This document shows, in pieces, positions 1-64,000 of a DNA stretch of 64,000 bases. The DNA is from an uncultured Halocynthiibacter sp. (GTDB lineage Bacteria; Pseudomonadota; Alphaproteobacteria; Rhodobacterales; Rhodobacteraceae). A model generated the notes under the pieces. The model ran no database searches. It saw only the letters and a program-made list of their open reading frames with translations, and was not told the DNA's origin. The DNA is taken from assembly GCA_947503035.1 (NCBI GenBank), contig CANNCD010000002.1, forward strand, positions 248,001 through 312,000, given 5' to 3'. The translations under genes were made by a program, and so were the position numbers. Each line of letters begins with the position of its first letter. Positions within the stretch are counted from its first letter, which is position 1.

Positions 1-739
1 CGACACAGACGATGGATGGGCCGGTTGGTGTGTCAAATTGGTACGACGACCGCATTCCGCCCACAACCGCCAATGTCCCGATTGCCGCAGCCCAAATGGC
101 CATGGCCTCGGGGGTGCGGGCCAGTGGGCGCGCGGCGGCGGCGGGGATGATCAACATCGCCGCGATGAGCAACACGCCCACGACCTTAATCGCGACGGCA
201 ACCACAACGGCCAGCGCGAGCGAAAGAAGCATTCGTTCGCGGTTGGGGTTGATCCCACTGGCCGAGGCCAAATCGGGGTTCAGAGTGGCGATCAACAATG
301 GCGACCAACGCCAGATCATCAGTACGATGACCGACAGGGCACCGCCCCAAATCACCGTCAAATCGGTGCGCCCCACCGCAAGGATGTCGCCAAAGAGATA
401 GGACATAAGATCAATGCGCACCCCCTGAAGGAGCGACACTGCCACGAGGCCAAAGGCAATCGCTGAATGCGCCATCACCCCCAACAGCGTATCCATGGCA
501 TATCCGCGACCGCTTAGGGTCGAGACGATAAGAGCCATGATCAATGCCACGGCCAAAACGCCGACAAAGATCGACGTAGAAAGGGCAAGCGAAAGCGCCA
601 CACCAAGGATCGCGGCATGTGCGGTCGCATCGCCAAAATACGCCATCCGCCGCCATACGACAAAACAGCCAAGCGGCGCGGCCGCGAGTGCAACACCAAT
701 GCCGGCGAGCGTCGCGCGGATCAGAAAATCATCCAACAT
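1..739 (-). CDS. znuB: Zinc ABC transporter permease ZnuB (partial, 3' end outside window)
   Basis: Inner-membrane permease of the high-affinity Zn2+ ABC importer. The first 246 residues are visible; the C-terminus lies beyond position 1. The protein starts MLDDFLIRATL and is almost wholly hydrophobic, with an early WRRMAYFGDATAH stretch typical of the ABC-3 (ZnuB/MntB/TroC) family, followed by several membrane segments. The ATG at 737-739 lies inside the end of znuC (11-base overlap), so translation is probably coupled. It is the third gene of a zur-znuC-znuB operon on the minus strand. The zinc assignment rests on the adjacent Zur regulator; the family alone would also allow manganese. Confidence 0.9.
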   Translation of the reverse strand, partial: MLDDFLIRATLAGIGVALAAAPLGCFVVWRRMAYFGDATAHAAILGVALSLALSTSIFVGVLAVALIMALIVSTLSGRGYAMDTLLGVMAHSAIAFGLVAVSLLQGVRIDLMSYLFGDILAVGRTDLTVIWGGALSVIVLMIWRWSPLLIATLNPDLASASGINPNRERMLLSLALAVVVAVAIKVVGVLLIAAMLIIPAAAARPLARTPEAMAIWAAAIGTLAVVGGMRSSYQFDTPTGPSIVCV

Positions 740-1484
740 GGCCGTTATCCCCAGAATGGTCGTGGCTACAGGTTTCGTCATGACGGTGGTTGTGGTCGTG
801 ACGATAAAGCGCCAACGCCCCCTGCGTGCCTGACCCGAACAACGCACGATATTCGGGGGCGGATGCCACGATATCGGGCGTGCCGTGGCAACAGACATGC
901 CCGTTCAGGCAGATCACCCGATCGGATGCCGCCATGACAACGTGTAAATCGTGGCTGACCATAAGAACAGCACAGCCAAGGCGCGCCCGTACGTCTTCGA
1001 TCTGACGATAGAACGACGCCGCACCTGGTTGATCAAGCCCCTGCGTCGCCTCGTCCAAGATCAACAAATTGGGCCGATCCAAAAGCGCACGCGCCAGCAA
1101 AACCCGCTGCAATTGCCCACCAGACAGGTCAACGATTTGACGCGCGCCGATGTCATCAACGCCCGCCGCAGCAAGTGCCGATTGGGTGTCGGGTGCGCTT
1201 CTACGGCGCGGAAGGCTTAGGAAACGGGAAACCGTCATCGGCAAAGACGCGTCGATTTGGAGCTTTTGCGGAACATAGCCGATCCGAAGGTCATCGGCAC
1301 GCTTGATGCCACCGCTTGTTGGGGGCAATGCACCGATAATCGCCCGCATTAGGGTCGATTTTCCCGATCCGTTCGGGCCGATCACGGTTACAATTTCACC
1401 TGCAGATATCGAAAAATCAACATGAGACAACGCCGCATGCCCGCCCAGATTGACGGACAGGTTGTTTACATTCACAAGGCTCAT
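729..1484 (-). CDS. znuC: Zinc ABC transporter ATP-binding protein ZnuC
   Basis: ATPase subunit that powers zinc import through ZnuB. The 251 residues contain a Walker A (GPNGSGKST, near residue 36), the ABC signature LSGGQLQRV, Walker B (LLILDEAT) and a switch histidine (MVSHD). The C-terminus is rich in His, Asp and Cys (HDHNHRHDETCSHDH), a metal-binding tail common in zinc transporters. I chose the ATG at 1484 over an upstream in-frame codon because it gives the normal ABC N-terminus MSLVNVNNLSV. That ATG overlaps the zur stop as ATGA. No znuA (periplasmic binding protein) is present on either side in this window. Confidence 0.93.
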   Translation of the reverse strand: MSLVNVNNLSVNLGGHAALSHVDFSISAGEIVTVIGPNGSGKSTLMRAIIGALPPTSGGIKRADDLRIGYVPQKLQIDASLPMTVSRFLSLPRRRSAPDTQSALAAAGVDDIGARQIVDLSGGQLQRVLLARALLDRPNLLILDEATQGLDQPGAASFYRQIEDVRARLGCAVLMVSHDLHVVMAASDRVICLNGHVCCHGTPDIVASAPEYRALFGSGTQGALALYRHDHNHRHDETCSHDHSGDNGHVG

Positions 1485-1963
1485 GCAGCAGGCGTTTCCA
1501 CACAATTCGGGCAGATGCCTTCGATCTCGATGGTAGATTTCTGGACCGTAAAACCAGCCTGTTTTGCGATCTGATCAATCTGGCCTTGGGTCGGGTCGGT
1601 GTGGGCCTCGACGACGCTTTCGCAGCTGGTGCAAATCAGAAACGCGGGCGTGTGTTCGTTGCCGGAATGCGTGCAGGCGGTATAGGCATTGCGGTTCTCG
1701 ATCTTGTGGACGAACCCGTGGGTCACCAAGAAATCCAACGCGCGATAGGCGACCGGCGGCTGTGAACCAAGCCCCTCGGACGAGATAACCGCAAGGATAT
1801 CATAGGCCCCAAGCGCCTTGTGATCATTCAGCAGAAGTTCAAGCACCCGACGACGCACTGGCGTAAGTTTGAGCTTTCTCTCACGGCAATAGGTCTCGGC
1901 TGCGGTCAGCGCGCCAGAGATGCAGACAGTGTGGTCATGGTGTTCAAAGCCGCTTTGGGACAT
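1481..1963 (-). CDS. zur: Fur-family zinc uptake regulator Zur
   Basis: Fur-family repressor of 160 residues that should sense Zn2+ and control the znuCB genes downstream of it. An N-terminal winged helix (about residues 20-90, with LTPVRRRVLELLL and the recognition region PPVAYRALDFLV) precedes a dimerisation domain. That domain carries the structural zinc ligands Cys111/Cys114 (CTSC) and Cys151/Cys154 (CPNC). I chose the ATG at 1963 over a much longer upstream reading because it has a good ribosome site (CAGGAG) and the normal family length. Position in an operon with znuC and znuB identifies it as Zur rather than Fur, Mur or PerR. Confidence 0.9.
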   Translation of the reverse strand: MSQSGFEHHDHTVCISGALTAAETYCRERKLKLTPVRRRVLELLLNDHKALGAYDILAVISSEGLGSQPPVAYRALDFLVTHGFVHKIENRNAYTACTHSGNEHTPAFLICTSCESVVEAHTDPTQGQIDQIAKQAGFTVQKSTIEIEGICPNCVETPAA

Positions 1964-1983
1964 GGTCGCTCCTGTGCTGTGCT

Positions 1984-1998
1984 TGATATAATGTAACA
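1984..1998. promoter_or_regulatory. Probable Zur box upstream of zur
   Basis: TGATATAATGTAACA is an imperfect 15-base palindrome (TGnTAnA-T-TnTAnCA), 20 bases before the zur start. It resembles the AT-rich inverted repeats bound by alphaproteobacterial Zur, which suggests autoregulation of zur-znuC-znuB by zinc. It also sits 62 bases before the divergent DUF1643 start, so it could affect that gene. Confidence 0.5.
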
Positions 1999-2060
1999 GA
2001 GCGAGCGGGCGATGAAAAGCACCACTTGCCTTGTGAATAACAAGTTGCGACAACGTTCCC

Positions 2061-2573
2061 ATGATCACCAAAGAACACACTGACTTGATGTCACAATCGA
2101 CGGCGATTTTCTCGGATTGTGAGAAATATCGGTACTGCCTGACACGCACTTGGGATCCGACCTTGCGGCGGGTGGCATTCGTGATGTTGAACCCGTCCAC
2201 CGCCGACGAGATCAAGAACGACCCGACGGTGGAACGGTGCGAACGTCGGGCGCGCACGCTTGGCTTTGGGGCGTTTCGGGTGTGCAATATCTTTGCGTGG
2301 CGCGACACCGATCCCAAGTTGATGAAGGCCGCAGCGGACCCCGTTGGCCCCGAAAATGACGCCGCGATTTTGGAGGCTTGTGAATGGGCCGATATGGTTG
2401 TCTGTGCATGGGGGGCGCATGGCGATCATTTGGATCGCGGCGCGCAATGCGAGGCGATGATGCGGGCAACCGGTGCGCCGCTCTATCATGTTGGCCTGAC
2501 CAAGGCCGGCCTGCCGCGCCACCCGCTTTATGTGGCCTATGCGGTGCAACCGACCGAATGGAAAATAGCATGA
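2061..2573 (+). CDS. DUF1643 family protein
   Basis: A 170-residue DUF1643 protein of unknown biochemical role. The family core is clear: YSLTR-like YRYCLTRTWDP, then VMLNPSTAD, NDPTVERCERRA, FGAFRVCNIFAWR and PVGPENDAAI. The C-terminal part (VVCAWGAHG, LGLTKxGxPRHPLY-like) is also typical. No membrane segment or signal is seen, so it is cytoplasmic. I took the ATG at 2061; an ATG at 2088 is also possible, and neither has a clear ribosome site. The stop overlaps the next start as ATGA. The gene is divergent from zur and shares its regulatory region, but a link with zinc is only a guess. Confidence 0.8.
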   Translation: MITKEHTDLMSQSTAIFSDCEKYRYCLTRTWDPTLRRVAFVMLNPSTADEIKNDPTVERCERRARTLGFGAFRVCNIFAWRDTDPKLMKAAADPVGPENDAAILEACEWADMVVCAWGAHGDHLDRGAQCEAMMRATGAPLYHVGLTKAGLPRHPLYVAYAVQPTEWKIA

Positions 2574-2827
2574 CCGACGATGAACTTGCCGCCCTTCGCA
2601 AAGAAGTTGCGCGATTGAATGAACACCGATTTATCGGTATTTTGAACAGTCCTTGGAAGGGGATTGGATTTCAATTCTTGCGGGGAATCGCCTTTGGTCT
2701 TGGCTCGGTAATTGGGGCGACGTTGGTGGTTTCAGTGCTGGGCTATGCGCTTTCGACGGTGAATTTCCTTCCGATCATCGGCGATTGGGCCAGTGAAATC
2801 GCCAATCAAATTGAGCTTGATCGCTAG
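2570..2827 (+). CDS. DUF5665 family small membrane protein
   Basis: An 85-residue protein matching the DUF5665 pattern, common in Rhodobacterales and without a known function. The N-terminal 25 residues are charged and helical (ELAALRKEVARLNEHRF). NSPWKGIGFQFLRGIAFGLGSV and one strong membrane helix (about 43-65) follow, then a short acidic tail. Its start overlaps the stop of the DUF1643 gene (ATGA), so the two are probably co-translated. It is likely an inner-membrane protein. Confidence 0.75.
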   Translation: MTDDELAALRKEVARLNEHRFIGILNSPWKGIGFQFLRGIAFGLGSVIGATLVVSVLGYALSTVNFLPIIGDWASEIANQIELDR

Positions 2828-2968
2828 AAAACAAAGGGGGAACGATTGATTTCCTGCGTTCTGGCGAAATTTGACTAAAATCCGAAATAGTTCCCAACAG
2901 ATTATTGAGGTGATTTATGCTTTAAATATGGGATGCATATGTGTGTTGCGTCCTTTGAGGGTCCCTAA

Positions 2969-3916
2969 ATGTTTGGTTTGTTCGGGTTAGTTGGTCTGTT
3001 GTTTGCTGGCGTCATGTCAGAGGCTGTGGTTCCTATTGAAGAGGAAAAAGAACCCGTCGAAGGTGCTTCTTCGAACGCTGCCGAGGATCTCGGCAGCGAG
3101 GTCGACACGACGATCGAAGGGACCTCTCTCGATGATATTCTGAACGGCACTGATGCCGCCGATGTCACTAATGGTGGGGGCGGTAACGACATTATTGGCG
3201 GCGATGACGGAGCAGATATTCTGAGCGGTGATGGCGGTGACGATGGGATCGTTGCGGGGAATGGTGACGACATCCTTTTTGGCGGCGACGGCGATGACGA
3301 ACTTCATGGCGAACGCGGCGACGATGAACTTTACGGCGATGCTGGTGATGACCATCTGTATGGTCATGTCGGGGATGATACCCTCGACGGCGGTATAGGC
3401 CACGATACGCTTCATGGGGGCGATGGCGCAGACGTGGTCATGGGCGGTGATGGCGATGACTCTGTTTCTGGCAATAGCGGAAATGACACACTTATCGGCG
3501 GGCTTGGTTCGGACACCCTGATGGGCGGCTGGGGCGATGATATCGTTGCTGGCGTCGAGTTGGATGAAAATGGCCAGGACGTGGATGGCCAAGACTATCT
3601 TAATGGCGGTGGAAATGACGACACGTTGATCGTGGGCGCAGATGACATCGCAAGCGGAGGAACAGGCGAGGATACGTTTGTTCTTGGCGGGTGGATTGGC
3701 GATGGCCGCGCAGCGCAGATCAGCGATTTCGACGGCGAAGAAGATACCATCATCGTGGAGGTTGAAAGCGAGTCCCTGGATGCTGCAGAGGTCACAATCG
3801 AACGTGATGCGGGTGATCCTGCCACGTCCTACGTGGTTCTGGATGGTGTGCGCATCGCAGAAGTGGCCGCGTCTCCCAATCTCACTGCGGATCAAATCAC
3901 AATCGTCGCGGCCTAA
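2969..3916 (+). CDS. RTX (hemolysin-type) calcium-binding repeat protein
   Basis: A 315-residue, strongly acidic protein. Residues about 60-200 are a run of nonapeptide RTX repeats of the GGxGxDxLxG type (GGGGNDIIGG, GGDGDDELHG, GGDGADVVMGG), which fold into a Ca2+-binding beta-roll. The C-terminal 100 residues hold the DTFVLGG and ISDFDGEEDTI motifs typical of the end of RTX domains. The N-terminus (MFGLFGLVGLLFAG) is a hydrophobic segment, so the protein may be membrane-anchored instead of, or before, type I secretion. No type I secretion genes are nearby. The gene stands alone; its partner or target is unknown. Confidence 0.85.
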   Translation: MFGLFGLVGLLFAGVMSEAVVPIEEEKEPVEGASSNAAEDLGSEVDTTIEGTSLDDILNGTDAADVTNGGGGNDIIGGDDGADILSGDGGDDGIVAGNGDDILFGGDGDDELHGERGDDELYGDAGDDHLYGHVGDDTLDGGIGHDTLHGGDGADVVMGGDGDDSVSGNSGNDTLIGGLGSDTLMGGWGDDIVAGVELDENGQDVDGQDYLNGGGNDDTLIVGADDIASGGTGEDTFVLGGWIGDGRAAQISDFDGEEDTIIVEVESESLDAAEVTIERDAGDPATSYVVLDGVRIAEVAASPNLTADQITIVAA

Positions 3917-4057
3917 CTGCGCTACCCCCTTTCATTTCTTCCCAAAATCGCCTATACGCGCGCATCGGTCCGAGTCTCTTGGGCCGATTTCTCCATGGGC
4001 TTTGCTGGACGACGTCCCGGCTTGTGCCATTAACCTTATCTCTTAAAGGAGACCCCG

Positions 4058-4327
4058 ATGTCGATTACTGCAGAAGAAAAAGCACGCCTAATGAAAGAAT
4101 TCGCAACGAAAGAAGGTGACACTGGTTCACCTGAAGTTCAGATTGCTATCCTTTCCTCACGCATCTCTACGCTGACTGAGCACTTCAAAACCCACAAAAA
4201 AGACAACCACGGTCGTCGTGGTCTTTTGAAAATGGTTGCTCTTCGTCGTAAGCTTTTGGACTACCTTAAAGGTAAAGAAGAGAAGCGCTACCAAGACCTC
4301 ATCGCACGTCTCGGCCTACGTCGCTAA
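4058..4327 (+). CDS. rpsO: 30S ribosomal protein S15
   Basis: Ribosomal protein S15, 89 residues, the exact usual length. It binds the central domain of 16S rRNA and helps to form an intersubunit bridge. The family signature is clear: [22 protein letters not shown] at the start, then [19 protein letters not shown] and [22 protein letters not shown] strong ribosome site (AAAGGAG) lies before the ATG at 4058. Codons are those of a highly expressed gene. It precedes pnp, as in most bacteria. Confidence 0.98.
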
Positions 4328-4332
4328 TCTAC

Positions 4333-4361
4333 AAAGTCGCGCCCCATTCGGGCGCGACTTT
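4333..4361 (+). terminator. Hairpin after rpsO (attenuator or processing site)
   Basis: A perfect 12-base-pair stem (4333-4344 with 4350-4361) and a 5-base loop lie just after the rpsO stop. Only a short broken T run follows, so it may be a partial terminator or an RNase site between rpsO and pnp. Confidence 0.7.
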
Positions 4362-4380
4362 CATTTCTACTGTCCACATG

Positions 4381-4475
4381 TCTACCAGACGGGCCCGCCT
4401 CGGTAGATGGATACGAAAAGGGCCACGGGGATACGCCCCGTACGCAAACGGCCTGCGGGGATACGCCCCAATACG
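4381..4475 (+). promoter_or_regulatory. Structured pnp leader with duplicated 13-base repeat
   Basis: The region before pnp holds a TCTACC/GGTAGA stem (4381-4386 with 4402-4407). It also has two copies of GGGGATACGCCCC (4427-4439 and 4457-4469), each able to form a small hairpin. Similar leaders in enterobacteria are cut by RNase III and let PNPase control its own mRNA. That role here is inferred from position and structure only. Confidence 0.5.
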
Positions 4476-4495
4476 GCCAACATTAGGAAACGTTA

Positions 4496-6628
4496 ATGTT
4501 TAACGAAGTTAAAAAATCCATGCAGTGGGGCGAAGAAACGCTCACACTTGAAACGGGCAAAGTGGCCCGCCAAGCCGACGGCACAGTGATTGCCACCCTC
4601 GGCGAAACATCTGTCATGGCGAACGTGACATTTGCACGCAAACAAAAGCCGGGCCAAGATTTCTTCCCGCTGACCGTGCACTACCAAGAAAAATACTATG
4701 CGGCTGGTAAAGTTCCAGGTGGCTTCTTTAAGCGTGAAGCACGCCCAACCGAAAAAGAAACACTGACTGCACGTCTGATCGACCGTCCGATCCGTCCGTT
4801 GTTCGTTCCTGGTTTCAAAAACGAAGTTTTGGTGATGTGTACTGTTCTGTCACATGACCTTGTAAACGACCCAGACATGGTTGCGATGATCGCGGCCTCT
4901 GCGGCGCTTACGCTTTCTGGTGCACCGTTCATGGGCCCAATCGCCGCTGCGCGCGTTGGCTTTGAGGATGGCGAATACATCCTGAACCCAGAACTTGATG
5001 ACATGCACGATCTTCGCAACAAGCCAGAGCAGCGTCTCGACCTTGTTGTTGCCGGCACAAAAGACGCCGTGATGATGGTTGAATCCGAAGCATACGAATT
5101 GTCCGAAGCAGAGATGCTTGGTGCGGTGAAATTTGCCCACGACGCGATCCAGCCTGTGATCGACCTGATCATCGACCTTGCAGAAGACGCTGCAAAAGAG
5201 CCGTTCGATTTCCAAGCACCTGACTACTCTGAGCTTTATGAAGCTGTGAAGGCCGCTGGCGAAACCGAAATGCGCGCCGCGTTTGCGTTGTCCGACAAAC
5301 AGGAACGCACTGCTGCTGTTTCTGCTGCGCGTGACGTGATCACTGCTGCGTTGACAGAAGAGCAACTCGAAGATGCGAACCTTGGTTCTGCAATGAAGAA
5401 GCTCGAAGCGGGCATCCTTCGTGGTGACGTTGTGAAAACGGGTAAGCGTATCGACGGTCGTGCGACCGACGAAATCCGCGCCATTGAATCCGAAACTGGT
5501 TTCCTTCCACGGACACACGGTTCCGCATTGTTCACACGTGGCGAAACACAGGGTCTTGTTGTAACGACTTTGGGTACTGGCGACGACGAACAAATGATCG
5601 ACGCGCTTCAGGGCACATACCGTTCGAACTTCATGTTGCACTATAACTTCCCTCCCTACTCTGTGGGTGAAGTTGGTCGTGTGTCTGGCCCAGGTCGTCG
5701 TGAAATCGGTCACGGTAAACTTGCATGGCGCGCGCTCCAGGCGGTTCTGCCTGCGGCAACTGATTTCCCATACACCGTTCGCGTTGTATCCGAGATCACT
5801 GAATCCAACGGTTCCTCCTCTATGGCGTCCGTATGTGGTGGCTCCTTGTCCATGATGGACGCGGGCGTTCCACTTAAGGCACCAGTTGCGGGTGTTGCGA
5901 TGGGTCTGATCCTAGAAGAAGACGGTTCCTACGCGATCCTGTCTGACATCTTGGGCGACGAAGATCACCTTGGCGATATGGACTTTAAAGTTGCGGGTAC
6001 CGAAAACGGTATCACGTCTCTTCAAATGGACATCAAAGTTGCGGGTATCACCCAAGAAATCATGGAAAAAGCATTGGACCAAGCGAAAGCCGGTCGTCTG
6101 CACATCCTTGGTGAAATGGGCAAAGCGCTTTCTGAGACTTCTGAATTCTCTGCACACGCACCACGCATTGAAACAATGCAGGTTCCAACAGACAAAATTC
6201 GCGAAGTTATCGGTTCCGGCGGTAAAGTGATCCGTGAGATCGTTGAAACATCCGGCGCCAAAGTTGACATCAACGACGAAGGCATCATCAAGATCGCATC
6301 TGCAAACGCAGAGTCGATCCAAAAAGCCTATGACATGATCCACTCTATCGTAGCTGAGCCAGAAGAAGGCGTTATCTACAAAGGTAAAGTTGTGAAGATC
6401 GTAGACTTTGGTGCGTTCGTGAACTTCTTCGGTAAACGCGATGGTCTTGTGCACGTGTCTCAGATTGAGAACCGTCGCCTGAACCACCCATCCGACGTTC
6501 TTAAAGAAGGCCAAGAAGTCTTCGTTAAGCTCTTGGGCTTTGACGATCGCGGCAAGGTACGTTTGGCCATGAAGATGGTTGATCAGGCCACTGGCGAAGA
6601 GATCAAAGAAGAAGCAAAAGAAGACTAA
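4496..6628 (+). CDS. pnp: Polyribonucleotide nucleotidyltransferase (PNPase)
   Basis: Phosphorolytic 3'-5' exoribonuclease that degrades mRNA as a trimer and can run in reverse to add tails. The 710 residues follow the full family plan. A first RNase PH domain contains [22 protein letters not shown]. An alpha-helical linker follows, then a second RNase PH domain ([27 protein letters not shown]). The C-terminal KH domain has [19 protein letters not shown] and the S1 domain [20 protein letters not shown]. Codon choice indicates high expression. Its leader and position after rpsO match the common rpsO-pnp pairing. A strong terminator follows. Confidence 0.98.
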
Positions 6629-6648
6629 ACCCTTCTTTGCACAAATAG

Positions 6649-6684
6649 AAAAGGCCCCGCAGTGCAAACTGCGGGGCCTTTTTT
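6649..6684 (+). terminator. Rho-independent terminator of pnp
   Basis: A perfect 13-base-pair GC-rich stem (6651-6663 with 6668-6680), GCAA loop, flanking A's and a following run of six T's. It ends about 20 bases before the convergent peroxiredoxin gene and may serve both strands. Confidence 0.93.
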
Positions 6685-6702
6685 GTGTCTGGTGACCAAC
6701 GC

Positions 6703-7356
6703 TTACTTCGGCTGTTTGGCCGTGCGCAGATACGGAAGTTTGATGTCGAAACCATCGTATGTTTTCGCCGCGTCTTCGTCGGAGACGGACAGGGCAACGA
6801 TGATGTCTTCGCCGGGGACCCAGTTCGCCGGAGTCGCGATAGGTTTGCCCGCCGTCGCCTGAAGCGCGTCAAGCGCACGCAGGATTTCCGCAAAGTTGCG
6901 GCCAACGGTCATTGGGTAGGTCATGGACAGTAGCAGTTTCTTCTCGGGCGAGATGATGAACACGCTGCGCACGGTTGCGGAATCCGCCGGTGTGCGCCCA
7001 TCGGGCAAATACGCCTCGGCAGGGAGCATGTCATAGAGTTTCGACACAGTCAGGTCGTTGTCGGCCACAATCGGGAAACCCGCGCGCGCGCCGGAGAACG
7101 ATTCGATGTCGTCTTTCCATTTAAGGTGCTCTTCTACGCCATCGACGGAAATGCCGATCACCTTGGTGTTGCGTTTCGCCCATTCGTCATTCAACTGCGC
7201 AACCGCACCGAATTCTGTGGTGCAGACAGGCGTGAAATCTTTGGGGTGGGAAAATAGGATCGCATAGCTGTCGCCGATCCAGTCGTGAAAGTTGATTTCG
7301 CCGTCTGATGACTGTGCGGTGAAATTTGGAACAACGTCGTTGATACGTAGTGACAT
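6703..7356 (-). CDS. 1-Cys peroxiredoxin (Prx6 type)
   Basis: Thiol peroxidase of 217 residues that reduces hydrogen peroxide and organic hydroperoxides in the cytoplasm. The active-site stretch HPKDFTPVCTTE carries the peroxidatic Cys45. Residues typical of the Prx6/AhpC-TSA family continue with GISVDGVEEHLKWKDDIE and PLPYLR-like KLPYLR at the end. The long C-terminal domain (PANWVPGEDIIVALSVSDEDA) is the Prx6 mark. The ATG at 7356 was chosen for its ribosome site (CAGGAG) and correct family N-terminus; a longer upstream reading has no family support. It lies convergent to pnp and divergent from the aldehyde dehydrogenase. Confidence 0.93.
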   Translation of the reverse strand: MSLRINDVVPNFTAQSSDGEINFHDWIGDSYAILFSHPKDFTPVCTTEFGAVAQLNDEWAKRNTKVIGISVDGVEEHLKWKDDIESFSGARAGFPIVADNDLTVSKLYDMLPAEAYLPDGRTPADSATVRSVFIISPEKKLLLSMTYPMTVGRNFAEILRALDALQATAGKPIATPANWVPGEDIIVALSVSDEDAAKTYDGFDIKLPYLRTAKQPK

Positions 7357-7484
7357 GTGGCAATCTCCTGTGGGGTAATCTTTGGTTCCCTTACATATAG
7401 GGGGCGGCGATGCGTTCTGCCAACCCCACTTGTATCTCCCTTGGATCGGTGACAGGTTCGCGATCTGAAATACGAGAGCATGCC

Positions 7485-8921
7485 ATGATAGAGAAACGCG
7501 ATTTGTATATCGATGGCAGGTGGAGTGCGCCCTTGGTCCGGTGCGATATGCCTGTGATTGATCCGACAACCGAATTGCCCTTTGCGGTGGTGACCCGTGC
7601 GGGTGCGGACGATGCGGACGCGGCTGTGCGGGCCGCGCGACGCGTGTTTCCCGTGTGGTCGCAGACGCCGCCAGCGCTTCGGCGGGATTTGGTGGTCCGA
7701 ATTCTTGAGGAATTCGACAAGCGTCAGATTGATCTTGCCACAATGATTAGCCGCGAAATGGGTGCGCCGATTGATCTTGCGATGACGCGACAATTCCGCG
7801 GCGGCCGTAAGCATATCGAACAGTTTATTGCCGCGTTTGATGACGTGGAATTTGAACGGAAACTTGCGCCAGATACACCACAGGACCTGATCCTTAAGCA
7901 GCCCATTGGGGTGGTTGGGTTGATCACCCCGTGGAACTGGACCTTGAATCAAATCGCGTTGAAATGCATTGCGGCACTGTTGGCGGGCTGTACGATGGTG
8001 TTGAAGCCGTCCGAAATCACCCCGCAAACCGCGATGATATGGACCGAGATTTTGCACGATGCGGGTGTGCCTGCTGGCGTGTTCAATCTGGTGAATGGGG
8101 ATGCGACGACGGGGGCGGCATTGGTCGAACACCCTGATGTGGATCTGATTTCGTTCACCGGTTCGACCCGAGCGGGCATCGAGATCACCAAATCGGCTGC
8201 GGAAACCGTGAAGCGTGTGGTGTTGGAAATGGGCGGCAAGGGCGCAAATTTGATCTTTGCCGATGCGGACGAAAATGCGGTGCGTGACGGCGTCGAGGAT
8301 TGCTTTGCGAACTCTGGCCAGTCTTGCAACGCACCAACGCGCATGTTCGTTGCGCGGTCCCGTTATCGCGAGGCTGTTGATCAGGCCCGCGCGGTGGCCG
8401 TGGCGACCAAGGTCGGTGCGTCGCATATGTCCGGTGATCACATCGGCCCCGTCGCGTCCAAAGAACAGTTCGACAAGGTTCAGTCCCTTATCCAGTCTGG
8501 GATTGATCAGGGCGCGCGCTTGATCGCGGGCGGTCTTGGGCGGCCTGATGGGTTTTCGACGGGGTATTACGTGCGCCCGACGGTGTTCGCCGATGTGACG
8601 CCGGATATGGATATCGCGCGGCGCGAGATCTTTGGACCCGTCCTGTGCATGGTGCCGTTTGACACCGAAGACGAGGCAATCGCGATGGCCAATGACACGC
8701 GGTTTGGTCTGACGAATTATATTCAGACCGCGGACACCGACCGCCAAATCCGCGTCGCCCGTCAGTTGCGGTCAGGGATGGTCGAGATCAACGGTGTCGC
8801 CCGTGGCCCCGCCGCGCCGTTCGGCGGTATGCGTCAGTCCGGCAATGGCCGCGAGGGTGGCGTCTGGGGGATCGAAGAGTTCCTCGAGGTGCGCTCAATC
8901 TCGGGCTGGACAGTCGTTTAA
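7485..8921 (+). CDS. NAD(P)-dependent aldehyde dehydrogenase
   Basis: Aldehyde dehydrogenase superfamily enzyme, 478 residues. It oxidises an aldehyde to the acid with NAD(P)+. Visible motifs are the cofactor region TPWNWTLNQIALKCIAALLAGC, FTGSTRAG, the glutamate motif LEMGGKGANLIF, the catalytic-cysteine motif NSGQSCNAPTR, EIFGPVLC, and PFGGMRQSGNGREGG near the end. I chose the ATG at 7485 (MIEKRDLYIDGRW) because the upstream 25 codons do not resemble the family. The substrate cannot be read from sequence; the closest subgroup seems to be broad-range aldehyde dehydrogenases. The stop overlaps the convergent rluA stop by four bases. Confidence 0.9.
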   Translation: MIEKRDLYIDGRWSAPLVRCDMPVIDPTTELPFAVVTRAGADDADAAVRAARRVFPVWSQTPPALRRDLVVRILEEFDKRQIDLATMISREMGAPIDLAMTRQFRGGRKHIEQFIAAFDDVEFERKLAPDTPQDLILKQPIGVVGLITPWNWTLNQIALKCIAALLAGCTMVLKPSEITPQTAMIWTEILHDAGVPAGVFNLVNGDATTGAALVEHPDVDLISFTGSTRAGIEITKSAAETVKRVVLEMGGKGANLIFADADENAVRDGVEDCFANSGQSCNAPTRMFVARSRYREAVDQARAVAVATKVGASHMSGDHIGPVASKEQFDKVQSLIQSGIDQGARLIAGGLGRPDGFSTGYYVRPTVFADVTPDMDIARREIFGPVLCMVPFDTEDEAIAMANDTRFGLTNYIQTADTDRQIRVARQLRSGMVEINGVARGPAAPFGGMRQSGNGREGGVWGIEEFLEVRSISGWTVV

Positions 8922-9565
8922 AACGGGCACTTCGCGCTAAAGGACATGCCTTTGCCGCCCTCAGGGTGGCGCAGTTGCAGTTTTTCCGCATGAAGCATCA
9001 GGCGCGGCGCATCGCGTGCCTCGCCGGTTGCATAGAACGGGTCACCCATGATCGGGTGGCCGATTTCACGCATATGGACGCGCAACTGGTGGCTGCGACC
9101 CGTCTTGGGGTACAAACGCACCCGCGTGGATACGTCTTCGTATTTCACAACGCGCCAATCGGTGATCGCCTCTTTGCCGTTTTCATGATCCACATGTTGC
9201 AGTGGACGATTGGGCCAATCCACGATCAATGGAAGATCAACGGTGCCTTCGCGTTGCTCAACCCGTCCAAAGACACGCGCGATATAGGTTTTCTTGGTCT
9301 GACGTTTTTCAAACTGTAGGCCCAGATGCCGTTGCGCGTGTTTGGACAGGGCAAAAACCATGACGCCCGATGTGTCGCGATCCAATCGGTGGATCAAAAG
9401 CGCCTCGGGGAACGCCGCTTGCACCCGCGCAATAAGACAATCGGCCAGATGTTCACCCTTACCAGGGACCGACAACAGCCCGCTTGGCTTGTCGACAAGC
9501 AACAGGTGGTGGTCGGAGTGAATGATCTTCAGCGGATCTTGCGGAGGGTTGTATACGTCGTCCAT
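8918..9565 (-). CDS. rluA: Pseudouridine synthase RluA (23S rRNA/tRNA)
   Basis: Isomerises specific uridines to pseudouridine; E. coli RluA acts on 23S rRNA U746 and tRNA U32. The 215 residues follow E. coli RluA closely: YNPPQDP at the start, VDKPSGLLSVPG, the catalytic HRLDRDTSGVMV, DLPLIVDWPNRP, and KTGRSHQLRVHMREIGHPIMGD. I chose the ATG at 9565, preceded by AGGGA, over a TTG at 9589 that overlaps the upstream stop. It lies directly downstream of the GFA gene on the minus strand and converges with the aldehyde dehydrogenase. Confidence 0.92.
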   Translation of the reverse strand: MDDVYNPPQDPLKIIHSDHHLLLVDKPSGLLSVPGKGEHLADCLIARVQAAFPEALLIHRLDRDTSGVMVFALSKHAQRHLGLQFEKRQTKKTYIARVFGRVEQREGTVDLPLIVDWPNRPLQHVDHENGKEAITDWRVVKYEDVSTRVRLYPKTGRSHQLRVHMREIGHPIMGDPFYATGEARDAPRLMLHAEKLQLRHPEGGKGMSFSAKCPF

Positions 9566-9585
9566 GGCTGTCCCTACGACGGGTA

Positions 9586-9969
9586 TCAATATTTCGCAAG
9601 CTGTTCCGGCCCGTCTTCGATGTCATAATAGTCGCCCTTGTCTTTGACGAAAATATGTTTGGACGTGGTCAGGCCGGTGTCACCATCCAAGGTGCCGGTC
9701 GCAATAGAAGTCGTGTCTTCGCCGTCCATGGTCCAAAACAGGCTAGAGCCACAGCGATTACAGAACGCCCGTTGTGCGGTCTCTGATGAACGAAACCATG
9801 TCAGGCCCGTGTCGTTGGTGATGAGAAGGTGGTCTGTGGGGACCTGTGTTGCTGACCAATAGTGGCCGCTTGTCTTGCGGCATTGGCTACAGTGACAGGC
9901 CACGGACGGGCGGAGCGGGCCGTTGAGCGAAAAGGCTACGGCGCCGCAAAGGCATGATCCTGTGTGCAT
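9586..9969 (-). CDS. GFA/CENP-V family zinc-binding protein
   Basis: A 127-residue protein of the GFA (glutathione-dependent formaldehyde-activating) fold. Cysteine motifs for zinc are plain: CLCGAVAF near residue 6, CHCSQCRK near residue 26, and FCNRCGSSLFW near residue 69. The family binds two zinc ions, but most members have no proven enzymatic role and formaldehyde activity should not be assumed. A clear ribosome site (AAGGAG) precedes the ATG at 9969. It lies between the methionine sulfoxide reductase and rluA on the same strand. Confidence 0.88.
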   Translation of the reverse strand: MHTGSCLCGAVAFSLNGPLRPSVACHCSQCRKTSGHYWSATQVPTDHLLITNDTGLTWFRSSETAQRAFCNRCGSSLFWTMDGEDTTSIATGTLDGDTGLTTSKHIFVKDKGDYYDIEDGPEQLAKY

Positions 9970-9979
9970 CGATGTCTCC

Positions 9980-10444
9980 TTAGATCGACTTAAACGCGTT
10001 CTGTAAAATTTGCGACATTTCCCGCGCGTCGGTTTCAGTGAACGCCGCGGGCTGGTCGCTGTCTATATCAAAAACGCCGATCAGCCGTTCATTTGCGCCA
10101 TACACGGGGATAACGAGTTCAGATTGGGTAGACGTCGCACAGGCAATATGCCCATCAAAGGCGTCCACGTCGTCGACCAATTGTGTTTTGCCTGTGTCGG
10201 CACAAACACCGCAAACCCCTTTGCCAAATGGGATTTTTAGACATCCATGACCGCCCTGATATGGCCCGATCTTAAGGGTGCGTTCACCCACGTTCCTGTA
10301 AAAACCGGTCCAGTCAAATCGATCATCCGCATGATGGATTTCGCAGGTGACGGTCGCCATCAAAGCGATCTCATCGGTTTCGCCTTGGGTCAGAGCGGTG
10401 ATGATCTTGGAGATTTCGTCATAGTCGATGGCGGTTTCCGGCAT
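9980..10444 (-). CDS. msrC: Free methionine-(R)-sulfoxide reductase (GAF type)
   Basis: Reduces free L-methionine-(R)-sulfoxide in the cytoplasm. The 154 residues form a single GAF domain. All three cysteines used by E. coli fRMsr are present: Cys68 (GGHGCLKIP), Cys78 (GKGVCG) and Cys102 (GHIACATSTQSELVIPV). An extra Cys81 lies beside Cys78. I chose the ATG at 10444 (MPETAIDYDE) because the 22 codons upstream do not match the family. The next gene downstream is the GFA protein, ten bases away, so the two are probably co-transcribed. Confidence 0.9.
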   Translation of the reverse strand: MPETAIDYDEISKIITALTQGETDEIALMATVTCEIHHADDRFDWTGFYRNVGERTLKIGPYQGGHGCLKIPFGKGVCGVCADTGKTQLVDDVDAFDGHIACATSTQSELVIPVYGANERLIGVFDIDSDQPAAFTETDAREMSQILQNAFKSI

Positions 10445-10529
10445 GGTCGTTCCAATTTGAAATGTCTTTACAACCGATTGGTAAGGAATGAGCCGTAACA
10501 TCACAAGCATTGACCACTAGGAGAATGCT

Positions 10530-10877
10530 ATGAATCTTGTTTCAGAAAACATGCAAGATGCGCTGCTTGTCACGACAGAAGACACACGCATCGATGCCGC
10601 CGTCGCCATTCGGTTCAAAGACCAAATGCGCGCAATTACCGATGACGGGCCCAAGCGCGTGGTTCTTGATCTTCAAAATGTACAATTCGTCGATAGTAGC
10701 GGCCTTGGCGCGATCGTCGCGGCGATGAAACAGGTTGGCTCTGGTCGCCGACTTGAATTGGCTGGCCTGACGTCCTCAGTCAAAAAGGTTTTTGCGCTGA
10801 CTCGCATGGATTCTGTTTTCACCATCCATGGATCCGTTGAAGACGCATTTGGTCATACAACCGCCAAAGCATCTTAG
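10530..10877 (+). CDS. STAS-domain anti-sigma factor antagonist
   Basis: A 115-residue single STAS domain like SpoIIAA/RsbV. The core motif VDSSGLGAIVAAMK carries Ser56, which lines up with the serine phosphorylated in SpoIIAA. The unphosphorylated form would bind an anti-sigma kinase and release its target. A good ribosome site (AGGAG) precedes the ATG. The serine-kinase gene follows 21 bases downstream, so the pair forms a partner-switching module. No sigma factor gene or PP2C phosphatase gene is adjacent, and the target is unknown. Confidence 0.9.
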   Translation: MNLVSENMQDALLVTTEDTRIDAAVAIRFKDQMRAITDDGPKRVVLDLQNVQFVDSSGLGAIVAAMKQVGSGRRLELAGLTSSVKKVFALTRMDSVFTIHGSVEDAFGHTTAKAS

Positions 10878-10898
10878 TCGCGCCCGAGGAGGAGAATA

Positions 10899-11351
10899 GT
10901 GCTCATGCACGAAGAAGGACCAAATACAGTGATTGATCTCGCTCTCAAAAATGATTCTCTTGCCGTTCGCACCGTCCTTGAGGACCTGAACACGCAGTTG
11001 GGGACGCTTGGTTTCTTGGAGGACACCGTTCAAAATGTTGAGCTGGTGATGGCCGAGGTTCTGAATAACGTTGTTGAACACGCCTATCCAGAGGGAGAAG
11101 AGGGGGATATCGAAATTTCGGCAATTCCATCGGGTGAAGGAATTCAGTTTCTTGTTCAAGACAAGGGGGTGCCAATGCCAAACGGCACGCCCCCAAGTGG
11201 CGAACAAGGGAGCCTTGATTGTGAATTGGATGATTTGCCCGAAGGCGGATTTGGCTGGTTCTTGATCCGCATAATGGCGCAAAATCTGGAATATCGCCGA
11301 AGTGACGGTTATAACCGCCTGTCCTTTTTCATGGCGCAAGAAGCCGCATAA
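10899..11351 (+). CDS. RsbW-like anti-sigma factor / serine kinase
   Basis: A 150-residue protein with an HATPase_c domain of the RsbW/SpoIIAB type. The ATP-lid motifs are visible: N box EVLNNVVEHAYP (near residue 53), G1-like box VQDKGVPMP, and GGFGWFLIRIMA as G2. It should phosphorylate the STAS partner encoded just upstream and hold a sigma factor or another target. GTG at 10899 is the best start by spacing to GAGGAGGAG; an ATG two codons later is the alternative. No cognate sigma factor is nearby. Confidence 0.88.
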   Translation: MLMHEEGPNTVIDLALKNDSLAVRTVLEDLNTQLGTLGFLEDTVQNVELVMAEVLNNVVEHAYPEGEEGDIEISAIPSGEGIQFLVQDKGVPMPNGTPPSGEQGSLDCELDDLPEGGFGWFLIRIMAQNLEYRRSDGYNRLSFFMAQEAA

Positions 11352-11490
11352 ATAGATGTCACGAAATCGCCTTAGTTCGTGCATATTGTCGTCGTAAATA
11401 GGTGGGAAATTGAGCGCATAGCCAAACTGGCTTTTCTCCGGTGGCGCGTTCAACAGCCCCCACCGTTACGCGCGTCGCCGGAGGCAAATA

Positions 11491-11817
11491 TCAGTTCATC
11501 TGGAATTGAAGTGTATATGCGCCATCATTCAAGTCTCCGAAAAGATCAGGAATGTCAGGGTGCGTGACAGGAGTGCCAGTATAGTCCGCAACTAAGTTCT
11601 GCTCGGACACATAGGCGACATAGTAACTCTCATCATTCTCCGCCAATAGATGATAGAACGGCTGCTCTTTCTCTGGGCGGTTTTCGTGGGGGATGGCATC
11701 GTACCACTCGTCCGAATTTGAAAATTCCGGATCTACATCAAAAACGACGCCCCGGAACGGGTGTTTCTTATGACGGACAACTTGTCCTAGCCGGTATTTC
11801 GCGCGTTTTTTTAGCAT
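11491..11817 (-). CDS. hspQ: Heat shock protein HspQ / YccV family
   Basis: HspQ family (hemimethylated-DNA-binding domain fold), 108 residues. In enterobacteria HspQ enhances Lon proteolysis of selected substrates and speeds decay of a mutant DnaA. Family residues are clear: AKYRLGQVVRHKKHPFRGVVFDVDPEF, DEWYD, QPFYHLLAEN, YVAYVSEQNL. I chose the ATG at 11817 because 19 upstream codons lack any match. The gene sits alone between the RsbW-like gene and the AEC transporter. Confidence 0.9.
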   Translation of the reverse strand: MLKKRAKYRLGQVVRHKKHPFRGVVFDVDPEFSNSDEWYDAIPHENRPEKEQPFYHLLAENDESYYVAYVSEQNLVADYTGTPVTHPDIPDLFGDLNDGAYTLQFQMN

Positions 11818-11900
11818 AGTATTACAGTCCCCTATCTTGTTAGTACCGTTCTTGCATGCAACATGTCTATGCAAACCGGTAAAATCAGGAGAAACAGTCT

Positions 11901-12782
11901 GTGGCGTTAATCTTAACAGTATTACAGATTGTCGCGCCGGTTTTCATTCTTGCCGCTATTGGATTTGCATGGGTACGCTTTGATTTCGAATATCGGATCG
12001 AATTCGTTACGCGCCTTACGATGACAATTTCCGTTCCATGTCTGATATTTAGCGCATTGGTGAACGCCGACATTGGCCGTGACGAATTCGCCGTACTGCT
12101 GTGGGCGTCGGCCCTATGCTATATCGTACTGTTTGTCGTGTTTGGCTTGGTATTGCGGGCGGGCGGGCTGAACATTCGAACATTCTGCGTCCCTCTCGTG
12201 TTTGGAAATACGGGAAATCTGGGCCTTCCGCTTGCTTTGTTTGCGTTCGGCCCCGAGGGGTTGAGCTATGCGATTGTCGTATTTGCGGTTATGGCGCTTA
12301 TGTCATTTACGATCGGCATCTGGATTGTGGCCGGCGGCGGGAACCCCATCGCGACGCTGAAGGAGCCAATCGTCGGGGCAACACTTCTGGGGACGGTGTT
12401 TCTGTGGAACGGTTGGGAGACACCAAAGTTCCTGACGGACACAATTGAGCTGATCGGGCAAATGGCGATTCCGTTGATGCTTTTGTCGCTCGGGGTTGCC
12501 TTGGCGCGCCTCAAACTCAACGCGGTTTTCCGCGCGAGCTGGTTATCAATATTCAAGGCTGCGGCCTCGATTGCCGTTGCCGTCGTGATCGGTCGTTGGC
12601 TCAATATTGAAGGGGTCGCTTTTGCGGTTCTGGTTCTTCAAATCGGCACCCCCGTTGCCGTAACGTCGTATTTTCTGGCTGCCAAATATGGGGGCGAAGC
12701 AGATGATGTCGCCAGCCTCGTGGTCATTTCGACCCTGATTTCGGTGCTTGCCTTGCCGATCACATTGGCGTTTTTGATCTGA
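11901..12782 (+). CDS. AEC-family transporter
   Basis: Auxin-efflux-carrier family permease, 293 residues with about ten membrane helices in two halves. The family elements FGNTGNLGLPLALFAFG in the first half and IPLMLLSLGVALA in the middle are plain, as is VLQIGTPVAVTSYFLAAKYG near the end. The substrate is not evident; relatives carry organic acids or amino-acid-like compounds. The GTG at 11901 follows AGGAG. No neighbour suggests a substrate. Confidence 0.85.
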   Translation: MALILTVLQIVAPVFILAAIGFAWVRFDFEYRIEFVTRLTMTISVPCLIFSALVNADIGRDEFAVLLWASALCYIVLFVVFGLVLRAGGLNIRTFCVPLVFGNTGNLGLPLALFAFGPEGLSYAIVVFAVMALMSFTIGIWIVAGGGNPIATLKEPIVGATLLGTVFLWNGWETPKFLTDTIELIGQMAIPLMLLSLGVALARLKLNAVFRASWLSIFKAAASIAVAVVIGRWLNIEGVAFAVLVLQIGTPVAVTSYFLAAKYGGEADDVASLVVISTLISVLALPITLAFLI

Positions 12783-12857
12783 TCCTGCGGCAATGCCCAT
12801 TTCCATGTGGGGCGAAATTTGTTATGGGTAAAGAAAAAATAATAACATGAGGCAGAT

Positions 12858-13436
12858 ATGAGCAAACGTCTTTTGGCACTTGTTTTCGTCGTCGTGGTCG
12901 CGTCTTGTAGCGGCGGAAATAATTCCGCGCCGCGCAATTTGGACAACGCCTGTTCGATCCTAGACCAACGTCCCAGCTTTCTTCGGGCGATGAAGCGCAC
13001 CGAACGTAAATGGGGTGTTCCCGTGCACGTCCAGATGGCCGTGATTCACCAAGAAAGTAAATTCATCGCAAATGCGCGCACTCCGGTTCAGTATACGCTG
13101 GGCGTGATTCCGATGGGACGCCAATCCTCGGCCTATGGCTATGCACAGGCGCTTGATGGCACTTGGGATGACTATCGCAAGGCCACCGGCCGTATTGGCG
13201 CACGTCGCAATGACATCGGCGATGCGACCGACTTTATGGGGTGGTATTTCAACAATGCGACCAGCCGCCTTGGCCTGTCTAAATCCGATGCGCGCAATCA
13301 ATATCTTGCGTATCACGATGGCATCACCGGCTATTCCCGCGGGAGCTATCGGAGCAAGGGCTGGCTTGTGAATGTTGCGAACCGCGTTCAAAGCCGTGCG
13401 AATACCTATCGCTCACAGCTTGCGAGATGTACCTAA
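12858..13436 (+). CDS. Lytic-transglycosylase-like lipoprotein
   Basis: A 192-residue putative lipoprotein. The signal peptide ends in a lipobox (VASC, Cys17). The mature part resembles the SLT lysozyme-like fold: VPVHVQMAVIHQESKF carries the probable catalytic Glu66, followed by SSAYGYAQALDGTWDDYR. It would cut glycan strands of peptidoglycan from the outer or inner membrane surface. The ORF continues to a typical ARCT end and a terminator hairpin. Which transglycosylase class it belongs to cannot be decided here. Confidence 0.85.
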   Translation: MSKRLLALVFVVVVASCSGGNNSAPRNLDNACSILDQRPSFLRAMKRTERKWGVPVHVQMAVIHQESKFIANARTPVQYTLGVIPMGRQSSAYGYAQALDGTWDDYRKATGRIGARRNDIGDATDFMGWYFNNATSRLGLSKSDARNQYLAYHDGITGYSRGSYRSKGWLVNVANRVQSRANTYRSQLARCT

Positions 13437-13445
13437 ATTACGAAG

Positions 13446-13467
13446 GGCGCGCGTTAATTCGCGCGCC
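13446..13467 (+). terminator. GC-rich terminator after the transglycosylase gene
   Basis: GGCGCGCG (13446-13453) pairs with CGCGCGCC (13460-13467) around a TTAATT loop, followed by GCTTTTCTT. The second arm lies within the last codons of the convergent lolA gene, so the hairpin spans the lolA stop codon. Confidence 0.75.
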
Positions 13468-14053
13468 GCTTTTCTTCTGCGCTTGCATTGAAGAATGTGC
13501 TGTACGGGAACTTTGATATCTCGTTCACATTGCCCAAATCGATGGTCGTTTTGCCACCTGCGTTATCGGTGATCACCCACTGACGCAGTGAAACCGGATT
13601 GTTCGAAAACACCAGTTTGATGTTGCCTTGTTCGGGTTCTGCGGGGTCTTGTGCCGTCACGACGGTAAAGTCATCGTTCCCATCATGGCCGGTCACAATC
13701 TTTTCGTCGGTCAGGTCCACATTTCGCGCCAGAAGAAGTTTGAGCGGCGTATGCGAAACTTGGTACTTTTCGGGGCCAGTGTTGGACCGCCCGTCAAAGA
13801 CGTTCAGGACGCCGCCCTGTGCAATCACCAAATCCCGCGAAGGCGCATCATATTCGAACCGCATCCGGCCGGGGCGGTGAAGATACAGCTGGCCGGTAGA
13901 CGATGAGCCGTCCCCGTTGATTTGGGTAAACGACATCTGTGCCCGCGTCAGACCATTGATATAGTCGGACAGCGCGGTCAAAGACAGTTTCTCGGCAGAA
14001 GCCGGAAGGGCGAAGGTCAGCGCAAACAGAGGCGCAAGAAGAATACGTTTCAT
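13454..14053 (-). CDS. lolA: Outer-membrane lipoprotein carrier LolA
   Basis: Periplasmic chaperone of 199 residues that ferries lipoproteins from the LolCDE complex to the outer membrane. A Sec signal peptide (MKRILLAPLFALTFALPASA) is cut after about residue 20. The mature domain shows the LolA pattern: FTQINGDGSSSTGQLYLHRPGRMRFEY, then VFDGRSN and LKLLLARNVDL. It is the last gene of the aminotransferase-ftsK-lolA run on the minus strand. No LolB is present, as is usual in alphaproteobacteria. Confidence 0.93.
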   Translation of the reverse strand: MKRILLAPLFALTFALPASAEKLSLTALSDYINGLTRAQMSFTQINGDGSSSTGQLYLHRPGRMRFEYDAPSRDLVIAQGGVLNVFDGRSNTGPEKYQVSHTPLKLLLARNVDLTDEKIVTGHDGNDDFTVVTAQDPAEPEQGNIKLVFSNNPVSLRQWVITDNAGGKTTIDLGNVNEISKFPYSTFFNASAEEKRRAN

Positions 14054-14128
14054 ATCTATAACTTAATGCGTCTGTTGATGATTTTAACCCCCCGCCACGC
14101 GGGGCAGGGGGGATTGGCGACGGATCGC

Positions 14129-17014
14129 CTATTGTGGTTCAGGAAGCAGGATCTCGCGTTTTCCGACGTGGTTCGCGGCACTGACCAGACCTTGGTCTTC
14201 CATTTGTTCAACCAAACGCGCGGCCTTGTTATAGCCAATCGCCAGTTTGCGCTGGATATAGGAGGTCGAACATTTCCGGTCCTTGGCGACGATTGCGACG
14301 GCTTGATCATAGAGCGCGTCTTCGCCAGTGGTGTTGCCACCAAGACCAAGAACAAGATCGATGTCGCTCTCGGCGGCCTCATCTGGACCTTCGACAACGC
14401 CGCTCATGTAATCGGGCGGGCCGAAGGATTTGAGGTGGGTCACGATTTCTTCGACCTCTTCATCGGAACAGAACGGACCGTGGATACGCGTGATTTTCGC
14501 GCCACCGGCCATGTACAGCATGTCACCCATGCCCAACAATTGTTCCGCACCTTGTTCACCCAGAATCGTGCGGCTGTCGATTTTCGATGTCACTTGGAAC
14601 GAAATACGGGTCGGGAAGTTGGCCTTGATCGTGCCGGTGATCACGTCCACGGACGGACGCTGGGTCGCCATGATCAGGTGAATACCGGACGCACGGGCCA
14701 TCTGGGCCAGACGTTGGATACAGGCTTCGATTTCCTTACCGGCCACCATCATAAGATCGGCCATCTCGTCAACCACCACCACGATATAGGGCAGGATTTC
14801 CGGCTTGGTCATTTCGGTTTCAAAGATCGGATCGCCGGTTTCCTCGTCAAAGCCGGTCTGAACAGTGCGTTCAAACATCTCGTCCTTGGCAAGGGCGTCT
14901 TTCACGCGGCCGTTATAGCCGTCGATGTTGCGCACACCCATTTTCGACATCTTGCGATACCGGTCTTCCATTTCGCCCACGACCCATTTCAACGCCACAA
15001 CGGCCTTTTTCGGGTCGGTCACAACGGGTGACAACAGATGCGGAATGCCGTCATACACAGACAATTCCAACATCTTTGGGTCGATCATGATCATGCGGCA
15101 TTCTTCTGGCGAAAGCTTATAAAGCAGCGACAGGATCATCGTGTTGATCGCAACGGATTTACCGGAGCCGGTTGTACCCGCAATCAAAAGGTGGGGCATC
15201 TTGGCAAGGTTCGCAACGATGGGATCACCACCAATGTCCTTACCCAAGGCAAGCGGTAGCTTCATGTTGCTATCGCCGAAATCACGCGCCGATAGAATTT
15301 CGCGCAAAACCACCATTTCGCGGTTCTCGTTCGGCAATTCGATTCCGATCACCGACCGACCAGGGACGGTGGACACACGTGCGGCAAGCGCAGACATAGA
15401 CCGTGCGATATCATCGGCAAGGCCAATAACGCGGCTGGCCTTAAGACCCGGCGCGGGTTCGAGTTCGTACATGGTGACCACGGGACCCGGGCGCACAGAT
15501 ACGATTTCGCCTTTGACGCCATAGTCGTCCAACACGTTTTCCAACATGCGCGCGTTCTCTTCGAGGGCCTCGTCGGACAGGTGATGACGGTCAACGGTGT
15601 CAGGGCTGCGGAGCAAGTTCAGCGGCGGGAATTCGAACGCGGAAATGGTCGATTCCTCGAACTGCAACGCCGGCTGGGCCTCTTGCTGGGCACGGGCGGA
15701 TGGCTGAACGGGCTTGCGCTGTGCGTGCTGAACCACTGGTTTTGCAACGGGTGCCGCGGCAATCGGCGCACGGCTTAGGATGCGACCGGCTGGGTCCGCT
15801 GCAACGGGCTGTTGTGCTGGTTCCGGTTGGAAATCCTCCAACACAGGCGCCTCTGGCTCTGCGTATTGCGGCACGACCTGCTCCATCATTGGCGCGGAGA
15901 GCGCAGCAGCGGGGGCAGGCTGTGGCGTGGTATTCGCGATAAGCGGCTCTGGACCGCGACGGGTCAGGCGTGGTTCGTTGCGCATTGCGGCACGAACATG
16001 GGCATTGCGGGCGCGGGTTTTGATCGCGTCGCTGATTTTGCCTTTGATCCGGTCGTCACCATCAACAGGGGCCTCGGCCTCCATCATTGGTTCGGCGTAA
16101 TGAACCTCTTCTGGCTCGGCACGTTTCATCAAGGACGGAACGCGGGCCAAGAGACCACCGCGTGGTTGTGGCGCGGGTTCTGGTTCGATCACCGGTGCGG
16201 CGACGGGCGCGGCCAATGGCTCGGCGCGCTGCACGCGTTGAACGGGGGCCGCGGGCTCTTCGAACATTTGTTGGTTGGCATAGTCATAGGCCGCCTGTTC
16301 TTCGGCGGCGATACGTGCAGTTTCACGACGTTCGGCGCGGTTATCACGCGCGGTCTGTGCGGCAACCGCCGCCCCACGTGCGCCACGCCCCGCAAGGGTC
16401 ATGATCTGCGCATAGGTCATGATAACGCCGACAATCAAGAAACGCATGATGGTTTGCAGTTCGGGCTTGATAAAGCCAAGCGCAAACAGCGCCATCGCGA
16501 TCATACCAACCCCAAGAATGGCGGACAGAAGTTTAAACAAGAATGCGTTCTGGAACGGCGAAACGTTCAGGATAAATCCAAGAACCGTGTCGCCCATCAG
16601 GCCACCCATGCCCACCACATTATCCGACGTCAAAGTCGCCGCATAGATCGCCGCAACGGCAATCGCGATGGGCACGAAGATGCTGCGCTGAAGGGCGCGT
16701 TCGGACCCAGAATGGAACATGAACCGCGCGGCCCACCCCAGCAGTGCAATCGGCAGACCCCATGCCGCATAGCCAATAATCAGGAACATCATACCCGAAA
16801 CAGTCGCGCCAAACGAACCCAACCAGTTCTTTACCGGCGTGCCCGTTTCCGTCAGCCAGCTGGGATCCTCTGGCGAATAGGACCAGATCATCATCGCTGC
16901 CAAAATACCCGCAATTGCCAGACCAGCGCCCAGCAATTCCTTGCCGCGCTTTTCAATGGCTGCTTGCATATTCGAATCCAAAAGCGGATCTCGCTGTCGT
17001 GTCGGATAGGCCAT
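14129..17014 (-). CDS. ftsK: DNA translocase FtsK
   Basis: Division-septum DNA pump, 961 residues, that clears and resolves chromosome termini during cell division. The first 210 residues hold about four membrane helices. A Pro/Ala/Glu-rich linker (about 220-450) follows. The motor domain starts near FEFPPLNLL and has Walker A GTTGSGKS and [12 protein letters not shown]. The C-terminal gamma winged helix (about 895-955) is visible as [31 protein letters not shown] and reads KOPS sites. The ATG at 17014 lies 14 bases after the aminotransferase stop, suggesting one transcript. Large opposite-strand ORFs here are shadows. Confidence 0.97.
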
Positions 17015-17028
17015 ACTGTTCGTCCTCG

Positions 17029-18213
17029 TTATGTGTAGATGCAGTCGCGCAGGGTGGTCAGTGCGCGCCGCATCTCTTCTATTGGGGCAACCATGGCAAC
17101 ACGAATGTAACCTTTGCCCGGATTTTGATCGTTCATATCATCGCGGCTGAGGTATTCGCCCGGAAGGACGCGTACGCCTGTCTCAGTCCACAATTTCACA
17201 GTTGCTTTGACGCCGTCTGGGACGGGAAGCCAGAGGAAAAAACCGGCTCTGGGGCTTTGATAACCCTCTACACCGGCAAAGATTTCGTCCGCCGCGTCAA
17301 ATTTCGCCTGATACAGGGCGCGGCTTTCTTGGACGTGTGTTTCGTCGTTCCACGCAGCCGCAGCCGCATGTTGCAACGGAATAGGAAGCGGGGCGCCGGC
17401 ATAGGTACGCATTTGTTGGATGCGGGCGATGGTCTCGGGGCCGCCACAGACAAACCCCGACCGAAGGCCGGCAAGGTTGCTGCGTTTAGACAGGGAATGA
17501 AACACGGCGACGCGTTCGGGATGCGCGCCGAATTGTTTCGCGGCCTGCAACGCGCCCATCGGGGGCTCATCGCGGTAGACTTCGCAGTAACATTCGTCCG
17601 CTAGAATTTGGAAATCGTACTTTTCGGCCAGCGCGAGGAGGTCGCGCCAGTAATCCGCATCCGCCGTCGCGCCCTGCGGGTTGGCGGGGGAGCAGATGTA
17701 GACAAGCGTGGTGCGGCGCAACAGGTCCTCGGAGAGGCCAGCGAAATCGGGGAGGTGCCCCGTTTCGGCGGTTGCGGGCACGTAAATAGGTTCGGCATTC
17801 ACCGACATCGCACCGACGGAATAGGCCTGATAAAACGGGTTCGGTGTCAAAATCACCGGACGTTCACCGTTTTTCGTCTCAGGGCACAGCGCCATCGCGG
17901 CGTTATACAGCCCCTCGCGGGTGCCGTTCAGAATCGAAACATGTTTGGCGTATTCAACATCGACATCATAGCGACGTTTGAGCCAGCCGGCGATGGCCTC
18001 GCGCAGCACAGGAAGGCCCTCGTTTGGGGGATACCGACGGAAATCGGCGGCGTGTTTTGTGATCTCTTCGGTAATGAAATCAGGGAAATCATGCTGTGGT
18101 TCGCCAATGGTCAACGCCACAGGCGTACCACTAGGCGTCAAGCCGTCAAGAAGCGTCCGCAAACGCGGAAACGCATATTCTGGGAGGTCCGAAAACCGCT
18201 CAGGAAACACCAT
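17029..18213 (-). CDS. Class I/II aminotransferase (DapC-like)
   Basis: PLP-dependent aminotransferase, 394 residues, fold type I. The PLP-lysine motif is [17 protein letters not shown] (lysine in SLSKRS), with [11 protein letters not shown] and [13 protein letters not shown] for cofactor contacts and the C-terminal arginine region [12 protein letters not shown]. The sequence is closest in feel to N-succinyldiaminopimelate aminotransferases (lysine and peptidoglycan precursor pathway), but other substrates in this large family are possible. It precedes ftsK, consistent with a cell-wall or division transcript. Confidence 0.82.
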
Positions 18214-18332
18214 ATCTACCTCAAATCACGGGATCATTATCGCCCCATTTCTGATCAGGATAACGAAATAATGATGCGCGGTCTAGTGATCGTCGTGCTT
18301 TTCCATCTTCGTTCCCGAGAAATGTGTGGCAT

Positions 18333-19673
18333 TTACGCCAGCGCGGATTCGAGGGATTTCCCAATCGCCAGAAGCCGCTCTTCGGTGTTGGGCGGTGACA
18401 TCAGCTGTATACCCGTCGACGCGATCCCCGTCGGAATGGTTAACGCAGCCAGACCCATGATGTTGCCGATCCGCGTATTGCGCAGGGACAGAAGGTTCTC
18501 GGTAACGTAATAATCGCGATCCGACAAAAGGCGTTCGACGTTGGGCGGCAAAATGGCCGAGGTGGGGGTGATGACCACATCGTAATGTGCTGTCGCCGCC
18601 GCGTATTCCGCGCGCAATGCCGTCAGCCGTCGCCACGCCGCGACATAGTCCGCGCCGCTGTACTGAGCGCCGCTTCGGAACCGTCCAAGGATTTCTGGGA
18701 ACATCAGGTCAGGCGTTTCTTCGATCACGTCGCGCCATGTGCCATAGGCCTCGGTGGTGAACAGAATACCAGTTAGGTCCATCGCCGATGTCACCGCGTC
18801 ACATTCAAAACGCTCGATGGCCGCACCCGCGTTCGTCATAGCATCGAGACCACGTTGAAACCCGCGCATTGGCGCATCGCGCACTTCATCCAGCGCGATG
18901 GTTTCCAGAACTCCGACGCGTAAACCGGCAAGCGAAACAGGCTCTAACATGGCGAAATCGCGCCGTTCCATGGCGGCAAGGGCGGCGGCGGCATCATCCA
19001 CAGATCGGGCCAGTGGCCCCACAGTGTCAAACCGTTCGCACAGGGGCACAACCCCCGTCAGGCTAAGACGCCCCGAGGTGGTTTTGAGGCCCACAAGGTC
19101 ATTCCACGCGGCGGGGATGCGGACGCTCCCTCCGGTGTCGGACCCAATCGCCAGAGGGGCCAGGCCAAATGCTACCGACGCCGCCGCCCCCGACGATGAC
19201 CCGCCCGACACCGCCATGTGGTCGTTCACACAGGGCGATGTTTCCATCACTGGGTTCAGGCCAAGCCCCGAAAATGCCAGCTCCGACATATGGGTTTTGC
19301 CCAGACACACCGTGCCCGCCGCCGTCGCCGACGCCAGAACCCGCGCGTCACTTGTTGGGGTGCGTCCGGCCAAGATTTTCGATCCCGCTTCGGTCACGAT
19401 ATCGGCGGTGTCAAACAGGTCCTTCCACGACACGGGCACCCCATCAAGCGGGCCAAGCCGTTGATCCGCCTCTGCGCGCCACTTGGCGACTTGGGCCTCG
19501 GCGCGGGCGCGATCATGGGTGATGCGAGCGTAAATGCGGTGCGACATGGGGTGCGCATCAATTGCGGCAAGATAGGTATCGGTCAATTCCACGGGGCAAA
19601 TCTCCCCCGTTTCGATCCCGCGCCCAAGGTCCATCGCCGTCATCGTTAACCAAGCATCCACGTCACACCTCAT
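18333..19673 (-). CDS. Amidase signature (AS) family amidase
   Basis: Amidase of the AS family, 446 residues. The Ser-cisSer-Lys triad is visible: the lysine in PVSWKDLFDTAD, the middle serine in AVSGGSSSGAAAS, and the nucleophile in GSDTGGSVRIPAAWN. It hydrolyses a carboxamide, but the substrate is not apparent; no GatB/GatC genes are nearby, so it is not GatA. I chose the ATG at 19673, where the family-like N-terminus begins; the longer reading runs into the divergent ubiH gene. The 63-base gap between the two starts must carry both promoters. Confidence 0.85.
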   Translation of the reverse strand: MRCDVDAWLTMTAMDLGRGIETGEICPVELTDTYLAAIDAHPMSHRIYARITHDRARAEAQVAKWRAEADQRLGPLDGVPVSWKDLFDTADIVTEAGSKILAGRTPTSDARVLASATAAGTVCLGKTHMSELAFSGLGLNPVMETSPCVNDHMAVSGGSSSGAAASVAFGLAPLAIGSDTGGSVRIPAAWNDLVGLKTTSGRLSLTGVVPLCERFDTVGPLARSVDDAAAALAAMERRDFAMLEPVSLAGLRVGVLETIALDEVRDAPMRGFQRGLDAMTNAGAAIERFECDAVTSAMDLTGILFTTEAYGTWRDVIEETPDLMFPEILGRFRSGAQYSGADYVAAWRRLTALRAEYAAATAHYDVVITPTSAILPPNVERLLSDRDYYVTENLLSLRNTRIGNIMGLAALTIPTGIASTGIQLMSPPNTEERLLAIGKSLESALA

Positions 19674-19736
19674 TTCATTTTCTTCTGTGTCACTGACGCA
19701 CATGGACAAATCCGCCGCAAGGGGCATATTGGCGCC

Positions 19737-20963
19737 ATGACACATGATACAGATATTCTGATTGTTGGTGGCGGGCTGAATGGGCCTGCTTTGGCGCTTG
19801 CTCTTGCGCAGGGCGGGTTTGACGTGACAATCGTTGACACACTCCCCGTTGATACGCGATCCGAGGATCTGTTTGATGGGCGCTCTTATGCGCTTGCCTT
19901 GGCGTCGACGCGGCTTTTGGGGGCGATTGGCGTTTGGGACGGGATTGCCGAGCACGCCCAGCCGATGTTGGAAATCAAAGTCACCGATGGGCGCGCCGGC
20001 GAAGGGCCGTCGCCCTTTATGTTGCACTTTGATCATGCCGAGATCGAAGAGGGCCCGATGGGGTTCATGATGGAGGACCGCTATCTGCGTCGCGCGTTTT
20101 TGGCGGCCATGGAAACGCACCCGAAAATCACCCAAATCTCGGGCGATAACGTCGTGGCGCAAACCATCGCGCCCTTCAGGGCGACGGCCACGCTCGCCTC
20201 GGGCAAAACCATTTCAGCGCGTCTGATTGTGGGCAGTGATGGCCGCCAATCCGGCACCGCCGAACGCGCGGGCATCCACCGTGAGCACAAGGATTACGGT
20301 CAAACCGCATTGGTTGCAGCCATCGCGCATGATCTTCCCCACGGTGGCATCGCACATCAATTTTTCATGCCCGCCGGCCCGCTTGCCATTCTGCCGCTGA
20401 CCGGCAATCGGTCATCCATCGTTTGGGCCGAAACACACGCACGTGCCGCCGAAATTCAGGCGATGGATGACGACGATTATCTTGATGCGCTGCGCCCTGC
20501 CTTTGGCAGTTTCCTTGGGGATATCTCCCTAACCGGCGCGCGGTTCAGCTATCCCCTCTCCCTTAGTGTGGCGACGTCGTTCACGGCGGATCGCGTGGTT
20601 CTGGTTGGCGACGCGGCACATGGGGTGCATCCGATTGCTGGGCAGGGGCTTAACCTTGGGCTTCGGGATGTCGCCGCATTGGCCGAGGTTCTGGTCCTTG
20701 CGCGACGTCGCGGCGAAGACATCGGGGCATCAAACGTTCTGGATCGATATGCGCAGTGGCGTGGGTTCGACGTGATGTCATTGGTCGCGGCGACGGATTC
20801 GTTCAACCGATTGTTTTCAAACGACAACCCACTTGCGCGCACCCTTCGCGATGTGGGGATGGGTGTTGTGAATGCACTTCCAAATGCGCGGCGTCGGTTT
20901 ATGCGCGAAGCGGCGGGCCTGTCCGGTGATCTACCCCGATTGATGCAGGGCAAATCGATCTAG
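19737..20963 (+). CDS. UbiH/UbiF-family FAD monooxygenase
   Basis: Flavin-dependent hydroxylase of ubiquinone biosynthesis, 408 residues. FAD motifs are complete: [18 protein letters not shown] (Rossmann), [19 protein letters not shown] (DG motif) and [25 protein letters not shown] (GD motif). These fit the UbiH/UbiF/UbiI/UbiL group that hydroxylates the quinone ring. The exact ring position cannot be assigned from sequence; alphaproteobacterial UbiL, which covers two positions, is the likely type. The stop overlaps the convergent Trm112-like gene by four bases. Confidence 0.82.
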
Positions 20964-21142
20964 TCGAGCTTGCGCGCCTCATCGATCAACAGGATCGGAA
21001 TGCCGTTCCGAATGGGGAATGCTACGCGGGCGGCGCGGCTCACCAACTCCATGTGTTCGGGGCAATAGCGCAGCGTTGATTGCGTCAGCGGACACACCAA
21101 TGCCTCGAGCATACGGGGGTCAAATTCGCCACTGTGGTTCAT
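20960..21142 (-). CDS. Trm112-like small zinc-ribbon-type protein
   Basis: A 60-residue Trm112 family protein. The core [15 protein letters not shown] and [16 protein letters not shown] are the family signature. Only one cysteine of the first pair (CPLTQ) and one later (RYCPEH) remain, so zinc binding is doubtful. Eukaryotic Trm112 activates methyltransferases; the bacterial YcaR-like proteins have no proven role. Its ATG overlaps the stop of the LON-domain gene as ATGA, so it is translationally coupled to it. Confidence 0.85.
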
Positions 21143-21780
21143 TGTCGTACCTCGTCTGTTTTGCCGACATGCATCGCAAATTCCAAAAGCGTCACAAGGG
21201 TTTCGCGGCGCGATGCCAATGATGGTGCCTCAAGCAACGCCTGTTTATCCTCGGGCGAAAGCGGGCAGAGCATAGATAGCGAATTGATCAACAATTCGTC
21301 CTCTGCGCTTTGCATCGCATCCCAATCTGTATCAAGCTCTTCTGCCGCGAAATACCGTTCCAGTAGCGCGATAAGACCCGCGCGATCCAATGCCGCATCG
21401 GTTTCTGGCTTGCCCATATCCGCCGCGAAATCGTCCCATGACACGGTCGCCCGACGATAGGGGGTAAACCCGTCTTCTTCGGATTTGATGCGGAAACGCG
21501 ACACACCTGTCAACGACACCATGTATCGCCCATCATCCGTTTCGGTAAAGCTCGTGATCCGCCCAACACAGCCGATGGAATGCAGAACATCATCGCCCGA
21601 GGGCGTCTTGTGTGGTTGAACCATTCCGATCAACCGGTCGTCCGTTTTGATCGCGTCCTCGATCATCGCAAGGTAACGTGGCTCAAAAACATGGAGCGGC
21701 AACCGCCCCCGAGGCAGCAAAAGCGCCCCGGACAGCGGGAAGACCGGAATAGTCGAAGGAAGATCGCGAAGTCGTTTCAT
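21139..21780 (-). CDS. LON peptidase substrate-binding domain protein
   Basis: A 213-residue protein consisting of a Lon N-terminal (LAN) domain without ATPase or protease. The family opening [33 protein letters not shown] and [29 protein letters not shown] are clear. Such proteins are widespread in bacteria and their role is not established. It follows the thioredoxin gene by 26 bases and overlaps the Trm112-like gene, giving an xthA-thioredoxin-LON-Trm112 order on the minus strand. Confidence 0.88.
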
Positions 21781-21806
21781 GGACGGACCTTAGCGCGAAA
21801 TCATGG

Positions 21807-22712
21807 TTACACAAAGATCATTGATGTGAGGCGGCGACGACCGTTCAAAACGATAGGGTCTTTTGCCTCGAGTGAATCGAAGATCTTGAACAACTGTGCC
21901 TTGGCTGCGCCATCATTCCATTCGCGGTCACGGCGGAACAGTTCAAGCAACTGATCAACGGCACCCTCGGTGTCGTCTGCGGCAACCATCGCGGTTGCAA
22001 GGTCAAAACGCGCCTGATGGTCGTCGGGGTTGGCGTCAACCGCGCCGGTCAATTCCGCAAGCGGACCTGCGTCTGCGGCCTGACGTGCGATGTCGATCTG
22101 GGCGCGCACGGCTTCGATGGCCGCATCAAGTGACAGATCGGCAGGCACACCGTTGATTACGGCCTCGGCCTCATCGATGTTGTCCTGTGCGATGTGGCAA
22201 CGGGCCAGACCGGCATAAGAGGCGACGTTGTTTTGGTCTTCTTCAAGGATCGCAGAATAGGTCTGTGCGGCGTCTTCGAATTCACCGGCGGCGAACATTT
22301 CGTCTGCGGCCTCGACGGCTTCGGACAGACCACCGTCACCGGCAAGCGCGCCGACACGTTCGACGAACGCTTTGATCTCGGATGGGGGTACCGCACCTTG
22401 GAAGCCGTCAACCGGCTGACCTTTGTAGAAGGCGAAGACGGTCGGGATCGATTGCACCTGCATCTGCGCGGCGATCTGTTGGTTCTTGTCCACGTCGATT
22501 TTGACCATTTTGACCGCGCCACCGGCCTCGGTGACCGCTGCTTCAAGTGCTGGTCCAAGCGTTTTACATGGGCCACACCAAGTCGCCCAGAAATCGACGA
22601 TGACCGGAACTTCGGCCGATGCGTCAACAACATCCGCCATAAATGTGGATGCGTCGGTGTCTTTGATAAGATCGCCGGCTGCGGCGTCGGGGGATTGGCC
22701 AAATTCAAGCAT
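21807..22712 (-). CDS. Thioredoxin-TPR protein (CnoX/YbbN-like)
   Basis: A 301-residue cytoplasmic protein with an N-terminal thioredoxin domain (about 15-120) and C-terminal TPR-like helices (about 130-300). The active site is FWATWCGPCK with Cys46 and Cys49, unlike E. coli CnoX, which lacks a redox-active CxxC pair. Family members act as chaperone-redox proteins that hold clients for GroEL. A short gap to xthA upstream and to the LON-domain gene downstream indicates one transcript. Confidence 0.88.
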   Translation of the reverse strand: MLEFGQSPDAAAGDLIKDTDASTFMADVVDASAEVPVIVDFWATWCGPCKTLGPALEAAVTEAGGAVKMVKIDVDKNQQIAAQMQVQSIPTVFAFYKGQPVDGFQGAVPPSEIKAFVERVGALAGDGGLSEAVEAADEMFAAGEFEDAAQTYSAILEEDQNNVASYAGLARCHIAQDNIDEAEAVINGVPADLSLDAAIEAVRAQIDIARQAADAGPLAELTGAVDANPDDHQARFDLATAMVAADDTEGAVDQLLELFRRDREWNDGAAKAQLFKIFDSLEAKDPIVLNGRRRLTSMIFV

Positions 22713-22762
22713 GTCTATCGTCCGTAAATTGATCGGTTTCGCCCTATATGGGGGTTCAAACG

Positions 22763-23551
22763 TTAAAGGTCAAAGGTTGCGAAAACCGGTGCGTGGTCGG
22801 ATGGCTTTTCCCAGCCGCGCGCGTCGCGGTAAATGCGGGAGGAATGACCGGATGCGGCGATGTCGTCCGTGGCCCAGATGTGATCCAAACGGCGACCTTT
22901 GTCGGCGGCGGACCAGTCCTTGGCGCGGTACGACCACCAGCTATATACCTGACCCTCGGGGATATCTTTGCGTGTGATATCGACCCAATTTCCGGCCTCT
23001 TGTACCGCGGTCAGGTGTTCGACCTCAATCGGGGTGTGGGACACGATTTTGAGCAGGGACTTGTGGTTCCAAACGTCGTCTTCGCGCGGGGCAATGTTCA
23101 AGTCCCCCACAAGAATCGACCGTTTGGGCGGCGTCGCGCTGTATTCGTCCCGCATCTCGGTCAGATAGTCGAGCTTTTGACCGAATTTCTCGTTGATCTC
23201 GCGGTTGGGTTTGTCGCCGCCCGCAGGGATATAGTGGTTGTGGATCGTCACGCCATTGGGCAATTCGGCGGCCACGTGGCGGGCATGGCCAAGGGATGCG
23301 TAATCGACGCTACCTTTATCGATCAGGGGCAGGCGGGAAATGATCGCAACGCCGTTGTATCCCTTTTGGCCGCGGGCCACGATGTGTTCGTAACCCAGCG
23401 CGGCGAACCCTTCGGTGGGGATCAGATCAACGGGGGACTTGCATTCCTGAAGGCAAAGAACATCTGGTTTCTCTTCTTCCAACAGTTTCAAAACGATGGG
23501 CTCACGCAGGCGAACCGAATTGATGTTCCAAGTGCAAAGCGTAAAGGCCAT
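22763..23551 (-). CDS. xthA: Exodeoxyribonuclease III / AP endonuclease
   Basis: Base-excision repair nuclease of 262 residues that incises at abasic sites and trims 3' ends. Metal and catalytic residues lie in CTWNINSVR, LCLQECKSP, ARGQKGYNGVAI, LVGDLNIAPREDD, RRLDHIWAT and the final SDHAPVFATF. These are all EEP-superfamily motifs in the XthA order. It appears to start a run with the thioredoxin and LON genes. The terminator of the response-regulator gene lies between it and that gene. Confidence 0.95.
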   Translation of the reverse strand: MAFTLCTWNINSVRLREPIVLKLLEEEKPDVLCLQECKSPVDLIPTEGFAALGYEHIVARGQKGYNGVAIISRLPLIDKGSVDYASLGHARHVAAELPNGVTIHNHYIPAGGDKPNREINEKFGQKLDYLTEMRDEYSATPPKRSILVGDLNIAPREDDVWNHKSLLKIVSHTPIEVEHLTAVQEAGNWVDITRKDIPEGQVYSWWSYRAKDWSAADKGRRLDHIWATDDIAASGHSSRIYRDARGWEKPSDHAPVFATFDL

Positions 23552-23620
23552 GGGGCGTCTCCTGTTGGTTTGGGGGGACTGTAACGGGGCGCGCGGCGTC
23601 GCACCACCCGAATCCCGCGC

Positions 23621-23647
23621 AAAAAAAATCCGAGCACAAGGCCCGGA
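23621..23647 (-). terminator. Terminator of the OmpR-type regulator
   Basis: On the minus strand TCCGGGC pairs with GCTCGGA (one G-T) around a five-base loop and is followed directly by eight T's. It stops the transcript of the regulator at 23736-24422 ahead of xthA. Confidence 0.88.
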
Positions 23648-23735
23648 CAGTTCAACAGGGAGGTTGCGTATTCGACCCCCAATACGCAGGGGGGAGGAGA
23701 TGGGCGAAACCTGTGCAAATCTCGCCCTGGAGGAA

Positions 23736-24422
23736 TTAACTAGCCAATCTATAACCGCCAGATTCGGTCAAAAGAAGGCGGGCCTGTGACGGATCTGGTT
23801 CGATTTTCTGACGCAGGCGATAAATGTGGGTTTCCAACGTGTGGGTTGTGACACCGGCGTTGTATCCCCAGACCTCGTGCAACAGAACATCGCGGGCCAC
23901 CACACCGTCACTGGCGCGGTAGAGGAATTTAAGGATGTTGGTTTCTTTTTCGGTCAGACGAATTTTCTTATCGTCTTCGGTTACCAACATCTTGGTTGCG
24001 GGTTTGAACGTATATGGGCCGAGCTGGAAGATCGCGTCTTCGGATTGTTCATGCTGACGCAACTGGGCGCGGATGCGGGCCAAAAGGACAGGGAACTTGA
24101 ACGGTTTGGTGACGTAATCATTCGCACCGGCATCCAGACCCAAAATCGTGTCTGCATCAGAATCATGACCCGTAAGCATAAGGATCGGACATTTCACGCC
24201 TTGTTTGCGCATCAAACGGCACAATTCACGGCCATCTGTGTCTGGCAAACCCACGTCAAGAATGACCAGATCATAAAGCGCCTCTTTGGTGCGTTCCATG
24301 GCTTCGGCACCATTGCCGGCTTCGAACACATCAAATTCTTCTGTCATAACAATCTGTTCTGACAAGGCTTCGCGTAGGTCTTCGTCGTCATCGACAAGTA
24401 GAATTTTCTTGAGGTTGGCCAT
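23736..24422 (-). CDS. OmpR-family response regulator
   Basis: Two-component response regulator, 228 residues. The receiver domain has the acidic pocket DDDED at 11-15, phospho-acceptor Asp56 (LVILDVGLPDTDG), Thr84 and Lys106 (YVTKPF). The C-terminal winged helix (about 135-226) contains RLTEKETNILKFLY, LLHEVWGYNAGVTTHTLETHIYRLRQKIE and SGGYRL. No histidine kinase is adjacent. The sequence resembles the CenR-type regulators of alphaproteobacteria, which control envelope genes, but I cannot confirm orthology. It has its own terminator and is probably monocistronic. Confidence 0.88.
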   Translation of the reverse strand: MANLKKILLVDDDEDLREALSEQIVMTEEFDVFEAGNGAEAMERTKEALYDLVILDVGLPDTDGRELCRLMRKQGVKCPILMLTGHDSDADTILGLDAGANDYVTKPFKFPVLLARIRAQLRQHEQSEDAIFQLGPYTFKPATKMLVTEDDKKIRLTEKETNILKFLYRASDGVVARDVLLHEVWGYNAGVTTHTLETHIYRLRQKIEPDPSQARLLLTESGGYRLAS

Positions 24423-24584
24423 TGGGCTGTCCTTTCGCTCTGTTGGTATTAAGATGGAAGCGATTGAGGTTTTCTACAAGGCTCCGTTATATTATCTCAC
24501 GTTCTCGTGTCACATTGGCGCGAAATGTTTCATATTCCTCTAAAACGGGCTAGGGATTGGCGCGTTTGTTACAAAGGTCACCGC

Positions 24585-25673
24585 ATGAGTCTTCTTCCCA
24601 CGATCGTTGAGCTTCAGTCCCGCGCCCGCGCAGATTTGCGTATGGGGGTGCCGGTGGTGTTCGGTTTGGACGGTGATTCCGTGATCCTTTGCGCGGTCGA
24701 GACTCTGACCGAGGAACGTTTGAATGACATGCGGGCGCTGGGCGATGTCGTCTTGGCGCTTACGACGCGGCGGGCGGATACGTTAAAGGCGCGTTCCTAT
24801 GATGTGGGCGTGGCCCGTTTGCGTCTGCCAGATAGCGCCGGAATTGACTGGCTGCGCTGTGTTGCGGACCCAGCGGATGATCTGAACATGCCGATGAAGG
24901 GACCATTTGTGTCCGAACGTGGCGGGAATGTGGGGCTGCATCGCGCGGCTCTTACCTTTTGCAAGGCATCGCGTCTGTTGCCCGCGGCGGTGGTCGTGGC
25001 GGTCGTAGATGGCGTGGCATTGGCCGCCGAGAACGGTCTGACCTATCTGGATGCCGGTGCCGCCTATGATGTGATGCACACCACCAGCCCTCATAATGAG
25101 GTGATCCACGCCCGTCTGCCGATGGTGGCGTCGGACGCGGGGCGTCTGCATATATATCGTCCCGAGGACGGCGGCGAAGAACACTATGCCGTTGAAATCG
25201 GCAAGCCCGACCGTGACGCCCCCGTGTTGGCGCGGCTGCATTCGGCCTGTTTCACGGGGGATGTTCTTGGATCGCTCAAATGCGATTGCGGGCCCCAGTT
25301 GAACGCCGCCCTCGCGCAGATGGGCGAAACCGGTTCTGGGATTCTATTGTATCTCAACCAAGAGGGGCGTGGCATTGGTCTGGCCAATAAGATGCGCGCC
25401 TATAGCCTTCAGGATCAGGGTTTCGATACCGTCGAGGCCAACCACCGTCTGGGGTTTGAAGACGACGAACGGGATTTCCGCATCGGCTCCGAAATTTTGA
25501 AAAGCCTCGGTTTCTCGTCCGTGCGCCTGCTGACCAATAACCCAAAGAAGGTCGCCATGATGAATGCCACCGGTGTTGAGGTGACCGAACGGGTTGAGCT
25601 TCGCGTGGGCGAGAACGACCACAACACGGCGTACCTTGCGACCAAGGCGGCCAAATCTGGGCATCTGCTGTGA
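24585..25673 (+). CDS. ribA: GTP cyclohydrolase II with N-terminal extension
   Basis: First committed enzyme of riboflavin synthesis: GTP to a diaminopyrimidine, formate and pyrophosphate. The catalytic domain fills about residues 160-360: the zinc cysteines lie in [21 protein letters not shown], followed by [19 protein letters not shown] and [12 protein letters not shown]. The first 160 residues are not the usual DHBP synthase (RibB) domain motifs and look like a degenerate relative. I chose the ATG at 24585 (AAAGGT ribosome site). The stop overlaps the next gene's GTG start as GTGA. Confidence 0.9.
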
Positions 25674-26164
25674 CGCCTTGGGATATGGTTGTGACCCCGC
25701 GCGGTGTGCGGTTCATGGGGCGGATGTTTCCCTGTGCGATGGGGCGTGGATTGATCCGTTCCGACAAACGCGAAGGGGACGGTGCGACCCCCACCGGTGA
25801 TCACTCTATTATAGGGATGTATTATCGCCCCGACCGCATGGCCGCACCGACCCCTTGGGCGATGCCCATCGGGCCCAGCGATCTGTGGTCTGATGATGTC
25901 AAAGATGACGCCTATAATAGTGCCGTTCGCGCACCTTATATATATAGTCACGAAAATTTGCGTCGCGCAGACCCGCTTTATGACCTGATCTTGGTGACGG
26001 ACTATAACTATGATCCGGCGATTGCGGGGCTGGGTTCGGCGATATTTATCCACCAATGGCGCCGCCCCCATTTCCCCACCGAAGGCTGTGTGGCGTTTTC
26101 CCGCGCTGATCTGCGGTGGATCGCGCGCCGGATCGAAATCGGCACGCGTCTTATTGTGCGCTAG
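25670..26164 (+). CDS. L,D-transpeptidase (YkuD) domain protein
   Basis: A 164-residue YkuD-fold protein. The catalytic motif is [18 protein letters not shown], giving His128 and nucleophile Cys140. YkuD enzymes form or edit 3-3 crosslinks in peptidoglycan or attach proteins to it. No signal peptide or membrane segment is visible in the N-terminus ([15 protein letters not shown]), which is odd for an enzyme that must act outside the cytoplasm. The GTG start overlaps the ribA stop, so translation is coupled. It overlaps the convergent YggS gene by four bases. Confidence 0.85.
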
Positions 26165-26814
26165 CCATAGTCCCGTTCGCCAAACACGGCGGACCCAACA
26201 CGGACATAGGTCGCACCTTGGGCAACCGCGCTTTCAAAATCACCACTCATCCCCATGGACAGCTCGGACAGATCGTTGCGCTGGGCGATCTTGCGTAGCA
26301 GCGCAAAGTGAAGCGAGGGTTCTTCGTTTGCGGGCGGAATACACATCAACCCAACAAGCGGCAGGTTAAGCGCGCGCACCTCGGCGATGAAATCATCGGC
26401 GTCCTCGATGGCGATCCCTGCCTTTTGGTCTTCGCGGCCCGTGTTGATCTGAATGAATAGATCGGGACAGTGGCCCAATTCGTCCTTTAACCGCGCAAGC
26501 GTCGTCGCCAGCTTGGGGCGGTCCACGGAATGGATGGCCTGAAACAGCTCCATCGCCTGCCGTGCTTTGTTGGTTTGAAGTGGCCCAAGAAGATGTACGT
26601 CGATGTCGCCAAACTCCTCACGAAGGGCGGGCCACTTGCCAGCGGCCTCTTGGACCTTGTTCTCGCCAAACAAGCGGTGTCCCGATTCCACCACTGCGCG
26701 GACCCGTTCGATTGGCTGAACCTTGGAAACCGCAATCAAGCGAGTCGACTCGGGCGCGCGATTGGAGCGTTTTGACTGAGAGGTAATGCGGGTTTGAATT
26801 TCAGAAATCGACAT
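26161..26814 (-). CDS. yggS: PLP homeostasis protein YggS (PLPBP)
   Basis: Pyridoxal-phosphate-binding protein of 217 residues, alanine-racemase-like barrel without racemase partner domain. The PLP lysine is in LIAVSKVQP; GENKVQEAA, HLLGPLQTNKAR, INTGREDQKAG and LSMGMSGDFESAVAQGATYVRVGSAVFG are all family motifs. It buffers free PLP and affects amino-acid balance. A small divergence is the region ahead of the porin, with no close operon partner. Confidence 0.95.
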   Translation of the reverse strand: MSISEIQTRITSQSKRSNRAPESTRLIAVSKVQPIERVRAVVESGHRLFGENKVQEAAGKWPALREEFGDIDVHLLGPLQTNKARQAMELFQAIHSVDRPKLATTLARLKDELGHCPDLFIQINTGREDQKAGIAIEDADDFIAEVRALNLPLVGLMCIPPANEEPSLHFALLRKIAQRNDLSELSMGMSGDFESAVAQGATYVRVGSAVFGERDYG

Positions 26815-27043
26815 TCTGCGAGGTCCTTATCGTGGGGCGTGCGCCGTGTTTGGCGGATTTGCGCCCAATATAGTGTAATATTTCAAGGGCCGGAACCGCA
26901 TGTGTGTTCTGTTTGCATCATTTTGCGGGTGAGGGATCGCTTACCCCGTCTGCAAACTTGAACGAAATCCCAGTTCAGTGCATTTCAATGGGCAGGTGTC
27001 GGGAAACTGACATACTGTGCAATTCTCAAACGAGGAAAAAAGA

Positions 27044-28111
27044 ATGAAAAACCTTCTTCTCGCATCCACAGCGCTTGTAGCGTTCGCTGGTGCAGCATCT
27101 GCTGAAATCTCCCTCTCCGGTACCGGCAAAATCGGTTACAACGACGACCACGAGGGTGGTGTTTACACTGACCTAGACGTAGACTTCAAATTCTCCCGTG
27201 AGCTAGACAACGGCTGGACCGCTGCTGGTCGTTACGGTTTCGAATTTGCTGACGGCGCTGGCGCTGACTCCAACTCCGACTTCGGTTCTTTCGACGACAA
27301 CAACCTTCAGCTGTCTTTGACTTCTGACTTTGGTGGCGTTTACTACGGTGACTACGAATTCGCAGCTGCGACTTACTGGTCTGGCGTTTCCGACATGGAC
27401 ACAGACGGTTTCTCCGAGCAAGACGGCGAAACAGTACTTCGCGCTGAAGCAATCTTCGGTGATTTCAAAGGCGGCGTTTCCTACGCAGTTGACAACGGCA
27501 CTGGCGACACTGAGCAGCTTTCCTTGGGTGTTTCCGGTTCTGTAGCTAACTTCACAGTAGCAGCAGCTTACCAAGAAGAAACAACATACGACTCTGGTGA
27601 AGACGACTGGAACGCAGCCGAAGTATTCGGTCTTGCTCTTGGTACTTCCTTCGCTGGCGCAGACGTAACATTTGCTTACTCTTCTTCCGAAGACGAAAAC
27701 TCCATCGGTCTTGGCGCTTCCTACGCTGTTTCTGACGCGATCACTGTTTCTGCATCTTACGTTGTAGAATCTGCTGACGACGCAGACGCATACGGCTTCG
27801 GCGTTGAGTACTCTGAAGGTCCATTCGCTGTATCTTTCGAATATGACCGCAACAACGAAGAAGACGAGTTCTTCCTCGAAGGTTCTTACGAAGTATCTGA
27901 CGTTGTAACAGTTTACGCTGGTTACGTTGACGACGAAGGTAACGGTTCTTCCGAAACTTACGTTGCTGCTGAGTACGACCTAGGTTCCTCTGCTTCCCTA
28001 CTTGCTTCTTACGGTTCTGTTGGTGACGACTACACTGGCGACTCCGACGAAGTTGGTTCTGACTACGAAGTATTCGAAGGTGTTACACTTCAGCTAACAC
28101 TTAAATTCTAA
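27044..28111 (+). CDS. Outer-membrane porin (Rhodobacter type)
   Basis: A 355-residue outer-membrane beta-barrel porin. A Sec signal peptide (MKNLLLASTALVAFAGAASA) is followed by EISLSGTGKIGYND, the typical alphaproteobacterial porin opening, then alternating amphipathic strands and a C-terminal aromatic FKF-type end (LQLTLKF). The mature chain is very rich in Asp and Glu and has almost no Lys or Arg, which would suit marine salt. Codons are strongly biased (GTA, CTT, TCC, GAC) unlike neighbours, indicating high expression. I chose the ATG at 27044 over an upstream codon because the signal peptide starts there. Confidence 0.92.
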   Translation: MKNLLLASTALVAFAGAASAEISLSGTGKIGYNDDHEGGVYTDLDVDFKFSRELDNGWTAAGRYGFEFADGAGADSNSDFGSFDDNNLQLSLTSDFGGVYYGDYEFAAATYWSGVSDMDTDGFSEQDGETVLRAEAIFGDFKGGVSYAVDNGTGDTEQLSLGVSGSVANFTVAAAYQEETTYDSGEDDWNAAEVFGLALGTSFAGADVTFAYSSSEDENSIGLGASYAVSDAITVSASYVVESADDADAYGFGVEYSEGPFAVSFEYDRNNEEDEFFLEGSYEVSDVVTVYAGYVDDEGNGSSETYVAAEYDLGSSASLLASYGSVGDDYTGDSDEVGSDYEVFEGVTLQLTLKF

Positions 28112-28140
28112 TCTGACCTTTCAGATTTGAGTTAAAGCGA

Positions 28141-28171
28141 GAGCGGTGCCTTGGCATCGCTCTTTTCTTTT
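28141..28171 (+). terminator. Terminator of the porin gene
   Basis: GAGCGGTGCC pairs with GGCATCGCTC (one G-T) in a 10-base-pair stem, followed by TTTTCTTTT. It lies 30 bases after the porin stop. Confidence 0.88.
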
Positions 28172-28260
28172 GTCCGCAAGGTTTCGCTGGTTTTGAATGG
28201 TCTCTTGTTCGGATCGCGCGCCTCGGCTAGATATATGTCCAACGACAATGAGGGCATGTG

Positions 28261-28764
28261 ATGACGAACCTTTTCAAAACCACGATGATGATCGGACTAA
28301 CCGCTGCCCTTGGGGCCTGTGGCATTGGCGACAGCTTAAGCGGCGGAAGCGGATTGTTCGGTGGATCATCCACGAAAACCGCATCCGTGAACGAGGTTGA
28401 GGTCGGATCGCAAACCGTTGTGATTGAACAATCGAACAACGCGGGCCGTCGCAATGACAGCAACATCACCCTTGAGGTGAATAAATACATCTGGGAAGCC
28501 GCGCTTGATGTGTTGGATTTTCTACCGATCCAAACCGTTGACCCGTTTTCCGGCGTGATCGTGACCGGTTATGGCACGCCTCCTGGTGGTGGACGTGCGT
28601 ATCGCGCCACGGTTTTCGTTCAGGACCCTGCGCTTGATGCGCGGTCTTTGTCTGTTGCCTTGGCGACCCGCGGTGGTGCGGTTTCCGATGAAACCACCCG
28701 CGCCGTCGAAGACGCCATTCTCACACGGGCCCGCCAGCTTCGCATCAGCGACAGCAAACTGTAA
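28261..28764 (+). CDS. DUF3576 lipoprotein
   Basis: A 167-residue DUF3576 protein. The N-terminus is a lipoprotein signal with lipobox LGAC (near residue 20), so it is attached to a membrane. Family features are NKYIWEAALDVLDFLPI and the glycine stretch YGTPPGGGRAYRATVFVQDPALDARSLSV. Function is unknown. The ATG at 28261 was chosen over a preceding GTG because GAGGG sits at a good distance. It is the first gene of the leuS-lptE-holA operon, as in many alphaproteobacteria, which hints at an envelope role. Confidence 0.85.
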   Translation: MTNLFKTTMMIGLTAALGACGIGDSLSGGSGLFGGSSTKTASVNEVEVGSQTVVIEQSNNAGRRNDSNITLEVNKYIWEAALDVLDFLPIQTVDPFSGVIVTGYGTPPGGGRAYRATVFVQDPALDARSLSVALATRGGAVSDETTRAVEDAILTRARQLRISDSKL

Positions 28765-28831
28765 CCCGCGCCCCATATTCAAATGATCGCGCCGGGCATC
28801 TGACCCGGCGTTTGTACGACAAGGACGAAAA

Positions 28832-31432
28832 ATGTCTGCCTATACCCCGACCGACGTAGAACAAAAATGGCAAGCCGCATGGCGCGACGCCGAGGTTTTC
28901 ACCGCCAAACGTGATGAATCCAAGCCGAAATATTATGTGCTTGAGATGTTCCCATATCCTTCGGGGAACCTCCACATGGGCCACGTGCGCAACTATGCGA
29001 TGGGCGATCTTGTGGCGCGGTATAAAATGGCCAAAGGGTTCAACGTTCTGCACCCGATGGGCTGGGACGCGTTCGGTCTGCCTGCGGAAAATGCGGCGAT
29101 TGAAAACAACCGTCATCCCGAAGAATGGACCTATGCGAACATCGATTCGATGAAGTCGCAGTTCCAGACGCTTGGCCTGTCGTTGGATTGGTCCCGTGAA
29201 TTTGCGTCCTGTGACCCCGATTATTACGGCCAACAGCAGTCCATGTTCATCGACTTTATGGAGCAGGGTTTGATCTATCGTAAGAATGCGATGGTGAATT
29301 GGGATCCTGTCGACATGACCGTTCTTGCGAACGAACAGGTTGAGGACGGCAAAGGTTGGCGTTCTGGTGCGCCGGTTGAGCGCAAAGAACTGACGCAGTG
29401 GTTCTTTAACATCTCCGACTATTCCGATGAACTTTTGTCCGCGCTTGGCGATCTGAATGACTGGCCGGAAAAGGTTCGCACCATGCAGGCGAACTGGATC
29501 GGTAAATCCCGCGGTTTGCAGTTCTCGTTTGACCTGACCGCCCCCGAGGGCGACGTGAAAGACATCGAAGTTTACACGACCCGTCCTGACACCTTGATGG
29601 GCGCGTCCTTTGTTGGCATTTCGTCCGACCACCCATTGGCCAAGGCGCTTGAGGCCAAGAACGCCGATGTTGCGGCGTTTTGTCAGGAATGTCGTGCGCT
29701 TGGCACATCCGAGGCCGATCTTGAAAAAGCCGAGAAAAAGGGTTTCGACACCGGTCTGACCGTGCGCCACCCGTTGAACCCTGATTGGGAGCTTCCGGTT
29801 TGGATCGCAAACTTTATCCTCATGGATTACGGCACGGGCGCCGTGTTCGCGTGCCCTGCGCATGACCAACGCGACCTTGATTTCGCACGCAAATACGACC
29901 TGCCGGTGAAGAACGCCTTCCACGTCATTGGCGATGAAACACCGGTTGGTGACACCGCATTGGTGCCATTGAAATCCGAAAAAGTTATGTTCAAGGACCA
30001 CTTTGCCGGCCTGACCGAAACCACAGGTGAGGACGCCGTAAACGCGACCATCGACTGGATGGAGGCCAAGGGTTACGGCAAAGGCGTGACCAAGTTCCGT
30101 CTGCGCGACTGGGGGCTATCCCGTCAACGGTATTGGGGTTGTCCGATCCCGATGATCCACTGTGAAACCTGTGGCGTTGTCCCCGAGGCCAAAGAAAACC
30201 TACCGGTTGAATTGCCCAAGGACGTGTCGTTCGACCAGCCAGGCAATCCGCTTGATCGTCATGACGCATGGCGCGCCTGTACCTGTCCGAAATGTGGGGC
30301 CGATGCGCTTCGCGAAACGGACACGATGGATACATTTGTAGACAGCTCATGGTACTTTGCCCGCTTTACCGCGCCAAATGCCGAGACCCCAACAAACGCC
30401 GAAGACGCGGCCTACTGGATGAATGTTGACCAATATGTCGGCGGGATCGAGCATGCGATTTTGCACCTGTTGTATTCGCGCTTCTTTGCCCGTGCGATGA
30501 ACATCGTTGGGCACCTTCCCGATAGCGCCAAGGAACCGTTCAACGCGCTGTTTACCCAAGGCATGGTGACCCACGAGATTTACCAGACCATGAACGACGC
30601 TGGCCGTCGTGTGTATCACCTTCCGTCTGATGTGGACACCGCCACCGGAACGTTGAAATCCACCGGCGAGGCCGTTGAAATCGTTCCATCCGCCAAGATG
30701 TCCAAGTCCAAGAAAAACGTTGTCGACCCCAAGGATATCATTACGTCCTTTGGCGCCGATACCGCGCGTTGGTTCATGATGTCCGACAGCCCGCCCGAGC
30801 GCGACGTTGAATGGACCGCATCCGGTGCCGAGGCCGCGTTTAAACACCTGTCGCGCGTCTACCGTATCGCGTCTGAAATCGCCGGTTCGTATTCCGCCGA
30901 TATCGCGGGTGACGTTGCCGATGTTCTTGCGGGTAAAACCATGGGCCAGAACAAGGCCGACGACGATCTGATGCGTGCCGCGCATGTGACGATCCAAGAC
31001 GTGTCTGCGGGCATCGAGGGCTTTGCCTTTAACACCTCTGTGGCGAAACTCTATGGTTTCACCGCGACCCTTTCGAAATCCAAGGCGAGCGCCACAACCA
31101 AGATCGCAGCGATGCGTATCCTGTGTCAGTTGATGTCGCCAATGACTCCGCACATGTCAGAAGAAATCTGGACCATGCTGGGCGGCGAAGGCCTTATCGT
31201 AAAGGCTCCTTGGCCGGTTGCGGACGAGAAAATGTTGGTTGCCGATACGGTTGTGATGCCGATCCAGATCAACGGTAAACGTCGCGCGGAAATCGAAGTC
31301 GCCGCGGATATGTCAAAAGAAGAGATTGAAAAAATCGCGCTTGCGACCGATGCTGTACAAAAGGCTTTGGATGGGGGTACCCCGAAGAAGCTGATCGTTG
31401 TTCCAGGACGGATCGTGAATGTCGTTGTTTAA
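28832..31432 (+). CDS. leuS: Leucyl-tRNA synthetase
   Basis: Class I aminoacyl-tRNA synthetase, 866 residues, that charges tRNA-Leu. The HIGH motif is [15 protein letters not shown], near residue 45, and KMSKS appears in [14 protein letters not shown]. The large CP1 editing domain (about residues 225-420), the zinc-like cysteines CxxC ([22 protein letters not shown]) and the [13 protein letters not shown] stretch are all as expected. The ATG at 28832 follows AAGGAC. The stop overlaps lptE by 14 bases. Confidence 0.98.
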
Positions 31433-31907
31433 TCGTCGCTTCATATTGCTTGCGGCACTGGCCCTTGGGGCATGTGGGTTCACGCCCGCGTTTGCGCCCG
31501 ATGGGCCAGCGGCGGCGTTGTTCGGTGACGTGTCCCCCGCGGCACCCACCACCGAAAACGCCTATGATTTCGTTGAGCAGATTGAAACACGGTTGGGGCG
31601 CGCCGACGCGGGGCGTTTTGCCCTTACCTATGATATCAACACGTCCGAGGATTCCTTGGGCGTGACCACCGATCAGGAAATCACGCGGTATAACGTCGTT
31701 GGCACGGTTGACTATGTGCTGACGGATACGACCACTGGCGCGGTTGTGCGTTCGGGACAGGTGGATGCGTTCACCGGTTATCTTGCGACGACCACACTGC
31801 TTGCGGCACGTACCGCACAGGCGGATGCAGAGCGCCGTTTGATGATCATTCTTGCGGATAAGATCGTGACCGAACTGGTTGCCCACGCCAAGGCGATCAC
31901 GCCGTGA
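31419..31907 (+). CDS. lptE: LPS-assembly lipoprotein LptE
   Basis: A 162-residue lipoprotein with lipobox LGAC (near residue 19) that matches the alphaproteobacterial LptE pattern (CGFTPAFAP after the lipidated cysteine). LptE plugs the LptD barrel and helps insert LPS into the outer leaflet. The rest is divergent but conserved in placement: it sits between leuS and holA, the classic LptE location. It starts within the end of leuS and its stop overlaps the holA start as GTGA, so the three genes are coupled. Confidence 0.88.
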
Positions 31908-32926
31908 AACTGGGTGGGCGCGAGGCCGTCGGATATTTCGCGAAACCGGACCCCAATAAGACCGGTTTGCTGATTTATGGTGCCGACGCCATGCGCGTTG
32001 CCCTGCGCCGCCAAGAGGTGATCAAGGCATTGGTTGGCCCAAACGGTGACGACGAAATGCGCCTAGCACGGATTTCCGCCGCCGAATTGCGCAAAGACCC
32101 CGCATTACTGTCAGACGCGATCAAGGCACAGGGGTTCTTTCCGGGCCCGCGTGTGGCCTTTGTCGAAGATGCCGCCGATGGTCTGACCAAGGTGATCAGT
32201 GACGCGATGATCGATTGGCAGTTGGGCGATGCACAGGTCATCGTTACCGCGAAACAGCTCCCTGCGCGATCCAAGCTGCGCAAGCTGTTTGAGGGGCACA
32301 AAAACGCCTTTGCGGTGGGGTTGTACGATGATCCCCCGGGGCGCGACGAAATCGAAGGCATGATGCGCAGTGCCGGTTGCGGTGCGGTCGATCGTGACGG
32401 AATGGATGCGTTGACCGCGCTGTCCCGCGAAATCGGCCCTGGTGATTTACGGCAACTGATCGAAAAACTCGCGCTGTTTAAGCTCGGCGACCGCACGCCG
32501 CTGACCGCGATGGATGTCGAATCCCTTGCGCCGCAATCCACCGAAGCGGCCTTGGATGATGTGATCAATATCGTCGCCGAGGGCCGCACCGCCGAGATCG
32601 GCCCCGTCATGCAAAAACTACGTGCCCAAGGTGTGCAGCCCGTTGGCCTGTGCATTGGGGCGATGCGCCATTTCCGTCAATTGCATGCGGCGTCGTCTGA
32701 TCCGATGGGCGCGGCGGCTGGTATGGGCAAGATGCGCCCGCCGGTGTTCGGTCCGCGACGTGATCGGATGCTACGTCAGGCCCAAGGCTGGGGCATGCAC
32801 AAGCTCGAGACCGCGATTGGCATGTTGACCGACACCGATCTACAGCTGCGATCCACAAGCCGTGCGCCACAAATGGCAAGCGTCGAACGGCTCTTGGTGC
32901 GTCTGTCTATGCTCGCGCGGCGATAA
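31904..32926 (+). CDS. holA: DNA polymerase III subunit delta
   Basis: Clamp-loader delta subunit, 340 residues, which opens the sliding clamp. The pattern is GYFAKPDPNKTGLLIYGADAMRVALRRQEV at the start, FFPGPRVAFVEDAADGLTK, LREIGPGDLRQL-like REIGPGDLRQLIEKLALF, and the C-terminal helical VGLCIGAMRHFRQLH and RDRMLRQAQGW. The GTG at 31904 overlaps the lptE stop. The end overlaps the convergent flavoprotein gene by 20 bases. Confidence 0.93.
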   Translation: MKLGGREAVGYFAKPDPNKTGLLIYGADAMRVALRRQEVIKALVGPNGDDEMRLARISAAELRKDPALLSDAIKAQGFFPGPRVAFVEDAADGLTKVISDAMIDWQLGDAQVIVTAKQLPARSKLRKLFEGHKNAFAVGLYDDPPGRDEIEGMMRSAGCGAVDRDGMDALTALSREIGPGDLRQLIEKLALFKLGDRTPLTAMDVESLAPQSTEAALDDVINIVAEGRTAEIGPVMQKLRAQGVQPVGLCIGAMRHFRQLHAASSDPMGAAAGMGKMRPPVFGPRRDRMLRQAQGWGMHKLETAIGMLTDTDLQLRSTSRAPQMASVERLLVRLSMLARR

Positions 32927-34082
32927 TCGCCTTGGCCGCGTGGCGCCCCGTCGCAAGGGACGCGGTGATCAAATAGCCGCCTGTCGGGGCCTCCCAATCC
33001 AACATTTCGCCGACGCAATATGTGTCGGGCCGCGCGCGTAACATCAACCCATCGGTCAGGGCGTCAAATGGCACACCGCCTCCGGTGCTTATGGCTTCGT
33101 CGATGGGGCGGGGCGCGCCAAGGGGGACGGGTAGGGATTTCACAAGCGTCGCTAGCGCGGCGCCTTGGGGCAGGGGGCGCGCGAATTCTTGCAGCAACGC
33201 CAGCCGAACCGGATCAAGCCGCAGCGTTTTGCGAAGGTAGTTCGACACACTCATTTTACCGCGTTTGCGCATTAATGCGTTCGCGACCTTGTCCGCGCTC
33301 CAATCGGGCAACAGGTCAATCGCCAGCGTCGCACCGTCGCGCAATTCGGACGAGATTTCATAGATGCCGCCGCCCTCGATGCCGCGTTCGGAAATCACGA
33401 ATTCCCCACGATGCAGCACGTCGTTCACCCACAGGCCACAGCCCTTGACGGGTGTGCCAAAGAATTTAGCCATATGCGCGGACCACGCCATTTCGAACCC
33501 CATGTTCGCGGGTTTGAACGGCGCCAAGGTCACGCCCAATTGTTCGATATGCGGAGCCCATGCTCCGTCCGATCCAAGCCGCGCCCAACTGCCGCCGCCC
33601 AGCGCAAGGACGGTGGTGCGTGGGGTGAGGGTTTGCACCCCGTCGCGCGTGTCAAAGGTGCAGGTATTCCCGTCCCATCCGGTCCAGCGCCAGCCCGTGC
33701 GGATGTCGACACCCTGCGCCGCCAATCGCGTACTCCACGCCCGCACAAGCGGGGACGCCTTCATGACCTTGGGGAAGACGCGACCGGTGGACCCAGTGAA
33801 CAGATCCTGATCCAATTCCGTCGCCCAGCGCATGACCGCATCTGGACCGAAATCGCGCACGGCGGGATGCACCGCGTCGGTGTCAAAACGGGACAAAAAC
33901 GCCGAAATAGGCTCGCTTTTTGTCAGGTTTAGACCCGATTTTCCCGCCATCAGGAACTTGCGGGCTATGGACGGTTTGGCCTCGGTGATGACCACCGAAA
34001 ACCCCGCCGCAGACAGGGTGTCCGCCGCCATAAGACCTGCAGGCCCCGCGCCAATGACGAGAACGTCTAGGGAGTTTGGCAT
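32907..34082 (-). CDS. FAD-dependent oxidoreductase, HI0933/BaiN family
   Basis: A 391-residue flavoprotein of the HI0933-like family (TIGR03862-type branch). The FAD motif VLVIGAGPAGLMAADTLSAAG opens the protein; KFLMAGKSGLNLTKSEP, LALGGGSWARLGSDG and the C-terminal STGGGVPFDAL and YCVGEMLDWEAPTGGYLITASLATG are family marks. Physiological substrate is unknown. Its start overlaps the end of the crotonase-like gene by 16 bases, so it is the last gene of the SDR-crotonase-flavoprotein run. Confidence 0.88.
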   Translation of the reverse strand: MPNSLDVLVIGAGPAGLMAADTLSAAGFSVVITEAKPSIARKFLMAGKSGLNLTKSEPISAFLSRFDTDAVHPAVRDFGPDAVMRWATELDQDLFTGSTGRVFPKVMKASPLVRAWSTRLAAQGVDIRTGWRWTGWDGNTCTFDTRDGVQTLTPRTTVLALGGGSWARLGSDGAWAPHIEQLGVTLAPFKPANMGFEMAWSAHMAKFFGTPVKGCGLWVNDVLHRGEFVISERGIEGGGIYEISSELRDGATLAIDLLPDWSADKVANALMRKRGKMSVSNYLRKTLRLDPVRLALLQEFARPLPQGAALATLVKSLPVPLGAPRPIDEAISTGGGVPFDALTDGLMLRARPDTYCVGEMLDWEAPTGGYLITASLATGRHAAKAIIAARA

Positions 34083-34675
34083 AGAGATTTTATTCCAGAA
34101 ATATGATCGCGCGTCGCCGCCAAGACATCGGGGGTCAAAGTGCCAATCGTCGCCTCAAGGTCGTCGGTGATGACATCAATCAGTCCAAAATCATAGGCCT
34201 GATCGGCGGGGATTTTTTGCCCCCCCATCAAGATCATCTTGGTGCGCGCGGGGCCGATGAGGGCGCGCATGCGCATAGGATCAGAGGGCTGTGGCAGAAA
34301 TCCGAGCTTCATCACCGGATAGAACACCTTGGCCGTTGGCACCGCAATCCGCATGTCGCAGGCCAGAATAATCCCAAGCGAGCCCCCCGCAGAGGTGCCA
34401 TTGAGCGCGGCAATCGTCAGGCCAGTGTGGGCCGCAATCGCGCCGGACACTTCTTCCCAAACGGTATCCACTGCCAAGCCTTCGGCGGCTTCTCTCAGGT
34501 CGGCGCCCGCGCTGAATACTTTGCCGGTTCCGGTGATGACCAGAACCTTGGCGTCGGCGGCATCGATAACCGCATCCCGAAGCGCGACAAGCATCTCACG
34601 GCTGAGGGCGTTTGCCTTGTCGGGGCGGTCGATGGTGATGGTGGTGCGATCGCCGGTACGAGTAGTGGTAATCAT
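34067..34675 (-). CDS. Short crotonase-fold protein (enoyl-CoA hydratase-like)
   Basis: A 202-residue protein of the crotonase fold. The oxyanion-hole regions are seen as FSAGADL and NGTSAGGSLG, and the helix KLGFLPQPSDPMRMRALIG is as in enoyl-CoA hydratases. It is about 50 residues shorter than usual, lacking the C-terminal helices. The first catalytic glutamate of the hydratases (GGCEL motif) is replaced by serine (GGSLG), so hydratase activity is doubtful. It may be an isomerase or other CoA-ester enzyme. The ATG at 34675 overlaps the SDR stop as ATGA. Confidence 0.8.
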   Translation of the reverse strand: MITTTRTGDRTTITIDRPDKANALSREMLVALRDAVIDAADAKVLVITGTGKVFSAGADLREAAEGLAVDTVWEEVSGAIAAHTGLTIAALNGTSAGGSLGIILACDMRIAVPTAKVFYPVMKLGFLPQPSDPMRMRALIGPARTKMILMGGQKIPADQAYDFGLIDVITDDLEATIGTLTPDVLAATRDHISGIKSLCQTP

Positions 34676-35424
34676 ACGAGACCCAACCGTTTCTGGAGCG
34701 CAGGGTCGCGCATTTTCACGATGCCGCCGCGGTGGGCATCCGCCTCGTGGGTGCACATCCACGCCATCGCCATTGCGGGCCATTCGGGCGGGAAGTGATC
34801 CGACACCTCAAGTGTGCTCACGGGGTTCACGCCACTTGCCTTGATCTCGCGCTGCATCTGTGTGGCGACGGTGCCGGGGGACAAAGACAACGCGCGAATG
34901 CCGTTGCCGCCGTTCTCGGCATGAAGGCAGGACATCATCATATCAACACCGGCCTTGGCGGTGCAGTAATGGCTCCAACCCTCATAGGGGGTCGTGGCCG
35001 CGCCCGAGGTCACGGTGATCACCGTGCCGCCCCCGTTTGCCTCCATGTGGGGCACGACGGCGCGGATGCCGTTATAGACGCCCTTGAGGTTGATATCGAC
35101 CGTATGGCCCCATGCGTCTGGGTCAGACGATGTCAGATGGGAAATGGGTTCAAGCGCACCGGCGTTGTTGATCAAGATATCAATCGGGCCAAAGGTCTGG
35201 ATCGCGGCTTCGACGGCTTTGGACACCTCCCAGTAGCGGCTGATATCGCAGGGAACCCCAAGCGCAGCGGGCCCAATTTCGCCCGCGAGTTCCGCAACCG
35301 CAGCCTCAGAACGGGCCAAAAGAACGACATTGGCGCCATATTGGGCAAACTTTCGCGCAGTGGCGGCACCGATTCCACGGCTGGCGCCAGTGATGACTAC
35401 GTTTTTTCCTTTAAAATCAAACAT
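34672..35424 (-). CDS. Short-chain dehydrogenase/reductase
   Basis: SDR-family oxidoreductase, 250 residues. The cofactor motif ITGASRGIGAATARKFA, INNAGALEPIS, and the catalytic YCTAK (in GWSHYCTAKAGVDM) with Ser in VTSGAATTP are complete. The preferred cofactor is not clear and the substrate is unknown. I chose the ATG at 35424 (MFDFKGKNV) with ribosome site AGGAGACG. It leads an operon with the short crotonase and flavoprotein, which could suggest a CoA-ester or fatty-acyl metabolism role. Confidence 0.9.
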   Translation of the reverse strand: MFDFKGKNVVITGASRGIGAATARKFAQYGANVVLLARSEAAVAELAGEIGPAALGVPCDISRYWEVSKAVEAAIQTFGPIDILINNAGALEPISHLTSSDPDAWGHTVDINLKGVYNGIRAVVPHMEANGGGTVITVTSGAATTPYEGWSHYCTAKAGVDMMMSCLHAENGGNGIRALSLSPGTVATQMQREIKASGVNPVSTLEVSDHFPPEWPAMAMAWMCTHEADAHRGGIVKMRDPALQKRLGLV

Positions 35425-35543
35425 ATTCGTCTCCTGTTGGGGCGGTGGACCCGTGTCGTGTCGAAACGGTCTTGGTGTTTCTCTTGTATATTGTAACGCG
35501 AATGCCCATGTTATTCGGGAAAACATTGATCAGAGGGTCTTCT

Positions 35544-37085
35544 ATGACTTATTTTAAATCCGTCGGTACGGCTACTGCAATTGCGACTTTGATGTCCACG
35601 ACGGCAGTTTACGCAGATTTCACCCCCGAGACGGCATGGGACGCGTTTGTGTCCATGGCCGAGACCCAAGGGGCGACCGTCACCGCGGGTGCAACGACAA
35701 CCACCGGCACCACGTTGACCGCAACCGATGTGGTTATGAACTTTGACACGATGATCGAAGCGGGCGATGACGTTGCAGCCGAAGATATCCCTACGGTGAA
35801 CTATACCAGCCCAAGCGTCGTGTTCACCGACAATGGCGATGGCACTGTTGCGATGACATTCCCTGATGACTCGACCTTCACCATCAGCTTCCCGGATGCG
35901 GCGGAACTGGAACGTTTGTCTTTGACCGTCTCCACGCCAGACCAAGTTTCAACGTTCTCGGGCGAGCCTGCTGATTATACAGTTGCAACCATTGCGGATA
36001 CGATGACGGCGACTTTGGACCCGATCACCGTGGACAGCATCACGCTTGATACAAAAACCGCGATTGTGATCGAAGGTCTGGACACAACCACGTCCTATAA
36101 AATTGGCGACCTGATCGAACAAACAGCCGAGTGGACCCTCGCGTCTATCAAGGCGACCTCTGACTTTACCATCCCTGGGGACGAAGGTTCGTTCAAACTG
36201 GACGCGCAGTTCAACGACATCACATCCACCGGCGCCGGGACTTTGGTCTCAGGTATCAGCGCCCAAGACACAGTGGCGCAATTGTCCGGTGGTATGACGG
36301 CCAAGGGTGACGCGACCGTTGGCGTCTCTGCGGTGAACTTCTTTGTCGATACGCCTGATGGTGTTCTTGATTTTGTGGCGACAACCGGTTTGTCCACCAT
36401 GGACTTCGTGATGGACAAAGACGCGTTCCTGATCTCTGGTACATCCTCTGATATTGTTCGGACCTTTACCGTTCCAGGGATGCCTTTGCCACCGCTGACC
36501 ATTGCAGCGACTGGCGGTGAATTTGGTCTCGCGGCCCCCCTAAGCAACACCGAAGCGGGTGATTTCGCCCTTGTGACGAAATTCGCCGGCCTGACGATCG
36601 ACGACACCCTTTGGGGCATGTTCGACCCACAGGCGATCCTGCCACGTGATGCCATCGACATCACAGTTGATACATCTGGCTCGTTCAAATGGTTGGTTGA
36701 TCTGTTTGCAGACGACGTAGAGGAGCAATTCCTGAACGCAGAGATGCCGGTTGAGCTGAACTCCTTCCAGCTCAATGAACTGCTTGTATCTGCCGTTGGT
36801 GCCAAGGCGACCGGTTCTGGCGCGGTTGAATTCGACCTGACCGACACTGTGACCTATGACGGTCTGCCCGCGCCTGTTGGCAAGTTCTCATTCTCGCTTG
36901 AGGGTGCAAATGGCGTTCTGGATAAGATCGTTGAGATGGGTTTCTTGACTGCCGAGGACGCGATGGGCGCACGGATGATGTCTGGCATGTTCATGAAAGC
37001 GGGCGAAGGCGACGATGTTCTTTTGTCTGATATCGAACTTACCGACGAAAAGCAGATTCTCGTAAATGGTGTGCGCGTTAAATAA
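35544..37085 (+). CDS. DUF2125-like periplasmic protein
   Basis: A 513-residue secreted protein with a Sec signal (MTYFKSVGTATAIATLMSTTAVYA) and a long beta-rich mature chain high in Thr, Asp and Ala, low in Lys. It resembles DUF2125 proteins of Rhodobacterales, which have no assigned role. The repeated pattern of short predicted strands (such as TATLDPITVDSITLDTK and GDDVLLSDIELTDEKQILVNG) suggests an elongated beta-structure. I chose the ATG at 35544, preceded by AGAGGG. The gene has its own terminator and stands alone. Confidence 0.7.
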   Translation: MTYFKSVGTATAIATLMSTTAVYADFTPETAWDAFVSMAETQGATVTAGATTTTGTTLTATDVVMNFDTMIEAGDDVAAEDIPTVNYTSPSVVFTDNGDGTVAMTFPDDSTFTISFPDAAELERLSLTVSTPDQVSTFSGEPADYTVATIADTMTATLDPITVDSITLDTKTAIVIEGLDTTTSYKIGDLIEQTAEWTLASIKATSDFTIPGDEGSFKLDAQFNDITSTGAGTLVSGISAQDTVAQLSGGMTAKGDATVGVSAVNFFVDTPDGVLDFVATTGLSTMDFVMDKDAFLISGTSSDIVRTFTVPGMPLPPLTIAATGGEFGLAAPLSNTEAGDFALVTKFAGLTIDDTLWGMFDPQAILPRDAIDITVDTSGSFKWLVDLFADDVEEQFLNAEMPVELNSFQLNELLVSAVGAKATGSGAVEFDLTDTVTYDGLPAPVGKFSFSLEGANGVLDKIVEMGFLTAEDAMGARMMSGMFMKAGEGDDVLLSDIELTDEKQILVNGVRVK

Positions 37086-37104
37086 ACGCCGTTCACTTCA
37101 CCGT

Positions 37105-37140
37105 AAGGGCCGTCTGTTATCCAACGGGCGGCCCTTTTTC
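37105..37140 (+). terminator. Terminator of the DUF2125 gene
   Basis: A 14-base-pair stem (37105-37118 with 37123-37136, two G-T pairs) with loop ATCC followed by a run of T's. It clearly separates the DUF2125 gene from pmbA. Confidence 0.92.
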
Positions 37141-37205
37141 TGTTTGAACTGTTGATCCTTGCGGGTCTGGGCGCTAGTCCAGAGGGCAAGTCAAAGGAAT
37201 ACATC

Positions 37206-38552
37206 ATGGCACAAGATCTTGCGAAACTGACCGAGGCGTTGTTGGACGCCGCCACACGTGCGGGGGCCGATGCGGCTGATGCGCTGGCGGTGGATGGGGC
37301 GTCCATCTCGATTGATGTGCTGGGCGGTAAGCTTGAACATGCGGAACGTTCCGATGGTGTCGATATCGGCCTGCGGGTTATGGTCGGCCAGCGTCAGGCC
37401 TGTGTGTCCGCCTCGGACGTGAGTGAAACGACGATTTCCGTTATGGCCGAGCGCGCCATCGCCATGGCCAAAGAGGCCCCCGAGGACCCGACCGTGGGGC
37501 TTGCCGATCCATCACAACTGGCAACCGACCTCGATTCCTCCGCACTCGAACTGACCGAAGGGGGTGATGAACCGTCCCCCGCCGCCCTCGAAGAATTCGC
37601 CAAACGTGCCGAGGCCGCCTGTCTCGCCGTAGAGGGCGTCGACATGGTGCAATCCGCTTCGGCCGGTTATGGGCGGCAACGGGTGCACCTTGCGGCGACC
37701 AACGGGTTTCAGGGCGGCTATTCCAGAAGCAGCCACGGGTTGTATTGCACCGCCATCAGCGGGACCGGCGCGAACATGGAACGCGACCATTATGGCGACG
37801 GACGTGTGTTCGCCTCTGACATGATGTCCCCCGAACATATCGGCCAGATCGCCGGTGAACGCGCGGTCGAACGTCGTGGCGCGATTAAACCCAAAACGGG
37901 TGCCTATCCTGTTCTGTTTGACGAACGTATTTCATCCTCTCTGATTGGGCACCTCTTGGGCGCCATCAGCGGCGGATCGATTGCCCGCGGGGCGTCTTGG
38001 TTGCGTGACGCATTGGGCGACGACGTCCTGCCCAAGGGCATGTCTCTGATCGAAGACCCACGCCGCGCCCGCGTGTCCGGTTCGCGGATGTTCGATGCCG
38101 AGGGGCTTCAGACCCGTAAACGCACCATCATCGACGACGGTGTTCTGACCGGCTGGACGCTTGATCTGGCCAATGCGCGTAAATTGAATATGGAAAGTAC
38201 CGCCAACGCGTCGCGTGGTCCAAGTGCGCCGCCTTCGCCAACCGTCGGCAACCTGACCCTGACTCCCGGTGACAAAACGCGGGCGGAATTGATTGCGGAT
38301 ATGGGAACTGGCCTGTTGGTGACGTCTTTGATTGGGTCGTCCATCAACCCGAACACGGGCGATTATTCCCGCGGCGCCAGCGGGTTCTGGGTGGAAAACG
38401 GCGAAATCTCCCATGCTATGAACGAATGCACCATCGCGGGGAACCTGCGCGATATGTTGGGTGGCATGATCGCGGCGAATGACGCGCGCGGCCACCTGAG
38501 CCGTGTGATCCCGTCGCTCTTGATTGATGGGATGACGCTTGCCGGTGACTGA
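37206..38552 (+). CDS. pmbA: TldD/PmbA family protein (TldE/PmbA)
   Basis: A 448-residue PmbA (TldE) homologue, the non-metal partner of TldD in a cytoplasmic protease complex that processes small peptides. Family marks are VGLADPSQLATD, RVFASDMM, KTGAYPVLFDERISSSLIGHLLGAISG, TNPNTGDYSRGASGFWVENGEI-like stretch and the LRDMLGGMIA end. No tldD is in the window. The ATG at 37206 follows AAAGGAATACATC. The stop overlaps the phosphatase start by 8 bases. Confidence 0.9.
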   Translation: MAQDLAKLTEALLDAATRAGADAADALAVDGASISIDVLGGKLEHAERSDGVDIGLRVMVGQRQACVSASDVSETTISVMAERAIAMAKEAPEDPTVGLADPSQLATDLDSSALELTEGGDEPSPAALEEFAKRAEAACLAVEGVDMVQSASAGYGRQRVHLAATNGFQGGYSRSSHGLYCTAISGTGANMERDHYGDGRVFASDMMSPEHIGQIAGERAVERRGAIKPKTGAYPVLFDERISSSLIGHLLGAISGGSIARGASWLRDALGDDVLPKGMSLIEDPRRARVSGSRMFDAEGLQTRKRTIIDDGVLTGWTLDLANARKLNMESTANASRGPSAPPSPTVGNLTLTPGDKTRAELIADMGTGLLVTSLIGSSINPNTGDYSRGASGFWVENGEISHAMNECTIAGNLRDMLGGMIAANDARGHLSRVIPSLLIDGMTLAGD

Positions 38553-39333
38553 TCTTGATCTCATCACAGATGCGGCCCGCGCAAGCGGCGACATCGCCCG
38601 CCGGTTCTGGAAACAGTGCCCCGAAACGTGGGAAAAATCCCCCGAGGCGGGCCCTGTGACCGAGGCTGATCTGGCGATTGATACCATGCTGCGGACCGAG
38701 CTGATCGCGGCACGGCCCGACTATGGCTGGCTGTCCGAAGAGACCGAAGACAGCACCGAACGTCTGGCCCATGACGCGGTGTTTATCGTTGATCCCATCG
38801 ACGGGACACGCGCGTTTATCGAGGGTTCGGACACCTTTGCCCACTCTATCGCGGTTGCACGTGGCGGGGTCGTGACAGCGGCGGCCGTGTATTTACCGAT
38901 TCTTGATCTGATGTTCACGGCGACGCCGGACGGGCCGGCAACGGTGAACGGCGCGGCAATGTCCCCGACCGACACGACCGACATTTGCGGCGCGACCGTT
39001 TTGGCGCATCAACGCAATTATGACCCTGATAATTGGTGCGACGGCGTTCCTGATGTTGATCGTCAGTTCCGCTCCTCCCTCGCCTATCGGCTTTGTCTTG
39101 TGGCCAAGGGTGACTTCGACGCGATGCTGACCCTTCGCGGGACATGGGAATGGGACGTTGCGGCCGGTGGTCTTATTGCGACGCGGGCAGGTGCAACGGT
39201 TACGGATAAATTCAACACCACCCCCGTGTATAACCAACCGGACCCCCGCCATCGGGGCATGGTTGCGGCGGGCCCACGGCTTCATTCTGAAATCATTGGG
39301 CGGCTTCGGACGTCGCCTCTTTCAACGGTTTAG
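38545..39333 (+). CDS. Inositol monophosphatase family (CysQ-like bisphosphatase)
   Basis: Metal-dependent phosphatase of 262 residues in the IMPase/FBPase fold. The two family motifs are VDPIDGTRAFIEG and WEWDVAAGGLIATRAGA, with the acidic SEETEDS before them; they bind Mg2+. Related enzymes hydrolyse 3'-phosphoadenosine phosphates (CysQ) or inositol/histidinol phosphate. The substrate cannot be chosen from sequence. The likely GTG start at 38545 lies within the end of pmbA; a TTG at 38539 is the alternative. Confidence 0.87.
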   Translation: MTDLDLITDAARASGDIARRFWKQCPETWEKSPEAGPVTEADLAIDTMLRTELIAARPDYGWLSEETEDSTERLAHDAVFIVDPIDGTRAFIEGSDTFAHSIAVARGGVVTAAAVYLPILDLMFTATPDGPATVNGAAMSPTDTTDICGATVLAHQRNYDPDNWCDGVPDVDRQFRSSLAYRLCLVAKGDFDAMLTLRGTWEWDVAAGGLIATRAGATVTDKFNTTPVYNQPDPRHRGMVAAGPRLHSEIIGRLRTSPLSTV

Positions 39334-39381
39334 AACATCCACTAGGGTGATTTTGAACGCTTAACCAACGCGGAGATTACG

Positions 39382-39627
39382 ATGACACAACGTTTGCACC
39401 TTGTATTTGGCGGTGAATTGGTCGACCCCACAAAAAACGTTTTCAAAGACGTGAACGACATCCACATCGTGGGCATGTTCCCCAACTACGAGGCCGCGTT
39501 TAACGCATGGAAGGCCGAGGCGCAGCGCACAGTCGACAACGCCCACATGCGGTATTTCATCGCGCACATTCACCGTCTGCGCGACGAAGAGGCGGCGGCC
39601 TCTTCAACAGAAGAACTCGGCCACTAG
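39382..39627 (+). CDS. DUF4170 small protein
   Basis: An 81-residue DUF4170 protein (MTQRLHLVFGGELVDPTKNVF, then FPNYEAAFNAWKAEAQRTVDNAHMRYFI). It is found widely in alphaproteobacteria, often next to Kdo or lipid A genes; function is unknown. No signal or membrane helix. It is nine bases upstream of waaA, so probably in the same transcript. Confidence 0.88.
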   Translation: MTQRLHLVFGGELVDPTKNVFKDVNDIHIVGMFPNYEAAFNAWKAEAQRTVDNAHMRYFIAHIHRLRDEEAAASSTEELGH

Positions 39628-39636
39628 GCTCACTTG

Positions 39637-40845
39637 ATGTCAGTCGCGCTTCGTCTCTATTTGTCGACACGTCGGTCTGAGGGCGCGACTGACACCCCCG
39701 ATTTTGCCCCCCGTCCCGAGGGTCACGTCATGTGGTTCCACGTGGTGTCCGAGGGCGATGTGTTCGCGACGCTGGAATTGATCCGGTGCCTGCGCGAAGA
39801 CAGCTTTGGCGTCACTTATGTGGTGACCTCGCCGGTGACTTTGGCGCTTGGCCAAGATTGGGACGACGTTTTTGTTTACATGGGTATGGGGGACGGTGCG
39901 ACCGTGGTCGACGCCTTTCTGCGGCACTGGCGGCCCAGCCATCTTGTCTGGGTGGGGGAAACCCTTGATCCGGTGTATTTGATGGCGGCGGTGCGCGATG
40001 GGGTTGGGGCCACCTTGATCAATGGGCATATCGACCGCAAACAGCGATCTCGCTGGCGTATTATTCCAGGGGCGTTGACGTCCATGGTTGGTGTGTTTTC
40101 CCGCATTCTTACCACCGATAACGAAAAAGCGCGTGAATTTTTGCGTTTGGGCGCGGATGAGGCATCGGTGGATGTGGTAGGCGCTCTCCAAGAAGGCACG
40201 ACCGCGTTGCCCTATTCCGAGGTGGATCGCGCCCATCTGGCCGAAGGATTTGGCGGCCGTCCCGTTTGGCTGGCGGCGCAGATCCATGAAGGCGAGGAAA
40301 AGGCCGTGATCGAGGCCCATTTACGCGCGACACGTCGGGCGCATCGGCTTTTGCTTATTGTGGTTCCCCACGACCCTGCGCGTGGGGTCGGGCTTGCCAA
40401 TGAATTGGCGGCGCGTGGCGTTCGGGTCTTGCTAAGGTCCAGCGGCGAAGAGCCCCGTGACGACACCCAGATTTATATTGCCGATAGCCATGAGGCGATG
40501 GGGCTTTGGTATCGATTGGCGTCCGTGTCGTTTCTTGGGCAATCTCTGGTGGGCTTTGGCGGGATCAACCCGTTTGACGCAGCCGCGCTTGGTTCCGGTA
40601 TTATTCACGGGCCGCATGTCGGGCCATATGAGCGATCCTATGCGCGTTTGGCCGCGAATGGAGCGACCAAAGTTGTGCGCAACGTCAACGATCTTGCACG
40701 CGCGGTCGAGGTTCTTCAGGCGCCCGATGTCGCCGCCCTTTTGGCGCATGAGGCGTGGAAAGTATGCACCTCTGGTGCCGAGGTGACAGATCGCATTAAG
40801 GATTTGTTGCTGGATACAATTGATATGTTCGAAGAGGTCCCATAA
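39637..40845 (+). CDS. waaA: 3-deoxy-D-manno-octulosonate transferase (WaaA/KdtA)
   Basis: Transfers Kdo from CMP-Kdo to lipid A precursor at the inner membrane. The 402 residues follow the two-domain GT-B plan: N-terminal [49 protein letters not shown], and the C-terminal [26 protein letters not shown] loop. The typical N-terminal motif is VSVGE with a catalytic Glu; here VSEGD puts Asp41 there. I chose ATG 39637 over a TTG one codon upstream. The neighbours DUF4170 and lpxK support a lipid A role. Confidence 0.82.
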
Positions 40846-41840
40846 TGCGCGCTCCTTTGTTTTGGTACACCGATCCCGCGCGGCCATCTTTGCCGTCTCG
40901 TTTGTTGGCGCCTTTGGCGAAACTCTATGCCCGTGGAACCGCGCGCCGTTTGCTGCGGCAACGGGGGTATCGGTCCAAGGTGCCGGTGATCTGTGTCGGT
41001 AACATCAACGCAGGCGGGACGGGAAAAACGCCGTCGACCATCGCGATTGTACAACATCTTTTGGGCATGGGCCTGTCGCCCTATGTCGTGTCGCGCGGCT
41101 ATGGCGGGACGTTGGACGGGCCGGTTTTGGTCGGTGCGCAATCCGCGGCCGAGGTCGGGGATGAACCGCTTTTGTTGGCCGCGTTTTGTCCCACCATCGT
41201 CGCCAAGGACCGCGCCGCGGGCGTGCGAATGGCCGAAGACGCAGGCGCCGATGTGATCCTGATGGATGACGGATTTCAGAACCCATCGGTGCACAAGGAC
41301 CTGTCGATTGTCGTCGTTGACGCCGCCCGTGGGTTTGGCAACGGACGTGTGTTGCCAGCGGGGCCGCTTCGTGAGCCGGTGCATGTGGGTATGTTGCGTG
41401 CGGATTTGGTGTTGTCCATTGGGGGCCCACAGGCACAGGCGACATTCGCCAAGGACTGGGCCCATGCAATCCCCGTGCCGCATATCACTGGCGCGCTGGA
41501 ACCTTTGCAGATGGGGTATGATTTTACGGATACGCGGGTGCTGGCGTTCGCGGGCATTGGCCACCCCGAGAAATTCTTTGCCACACTGCGGGCGATGGGC
41601 GCGGATGTGATCCGAGGCGAGGCGCTTGCCGATCATCAACCGTTGACCGATGCGCTTATGCTGCGTCTCGATAAAGAGGCCGCGCTCCATCAGGCACAGC
41701 TGGTGACCACCGAAAAGGACGCCGTGCGTCTGCCCGAACAGTTCCGCACACATGTGTTGACGGTGCCGGTGCGGCTGGTCCTAAACGACGAAACGCCGCT
41801 TGTGGCGGCGCTTCGATCCATTGGTTTGGGGCGCGATTAA
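40845..41840 (+). CDS. lpxK: Tetraacyldisaccharide 4'-kinase
   Basis: Adds the 4'-phosphate to the lipid A precursor at the membrane face. The 331 residues contain the P-loop [12 protein letters not shown] near residue 50, [20 protein letters not shown], the LPAGPLREP loop and [12 protein letters not shown]. The TAATG overlap with waaA shows coupling. The first segment ([18 protein letters not shown]) is the usual N-terminal amphipathic helix. It ends convergent to dsbA with a four-base overlap. Confidence 0.95.
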
Positions 41841-42502
41841 AGCGCGGCGTCGAGAACTTTCTTCAGCTCGGTATAGTTCACGTTTGCCTGTGGTTTGCCG
41901 TTGATCACAAAGGACGGCGTGGCGCGCACGTTGTCCTTGGTCGCGTTCTCTTGGTACCAAGCGATCAATGTCTGGGCCTTGTCGGTGTCTTCGAAACATG
42001 CGGTGATTTCGTCTGCGGTAAAGCCAGCAGACAGACCGATTTTGTTCAGATTCGCCGCGATGGAACCGTCTTGGCCACCGGACAACCATTCGCTTTGCTT
42101 GCTGAACAACAGGTCGTTCACGCCAAAGAAACGTTCTTGGCCGCCACAACGGGCCAACATGGACGCCCAAAGACCAAAGCGGTCAAAGTACACTTCGCGG
42201 AACACGAATTTCACCTTGCCGGTGTCGATGTAATCTTTTTGCAGATCGTGGAACACGTTGTTGTGGAAGCTCGCGCAGTGCGGGCAGGTATAGGACGCGT
42301 ATTCGATCATGGTGATTGGCGCGTTTTCGTCACCCAGAACCATCTCTTGGATCACGGATGTGTCGATGTCTGCGGGTGCGTCTTGGGCATTCAAGCGGGC
42401 GAACCCGTCGTCCACGGACGATGTCTGTGATGTGTAGAATGCGTAGCCACCTGTTGCGACGGCAACGGCACCAGCACCAATAACAAAATCTCTGCGGTTC
42501 AT
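41837..42502 (-). CDS. DsbA-family thioredoxin with Tat-like signal
   Basis: Periplasmic disulfide oxidoreductase, 221 residues, with CPHC active site (Cys73/Cys76 in [12 protein letters not shown]) and the cis-Pro region [11 protein letters not shown]. The N-terminus [19 protein letters not shown] carries a twin-arginine-like motif, so export may be by Tat. It likely introduces or isomerises disulfides in exported proteins. The dciA gene is just upstream on the same strand (4-base gap), so the two are probably co-transcribed. Confidence 0.88.
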
Positions 42503-42506
42503 GGGG

Positions 42507-43040
42507 TTATCCTTGTTTGGTCTTTGTTTTTAATATGATCGATTGTCCCAGCGCTTCAAGGGCTGCGCGCAGACCTTCGTCGCCAATGGGGGCCACGGCG
42601 GCCTTGGCGGCGGCTTTCTGCTCAGGGCTTGGCTCGGGACGCGCGGGTTTCGGCGCATCGATGAACTGGGCCTGACCCTCGGCGAAACCGGTGGGCGCGG
42701 TCTGGGTGATGCGAATCCGCGAAATGGCGTTATAGCCATAGCACGCGTTCACGCGGTCTTGGATGCGGGGCAGGTCGGCCTGCAACATGGGGGCCTGCGC
42801 GCCGGTTGTAAGAATGGTCATGGTCGCGCCAAAGCCACCTTGGCCATAGCTGACCTTGATTGGTTTCGCGATTTTGGCGGTGTCTTCGCCCACGATTTCG
42901 GCCCAATGGGTCAACAAACGGGATACGGCAAAGCCCCGTTTTTCGCCCGCTTTGCGGATCTGTTTCTGAAGGAGTCCAGACGTGCGTTCAAATCCGCGCT
43001 TACGGCGGTGGTTTGACGCGTATGATGTGGCCTTTTTCAT
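42507..43040 (-). CDS. dciA: DUF721 protein (DciA-like helicase loader)
   Basis: A 177-residue DUF721 protein. The N-terminal domain FERTSGLLQKQIRKAGEKRGFAVSRLLTHWAEIVG and the motif ARxAxPxxVxxxxxxL-like IKVSYGQGGFGATMTILTTGAQAPMLQADLPRI are as in DciA, which loads the replicative helicase in bacteria lacking DnaC. The C-terminal tail is Pro/Ala-rich (DAPKPARPEPSPEQ). It is divergent from mutY and precedes dsbA. Confidence 0.85.
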   Translation of the reverse strand: MKKATSYASNHRRKRGFERTSGLLQKQIRKAGEKRGFAVSRLLTHWAEIVGEDTAKIAKPIKVSYGQGGFGATMTILTTGAQAPMLQADLPRIQDRVNACYGYNAISRIRITQTAPTGFAEGQAQFIDAPKPARPEPSPEQKAAAKAAVAPIGDEGLRAALEALGQSIILKTKTKQG

Positions 43041-43121
43041 CTGTCATTCCTTGTGGGTTGCCCTATCTTAGACGCAACGGCGGCGGGTGCCAGTTCAATT
43101 AAAGTTAAGGACGGATAAATA

Positions 43122-44186
43122 TTGCGTGATCCAAGTTTCTCAGACGTGCTTTTGGCGTGGTACGACGTGCATGCGCGCGAAATGCCGTGGCGCGTTGGCC
43201 CAGCGGATCGTATGGCGGGCGTGCGCCCCGACCCCTATGCGGTGTGGATGTCCGAGATCATGTTGCAACAAACCACCGTTGCGGCGGTCACGGAATATTT
43301 CCGCAAGTTCATTGCCGCATGGCCGACGGTTGCCGATTTGGCGGCGGCGGATGACGCCGATGTCATGGCGGCATGGGCGGGGCTTGGATATTATGCGCGG
43401 GCGCGGAACCTGTTGAAATGTGCGCGGGCTGTGGTGGCGGACCACGGCGGCGTGTTCCCGTCGACCTATGACGCATTGCTCAAATTGCCGGGCATTGGGC
43501 CCTATACGGCGGGGGCGGTATCGTCGATCGCCTTTGATCAGGCATCGGTCGTGGTGGACGGAAATGTGGAACGGGTCATGGCACGATATTTCGCGGAACT
43601 GACCCCATTGCCCGCCGCCAAGCCCGCGTTGACGGCGCTCGCGGCACAGGAAACACCGGACAACCGCGCGGGCGATTACGCGCAGGCGGTGATGGATTTG
43701 GGCGCGACGATCTGTTCGCCGAAATCGCCGGCCTGCGGCATTTGCCCCGTGATGGAGTGCTGCGCCGCCCGCGCCCAAGGCATCGCGGCCGAACTCCCGC
43801 GAAAAACACCTAAGAAACCCAAGCCGACGCGCACCGGAACCGCCTATGTCGTGCGGCGAACGGACGGCGCGTGGTTGTTGGAAACGCGACCGGAAAAGGG
43901 ATTGCTGGGCGGGATGCTCGGCTGGCCAACGACCGACTGGGCCGAGGGCCTGCCCAAGGTTGATCCGCCAGTTCCCGCCGATTGGCGTAACACCGACTTG
44001 ACCGTGCGCCACACCTTCACGCATTTTCATCTGGAGTTGGATGTGAAGTTGGCCGTGGTCCCGATGACCGCCGAACCGACACGGGGCGGGTTTGTTGACG
44101 CGTCAAAATTTAGCCCCAAAGATCTGCCAACTGTGATGCGCAAGGCATATGACGCCGCCGCGCCCTGCTTTGAAACGGAGACCTAG
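43122..44186 (+). CDS. mutY: A/G-specific adenine DNA glycosylase MutY
   Basis: Base-excision repair enzyme, 354 residues, that removes adenine opposite 8-oxoguanine. The HhH motif KLPGIGPYTAGAV with catalytic Asp146 (VVVDGNVERV), Glu45 (SEIMLQQT), and the 4Fe-4S cluster Cys198-Cys205-Cys208-Cys214 are all present. The C-terminal NUDIX-like domain (about 230-350) recognises 8-oxoG. The start is TTG at 43122 with AAGGA ten bases before. The stop abuts the alkB ATG. Confidence 0.95.
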   Translation: MRDPSFSDVLLAWYDVHAREMPWRVGPADRMAGVRPDPYAVWMSEIMLQQTTVAAVTEYFRKFIAAWPTVADLAAADDADVMAAWAGLGYYARARNLLKCARAVVADHGGVFPSTYDALLKLPGIGPYTAGAVSSIAFDQASVVVDGNVERVMARYFAELTPLPAAKPALTALAAQETPDNRAGDYAQAVMDLGATICSPKSPACGICPVMECCAARAQGIAAELPRKTPKKPKPTRTGTAYVVRRTDGAWLLETRPEKGLLGGMLGWPTTDWAEGLPKVDPPVPADWRNTDLTVRHTFTHFHLELDVKLAVVPMTAEPTRGGFVDASKFSPKDLPTVMRKAYDAAAPCFETET

Positions 44187-45317
44187 ATGTCCGATACCAA
44201 GATCGCAAAATTCACCACTGCGCTGCCGTTTTGGCTGTCGCTAACGACCGTTCCCCTTGCGATGGCAGGTGCGGCGTGGGGCGGTGTTTGGGTCTGGGCA
44301 CTGCCGATCTATGGCTGGATCATGTTCTCGGTTCTGGATGCGCTGATCGGTCTTAACACCGACAATCCTGACCCGTTGACGCCCGATGCCGACCTGTTTT
44401 GGTACCGGCTGGTGACGATGTTGTGGACGCCGATCCAGATCGTGCTGATCTTTGGGATGATTGCCTATGTCACCGCGACGGACCATTTGACGGTGTTCGA
44501 ACGCATCGTTGTGTTCTTTGGGGTTGGCATCGCGTCGGGGACGGTTGGCATCAACTATTCCCACGAATTGATGCATCAACAAAGCAAACTTGAACGTTGG
44601 ATGGGCGATATCCTGTTGGCGTCGGTGCTGTATAGCCATTTCCGGTCTGAACATTTGCTGGTCCATCACCGCTATGTGGCGACCCCGCGCGACCCTGTGA
44701 CGGCGCGTTATAACGAAGGGTTCCACCGGTTCTTCCCACGGGTTCTGCACCAATGTTTCCGTTCGGCGTGGAATGCGGAAAAGGCGATGCTGGCGCGCAA
44801 AAATCTTGGCCCGATGCACCCAAGCAACCCGTTCATGCGCTATGCCGCGTTGCAGATCGGGTTCCTGATCCTTGCGTTTATCGTCGGCGGTTGGCTGGGT
44901 GTGGCGTTGTTCCTCTGGCAGGCCTATATCGCGATTTGGCAGCTCGAGCTGGTGAACTATGTCGAACATTATGGCCTGACGCGCGAACACCTTGGCGACG
45001 GGAAATACGAACACGTCAAACCGCACCATAGCTGGAACGCTGCGCATCGGGCGACGAACTGGTTGCTGATCAATCTGCAACGCCATTCGGACCACCACTA
45101 TAAACCCGACCGTCGGTTTCCGTTGTTGCAAACCTATGACGAAGACGAGGCGCCACAGCTCCCGTTTAGCTATCCTTTGATGACATCCGCGGCGATGTGC
45201 CCTCCGATTTGGAAGCGCATCATGAACAAACGGGTCAAGGCGTGGAGGGCCAAATTTTACCCCGAGATCGAGGATTGGCATCCGTATAATAAGGCGCTTA
45301 ATCCGAAGCCTAGGTAA
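44187..45317 (+). CDS. AlkB-type integral membrane alkane hydroxylase
   Basis: A 376-residue non-heme diiron monooxygenase with about six membrane helices. Histidine boxes are present: HELMH (126-130), HLLVHH (156-161), NYVEHYG (257-263) and LQRHSDHH (298-304). AlkB adds oxygen to terminal C-H bonds of alkanes or related compounds and needs rubredoxin for electrons. No rubredoxin or alkane regulator is near. It starts directly at the mutY stop, so the two share a transcript, but functional linkage is uncertain. Fatty acyl or other substrates remain possible. Confidence 0.87.
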   Translation: MSDTKIAKFTTALPFWLSLTTVPLAMAGAAWGGVWVWALPIYGWIMFSVLDALIGLNTDNPDPLTPDADLFWYRLVTMLWTPIQIVLIFGMIAYVTATDHLTVFERIVVFFGVGIASGTVGINYSHELMHQQSKLERWMGDILLASVLYSHFRSEHLLVHHRYVATPRDPVTARYNEGFHRFFPRVLHQCFRSAWNAEKAMLARKNLGPMHPSNPFMRYAALQIGFLILAFIVGGWLGVALFLWQAYIAIWQLELVNYVEHYGLTREHLGDGKYEHVKPHHSWNAAHRATNWLLINLQRHSDHHYKPDRRFPLLQTYDEDEAPQLPFSYPLMTSAAMCPPIWKRIMNKRVKAWRAKFYPEIEDWHPYNKALNPKPR

Positions 45318-45377
45318 GGTGTAGAGCCGATTTCATAGAGAAACCTCGAGTAAATGCTCGATCCTCTGCGAGTTTGT

Positions 45378-45914
45378 TTATTCAGCGTCATGCTCGATGG
45401 ATATCACGTAGCCCCCTAGTGGCCTCCTGTCTGAAACAAAGTAAATCGCCTCCAGAACGACAACTAGACCCTGACTCTGAAATGTGCTTCTCAGCCCGTC
45501 GGCCTGTGCCTCAGGGGAACCGTCAACCGCTGCCTTGCTATATTCAGGGTCGCCAAACGCCTCGCTCGCCTTTTGTGAAAGCGATTTGAAATGCGGGGTG
45601 ATCTCGTCCACGGTTAGGTCCTTTGACGATACATGGCAAAAGTAGCGGCCTTCGCCCCCTTCAGGCGGAAGCTTATACTGCGGCCTACCCACAAGTCCTG
45701 CTCGCTTAGCTTTGGAAGCAACCTTCGCGAACTGGCGGTCCGCCTCGGCCGCTGCCCTTACTCCCTCATCTATTGAAGATCCTGACCTAAGCTCTAGCGC
45801 CAGTTTATTTAGGCAAGCTCGTTTGAAAATTCCTGCACCCGTACTTGCTGCGTCCGCAAATGCTGCTGTGGTCGAAAAAAGGCACATGCAGAAAATAATT
45901 GAAATGACTTTCAA
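45378..45914 (-). CDS. Secreted hypothetical protein
   Basis: I do not recognise this family. The 178 residues start with a Sec signal (MKVISIIFCMCLFSTTAAFA); mature sequence holds two cysteines in KRACLNKLAL and GRYFCHVSSK that may form a disulfide. The chain reads as a mixed alpha/beta domain. Base composition seems lower in GC, and codons (CTA, TCT, AGA-like) differ from most neighbours, so it may be a late arrival. It lies between alkB and ccrM, transcribed toward alkB. Confidence 0.7.
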   Translation of the reverse strand: MKVISIIFCMCLFSTTAAFADAASTGAGIFKRACLNKLALELRSGSSIDEGVRAAAEADRQFAKVASKAKRAGLVGRPQYKLPPEGGEGRYFCHVSSKDLTVDEITPHFKSLSQKASEAFGDPEYSKAAVDGSPEAQADGLRSTFQSQGLVVVLEAIYFVSDRRPLGGYVISIEHDAE

Positions 45915-46030
45915 GCTTTTCTCTCCTTGTAATTCGCGAGATCATCTAGCCTCGATGAGAAAATTCGTACAAAATCCTGATAACTTTCCTTAATGGGGCA
46001 TTGTCACACAGACTTGCACACCACAAAAGG

Positions 46031-46059
46031 CAAAAAGCCCTGCCAAGCTAATGGCAGGG
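46031..46059 (-). terminator. Terminator of ccrM
   Basis: On the minus strand CCCTGCCA pairs with TGGCAGGG (46038-46045 with 46052-46059), then CTTTTTGCCTTTTG follows. It lies 50 bases after the ccrM stop. Confidence 0.85.
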
Positions 46060-46108
46060 AAGTCGGGTGTCAGCGTTTGACCGCCGACACCGGCGGTAAT
46101 CGCTGTTA

Positions 46109-47949
<1,841 letters not shown>

Positions 47950-47987
47950 GGGGGCAGATGCCCAAATATCTGCCCCCCATGCAAGGT

Positions 47988-48443
47988 TTAAAGTTCGAAA
48001 CCGTTGTCTTTCAGGCAGCGAGGCGAGAACACCTCGCGCTTGCCGCGTGACGACCAGATCGTGGTCTCACATTTCTGTGGCAACTTACGGTAGTCGTCAT
48101 AGGTCTTTTGAAGACAATATGAGCCAAAGTACCGCTCTACCCCCTTGGAGGTGTGGAACTGTGTCAGACATTGTGCTGGCAACGGGTCAATCCGCGCATA
48201 GGTCGGGCGTTTGCGGGGATCAGGGCGATGTGGGGAAACATGCGGCGTTTTCGTGTGAGCGTGACGCTCGTGGCGGGGCTCTGCCTTGTTGTTTTTGCTG
48301 GCTTGGCTGATTGCGATGATTGCTGCAGCACCCAAAAGGAACTTGGCAAAGTCCTGATTATTGTTCGCCTGTACGGGGGCGGCGGTCATGCCGGTCAATG
48401 CGATTGCCGCGGCCATTGTGGTCATCGTGAATTTCTTAAGCAT
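47988..48443 (-). CDS. Secreted basic hypothetical protein
   Basis: A 151-residue secreted protein without recognised family name, though the pattern is familiar from other Rhodobacterales. A Sec signal (MLKKFTMTTMAAAIALTGMTAAPVQA) leads to a hydrophobic stretch FAKFLLGAAAIIAISQ that could anchor it, a His/Pro/Arg-rich linker (about 60-90), then a small cysteine domain with LPAQCL, FGSYCL, PQKCE and SPRCL. These four cysteines may pair. The ATG at 48443 has ribosome site AAAGGA and gives a clean signal peptide. Confidence 0.75.
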   Translation of the reverse strand: MLKKFTMTTMAAAIALTGMTAAPVQANNNQDFAKFLLGAAAIIAISQASKNNKAEPRHERHAHTKTPHVSPHRPDPRKRPTYARIDPLPAQCLTQFHTSKGVERYFGSYCLQKTYDDYRKLPQKCETTIWSSRGKREVFSPRCLKDNGFEL

Positions 48444-48600
48444 CGGTATATCCTTTGGTTTGGGCACGTTCGGATCGGTGCCGTGTGTTGATGACCAAGG
48501 ATGTGTTGAACCCGCCAAGTTAAACAATATCGCCCGCCTGATATGGGATAGCAGCGCCGTTGTTATTGAATAGCATGTGGGTTTTCGTCATGGTGACCCC

Positions 48601-48879
48601 ATGAAACATGCCCTTATTATATGTGCGCTTCTTTGCGCGTCGCCCGTATCGGCCACCTGTTATGCTGACTATAAGGCCAAACAGGATTCCCCACTGAAAC
48701 TTGATTATGGTGTTGTGCGCCTGTCTGATAGTCAGTGTAATATGTCCGATGCCAAACGTGTCGTTGATCGTGTTCTTGCGAACTCTGGTTGGACGCTTTT
48801 GGGGGTACAGTCCGTGTTTGACGATGCGGGCCTCGCAGAACGAAAGAAGAGAGCCGGTGAAAACATCCTCCGCAACTGA
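48601..48879 (+). CDS. Small secreted hypothetical protein
   Basis: A 92-residue protein with a signal peptide (MKHALIICALLCASPVSA) and a short mature domain starting with TCYADYKAK and holding NGWTLL-like NSGWTLLGVQSVFDDAGL. Two cysteines (TCYAD and SQCNM) could pair. Proteins of this look occur in related Rhodobacterales. Its end overlaps the start of the winged-helix protein by 23 bases, suggesting a joint transcript. Confidence 0.75.
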   Translation: MKHALIICALLCASPVSATCYADYKAKQDSPLKLDYGVVRLSDSQCNMSDAKRVVDRVLANSGWTLLGVQSVFDDAGLAERKKRAGENILRN

Positions 48880-49555
48880 TCTACGCCGCGCAGGTAGTCG
48901 GATCGTTATCATTGGAATCGCGGCGATTGTCGGGATCTTGTTGGCGACTGCGATTTTCCTTGTTTTGACCCTACCGGACGCCAATGCGTTTAATGCGCGG
49001 GTGGAACGGATATTTATCGAGAACGGCGGCCTGACGGGCAGCGACGAAATCAAGTTGTTGGAAATCCTTGCACAGTCTGGCACTGCCTTTTCCGAGACCC
49101 TCGCGTCATACCGGATCATCGTGTTCATTCTGCTGACCTTTGCCGCGTCGTTGTTGATTGCGGCCTTGGTGTTTTTGGTGACGCTGTTGGGGATGAACCG
49201 CCGGATGGGCGAAATCGAACGGGCCGGAATTCAGGTGTCATCCCTATTGATCAGTCGCGAAGAAAAGACCGTTTTCCTGAACAACATGGAATTCAAACTG
49301 ACCGATGCGGCGATTGAAACCCTGTCCGTCTTGGCCGAGGCCCGCATGGACGAGGACGTCCTGACCGGCGCCGAAATCGAAGGCATCGTGTCGGGGCGTT
49401 CTGCTGCGGATTGTGATGAATCGGCGGGGGCGACGCGGATCAAACGTCTGCGCGATTCTCTTGGTAACCAGATGGTCAGCGAACTTTTGGTAAAAAACAT
49501 CGCTCGTCGCGGCTATATGTTGGCCATCGACAAGGACGTCATCCGCGTTCTGTGA
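48857..49555 (+). CDS. Membrane-anchored winged-helix protein
   Basis: A 232-residue protein with two membrane helices (about 16-39 and 87-112) flanking a 45-residue loop, presumably periplasmic. The cytoplasmic C-terminal half reads like an OmpR/ToxR-type winged helix: a helical start FKLTDAAIETLSVLAEA and the wing region TRIKRLRDSLGNQMVSELLVKNIARRGYML. No receiver domain is present. It could be a membrane-bound transcription regulator, but DNA binding is untested. The start is GTG at 48857 with GAAGAGAG before it. It lies just upstream of imuA (41-base gap). Confidence 0.72.
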   Translation: MKTSSATDLRRAGSRIVIIGIAAIVGILLATAIFLVLTLPDANAFNARVERIFIENGGLTGSDEIKLLEILAQSGTAFSETLASYRIIVFILLTFAASLLIAALVFLVTLLGMNRRMGEIERAGIQVSSLLISREEKTVFLNNMEFKLTDAAIETLSVLAEARMDEDVLTGAEIEGIVSGRSAADCDESAGATRIKRLRDSLGNQMVSELLVKNIARRGYMLAIDKDVIRVL

Positions 49556-49596
49556 TTTCTGATTTTCCCGTTTTGTTCCCTGTGGTATCATGGGGC

Positions 49597-50154
49597 ATGA
49601 ATCAGAGCTTTGACACCCTTTTCCCATTGCGTAAGGGCCGCACCCATGAGGTCTGCGGACCAGCGGCACCCGCCTTTGCCTGTGCCCTTGCGGGGCAGGC
49701 GCGGATGCGGGTGTTGTGGATCACGGAACACTGGCAATCGGCACAGATCAATCCGACTGGCTTTGGTGAATATTGCCCGCCCGACAGGGTGTTGACCGCG
49801 TCGGTTAAGGACCAAACCGATGGGCTTGCCAGCACAGAAGAGGCCCTGCGGTCCGGTGCCGTGGGTCTTGTGGTGATCGAGCTGACTAAACCGCTCACTT
49901 TGCTTGCGGGGCGTCGGTTACAGCTGGCCGCCGAGACGGGCCAATCCACCGGCCTGTGCATCATTCCCGACGGCATGGGAAGCCACGCCGCCGAAACCCG
50001 TTGGCGATGTTCGCCGGTTTTTGCCTCTGGGGACTCGACTCTGACGCGCTGGGAAATTATTAAGAACAAATCAGGAACATTAAGCGGTTGGGATGTAAAG
50101 TGGGATGCAAAAACGCATCGTGTCAGTGTGGTTTCCAAGGTTGCCCAGCAATAG
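49597..50154 (+). CDS. imuA: SOS mutagenesis protein ImuA
   Basis: First protein of the ImuA-ImuB-DnaE2 mutasome, 185 residues, a RecA-like fold that appears to have lost ATP-binding motifs. Visible parts: LRKGRTHEVCGPAAPAFACALAGQARMRVLWI and the middle LVVIELTKPLTLLAGRRLQLAAETGQSTGLCII. It starts at the ATG 49597. Its last 50 bases overlap imuB, and the LexA box lies inside its 3' end. The role is in damage-induced mutagenesis. Confidence 0.88.
   Translation: MNQSFDTLFPLRKGRTHEVCGPAAPAFACALAGQARMRVLWITEHWQSAQINPTGFGEYCPPDRVLTASVKDQTDGLASTEEALRSGAVGLVVIELTKPLTLLAGRRLQLAAETGQSTGLCIIPDGMGSHAAETRWRCSPVFASGDSTLTRWEIIKNKSGTLSGWDVKWDAKTHRVSVVSKVAQQ
50064..50078. promoter_or_regulatory. LexA box (GTTC-N7-GTTC type) within imuA, before imuB
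   Basis: GAACAAATCAGGAAC reads GTTC-N7-GTTC on the minus strand, the direct-repeat SOS operator of alphaproteobacterial LexA, with a perfect match. It lies 26 bases before the imuB start, inside the imuA reading frame. Placement suggests SOS control of imuB-dnaE2 or roadblock control of the whole cassette. Confidence 0.62.
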
Positions 50155-51571
50155 GGTTCTACGCGCACGTCCTGTCGATGGGCCATTTGTCGTCACGATC
50201 CACCACAAAAACGCCGACCGGATTTATTGTCTGAACGCCGCCGCCGAAGGGCAGGGGCTGAGCCATGGAATGCCCTTTGCCGATGCCCGCGCGTTTTGCC
50301 CCGATGTGACAAGCGACATCGCCGACCTTGATGCGGATGATCGGTTTCTACGGATGCTGCTGCGCTGGGCGAAACGGTATTGCCCGTGGGTGGGTCTCGA
50401 GGGGCGCGATGGTCTGACCCTGAACATAAGCGGCGCGGCGCATTTGTTCGGTGGCGAGGCGGCCCTGTTGGATGACCTGCGGATGCGTCTGACGCGCGCG
50501 GGTATCGAGGCGCGCTTGGGTCTTGCGGATACGCGTGGCGCGGCGTGGGCCTTGGCGCATTTCGGGCAGGGCATCGCCGCCGTGGGGCAATCCAAATCAC
50601 GGCTTGCCCCGCTTCCGATTGCGGCGCTGCGCCTCAAGGAAAAGACCTGTGTCGCGCTGCAACGGCTGGGCGTTCGGCGGATTGGTGACCTTAAAACCCT
50701 GCCAAGATCGACCCTAACAAGGCGTTTTGGCACAGAAGTGGTGATGCGGATGGATCAGGCGTTCGGCCTTCAACCCGAACAGATCACGCCCGAACTTGAC
50801 GCCCCGCATTACGGTGTGCGCATGACGATCCCCGATCCGATTGGGTTGTTTGATGATGTGATGGAGGGGGTGAAACGGTTGCTTGATCGGCTCTGTCCGA
50901 AACTGCATCGACACGAACAGGGGGCGCGGATGTTGGTTCTTGAACTGCGGCGCGTGGACCAAGCGCGTGAGCGGGTCACGCTGCGGCTTGCGCAACCTAT
51001 GTGTGATGCCGCACGGATTTTGCCTCTGTTCGAACGCGGGGTACAGGACGTTGATGCGGGGTTCGGGATCGACCAACTGCGTCTTGTCGCGACGCAAACC
51101 GATGCCCTTCCGGCGCAACAAATCACCCATGCGTCGAACGCCCCTGATACGGGTCTCGAGGATCTGATCACGCGGCTTGGCACACGTATCGGATTGGACA
51201 ATATCAAACGGTTCCTGCCCGCCGAGAGCCACATCCCCGAGCGGAGTTTTATCACCGCCCCTGCCGCCGTGACGCAGCCCACAGATGGCTGGTCGACGGA
51301 CCGTTCGCGGCCCATGGTTCTATTCCCCCCCGAACCCATCGCGGGGGCGGGGCAGCAACCACCGTCACGGTTTCGCTGGCGGCAAATGGCGCTGACCACG
51401 GGCCGCGCAACAGGCCCCGAACGGATTGCGCCTGAATGGTGGCTGCCCGATGACGAATGGCGGTCTGGTGTGCGCGACTATTGGAAGATCGAGACGACAC
51501 AGGGGCGGCGGCTTTGGCTGTTTTACACCCCGCAAAAACCGGCGTGGTTCGTGCAGGGGGAATTCGCATGA
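50105..51571 (+). CDS. imuB: Y-family polymerase-like protein ImuB
   Basis: Y-family DNA polymerase homologue of 488 residues that acts as hub of the mutasome without being a polymerase. It lacks the acidic metal residues: the opening reads IVSVWFPRLPSNRV where true polymerases have a D-x-D motif. Finger/palm-like parts (GLSHGMPFADARAFCP, LTLNISGAAHLFGGE) and the HhH region LQRLGVRRIGDLKTLP remain. The stop overlaps the dnaE2 start as ATGA. A LexA box lies just upstream. Confidence 0.92.
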   Translation: MQKRIVSVWFPRLPSNRVLRARPVDGPFVVTIHHKNADRIYCLNAAAEGQGLSHGMPFADARAFCPDVTSDIADLDADDRFLRMLLRWAKRYCPWVGLEGRDGLTLNISGAAHLFGGEAALLDDLRMRLTRAGIEARLGLADTRGAAWALAHFGQGIAAVGQSKSRLAPLPIAALRLKEKTCVALQRLGVRRIGDLKTLPRSTLTRRFGTEVVMRMDQAFGLQPEQITPELDAPHYGVRMTIPDPIGLFDDVMEGVKRLLDRLCPKLHRHEQGARMLVLELRRVDQARERVTLRLAQPMCDAARILPLFERGVQDVDAGFGIDQLRLVATQTDALPAQQITHASNAPDTGLEDLITRLGTRIGLDNIKRFLPAESHIPERSFITAPAAVTQPTDGWSTDRSRPMVLFPPEPIAGAGQQPPSRFRWRQMALTTGRATGPERIAPEWWLPDDEWRSGVRDYWKIETTQGRRLWLFYTPQKPAWFVQGEFA

Positions 51572-54500
51572 AGACCATCTCAACCCGCCCAGTCGTCGCG
51601 GGGCAGGTCGGCTATGCCGAGCTCTGCGTCACCAGTAATTTCACCTTTCTGACGGGTGCCTCCCACCCCGAGGAACTGATCGCCCGCGCGGTTGAACTGG
51701 GACTTGAGGCCATCGCTATCACCGACCGAAATTCGTTGGCGGGGGTGGTGCGGGCCTTTGCGGCGCTGCGGGAAATTCGGCGGGATGTGGGCAACGATGC
51801 GGTGCTGCCGCGGTTGATCGTGGGCGCACGGATTGTTCTACGCGACAGCCCCGTTGACTGGCTGGTCCTGCCACAGGATCGTCCGGCCTATGCCCGCCTC
51901 AGTCGGTTGTTGACCCTTGGCAAACGGCGCGCGGCCAAGGGCGAATGCCACCTTGATATTGCCGATCTGTTGGAGGGCTGCGCGGGGTCGATTTTGATCG
52001 CCCTACCGGATGGCGGGGCGGATGGTCATACCATTGCCAACCATATCCACGCCGCCGTGTCCCATTATCCGGGGCAGGTGTTCGTCGGCGCCGCCCCCCG
52101 TTACGACGGAAGCGATCAGGCCTACTTTGATCACTGTGCGGGGCTGGCGCATCGGACCAATGCGCCGATGGTTGCCGTGGGCGATGTGTTGATGCACCAC
52201 GCCAGCCGCCGCCAATTGGCCGATGTCCTGACCTGTATGCGCCACCACGTGACGATTGATCTGATCGGGACGCGGGCCTTACCCAATGCCGAACGACGGC
52301 TCAAGGGCGCGGGGGATATGGCGCGTCTGTTCCGCAACCACCCCGCCGCTCTGCGTCGAAGCGTCGAGATCGCCGCGCGCTGTGGCTTTGATCTGTCCGA
52401 GCTGTCCTATGAATATCCCGACGAAATCACGGGGAGTGAGGCCCCACAGGACCGTCTTGCGCGGCTGGCCCACGAAGGTCTGGCGCGGCGTTACCCGAAT
52501 GGCCCCACGCCCAAGGCCATCGCGCAGGTCCAAAAGGAATTGGCCCTTGTCGAGAAGCTGGATTTTCCGGCCTATTTCCTGACGGTGCATGATATCGTTC
52601 AATTCGCCAAATCGCAGGACATCCTGTGTCAGGGGCGCGGCTCGGCGGCGAATTCGATCCTGTGTTATCTGTTGGGGATCACCGATGTATCGCCGGAAAC
52701 GATCACCATGGTGGTCGAACGGTTCGTGTCCGAACATCGCGGCGAGCCGCCGGATATCGATGTCGATTTCGAACATGAACGCCGCGAAGAGGTGATCCAG
52801 CATATCTATGAAAAATACGGTCGGCACCGCGCGGGCCTCTGTGCGACGGTGATCCATTTCCGGTCCCGCGCCGCCATCCGCGAGGTGGGCAAGGTCATGG
52901 GTCTGTCGCAAGATGTGACGTCGAACCTGTCCGGCCAAATCTGGGGCATGTCCAACGGGGGCGCCGACCCCGAGCGGCTGCGCGAGATTGGGTTGGACCT
53001 GAATGACCGGCGGCTGGCGCAAACCATCCGGCTGATTGGCGAGATCATCGGATTTCCGCGCCACCTGTCACAGCACGTCGGCGGATTTGTCATTACCAAG
53101 GGGCGGCTGGACGAGATGTGCCCGATTGAAAACGCGGCCATGGATGACCGCACGGTGATCGAATGGGACAAGGACGACATCGACACGCTTGGCATTCTTA
53201 AGGTCGATATCCTGAGCCTTGGGATGCTGACCTGTATTCGCAAAAGTTTCGATTTGATTGAACAGTTCGGGGGCGATGCGATGACCATTGCAGATGTACC
53301 ACAGGGCGACAGTGAGACGTTTGATATGCTGTGCGTGGCCGATGCCGTTGGGGTGTTTCAGGTCGAAAGCCGCGCCCAGATGAATTTCCTGCCACGGATG
53401 AAGCCGCGCGAATTCTACGACCTTGTGATCGAGGTCGCGATTGTCCGCCCTGGCCCCATTCAGGGCGGGATGGTCCAACCCTATATCAAACGTCGTCAGG
53501 GGCTTGAGGCGGTTGAATTTCCGTCCAAGGAATTGGAAGAGGTGTTGGGCAAAACCCTTGGCGTGCCCCTGTTTCAGGAACAGGCGATGCAGATCGCGGT
53601 TGTCGCCGCGGGGTTCACGCCGTCGGATGCGGATCGGTTGCGTCGATCCATCGCGACGTTCCGGCGGATGGGGACCATCGGCACCTTTCAGGAGCAGTTC
53701 GTCAACGGGATGTTGGCCAATGGCTATGACGCGGAATTCGCCGAACGGTGTTTTTCCCAGATCGAGGGGTTTGCCGAATATGGCTTCCCCGAGAGCCACG
53801 CCGCCGCCTTTGCGATGCTGGCCTATGTGAGTGCGTGGTTGAAATGTCATCACCCTGCGGTCTTTGCCTGTGCGCTGCTCAATTCACAGCCGATGGGGTT
53901 TTACGCCCCCGCCCAGATCGTGCGTGATGTGCGCGAACATCAGGTCGAGGTCCGCCCCATTTGCGTGAATTACAGCACGTGGGACAATCAACTGGAACGT
54001 CGTGCGGACGGGACCCTCGCGCTTCGGCTTGGCTATCGTCAGATCAAAGGGTTCCGGCAGGAGGACGCCGATTGGATCGTCGCGGCGCGGGGCAACGGAT
54101 ATCCCGACCCCGAGAGTCTGTGGCTACGCGCGGGGATACGCCCGTCGGTTTTGGAGTTGCTGGCCGAGGCAGATGCGTTTTCGGACATGGGGCTGGGACG
54201 GCGCAATGCGTTGTGGCGGGTGAAGGCCATTCGCGGACCATCCCCGTTGCCCTTGTTCAGCAATCCGATGGACGGCGAGGGGATATTGGAACCCGACGTG
54301 CAATTGCCCGCCATGCATCTGGGCGAAGAGGTGGTCGAGGATTACGTTGCCATGCGTCTGTCCCTACGGGCGCATCCCATGGAATTGATCCGCCCGACGA
54401 TGGAGGGCCTAACCCCGCACGGGAACCTGTCGACCACCCCGATGGGGCGCATTTCGGTGTGCGGTTTGGTCATCACGCGCCAACGGCCCGGCACCGCGTC

Positions 54501-54837
54501 GGGGGTCGTGTTTCTGACGCTTGAGGATGAGACCGGCGTGTCCAATGTTGTCGTCTGGAAGAAGGTCTATAAACAATTTCGCCGCGCCGTGATGGGCGGG
54601 CGCTTGTTGCGGGTCACGGGGTATCTGCAACGTGAGGGCATCGTGGTGCATCTGATTGCGCAGAACATCGAGGACATGTCGCATAAGCTCTCTGAACTTG
54701 GCCACCCCATGGACGAGGTTCTGGGCATGACCCAACCACAGGCCGACGACGCCCCACGCAAAACCCGCCAGCCATCCCGCGCCATGCATCCGCGCGAACA
54801 GGCCAAACGGTTGTTCCCAAGCCGCGATTTCCACTAG
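51568..54837 (+). CDS. dnaE2: Error-prone DNA polymerase DnaE2
   Basis: Alpha-subunit-type C-family polymerase of 1089 residues that carries out SOS mutagenesis with ImuA/ImuB. The PHP domain opens with YAELCVTSNFTFLTGASHPEEL. The catalytic palm has GRGSAANSILCYLLGIT and PPDIDVDFEHERREEVIQHIYEKYGR. Further along come KVDILSLGMLTCI, PEFYDLVIEVAIVRPGPIQGGMV-like stretch and the C-terminal OB-fold (about 930-1010). I chose ATG 51568, which overlaps the imuB stop. Length is typical for DnaE2. Confidence 0.96.
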   Translation: MKTISTRPVVAGQVGYAELCVTSNFTFLTGASHPEELIARAVELGLEAIAITDRNSLAGVVRAFAALREIRRDVGNDAVLPRLIVGARIVLRDSPVDWLVLPQDRPAYARLSRLLTLGKRRAAKGECHLDIADLLEGCAGSILIALPDGGADGHTIANHIHAAVSHYPGQVFVGAAPRYDGSDQAYFDHCAGLAHRTNAPMVAVGDVLMHHASRRQLADVLTCMRHHVTIDLIGTRALPNAERRLKGAGDMARLFRNHPAALRRSVEIAARCGFDLSELSYEYPDEITGSEAPQDRLARLAHEGLARRYPNGPTPKAIAQVQKELALVEKLDFPAYFLTVHDIVQFAKSQDILCQGRGSAANSILCYLLGITDVSPETITMVVERFVSEHRGEPPDIDVDFEHERREEVIQHIYEKYGRHRAGLCATVIHFRSRAAIREVGKVMGLSQDVTSNLSGQIWGMSNGGADPERLREIGLDLNDRRLAQTIRLIGEIIGFPRHLSQHVGGFVITKGRLDEMCPIENAAMDDRTVIEWDKDDIDTLGILKVDILSLGMLTCIRKSFDLIEQFGGDAMTIADVPQGDSETFDMLCVADAVGVFQVESRAQMNFLPRMKPREFYDLVIEVAIVRPGPIQGGMVQPYIKRRQGLEAVEFPSKELEEVLGKTLGVPLFQEQAMQIAVVAAGFTPSDADRLRRSIATFRRMGTIGTFQEQFVNGMLANGYDAEFAERCFSQIEGFAEYGFPESHAAAFAMLAYVSAWLKCHHPAVFACALLNSQPMGFYAPAQIVRDVREHQVEVRPICVNYSTWDNQLERRADGTLALRLGYRQIKGFRQEDADWIVAARGNGYPDPESLWLRAGIRPSVLELLAEADAFSDMGLGRRNALWRVKAIRGPSPLPLFSNPMDGEGILEPDVQLPAMHLGEEVVEDYVAMRLSLRAHPMELIRPTMEGLTPHGNLSTTPMGRISVCGLVITRQRPGTASGVVFLTLEDETGVSNVVVWKKVYKQFRRAVMGGRLLRVTGYLQREGIVVHLIAQNIEDMSHKLSELGHPMDEVLGMTQPQADDAPRKTRQPSRAMHPREQAKRLFPSRDFH

Positions 54838-54897
54838 GAAGAGGTTTCGTTTTCGCGCCGCGTCGGGTATCTGGGGCAAAACCCCAAGGAGACCGCC

Positions 54898-55077
54898 ATG
54901 ATTGATATGACTTTGCCGCCCGTAATCGCGATGATTATCTTTGTCATCGGCTGTCTGGCAGGCGCGCGGTATCGCCACGTCTGGAAGGCCGAAGGCCCGA
55001 CATGGCAGCTGTGGCTTTATGGTGGGATTGCGGGGGCGGCGATTTTGACGGTCGCGTTTATTCCGCTGGCTTCCTAG
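54898..55077 (+). CDS. Small membrane protein (59 residues)
   Basis: A short reading frame with a strong ribosome site (AAGGAG, seven bases before ATG 54898). It encodes MIDMTLPPVIAMIIFVIG, a helix, then GARYRHVWKAEGP, and a second helix (LYGGIAGAAILTVAFIPLA). It is 60 bases after dnaE2 and ends convergent with nqrM (4-base overlap). I do not recognise a family. Two membrane helices with a basic loop between them look real. Confidence 0.7.
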   Translation: MIDMTLPPVIAMIIFVIGCLAGARYRHVWKAEGPTWQLWLYGGIAGAAILTVAFIPLAS

Positions 55078-55319
55078 GTTTCGATATCGTCGAGACCGGC
55101 GTTTTCCAACATCTTACGTGCACGTGGGCATGCAAGACGGTCGCGCAAGGGGCTATCTGGGTCGATGTCTTTTTTACAAACCAAACATTGGTCGGCATCC
55201 GCGATGGCATTCAAACCACCGCAGCTGCCTTTGATTGTGCGGCCCGCCATCATCACACCCGTCGCCATGCCCAACATAATGAGCATGAGCAAACCAAAGG
55301 TGAAAAGAAAAGTCGTCAT
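55074..55319 (-). CDS. nqrM: Na+-NQR maturation protein NqrM
   Basis: An 81-residue protein of the NqrM family (formerly DUF539), needed in V. cholerae to make active Na+-NQR, probably by delivering iron to NqrD/NqrE. One membrane helix (MTTFLFTFGLLMLIMLGMATGVM) is followed by the cysteine module CGGLN (Cys33), CLVC (Cys45, Cys48) and Cys64. It sits 22 bases after apbE, on the opposite strand to nqrA-F. The presence of NqrM here supports the whole complex being functional. Confidence 0.9.
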   Translation of the reverse strand: MTTFLFTFGLLMLIMLGMATGVMMAGRTIKGSCGGLNAIADADQCLVCKKDIDPDSPLRDRLACPRARKMLENAGLDDIET

Positions 55320-55341
55320 GGCGTGGCCTCTTTAATCGATC

Positions 55342-56373
55342 TTATGCGTTACGCAGCGCGTTGAAACGTGTGCTTGCTGTGGTTGAGAAACCATTAGCAG
55401 AATTTTCATCACGTGCAGTAAACAATACCGCGAGGTTCTGAGCCTCGGCGAGGGCTAGACCCTCTTCTTGGCCCATGATGTGGAACGCAGTTGCCCATGC
55501 ATCCGCAAGCATCGCGTTTTCAGCCAATACAGTTGTGGACGCAGTTGTGTGTGTCACAGGACGACCGGTGCGTGGGTCAATAAGGTGCGAGAAACGCTGA
55601 CCGTCGGCTTCGAAGTAGTTGCGGTAGTCGCCAGAGGACGCAAGACCGTGACCTTTGACGGAAACAACATCAAGAACGCCTGTTGTGTGGGCCTCAGGTG
55701 TTTCGATACCGATCTGCCATGCAGAACCAGAGGCGTTGTGACCGGATGCATAAAGGTCGCCGCCGATTTCAACCATATAGTTGTGGACGCCGATGTTTTC
55801 CAAAGCACGACCAATAAGGTCCGCGCCATACCCTTTGCCGATCGCAGCAAGGTAAACAGTCGCGTCCGCTTGGGTCTTCTGAAGCGCACCAGGGGCCACA
55901 CGCAATGTGTTGCCGTGCCCGGATTTCGCCTGAGCCGCAAGGATAAGGTCATCGCTTGGCAATGTGTTGGTTTGCGCGTCTGCACCAAAGCCCCAAAGTT
56001 CAATCAGAGGGCCGAGGGTTGTGTCAAAGCTGCCGCCGCTTGCGAGGTGAACGGATTCTGCTGCGGTCATTACTTCGGACAATTCTGGGGAAATGCTCTG
56101 GGCGGTGGTGCCAGCAGACGCATTGAAACGAGAAATCTCAGAGTTCGCGTCCCAGTTGGACATTTGTTGGTTCACAGTGGACAGCGCACCGTTGATTGCA
56201 TTCTGCACATCGGCCTGCGTTACGAAACGCGGCGCATCAACCGTAGCGACGTTATAAGTCGTGCCCATTGTTTGGCCGGATGCCTTGATTACAGATTCGC
56301 CAGATTTACAGGCAGCAAGGACAAGCGGCATAACAATAAAGCCACGACGCGATAGTTTGACTGGATTAGACAC
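55342..56373 (-). CDS. apbE: FAD:protein FMN transferase ApbE
   Basis: Flavin transferase of 343 residues that attaches FMN covalently to a threonine of NqrB and NqrC. The N-terminus SRRGFIVMPLVLAAC holds a twin-arginine-like motif and a lipobox, so it is likely a periplasmic lipoprotein. Family motifs MGTTYNV, IGKGYGADLIGRALENIG, VEIGGDLYASG and SHLIDPRTGRPVTH are intact. It shares an upstream region with nqrA and is co-oriented with nqrM. Confidence 0.95.
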   Translation of the reverse strand: MSNPVKLSRRGFIVMPLVLAACKSGESVIKASGQTMGTTYNVATVDAPRFVTQADVQNAINGALSTVNQQMSNWDANSEISRFNASAGTTAQSISPELSEVMTAAESVHLASGGSFDTTLGPLIELWGFGADAQTNTLPSDDLILAAQAKSGHGNTLRVAPGALQKTQADATVYLAAIGKGYGADLIGRALENIGVHNYMVEIGGDLYASGHNASGSAWQIGIETPEAHTTGVLDVVSVKGHGLASSGDYRNYFEADGQRFSHLIDPRTGRPVTHTTASTTVLAENAMLADAWATAFHIMGQEEGLALAEAQNLAVLFTARDENSANGFSTTASTRFNALRNA

Positions 56374-56573
56374 AATTGTACCTCAATTTTTGATCAGCGC
56401 CCGTCTAGCATGACATTAAGACGGTGTCTCGCGCCTTTTATACCTTTTCATCAGATTTTACCTCGGTTATCCACGCAAATTGAAGCGCGAGGGTAAGCTT
56501 GGGAAGGCTTGTGCCGGATTCGGCGACCTGTCGCGTTAAGTATGATAACAAAATAGTCTCGACGAGGTCAGCA

Positions 56574-57914
56574 TTGCAGCGATTCGCACTAAATAAAGGC
56601 TTGAATGTATCAATTTCGGGGGCTCCAACTGGCGAACCCGAAGCCGCACCAAAGGTGCAGACTGTCGCAATCATCGGTGAGGACTATATTGGCCTCAAGC
56701 CACGGCTTGCCGTTGCAGAAGGTGATAGCGTAGCAGCAGGTACGCCCATTTTTTCACACAAAGACACGCCAGACGTAAAGGTGGTCTCACCTGTCGCTGG
56801 TCGCGTTAAGGCGATCAACCGCGGTGAGCGTCGCAAGCTGATCAGCGTTGAGATCGAATTGGGTGGCGATGCTGCTCCGGTCGATTTCTCGAACGTTGGT
56901 GATGTTTCGACCCCCGAAGGTTTGGCCGAACGTCTTTCTGCCGCTGGTCTGTGGACATCGTTCCGCACGCGTCCGTACTCAAAAGTGCCCGCGCCCGATA
57001 CACGCCCCGCCGCGATTTTCGTCAGCGCAATGGACACAGAGCCATTGGCCGCAGACCCCGCGCCGATCATTCGCAAGAACGCAGATGCATTCGTTGACGG
57101 CCTAAAGGCCATCGCGACATTGACCGAAGGCAACACATATCTATGTCACGCCGATGGTGCCGATGTACCTGGCGGCGATGTTGCCGGTATCACTGCGTCC
57201 GCCTTTGCTGGTCCGCACCCTGCTGGTCTTGCTGGTACGCACATTCACTTCTTGGATCCGATCTTTGGTGACAAGACAGTTTGGACCATTGGCTATCACG
57301 ATGTGATCGCGATTGGCCGCCTTCTTCAAAACGGTATCTATGACGCGTCCCGCACAATCGCGGTGACTGGCCCGATGGCCAAGAACCCGCGTTTGGTCGA
57401 CACCATCGTTGGTGCGTCCATGGCCGATGTCGTGTCCGCCGATGCGCCGTTTGATGCGCCGGTTCGCATGATCTCTGGTTCTGTCCTAAGCGGTCGCATG
57501 GGCGAAGGCGTGAACGGCTATCTTGGTCGTTACGGTCGTCAGATCACGTTGATCGAAGAAGATCGCAAGCAGATCCCAATGGGCTGGATTCGCCCAATGA
57601 TCAGCAAATACGCGATCCAGCCTGTTTTGGGGTCCGCACTGTCGCGCCGCAAATTCCCGTTGACGTCCAACCTGAACGGCGGTCGTCGTGCGATGGTTCC
57701 AACGGGTACGTTTGAAACGCTGATGCCGCAGGATTACCTGCCGACCCAGCTTTTGCGTGCGTTGATCACAATGGATACCGATCAGGCACAGGTGCTTGGG
57801 GCACTTGAACTTGACGAAGAAGACTTGGGCCTCGTGGGTTTTGCCTGTCCGGCGAAATACGAATACGGTCTCGCGCTGCGCGACTGTTTGGCCACCATCG
57901 AGAAAGAGGGTTGA
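56574..57914 (+). CDS. nqrA: Na+-translocating NADH:quinone reductase subunit A
   Basis: Peripheral subunit of Na+-NQR, 446 residues, which fits the usual length. The opening QRFALNKGLNVSISGAP resembles the conserved F-x-KGLDLPI-GAP start. Later come TVAIIGEDYIGLKPRLAVAEGDSV, KDTPDVKVVSPVAGRV and the end TFETLMPQDYLPTQLLRAL. I chose TTG 56574 (GAGG at seven bases) because the 25 codons upstream do not fit. The next gene nqrB follows after three bases. Confidence 0.95.
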   Translation: MQRFALNKGLNVSISGAPTGEPEAAPKVQTVAIIGEDYIGLKPRLAVAEGDSVAAGTPIFSHKDTPDVKVVSPVAGRVKAINRGERRKLISVEIELGGDAAPVDFSNVGDVSTPEGLAERLSAAGLWTSFRTRPYSKVPAPDTRPAAIFVSAMDTEPLAADPAPIIRKNADAFVDGLKAIATLTEGNTYLCHADGADVPGGDVAGITASAFAGPHPAGLAGTHIHFLDPIFGDKTVWTIGYHDVIAIGRLLQNGIYDASRTIAVTGPMAKNPRLVDTIVGASMADVVSADAPFDAPVRMISGSVLSGRMGEGVNGYLGRYGRQITLIEEDRKQIPMGWIRPMISKYAIQPVLGSALSRRKFPLTSNLNGGRRAMVPTGTFETLMPQDYLPTQLLRALITMDTDQAQVLGALELDEEDLGLVGFACPAKYEYGLALRDCLATIEKEG

Positions 57915-57917
57915 TCC

Positions 57918-59117
57918 ATGGGTTTGCGAAATTTCTTTGACCGGATAGAACCAGACTTTGAAAAAGGCGGTAAGTACGAGCGTTATTTCCCCATCTACGA
58001 GATGATCGAAAGCTTTATCTACACGCCAAAGACTGTGACAACGGTTGCGCCACACGCGCGTTCCTATGTGGATATGAAGCGCATCATGACTTATGTTGTG
58101 CTTGCGACGATCCCTTGTATTTTGATGGGCCTTTATAACGTTGGCCTTCAAACAAACACCGCGATTGCAACGTTTGGCCCTTCTGGCTGGCGTGCTGCGA
58201 TCATCGACGCGCTTGGCATCGGGTTTAACCCCGCCAACCCAATCGCGAATATCCTGCACGGGGCGATGTATTTCCTTCCGATCTATATCACGACCCTTGT
58301 GGCCGGCGGTATTTTTGAGGTGGTGTTCGCCACCATTCGTCGCCACGAAGTAAACGAAGGCTTCCTTGTGTCTTCGATGCTTTATGCGCTGATCCTTCCT
58401 TCAACCACGCCACTTTGGCAGGTTGCATTGGGCATCATCTTTGGTGTTGTGATCGGCAAAGAGGTATTTGGCGGCACGGGTAAGAACTTCTTGAACCCTG
58501 CGCTTACTGGCCGTGCATTCTTGTACTTTGCCTATCCTGCGCAACTCTCTGGTGACTCTGTTTGGGTTGCTGTGGACGGGTTCACCGGCGCGACTGCGTT
58601 GGCGGTTTCCGCTGCAGAAGGCTATCAGGCATTGGCCGCGAATGGCATGAACTGGATGGATAGCTTCATCGGCTTTATTCCGGGCTCCATCGGCGAAACA
58701 TCCACCATTGCGGCGCTGATCGGTTTGGTCTTCTTGCTTGTCACTAAGATCGCGAACTACCGCATGGTTGTTGGCTGTATGGCGGGCATGATCGGGTTCT
58801 CGTTCCTGTTGAACGTGATCGGGTCTGACACCAACCCAATGTTCGCGATGCCGTGGTACTGGCACCTTGTTGTGGGTGGCTATGCCTTTGGCCTTGTGTT
58901 CATGGTGACCGAGCCTGTTTCCGGTTCGCACACCAACATGGGCCGCTACATCTATGGCGCGCTGATTGGCTTTATGGTCGTGATGATCCGCGTCGTGAAC
59001 CCAGCCTTCCCCGAGGGGATGATGCTCGCAATTCTATTCGGTAACGTGTTTGCTCCTTTGATCGACTACTTCGTCGTTCAGGCAAACATTCGTCGCAGGG
59101 CTAAACGTCATGTCTGA
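57918..59117 (+). CDS. nqrB: Na+-NQR subunit B
   Basis: Membrane subunit of 399 residues with about ten helices, the site where Na+ crossing and quinone binding meet. The FMN threonine is Thr226 in VDGFTGATALAV, the target of ApbE. GTGKNFLNPALTGRAFLYFAYP and TEPVSGSHTNMGRYIYGALIGFM are the family marks. Its end overlaps nqrC by eight bases. Confidence 0.96.
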   Translation: MGLRNFFDRIEPDFEKGGKYERYFPIYEMIESFIYTPKTVTTVAPHARSYVDMKRIMTYVVLATIPCILMGLYNVGLQTNTAIATFGPSGWRAAIIDALGIGFNPANPIANILHGAMYFLPIYITTLVAGGIFEVVFATIRRHEVNEGFLVSSMLYALILPSTTPLWQVALGIIFGVVIGKEVFGGTGKNFLNPALTGRAFLYFAYPAQLSGDSVWVAVDGFTGATALAVSAAEGYQALAANGMNWMDSFIGFIPGSIGETSTIAALIGLVFLLVTKIANYRMVVGCMAGMIGFSFLLNVIGSDTNPMFAMPWYWHLVVGGYAFGLVFMVTEPVSGSHTNMGRYIYGALIGFMVVMIRVVNPAFPEGMMLAILFGNVFAPLIDYFVVQANIRRRAKRHV

Positions 59118-59930
59118 AGAAAATAAAGACCTCCAAACCACGAACAAAGGCCCAATCGGCCGGTTCCTCGCCTTGCCAACAGATTCGGTACCAAAGACGG
59201 TTTTCGTCGCGGTGACCCTATGTCTTGTGGCATCCATGATTGTATCGGCGGCGGCGGTTTCGCTTCGTCCCTTGCAAGAAGTAAACAAGCTTAAGGACAA
59301 GCAGATCAACATTCTGCAGGTCGCGGGTATCTATGACCCAGAGGCCGACGTGATCGAATCCTTTGCGGCGTTTGAACCACGTGTTCTTGAACTGGCGACA
59401 GGCGAATTCACGGATGAATTCGACGCAGCCACGTTTGATGACCGCGCCGCAGCGAATGATCCGGCGACATCTGTTGCATTGGATGATGACCCAGCGGGCA
59501 TCGTACGTCAGGGTAATTACGCGACTGTGTATTTGCTTCGGGACGACGCCGGTGAGATCGACAAGCTGATCCTACCGCTTCACGGTTACGGTCTGTGGTC
59601 GACCCTTTACGGCTTTATCGCCCTCGAGGAAAACGGCAACGACATCTTTGGTCTTCAGTTCTATGAGCACGCCGAGACCCCTGGTCTGGGTGCCGAGGTG
59701 GACAACCCACGTTGGAAATCGCTTTGGAGCGGCAAACGTTTGTCTGACGACGACGGCACGTTGCAAATCCGCGTTTCTAAAACGGCTCCAGCTGCCGGTG
59801 CAGACTTTCACATTGACGCGCTTGCGGGCGCGACGCTTACCAGCAACGGCGTAGACAATCTCGTTCGGTTCTGGATGGGCGAGGCCGGCTTTGGTCCGTT
59901 CCTTACCAACCTTAAGGCAGGAGACATCTA

Positions 59931-59931
<1 letters not shown>
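59110..59931 (+). CDS. nqrC: Na+-NQR subunit C
   Basis: Subunit of 273 residues with one N-terminal membrane helix (about 30-52) and a periplasmic FMN-binding domain. The covalent FMN threonine is Thr242 in [14 protein letters not shown]; the usual SGAT is AGAT here. [21 protein letters not shown] is also typical. TAATG overlap with nqrD shows coupling. Confidence 0.95.
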
Positions 59932-60583
<652 letters not shown>

Positions 60584-60584
<1 letters not shown>

Positions 60585-61192
60585 TGGAAGGCTTGCTCTC
60601 TCTTGCCGTAAAGGCAATCTTCGTCGAGAACTTGGCGCTGTCCTTCTTCTTGGGCATGTGTACGTTCATCGCCGTATCCAAAAAGATCTCAACTGCGATC
60701 GGGCTTGGTATTTCGGTTATGGTTGTGCAGGCGATTACGGTTCCTGCGAATAACCTGATCCTGACCTATCTCTTGGCGCCTGGTGCGCTGTCTTGGGCGG
60801 GTTTCGACAACGTTGACCTGACCTTCCTTGGTTTGATCTCCTATATCGGTGTTATCGCCGCGTTGGTGCAAATCCTTGAGATGGTTTTGGATAAATACTT
60901 CCCGCCGCTTTACAACGCGCTTGGTGTTTTCCTTCCGTTGATCACGGTGAACTGTGCGATCCTTGGTGGGTCGTTGTTCATGGTGGAGCGCAGCTACAAC
61001 TTTGCGGAATCCGTGACCTACGGTATCTCGTCTGGTTTCGGCTGGGCCCTTGCGATTACCGCGATGGCTGGCGTGCGCGAAAAGCTCAAGTATTCCGACA
61101 TTCCTGATGGCCTTCAGGGTCTTGGGATCACGTTCATCACCGCCGGCCTTATGGCTATGGCCTTCATGTCGTTCTCCGGCGTGAAACTTTAA
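60584..61192 (+). CDS. nqrE: Na+-NQR subunit E
   Basis: Membrane subunit of 202 residues, six helices, that pairs with NqrD as an inverted relative. The conserved cysteine loops are [15 protein letters not shown]-like [15 protein letters not shown] and [14 protein letters not shown]. It ends 13 bases before the TTG of nqrF. An AGGAG ribosome site lies in the gap. Confidence 0.95.
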
Positions 61193-61205
61193 TAGGAGCG
61201 AACTC

Positions 61206-62429
61206 TTGGAAACCTTTGGTCTCGGTATCATCCTATTTACAGCCATCGTTGTGGCGCTTGTTACCATCATTTTGGCAGCACGCAGCAAGCTGGTCTCAAG
61301 CGGTGACGTCAACATCACCATCAACGGCGAAAAGACCATCTCGGTCCCTGCCGGTGGTAAGCTGTTGCAGACACTTGCTGAACAAAAACTCTTCGTTCCC
61401 TCCGCATGCGGCGGGGGCGGTACATGTGCGCAATGCCGTGTGAAAATCCACTCTGGTGGTGGTTCTATTCTTCCAACAGAAGAAGGCCACATCACCAAGC
61501 GCGAGGCGTCTTGCGGCGACCGTCTATCCTGTCAGGTTGCGGTCAAACAAGACATGGAAATCGAAGTCCCAGAAGAGGTCTTCGGTGTTCAGAAATGGGA
61601 ATGTACGGTTCGTTCCAACGAAAACGTTGCGACCTTTATTAAGGCGCTTGTTCTGGACCTTCCAGAAGGCGAAGACGTGAACTTCCGTGCGGGTGGCTAC
61701 ATCCAAATCGAAGCCCCAGCCCATGCGTTGAAGTACACTGAATTTGACATCGAAGAAGAGTACCGCGGTGATTGGGATCGCTTTAATCTGTGGCAGTATG
61801 AATCCAAAGTGGATGAGCCAGTAGAGCGCGCCTATTCCATGGCGAACTATCCAGACGAAAAAGGCATGATCATGCTGAACGTTCGTGTGGCATCTCCTCC
61901 TCCCGGTTCTGAGGGTATCCCTGCGGGTAAGATGTCGTCGTACATCTTTAACCTTAAGCCTGGTGATAAGGTCACGATCTCTGGTCCATATGGTGAATTC
62001 TTTGCACGCGAGACCGAAAAAGAGATGGTCTTTATCGGTGGTGGTGCGGGTATGGCGCCAATGCGGTCGCACATCTTTGACCAACTCAAACGTCTCGAAA
62101 ACCGTGATCGCAAGATCTCATTCTGGTACGGTGCGCGTTCAAAACGCGAGATGTTCTTTGTTGAGGACTTCGACCAACTGGCCGAGCAGTTCGACAACTT
62201 TGAATGGCACGTCGCGCTATCTGACGCGATGCCCGAGGACGACTGGAAGGGCTATACCGGCTTTATTCACAACGTCCTTCTCGAAGAGTATCTGCAAAAT
62301 CACCCTGCACCTGAGGATTGCGAATTCTATATGTGTGGTCCGCCCATCATGAACCAATCGGTCACGAATATGTTGATCGACTTGGGCGTAGATCCAGAAG
62401 ACATCATGCTTGATGACTTTGGTGGCTAA
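61206..62429 (+). CDS. nqrF: Na+-NQR subunit F (NADH dehydrogenase)
   Basis: The NADH-oxidising subunit, 407 residues. An N-terminal membrane anchor (about 4-25) precedes a 2Fe-2S ferredoxin domain with Cys68, Cys74, Cys77 and Cys109, in the C-x5-C-x2-C-x31-C order. The FAD/NADH domain follows: [28 protein letters not shown] and [10 protein letters not shown]. The start is TTG at 61206 with AGGAG before it. A terminator follows the stop. Confidence 0.97.
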
Positions 62430-62432
62430 TTG

Positions 62433-62462
62433 AAATGGCGGGGCATGTCCCCGCCATTTTTG
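62433..62462 (+). terminator. Terminator of the nqr operon
   Basis: An 11-base-pair stem (62433-62443 with 62449-62459) with a five-base loop followed by a T run closes nqrABCDEF. Confidence 0.92.
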
Positions 62463-62543
62463 TATCTAACGCGTGCCGAAGATGTCGCCCACGCGAAGCG
62501 CTGGGGCGGGTGTAGAGTGCGTTTACCGAAATCTGTGTGTGGA

Positions 62544-62620
62544 TGGTGACCCCGACTGGATTCGAACCAGTAACCTGCCCCTTAGGAGGGGGCTGCTCTA
62601 TCCAGTTGAGCCACGGGGCC
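62544..62620 (-). tRNA. tRNA-Arg (anticodon CCT)
   Basis: A full cloverleaf on the minus strand: acceptor GGCCCCG with CGGGGTC (one G-T), D arm GCTC/GAGC, anticodon stem GCCCC/GGGGC with loop CTCCTAA, and T arm ACTGG-TTCGAAT-CCAGT. The anticodon CCT reads AGG. The terminal CCA appears to be encoded (62544-62546). No direct repeat or integrase marks it as an attachment site. Confidence 0.95.
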
Positions 62621-62765
62621 ATAGGCACATTTTGCCGTAAATTCCGGTACGTACAACCTGAAATGATGTTGGGATAACAGGTTGGGGGAGTGAATTTGGC
62701 CCACCACTCCCCCTTCGTTCAGATCCGTCTCGAGATAGAGAGCTTGCAGGACGTATATGAACGAC

Positions 62766-62779
62766 TGTTAGCGTTAACA
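62766..62779. promoter_or_regulatory. LacI/GntR-type operator upstream of the lacI-family gene
   Basis: TGTTAGCGTTAACA is a near-perfect palindrome that resembles the LacI-family sugar-operator core TGTTAGCGCTAACA. It lies 80 bases before the regulator start and suits autoregulation, though no binding data exist. Confidence 0.6.
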
Positions 62780-62859
62780 TACCCAATTATGGGGTCTTGG
62801 ACAAGGGAAAAATTATAGGTTAGAGATGTCTTAGAAAATCTTCACAAAGGTAGTGCGCT

Positions 62860-63888
62860 TTGACCAAACCAGCCCCCCCTGCGAATCGTCGTCCACTTAC
62901 CCTTCGTGATGTGTCCGAAGCCTGTGGAGTGAGCGAGATGACGGTGTCTCGTGTCTTGCGCAATCGGGGGGATGTCTCGGCCGCGACACGTGAAAAGGTA
63001 CGGGAGGCGGCGAAACGTTTGGGCTATGTTCCGAACAAGATCGCAGGCGCATTGGCCAGCCAACGTGTGAACCTCGTGGCCGTGATCATCCCGTCGATGT
63101 CGAACATGGTATTCCCAGAGGTGATGACCGGAATTTCCGAAGTTCTCGACGAAACGGACCTTCAACCGGTTGTGGGGATCACCAACTACTCCCCTGAAAA
63201 AGAAGAAGAAGTTCTCTATGAGATGCTGTCATGGCGTCCGTCGGGCGTGATCATTGCGGGTATTGAACATTCGGACGCGGCACGGGCGATGTTGGCCAAT
63301 TCGGGTATTCCTGTGGTCGAAATCATGGATGTCGATGGCACACCCGTGGATGCAATGGTGGGGATTTCGCACCGCCGCGCTGGCCGCAAAATGGCGTCGG
63401 CGATTGTGAAGGCCGGCTATAAACGCATCGCATTCCTTGGCACCAAGATGCCGTTGGACCACCGAGCGCGCAAACGGTTCGAAGGCTTTACCGCCGAGCT
63501 TGCCAAATCTGGCCTCGAGATCGCGGATCAGGAATTCTATGACGGCGGCTCAGCTCTGAAAAAGGGTCGCGAGATGACTCAGGCGATTCTTGAACGTACG
63601 CCTGATCTCGACTTTTTGTATTTCTCAAACGATATGATTGGCGCCGGTGGGTTGCTCTATCTTCTTGAAAAAGGCGTCAATGTTCCTGGTGAAATCGGGC
63701 TTGCGGGTTTCAATGGGGTTGAGTTGTTGCAGGGTCTGCCGCGTCAACTGGCGACCATGAACTCTGGGCGTGATGAAATTGGGCACCGCGCGGCCGAGAT
63801 CATCGTTGCGCGTGTGAATGGCGAAGAGATCGATCAGATTGTTGAGCTGTCGCCAAAGCTGGCCTTTGGCGACACTCTGAAACGCTAG
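62860..63888 (+). CDS. LacI/GntR-type transcriptional regulator
   Basis: LacI-family repressor of 342 residues. The N-terminal helix-turn-helix and hinge read LTLRDVSEACGVSEMTVSRVLRNRGDVS and GYVPNKIAGALASQRVNLVAVIIPS. A periplasmic-binding-like core fills about 70-340 (GTKMPLDHRARKRFEGF, FYFSNDMIGAGGLLYLLE-like YFSNDMIGAG). It is nearest the gluconate-type GntR members. No sugar gene lies in the window beside it, so the ligand is not shown. TTG at 62860 is the start, with AAAGG upstream. Confidence 0.88.
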   Translation: MTKPAPPANRRPLTLRDVSEACGVSEMTVSRVLRNRGDVSAATREKVREAAKRLGYVPNKIAGALASQRVNLVAVIIPSMSNMVFPEVMTGISEVLDETDLQPVVGITNYSPEKEEEVLYEMLSWRPSGVIIAGIEHSDAARAMLANSGIPVVEIMDVDGTPVDAMVGISHRRAGRKMASAIVKAGYKRIAFLGTKMPLDHRARKRFEGFTAELAKSGLEIADQEFYDGGSALKKGREMTQAILERTPDLDFLYFSNDMIGAGGLLYLLEKGVNVPGEIGLAGFNGVELLQGLPRQLATMNSGRDEIGHRAAEIIVARVNGEEIDQIVELSPKLAFGDTLKR

Positions 63889-64000
63889 TTACGTGTTGAA
63901 CACGCGGCTGGGGTGCAATTCTCCGGTCTTGTAAACGCCGACTGCGACCGCTTTGCCGTCCAGTGACGCCCAGCATTCATCGCCGTATTCCACGTTTGAT
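63889..64000 (-). CDS. truB: tRNA pseudouridine synthase B, C-terminal end (partial)
   Basis: The last 37 codons of a minus-strand gene running off the window edge. The visible end ([20 protein letters not shown], then [13 protein letters not shown]) matches the C-terminal TruB domain of alphaproteobacteria, in which the LDG-PVA and H/L-PxRVF signatures close the protein. TruB makes pseudouridine-55 in tRNA T-loops. With only this fragment I rely on those two motifs. Confidence 0.72.

Follow-up and report, generated by a model that had tools for sequence, protein, structure and literature searches.

The stretch of DNA analysed here, referred to as the window, comprises 64,000 nucleotides from an uncultured Halocynthiibacter sp. 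(Rhodobacteraceae) and contains, next to an SOS cassette, the gene of a putative regulator that combines membrane helices with a winged helix. Which genes such a protein could regulate from the membrane, with which partner it could do so and whether it has any part in the SOS response are the questions raised by this locus.

The open reading frame starts with GTG at 48857, ends with a stop codon at 49553-49555 on the forward strand and encodes 232 aa, at the position (48857-49555) given in the first-pass annotation. The latter had described two membrane helices followed by a C-terminal OmpR-like winged helix, an order reversed compared to ToxR and with two helices instead of one, together with a 45-residue periplasmic loop and no receiver, and this domain reading is borne out by hydropathy, charge and predicted structure. 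The protein consists of a short basic N-terminus, a first membrane helix (TM1), a loop of about 45 residues, a second helix (TM2), a basic linker and the winged helix. Two membrane stretches are indicated by 19-residue windows with hydropathy above 1.6, which begin at residues 11-27 and 81-99, and the net charge is +3 ahead of TM1, -3 in the loop and +1 past TM2, a pattern according to which both ends should be inside; the loop between the helices is predicted to be periplasmic. In a structure model made without templates, residues 127-228 are predicted to form an OmpR-type winged helix, at moderate confidence (mean pLDDT 75.5) and with wing residues 214-218 below 50. Comparison of this model with known winged helices, a check proposed together with the annotation, placed the DNA-binding domain of CadC (5ju7) first in Foldseek (probability 1.00, E 0.017) and OmpR-family response-regulator domains after it, with no match reaching E 0.001. 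The VIA structure search returned winged-helix rows at Z 6.6-8.4 over about residues 127-228, in a list headed by an unrelated helical match (Z 9.0). Pfam Trans_reg_C (PF00486) scored 19.2 bits, below its gathering cut-off of 26.2, and matches in NCBIfam were far under their cut-offs, so that the OmpR/PhoB-type fold is assigned by structure match over residues 127-228, with the wing at low confidence. No receiver domain was matched in Pfam or NCBIfam, and the N-terminal part consists of the two membrane helices. The protein is not a response regulator, nor is it a ToxR-like receptor by structure, given the reversed order and the two helices; with its predicted transmembrane region and DNA-binding domain it falls under the broad definition of transmembrane transcription regulators as worded in a survey of these proteins (PMC10269533).

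That the regulator gene is real follows from its relatives in other genomes. It was found in 28 of 61 genomes, its own and 27 others with relatives at 54-77% identity, which make up 28 of the 37 genomes inside the family and none of the 24 outside. Mean column identity over 28 regulator sequences is 77%, and the five matches of a profile search over 385 genomes of the class all belong to the family. A phylogenetic profile, likewise suggested at the outset, was extended to 296 family genomes (one per genus, completeness at least 95%), and here the regulator is present in 243, with one match each and always accompanied by a second, small gene: both genes occur in 243 genera and neither in 53, the two lists of 243 carriers having been matched by eye. 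The small gene lies directly upstream of the regulator in 28 of 28 loci. In three genomes (G476, G524 and G538) the pair is split by about 1-4 kb, with both genes retained and the operators described below at the small gene; G538 has one further operator site 130 nt ahead of the regulator, and in another genome (G672) the small protein is matched twice.

In the window the small gene (48601..48879, forward strand, 92 aa) overlaps the start of the regulator by 23 nt. Its product has a signal peptide, two invariant cysteines and a conserved YKAK...PLRLHYG...GWxLL pattern, and these features, together with the co-occurrence, mark it as a candidate exported partner. In a co-component system of the VtrA/VtrC type one would look for an adjacent, often overlapping gene whose product has a signal peptide or a membrane helix; such a gene is present here, but upstream of the regulator and not downstream. 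The structure model (m20aff089a80b, pLDDT 86.5) shows three strands and two main helices in the order beta-beta-alpha-beta-alpha, with no clear match among solved PDB structures and no sequence match. The meaning of the locus lies for the most part in this overlapping gene and the operators preceding it, neither of which the first-pass annotation mentioned.

Named genomes were scanned by way of the best 80 of 560 loci encoding a relative of the regulator, nearly all of them from Rhodobacteraceae genera (Roseovarius, Shimia, Ruegeria, Sulfitobacter) or uncultured relatives, with a few titles that give only Alphaproteobacteria or Paracoccaceae. Among these 80 loci the small gene had 74 blast matches; the six others comprise four shortened forms, one cut by a contig end and one with a different gene in that place (L074). 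The usual C-terminal part of the partner is missing or altered in four Roseovarius loci (L035, L047, L095, L107) and in L020, where the regulator is retained. The small gene precedes the regulator in the named loci, and rnhB (72 of the best 80 of 560 by blast) and ccrM (70) run away from it. All four genes are present in 70 of these 80 loci, and there the distances between small proteins gave partial correlations of 0.32 with the regulator loop, 0.31 with TM1, 0.29 with the DNA-binding domain and 0.05 with RnhB, and do not single out the loop. A CcrM tree of low resolution (8 starred branches among 54) gives a mere hint of how often the pair may have been lost independently, with 11-12 changes on the best tree and 1-2 forced. 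In eight family genomes (G014, G029, G442, G475, G481, G557, G568 and G551) the best CcrM match is weaker than 1e-30, G475 coming closest at 3.1e-26, and these genomes probably lack this CcrM methyltransferase.

The neighbourhood also bears on the SOS response, as the regulator had been placed upstream of an SOS cassette. Such a cassette does adjoin it in the window, but it is not part of the regulator's unit: imuA, imuB and dnaE2 were found beside the regulator in none of the best 80 of 560 named loci, in flanks of up to 10 kb, and the SOS link was rejected as incidental. The cassette imuA-imuB-dnaE2 itself lies at 49597-54837, and its ImuA reaches 28.1 bits in NCBIfam, where the cut-off is 150. 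LexA-type boxes (GTTCN7GTTC) occur in the window at chance level (64 found, 62 expected), and the one nearest imuA, at 49564-49578, has one mismatch. On the other side, the conserved neighbourhood at 41837-47949 includes rnhB, named by Pfam, and genes which we take to be dsbA, a DUF721 gene, mutY, an alkane-monooxygenase-like gene and ccrM; its far part is present in 38-42 and ccrM/rnhB in 70-72 of the best 80 of 560 loci. Between this block and the small gene lies, on the reverse strand (47988-48446, ATG near 48446), the gene of a divergent exported protein that has no match in Pfam or NCBIfam and occupies this place in 63 of the best 80 of 560 loci. With the operator region in common, this gene and the small gene could be under joint control.

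Three candidate operator sites of 13 bp with the consensus GTTAT-N3-ATAAC are located ahead of the small gene. Over 130 distinct upstream regions, site 1 reads G-N-CA-N-G-CAATAWC, site 2 GTTATCGGATAAC and site 3 GTTATTGAATAAC. In the window, site 1 (GTTAAACAATATC, 48519..48531, PWM score 11.1 and weak in this genome) precedes site 2 (GATATGGGATAGC, 48540..48552, score 15.1) by 21 bp, and site 2 precedes site 3 (GTTATTGAATAGC, 48562..48574, score 21.5) by 22 bp. Spacing was analysed in the 101 of 130 promoters in which sites 2 and 3 both agree in at least 10 of 13 positions, the other 29 having been dropped. Between the starts of these sites the distance is 22 bp in five promoters, 31-33 bp in 82 and 41-44 bp in 14, never a value in between, and in all but one of the 101 (100 promoters) site 1 lies 21 bp ahead of site 2. 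Spacing by whole DNA turns is the mark of proteins that sit on one face of the helix, and the class of turns changed at least nine times on a quick tree of the regulator. Site 3 contains a predicted -35 element, TTGAAT (48566-48571), as supported by promoter alignments: in 39 promoters with the ATG 39 bp from site 3, TTGAAT inside the site is followed at a fixed spacing of 17 bp by CANNNT and about 7 bp further on by the ATG, and 37 promoters with the ATG at 40 bp have the same pattern in weaker form. The remaining 54 of 130, with other distances from site 3 to the ATG, were left out of the alignment. In 76 of 130 promoters the message of the small gene is thus probably leaderless, with the operator over the -35 element, and in the window, where the predicted -10 element is CATGGT (48589..48594, forward strand), the transcript is predicted to start leaderless at the A of the ATG (48601).

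A strict paired pattern derived from these sites occurs in 53 of 199 family genomes and in none of the reversed control; the genome of the window lacks it, since its own sites depart from the pattern. Across the 1,467,013 bp of the best 80 of 560 named loci, 130 of the 131 sites scoring at least 16 are situated within 700 nt upstream of the regulator. A weak site at 11982 of the window scores 13.8, and in its genome single sites with one mismatch (65, vs 23 in the reversed control) are too noisy to be read.

Palindromes of this kind could instead be read by another regulator, a soluble one such as Zur or of the LacI/TetR type, for which the membrane protein would be just one target among others. 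In Gammaproteobacteria the Zur box reads GTTATANTATAAC. The Zur sites reported for Paracoccus denitrificans, for example GTAATGTAATAACAT, come close in geometry and share the right half ATAAC (PMC5387054). The promoter of the small gene, however, does not carry a Zur box by either its centres or its third base: among 126 copies of site 3 and 101 of site 2 no A-N-T centre was found, the listed operator centres include no GTA, ATA or GAT, unlike the five clear Paracoccus sites, and T occupies the third position in 96% of site 3 copies and 86% of site 2 copies, where four of the six sites given for Paracoccus have A (PMC5387054). As the strong sites of the best 80 of 560 loci, moreover, cluster at one promoter, a soluble regulator is considered unlikely. 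CenR was rejected as the operator binder as well, the motif described for it being TGA-N8-TGA (PMC9275681).

A second rival reading holds that the winged helix is no longer regulatory, so that the protein would serve as a scaffold in the membrane or help to assemble envelope proteins, and its conservation would stem from protein contacts. The loop is as conserved as the DNA-binding domain (mean distances 0.185 and 0.178), which, like the Pfam score under the cut-off, would suit a scaffold. Against it stand the basic recognition helix, whose KRLRD is invariant across 179 distinct homologues, and the conserved operator array at the linked gene, and we regard this reading as the least probable of those weighed here. 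In two homologues (L215 and L217) N204 is replaced and a strong site is missing from the 700 nt ahead of the regulator gene; with only two such changes, however, this must be set beside the roughly one in ten of 176 N204-bearing regulators that likewise have none; L215 retains one good operator site at the small gene.

If the membrane protein itself reads these operators, it remains to be asked whether it does so at its own promoter only. A strictly locus-specific operator was dropped as an assumption when sites off the locus were found to recur at the same genes. Searched in 40 carrier genomes, the strict single site occurs at 26 places, 18 at the promoter of the small gene and eight elsewhere, with none in the reversed control, and several of the eight lie ahead of the same kinds of gene. 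In G564 the second match of the paired pattern precedes a gene for a YiaD-type OmpA lipoprotein. A gene of this type (NF053611, 224.8 bits, cut-off 175) was taken for a first test. Its orthologues are present in 40 of 41 carriers of the pair and 20 of 36 non-carriers, together 60 of 77 genomes, and with a matrix built only from small-gene sites, a strong site was found upstream of it in 12 of 40 genomes with the pair and in none of 20 without; after removal of the three genomes that had given the idea, the counts are 9 of 37 and 0 of 20, and shuffled sequence yields 1-2%. One of the 12 (G571) has its site 351 nt away, where it may serve another gene, and in 28 of the 40 carriers, among them the genome of the window, no strong site precedes the YiaD-type gene. 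The lack of sites before this gene in the 20 genomes without the pair further argues against a soluble regulator.

A second exact pattern occurs at 55 places in 50 carriers and at 10 in 30 non-carriers, of which 25 and 10 are off the locus as assigned from coordinates; the reversed control has six in carriers and four in non-carriers, so that genomes without the pair exceed the control too. For comparison of the downstream genes, 33 off-locus loci of carriers were assembled (24 from the second exact pattern, eight from the strict single site and one from the strict paired pattern), leaving out one site before the YiaD-type gene of G003. A signal-peptide-like start follows within 230 nt at 21 of the 33 carrier sites vs 1 of 10 non-carrier sites (Fisher 0.0036) and at 191 of 1,943 random positions (9.8%), as judged by a crude rule applied without gene calling. 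Twelve of the 33 fail this rule (L356, L359, L368, L378, L390, L391, L392, L284, L285, L278, L289 and L394), although L278, L289 and L394 look right by eye; L393 passes but is a PssA-like membrane protein, L385 passes with a start 224 nt away, and the sole passing non-carrier site (L395) does not look like a signal peptide. Two candidate targets recur at six loci each, the YiaD-type lipoprotein, for which four of the six tested as OmpA family, and a DUF5333 protein, confirmed by Pfam in all six, whose gene lies beside what are presumably nuo genes. One-off candidates are LolA, an MltB-like transglycosylase, DUF2799, DUF3108, two cytochromes, a PssA-like enzyme and a peptidoglycan-binding protein. 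Among 30 target sites selected by eye, TTGRAT is oriented towards the gene at 20 and away from it at three. Exact sites elsewhere in genomes with the pair thus tend to precede genes of exported proteins, and the candidate regulon appears small, uneven and lineage-dependent.

The opposite case, in which the regulator controls its own promoter only, sites off the locus arise by chance and the trend towards exported genes is a small-sample fluke, draws on the low number of exact sites off the locus and on their presence in non-carriers (10 in 30). It is also favoured by the window's own genome, in which two exact off-locus sites with any centre exist: L144, 59 nt before the gene of a small lipoprotein (no Pfam match) that is divergent from a coproporphyrinogen oxidase gene, and L143, between genes that do not look exported. 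In view of the two recurring targets, the proportion of sites ahead of signal-peptide-like starts compared with random positions and the reduced YiaD-type counts, we judge it improbable, slightly more so than a soluble regulator. The presence of two genes, their co-occurrence, the putative operators with their phasing and the placement of such sites before apparently exported genes can be read from the sequences themselves.

The explanation favoured here, which is probably correct, is a ToxRS-like sensor-regulator of the envelope made up of two genes, with domains and genes in reversed order, that would bind palindromes at its own promoter and at genes of exported proteins. The winged helix, tethered at the inner membrane by two helices, would bind the GTTAT-N3-ATAAC palindromes, presumably as a dimer, whose two-fold axis suits palindromic sites. 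These sites would overlap the -35 element of the regulator's own operon, with three of them on one DNA face, and that of a few lineage-dependent genes for exported proteins (YiaD-type and DUF5333; in single genomes LolA, MltB-like and others). Translated from the same message, the small exported protein would reside in the periplasm and report the state of the envelope to the regulator by way of the conserved loop, so that the pair would work like ToxR/ToxS, with the level of envelope proteins as output. The regulator as operator binder, its contact with the partner, the signal and the direction of control are what we infer beyond the arrangement of genes and sites. As to direction, a site over a fair -35 element suggests repression, and a weak -10 element with C in first place, together with a PhoB-like position of the operator relative to the promoter, would suit activation; we lean slightly towards repression.

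A broader claim, which could equally prove right or wrong, is that of an envelope-sensing system of the Rhodobacteraceae, built from a soluble protein in the periplasm and a membrane regulator, ToxR-like but reversed, that would read palindromes over -35 elements. It would adjust genes of outer-membrane lipoproteins, lipoprotein carriers and peptidoglycan remodelling straight from the inner membrane, with no need of a kinase, a protease or an alternative sigma factor. Rhodobacteraceae are common in the sea, and about four in five genera of the family (243 of 296) carry one copy of the regulator. If the regulator works as read here, the family would possess an envelope regulator whose operator is defined and whose targets are few, with natural knock-outs at hand, a combination that would make it testable at once in common laboratory strains, and the ToxRS/VtrAC idea would reach beyond enteric virulence and gain a second layout. 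No published description of the regulator or the pair was found in the open-access literature searched.

Among known systems, ToxR/ToxS and VtrA/VtrC are alike in having a membrane-held winged-helix regulator and a small periplasmic partner encoded by an adjacent, often overlapping gene; as described there, however, the winged helix is N-terminal, followed by one membrane helix, and the partner gene lies downstream, whereas here two helices precede a C-terminal winged helix and the partner gene lies upstream (PMC9214523 for ToxR/ToxS and VtrA/VtrC). The partner in VtrA/VtrC is given as lipocalin-like, the model obtained here as beta-beta-alpha-beta-alpha, and those cassettes are called fast-evolving, unlike the present pair, which is conserved across the family (PMC9214523). 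A further likeness is that the model of the DNA-binding domain is nearest to CadC. ArnR of Sulfolobus acidocaldarius, an archaeal protein, reportedly has two helices at the C-terminus and its DNA-binding domain at the N-terminus, and would share the two helices with the regulator in the opposite domain order. A membrane-bound one-component regulator, it is listed in the survey of transmembrane transcription regulators, proteins which like ours combine a transmembrane region with a DNA-binding domain and of which 17% are given as two-helix forms (PMC10269533, Table 1 for ArnR). By the organisms listed in Table 1 of that survey, there is no characterised example from the regulator's family (PMC10269533). 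Rsp of Neisseria gonorrhoeae, with an N-terminal membrane receptor part and a C-terminal DNA-binding domain, is a precedent for this position behind a membrane part, although its parts derive from PilS and PilR and not from an OmpR-type winged helix, and the survey entry lists no partner (PMC10269533). OmpR-family response regulators share the winged-helix fold, among them CenR of Rhodobacter sphaeroides, which is described as governing envelope genes in the same bacterial group (PMC9275681); in contrast to these, the regulator has a membrane anchor and no receiver. OmpR-family regulators are said to bind direct repeats often, as CenR does with TGA-N8-TGA, whereas the sites at this locus are inverted repeats, the palindromes GTTAT-N3-ATAAC (PMC9275681 for CenR and the family).
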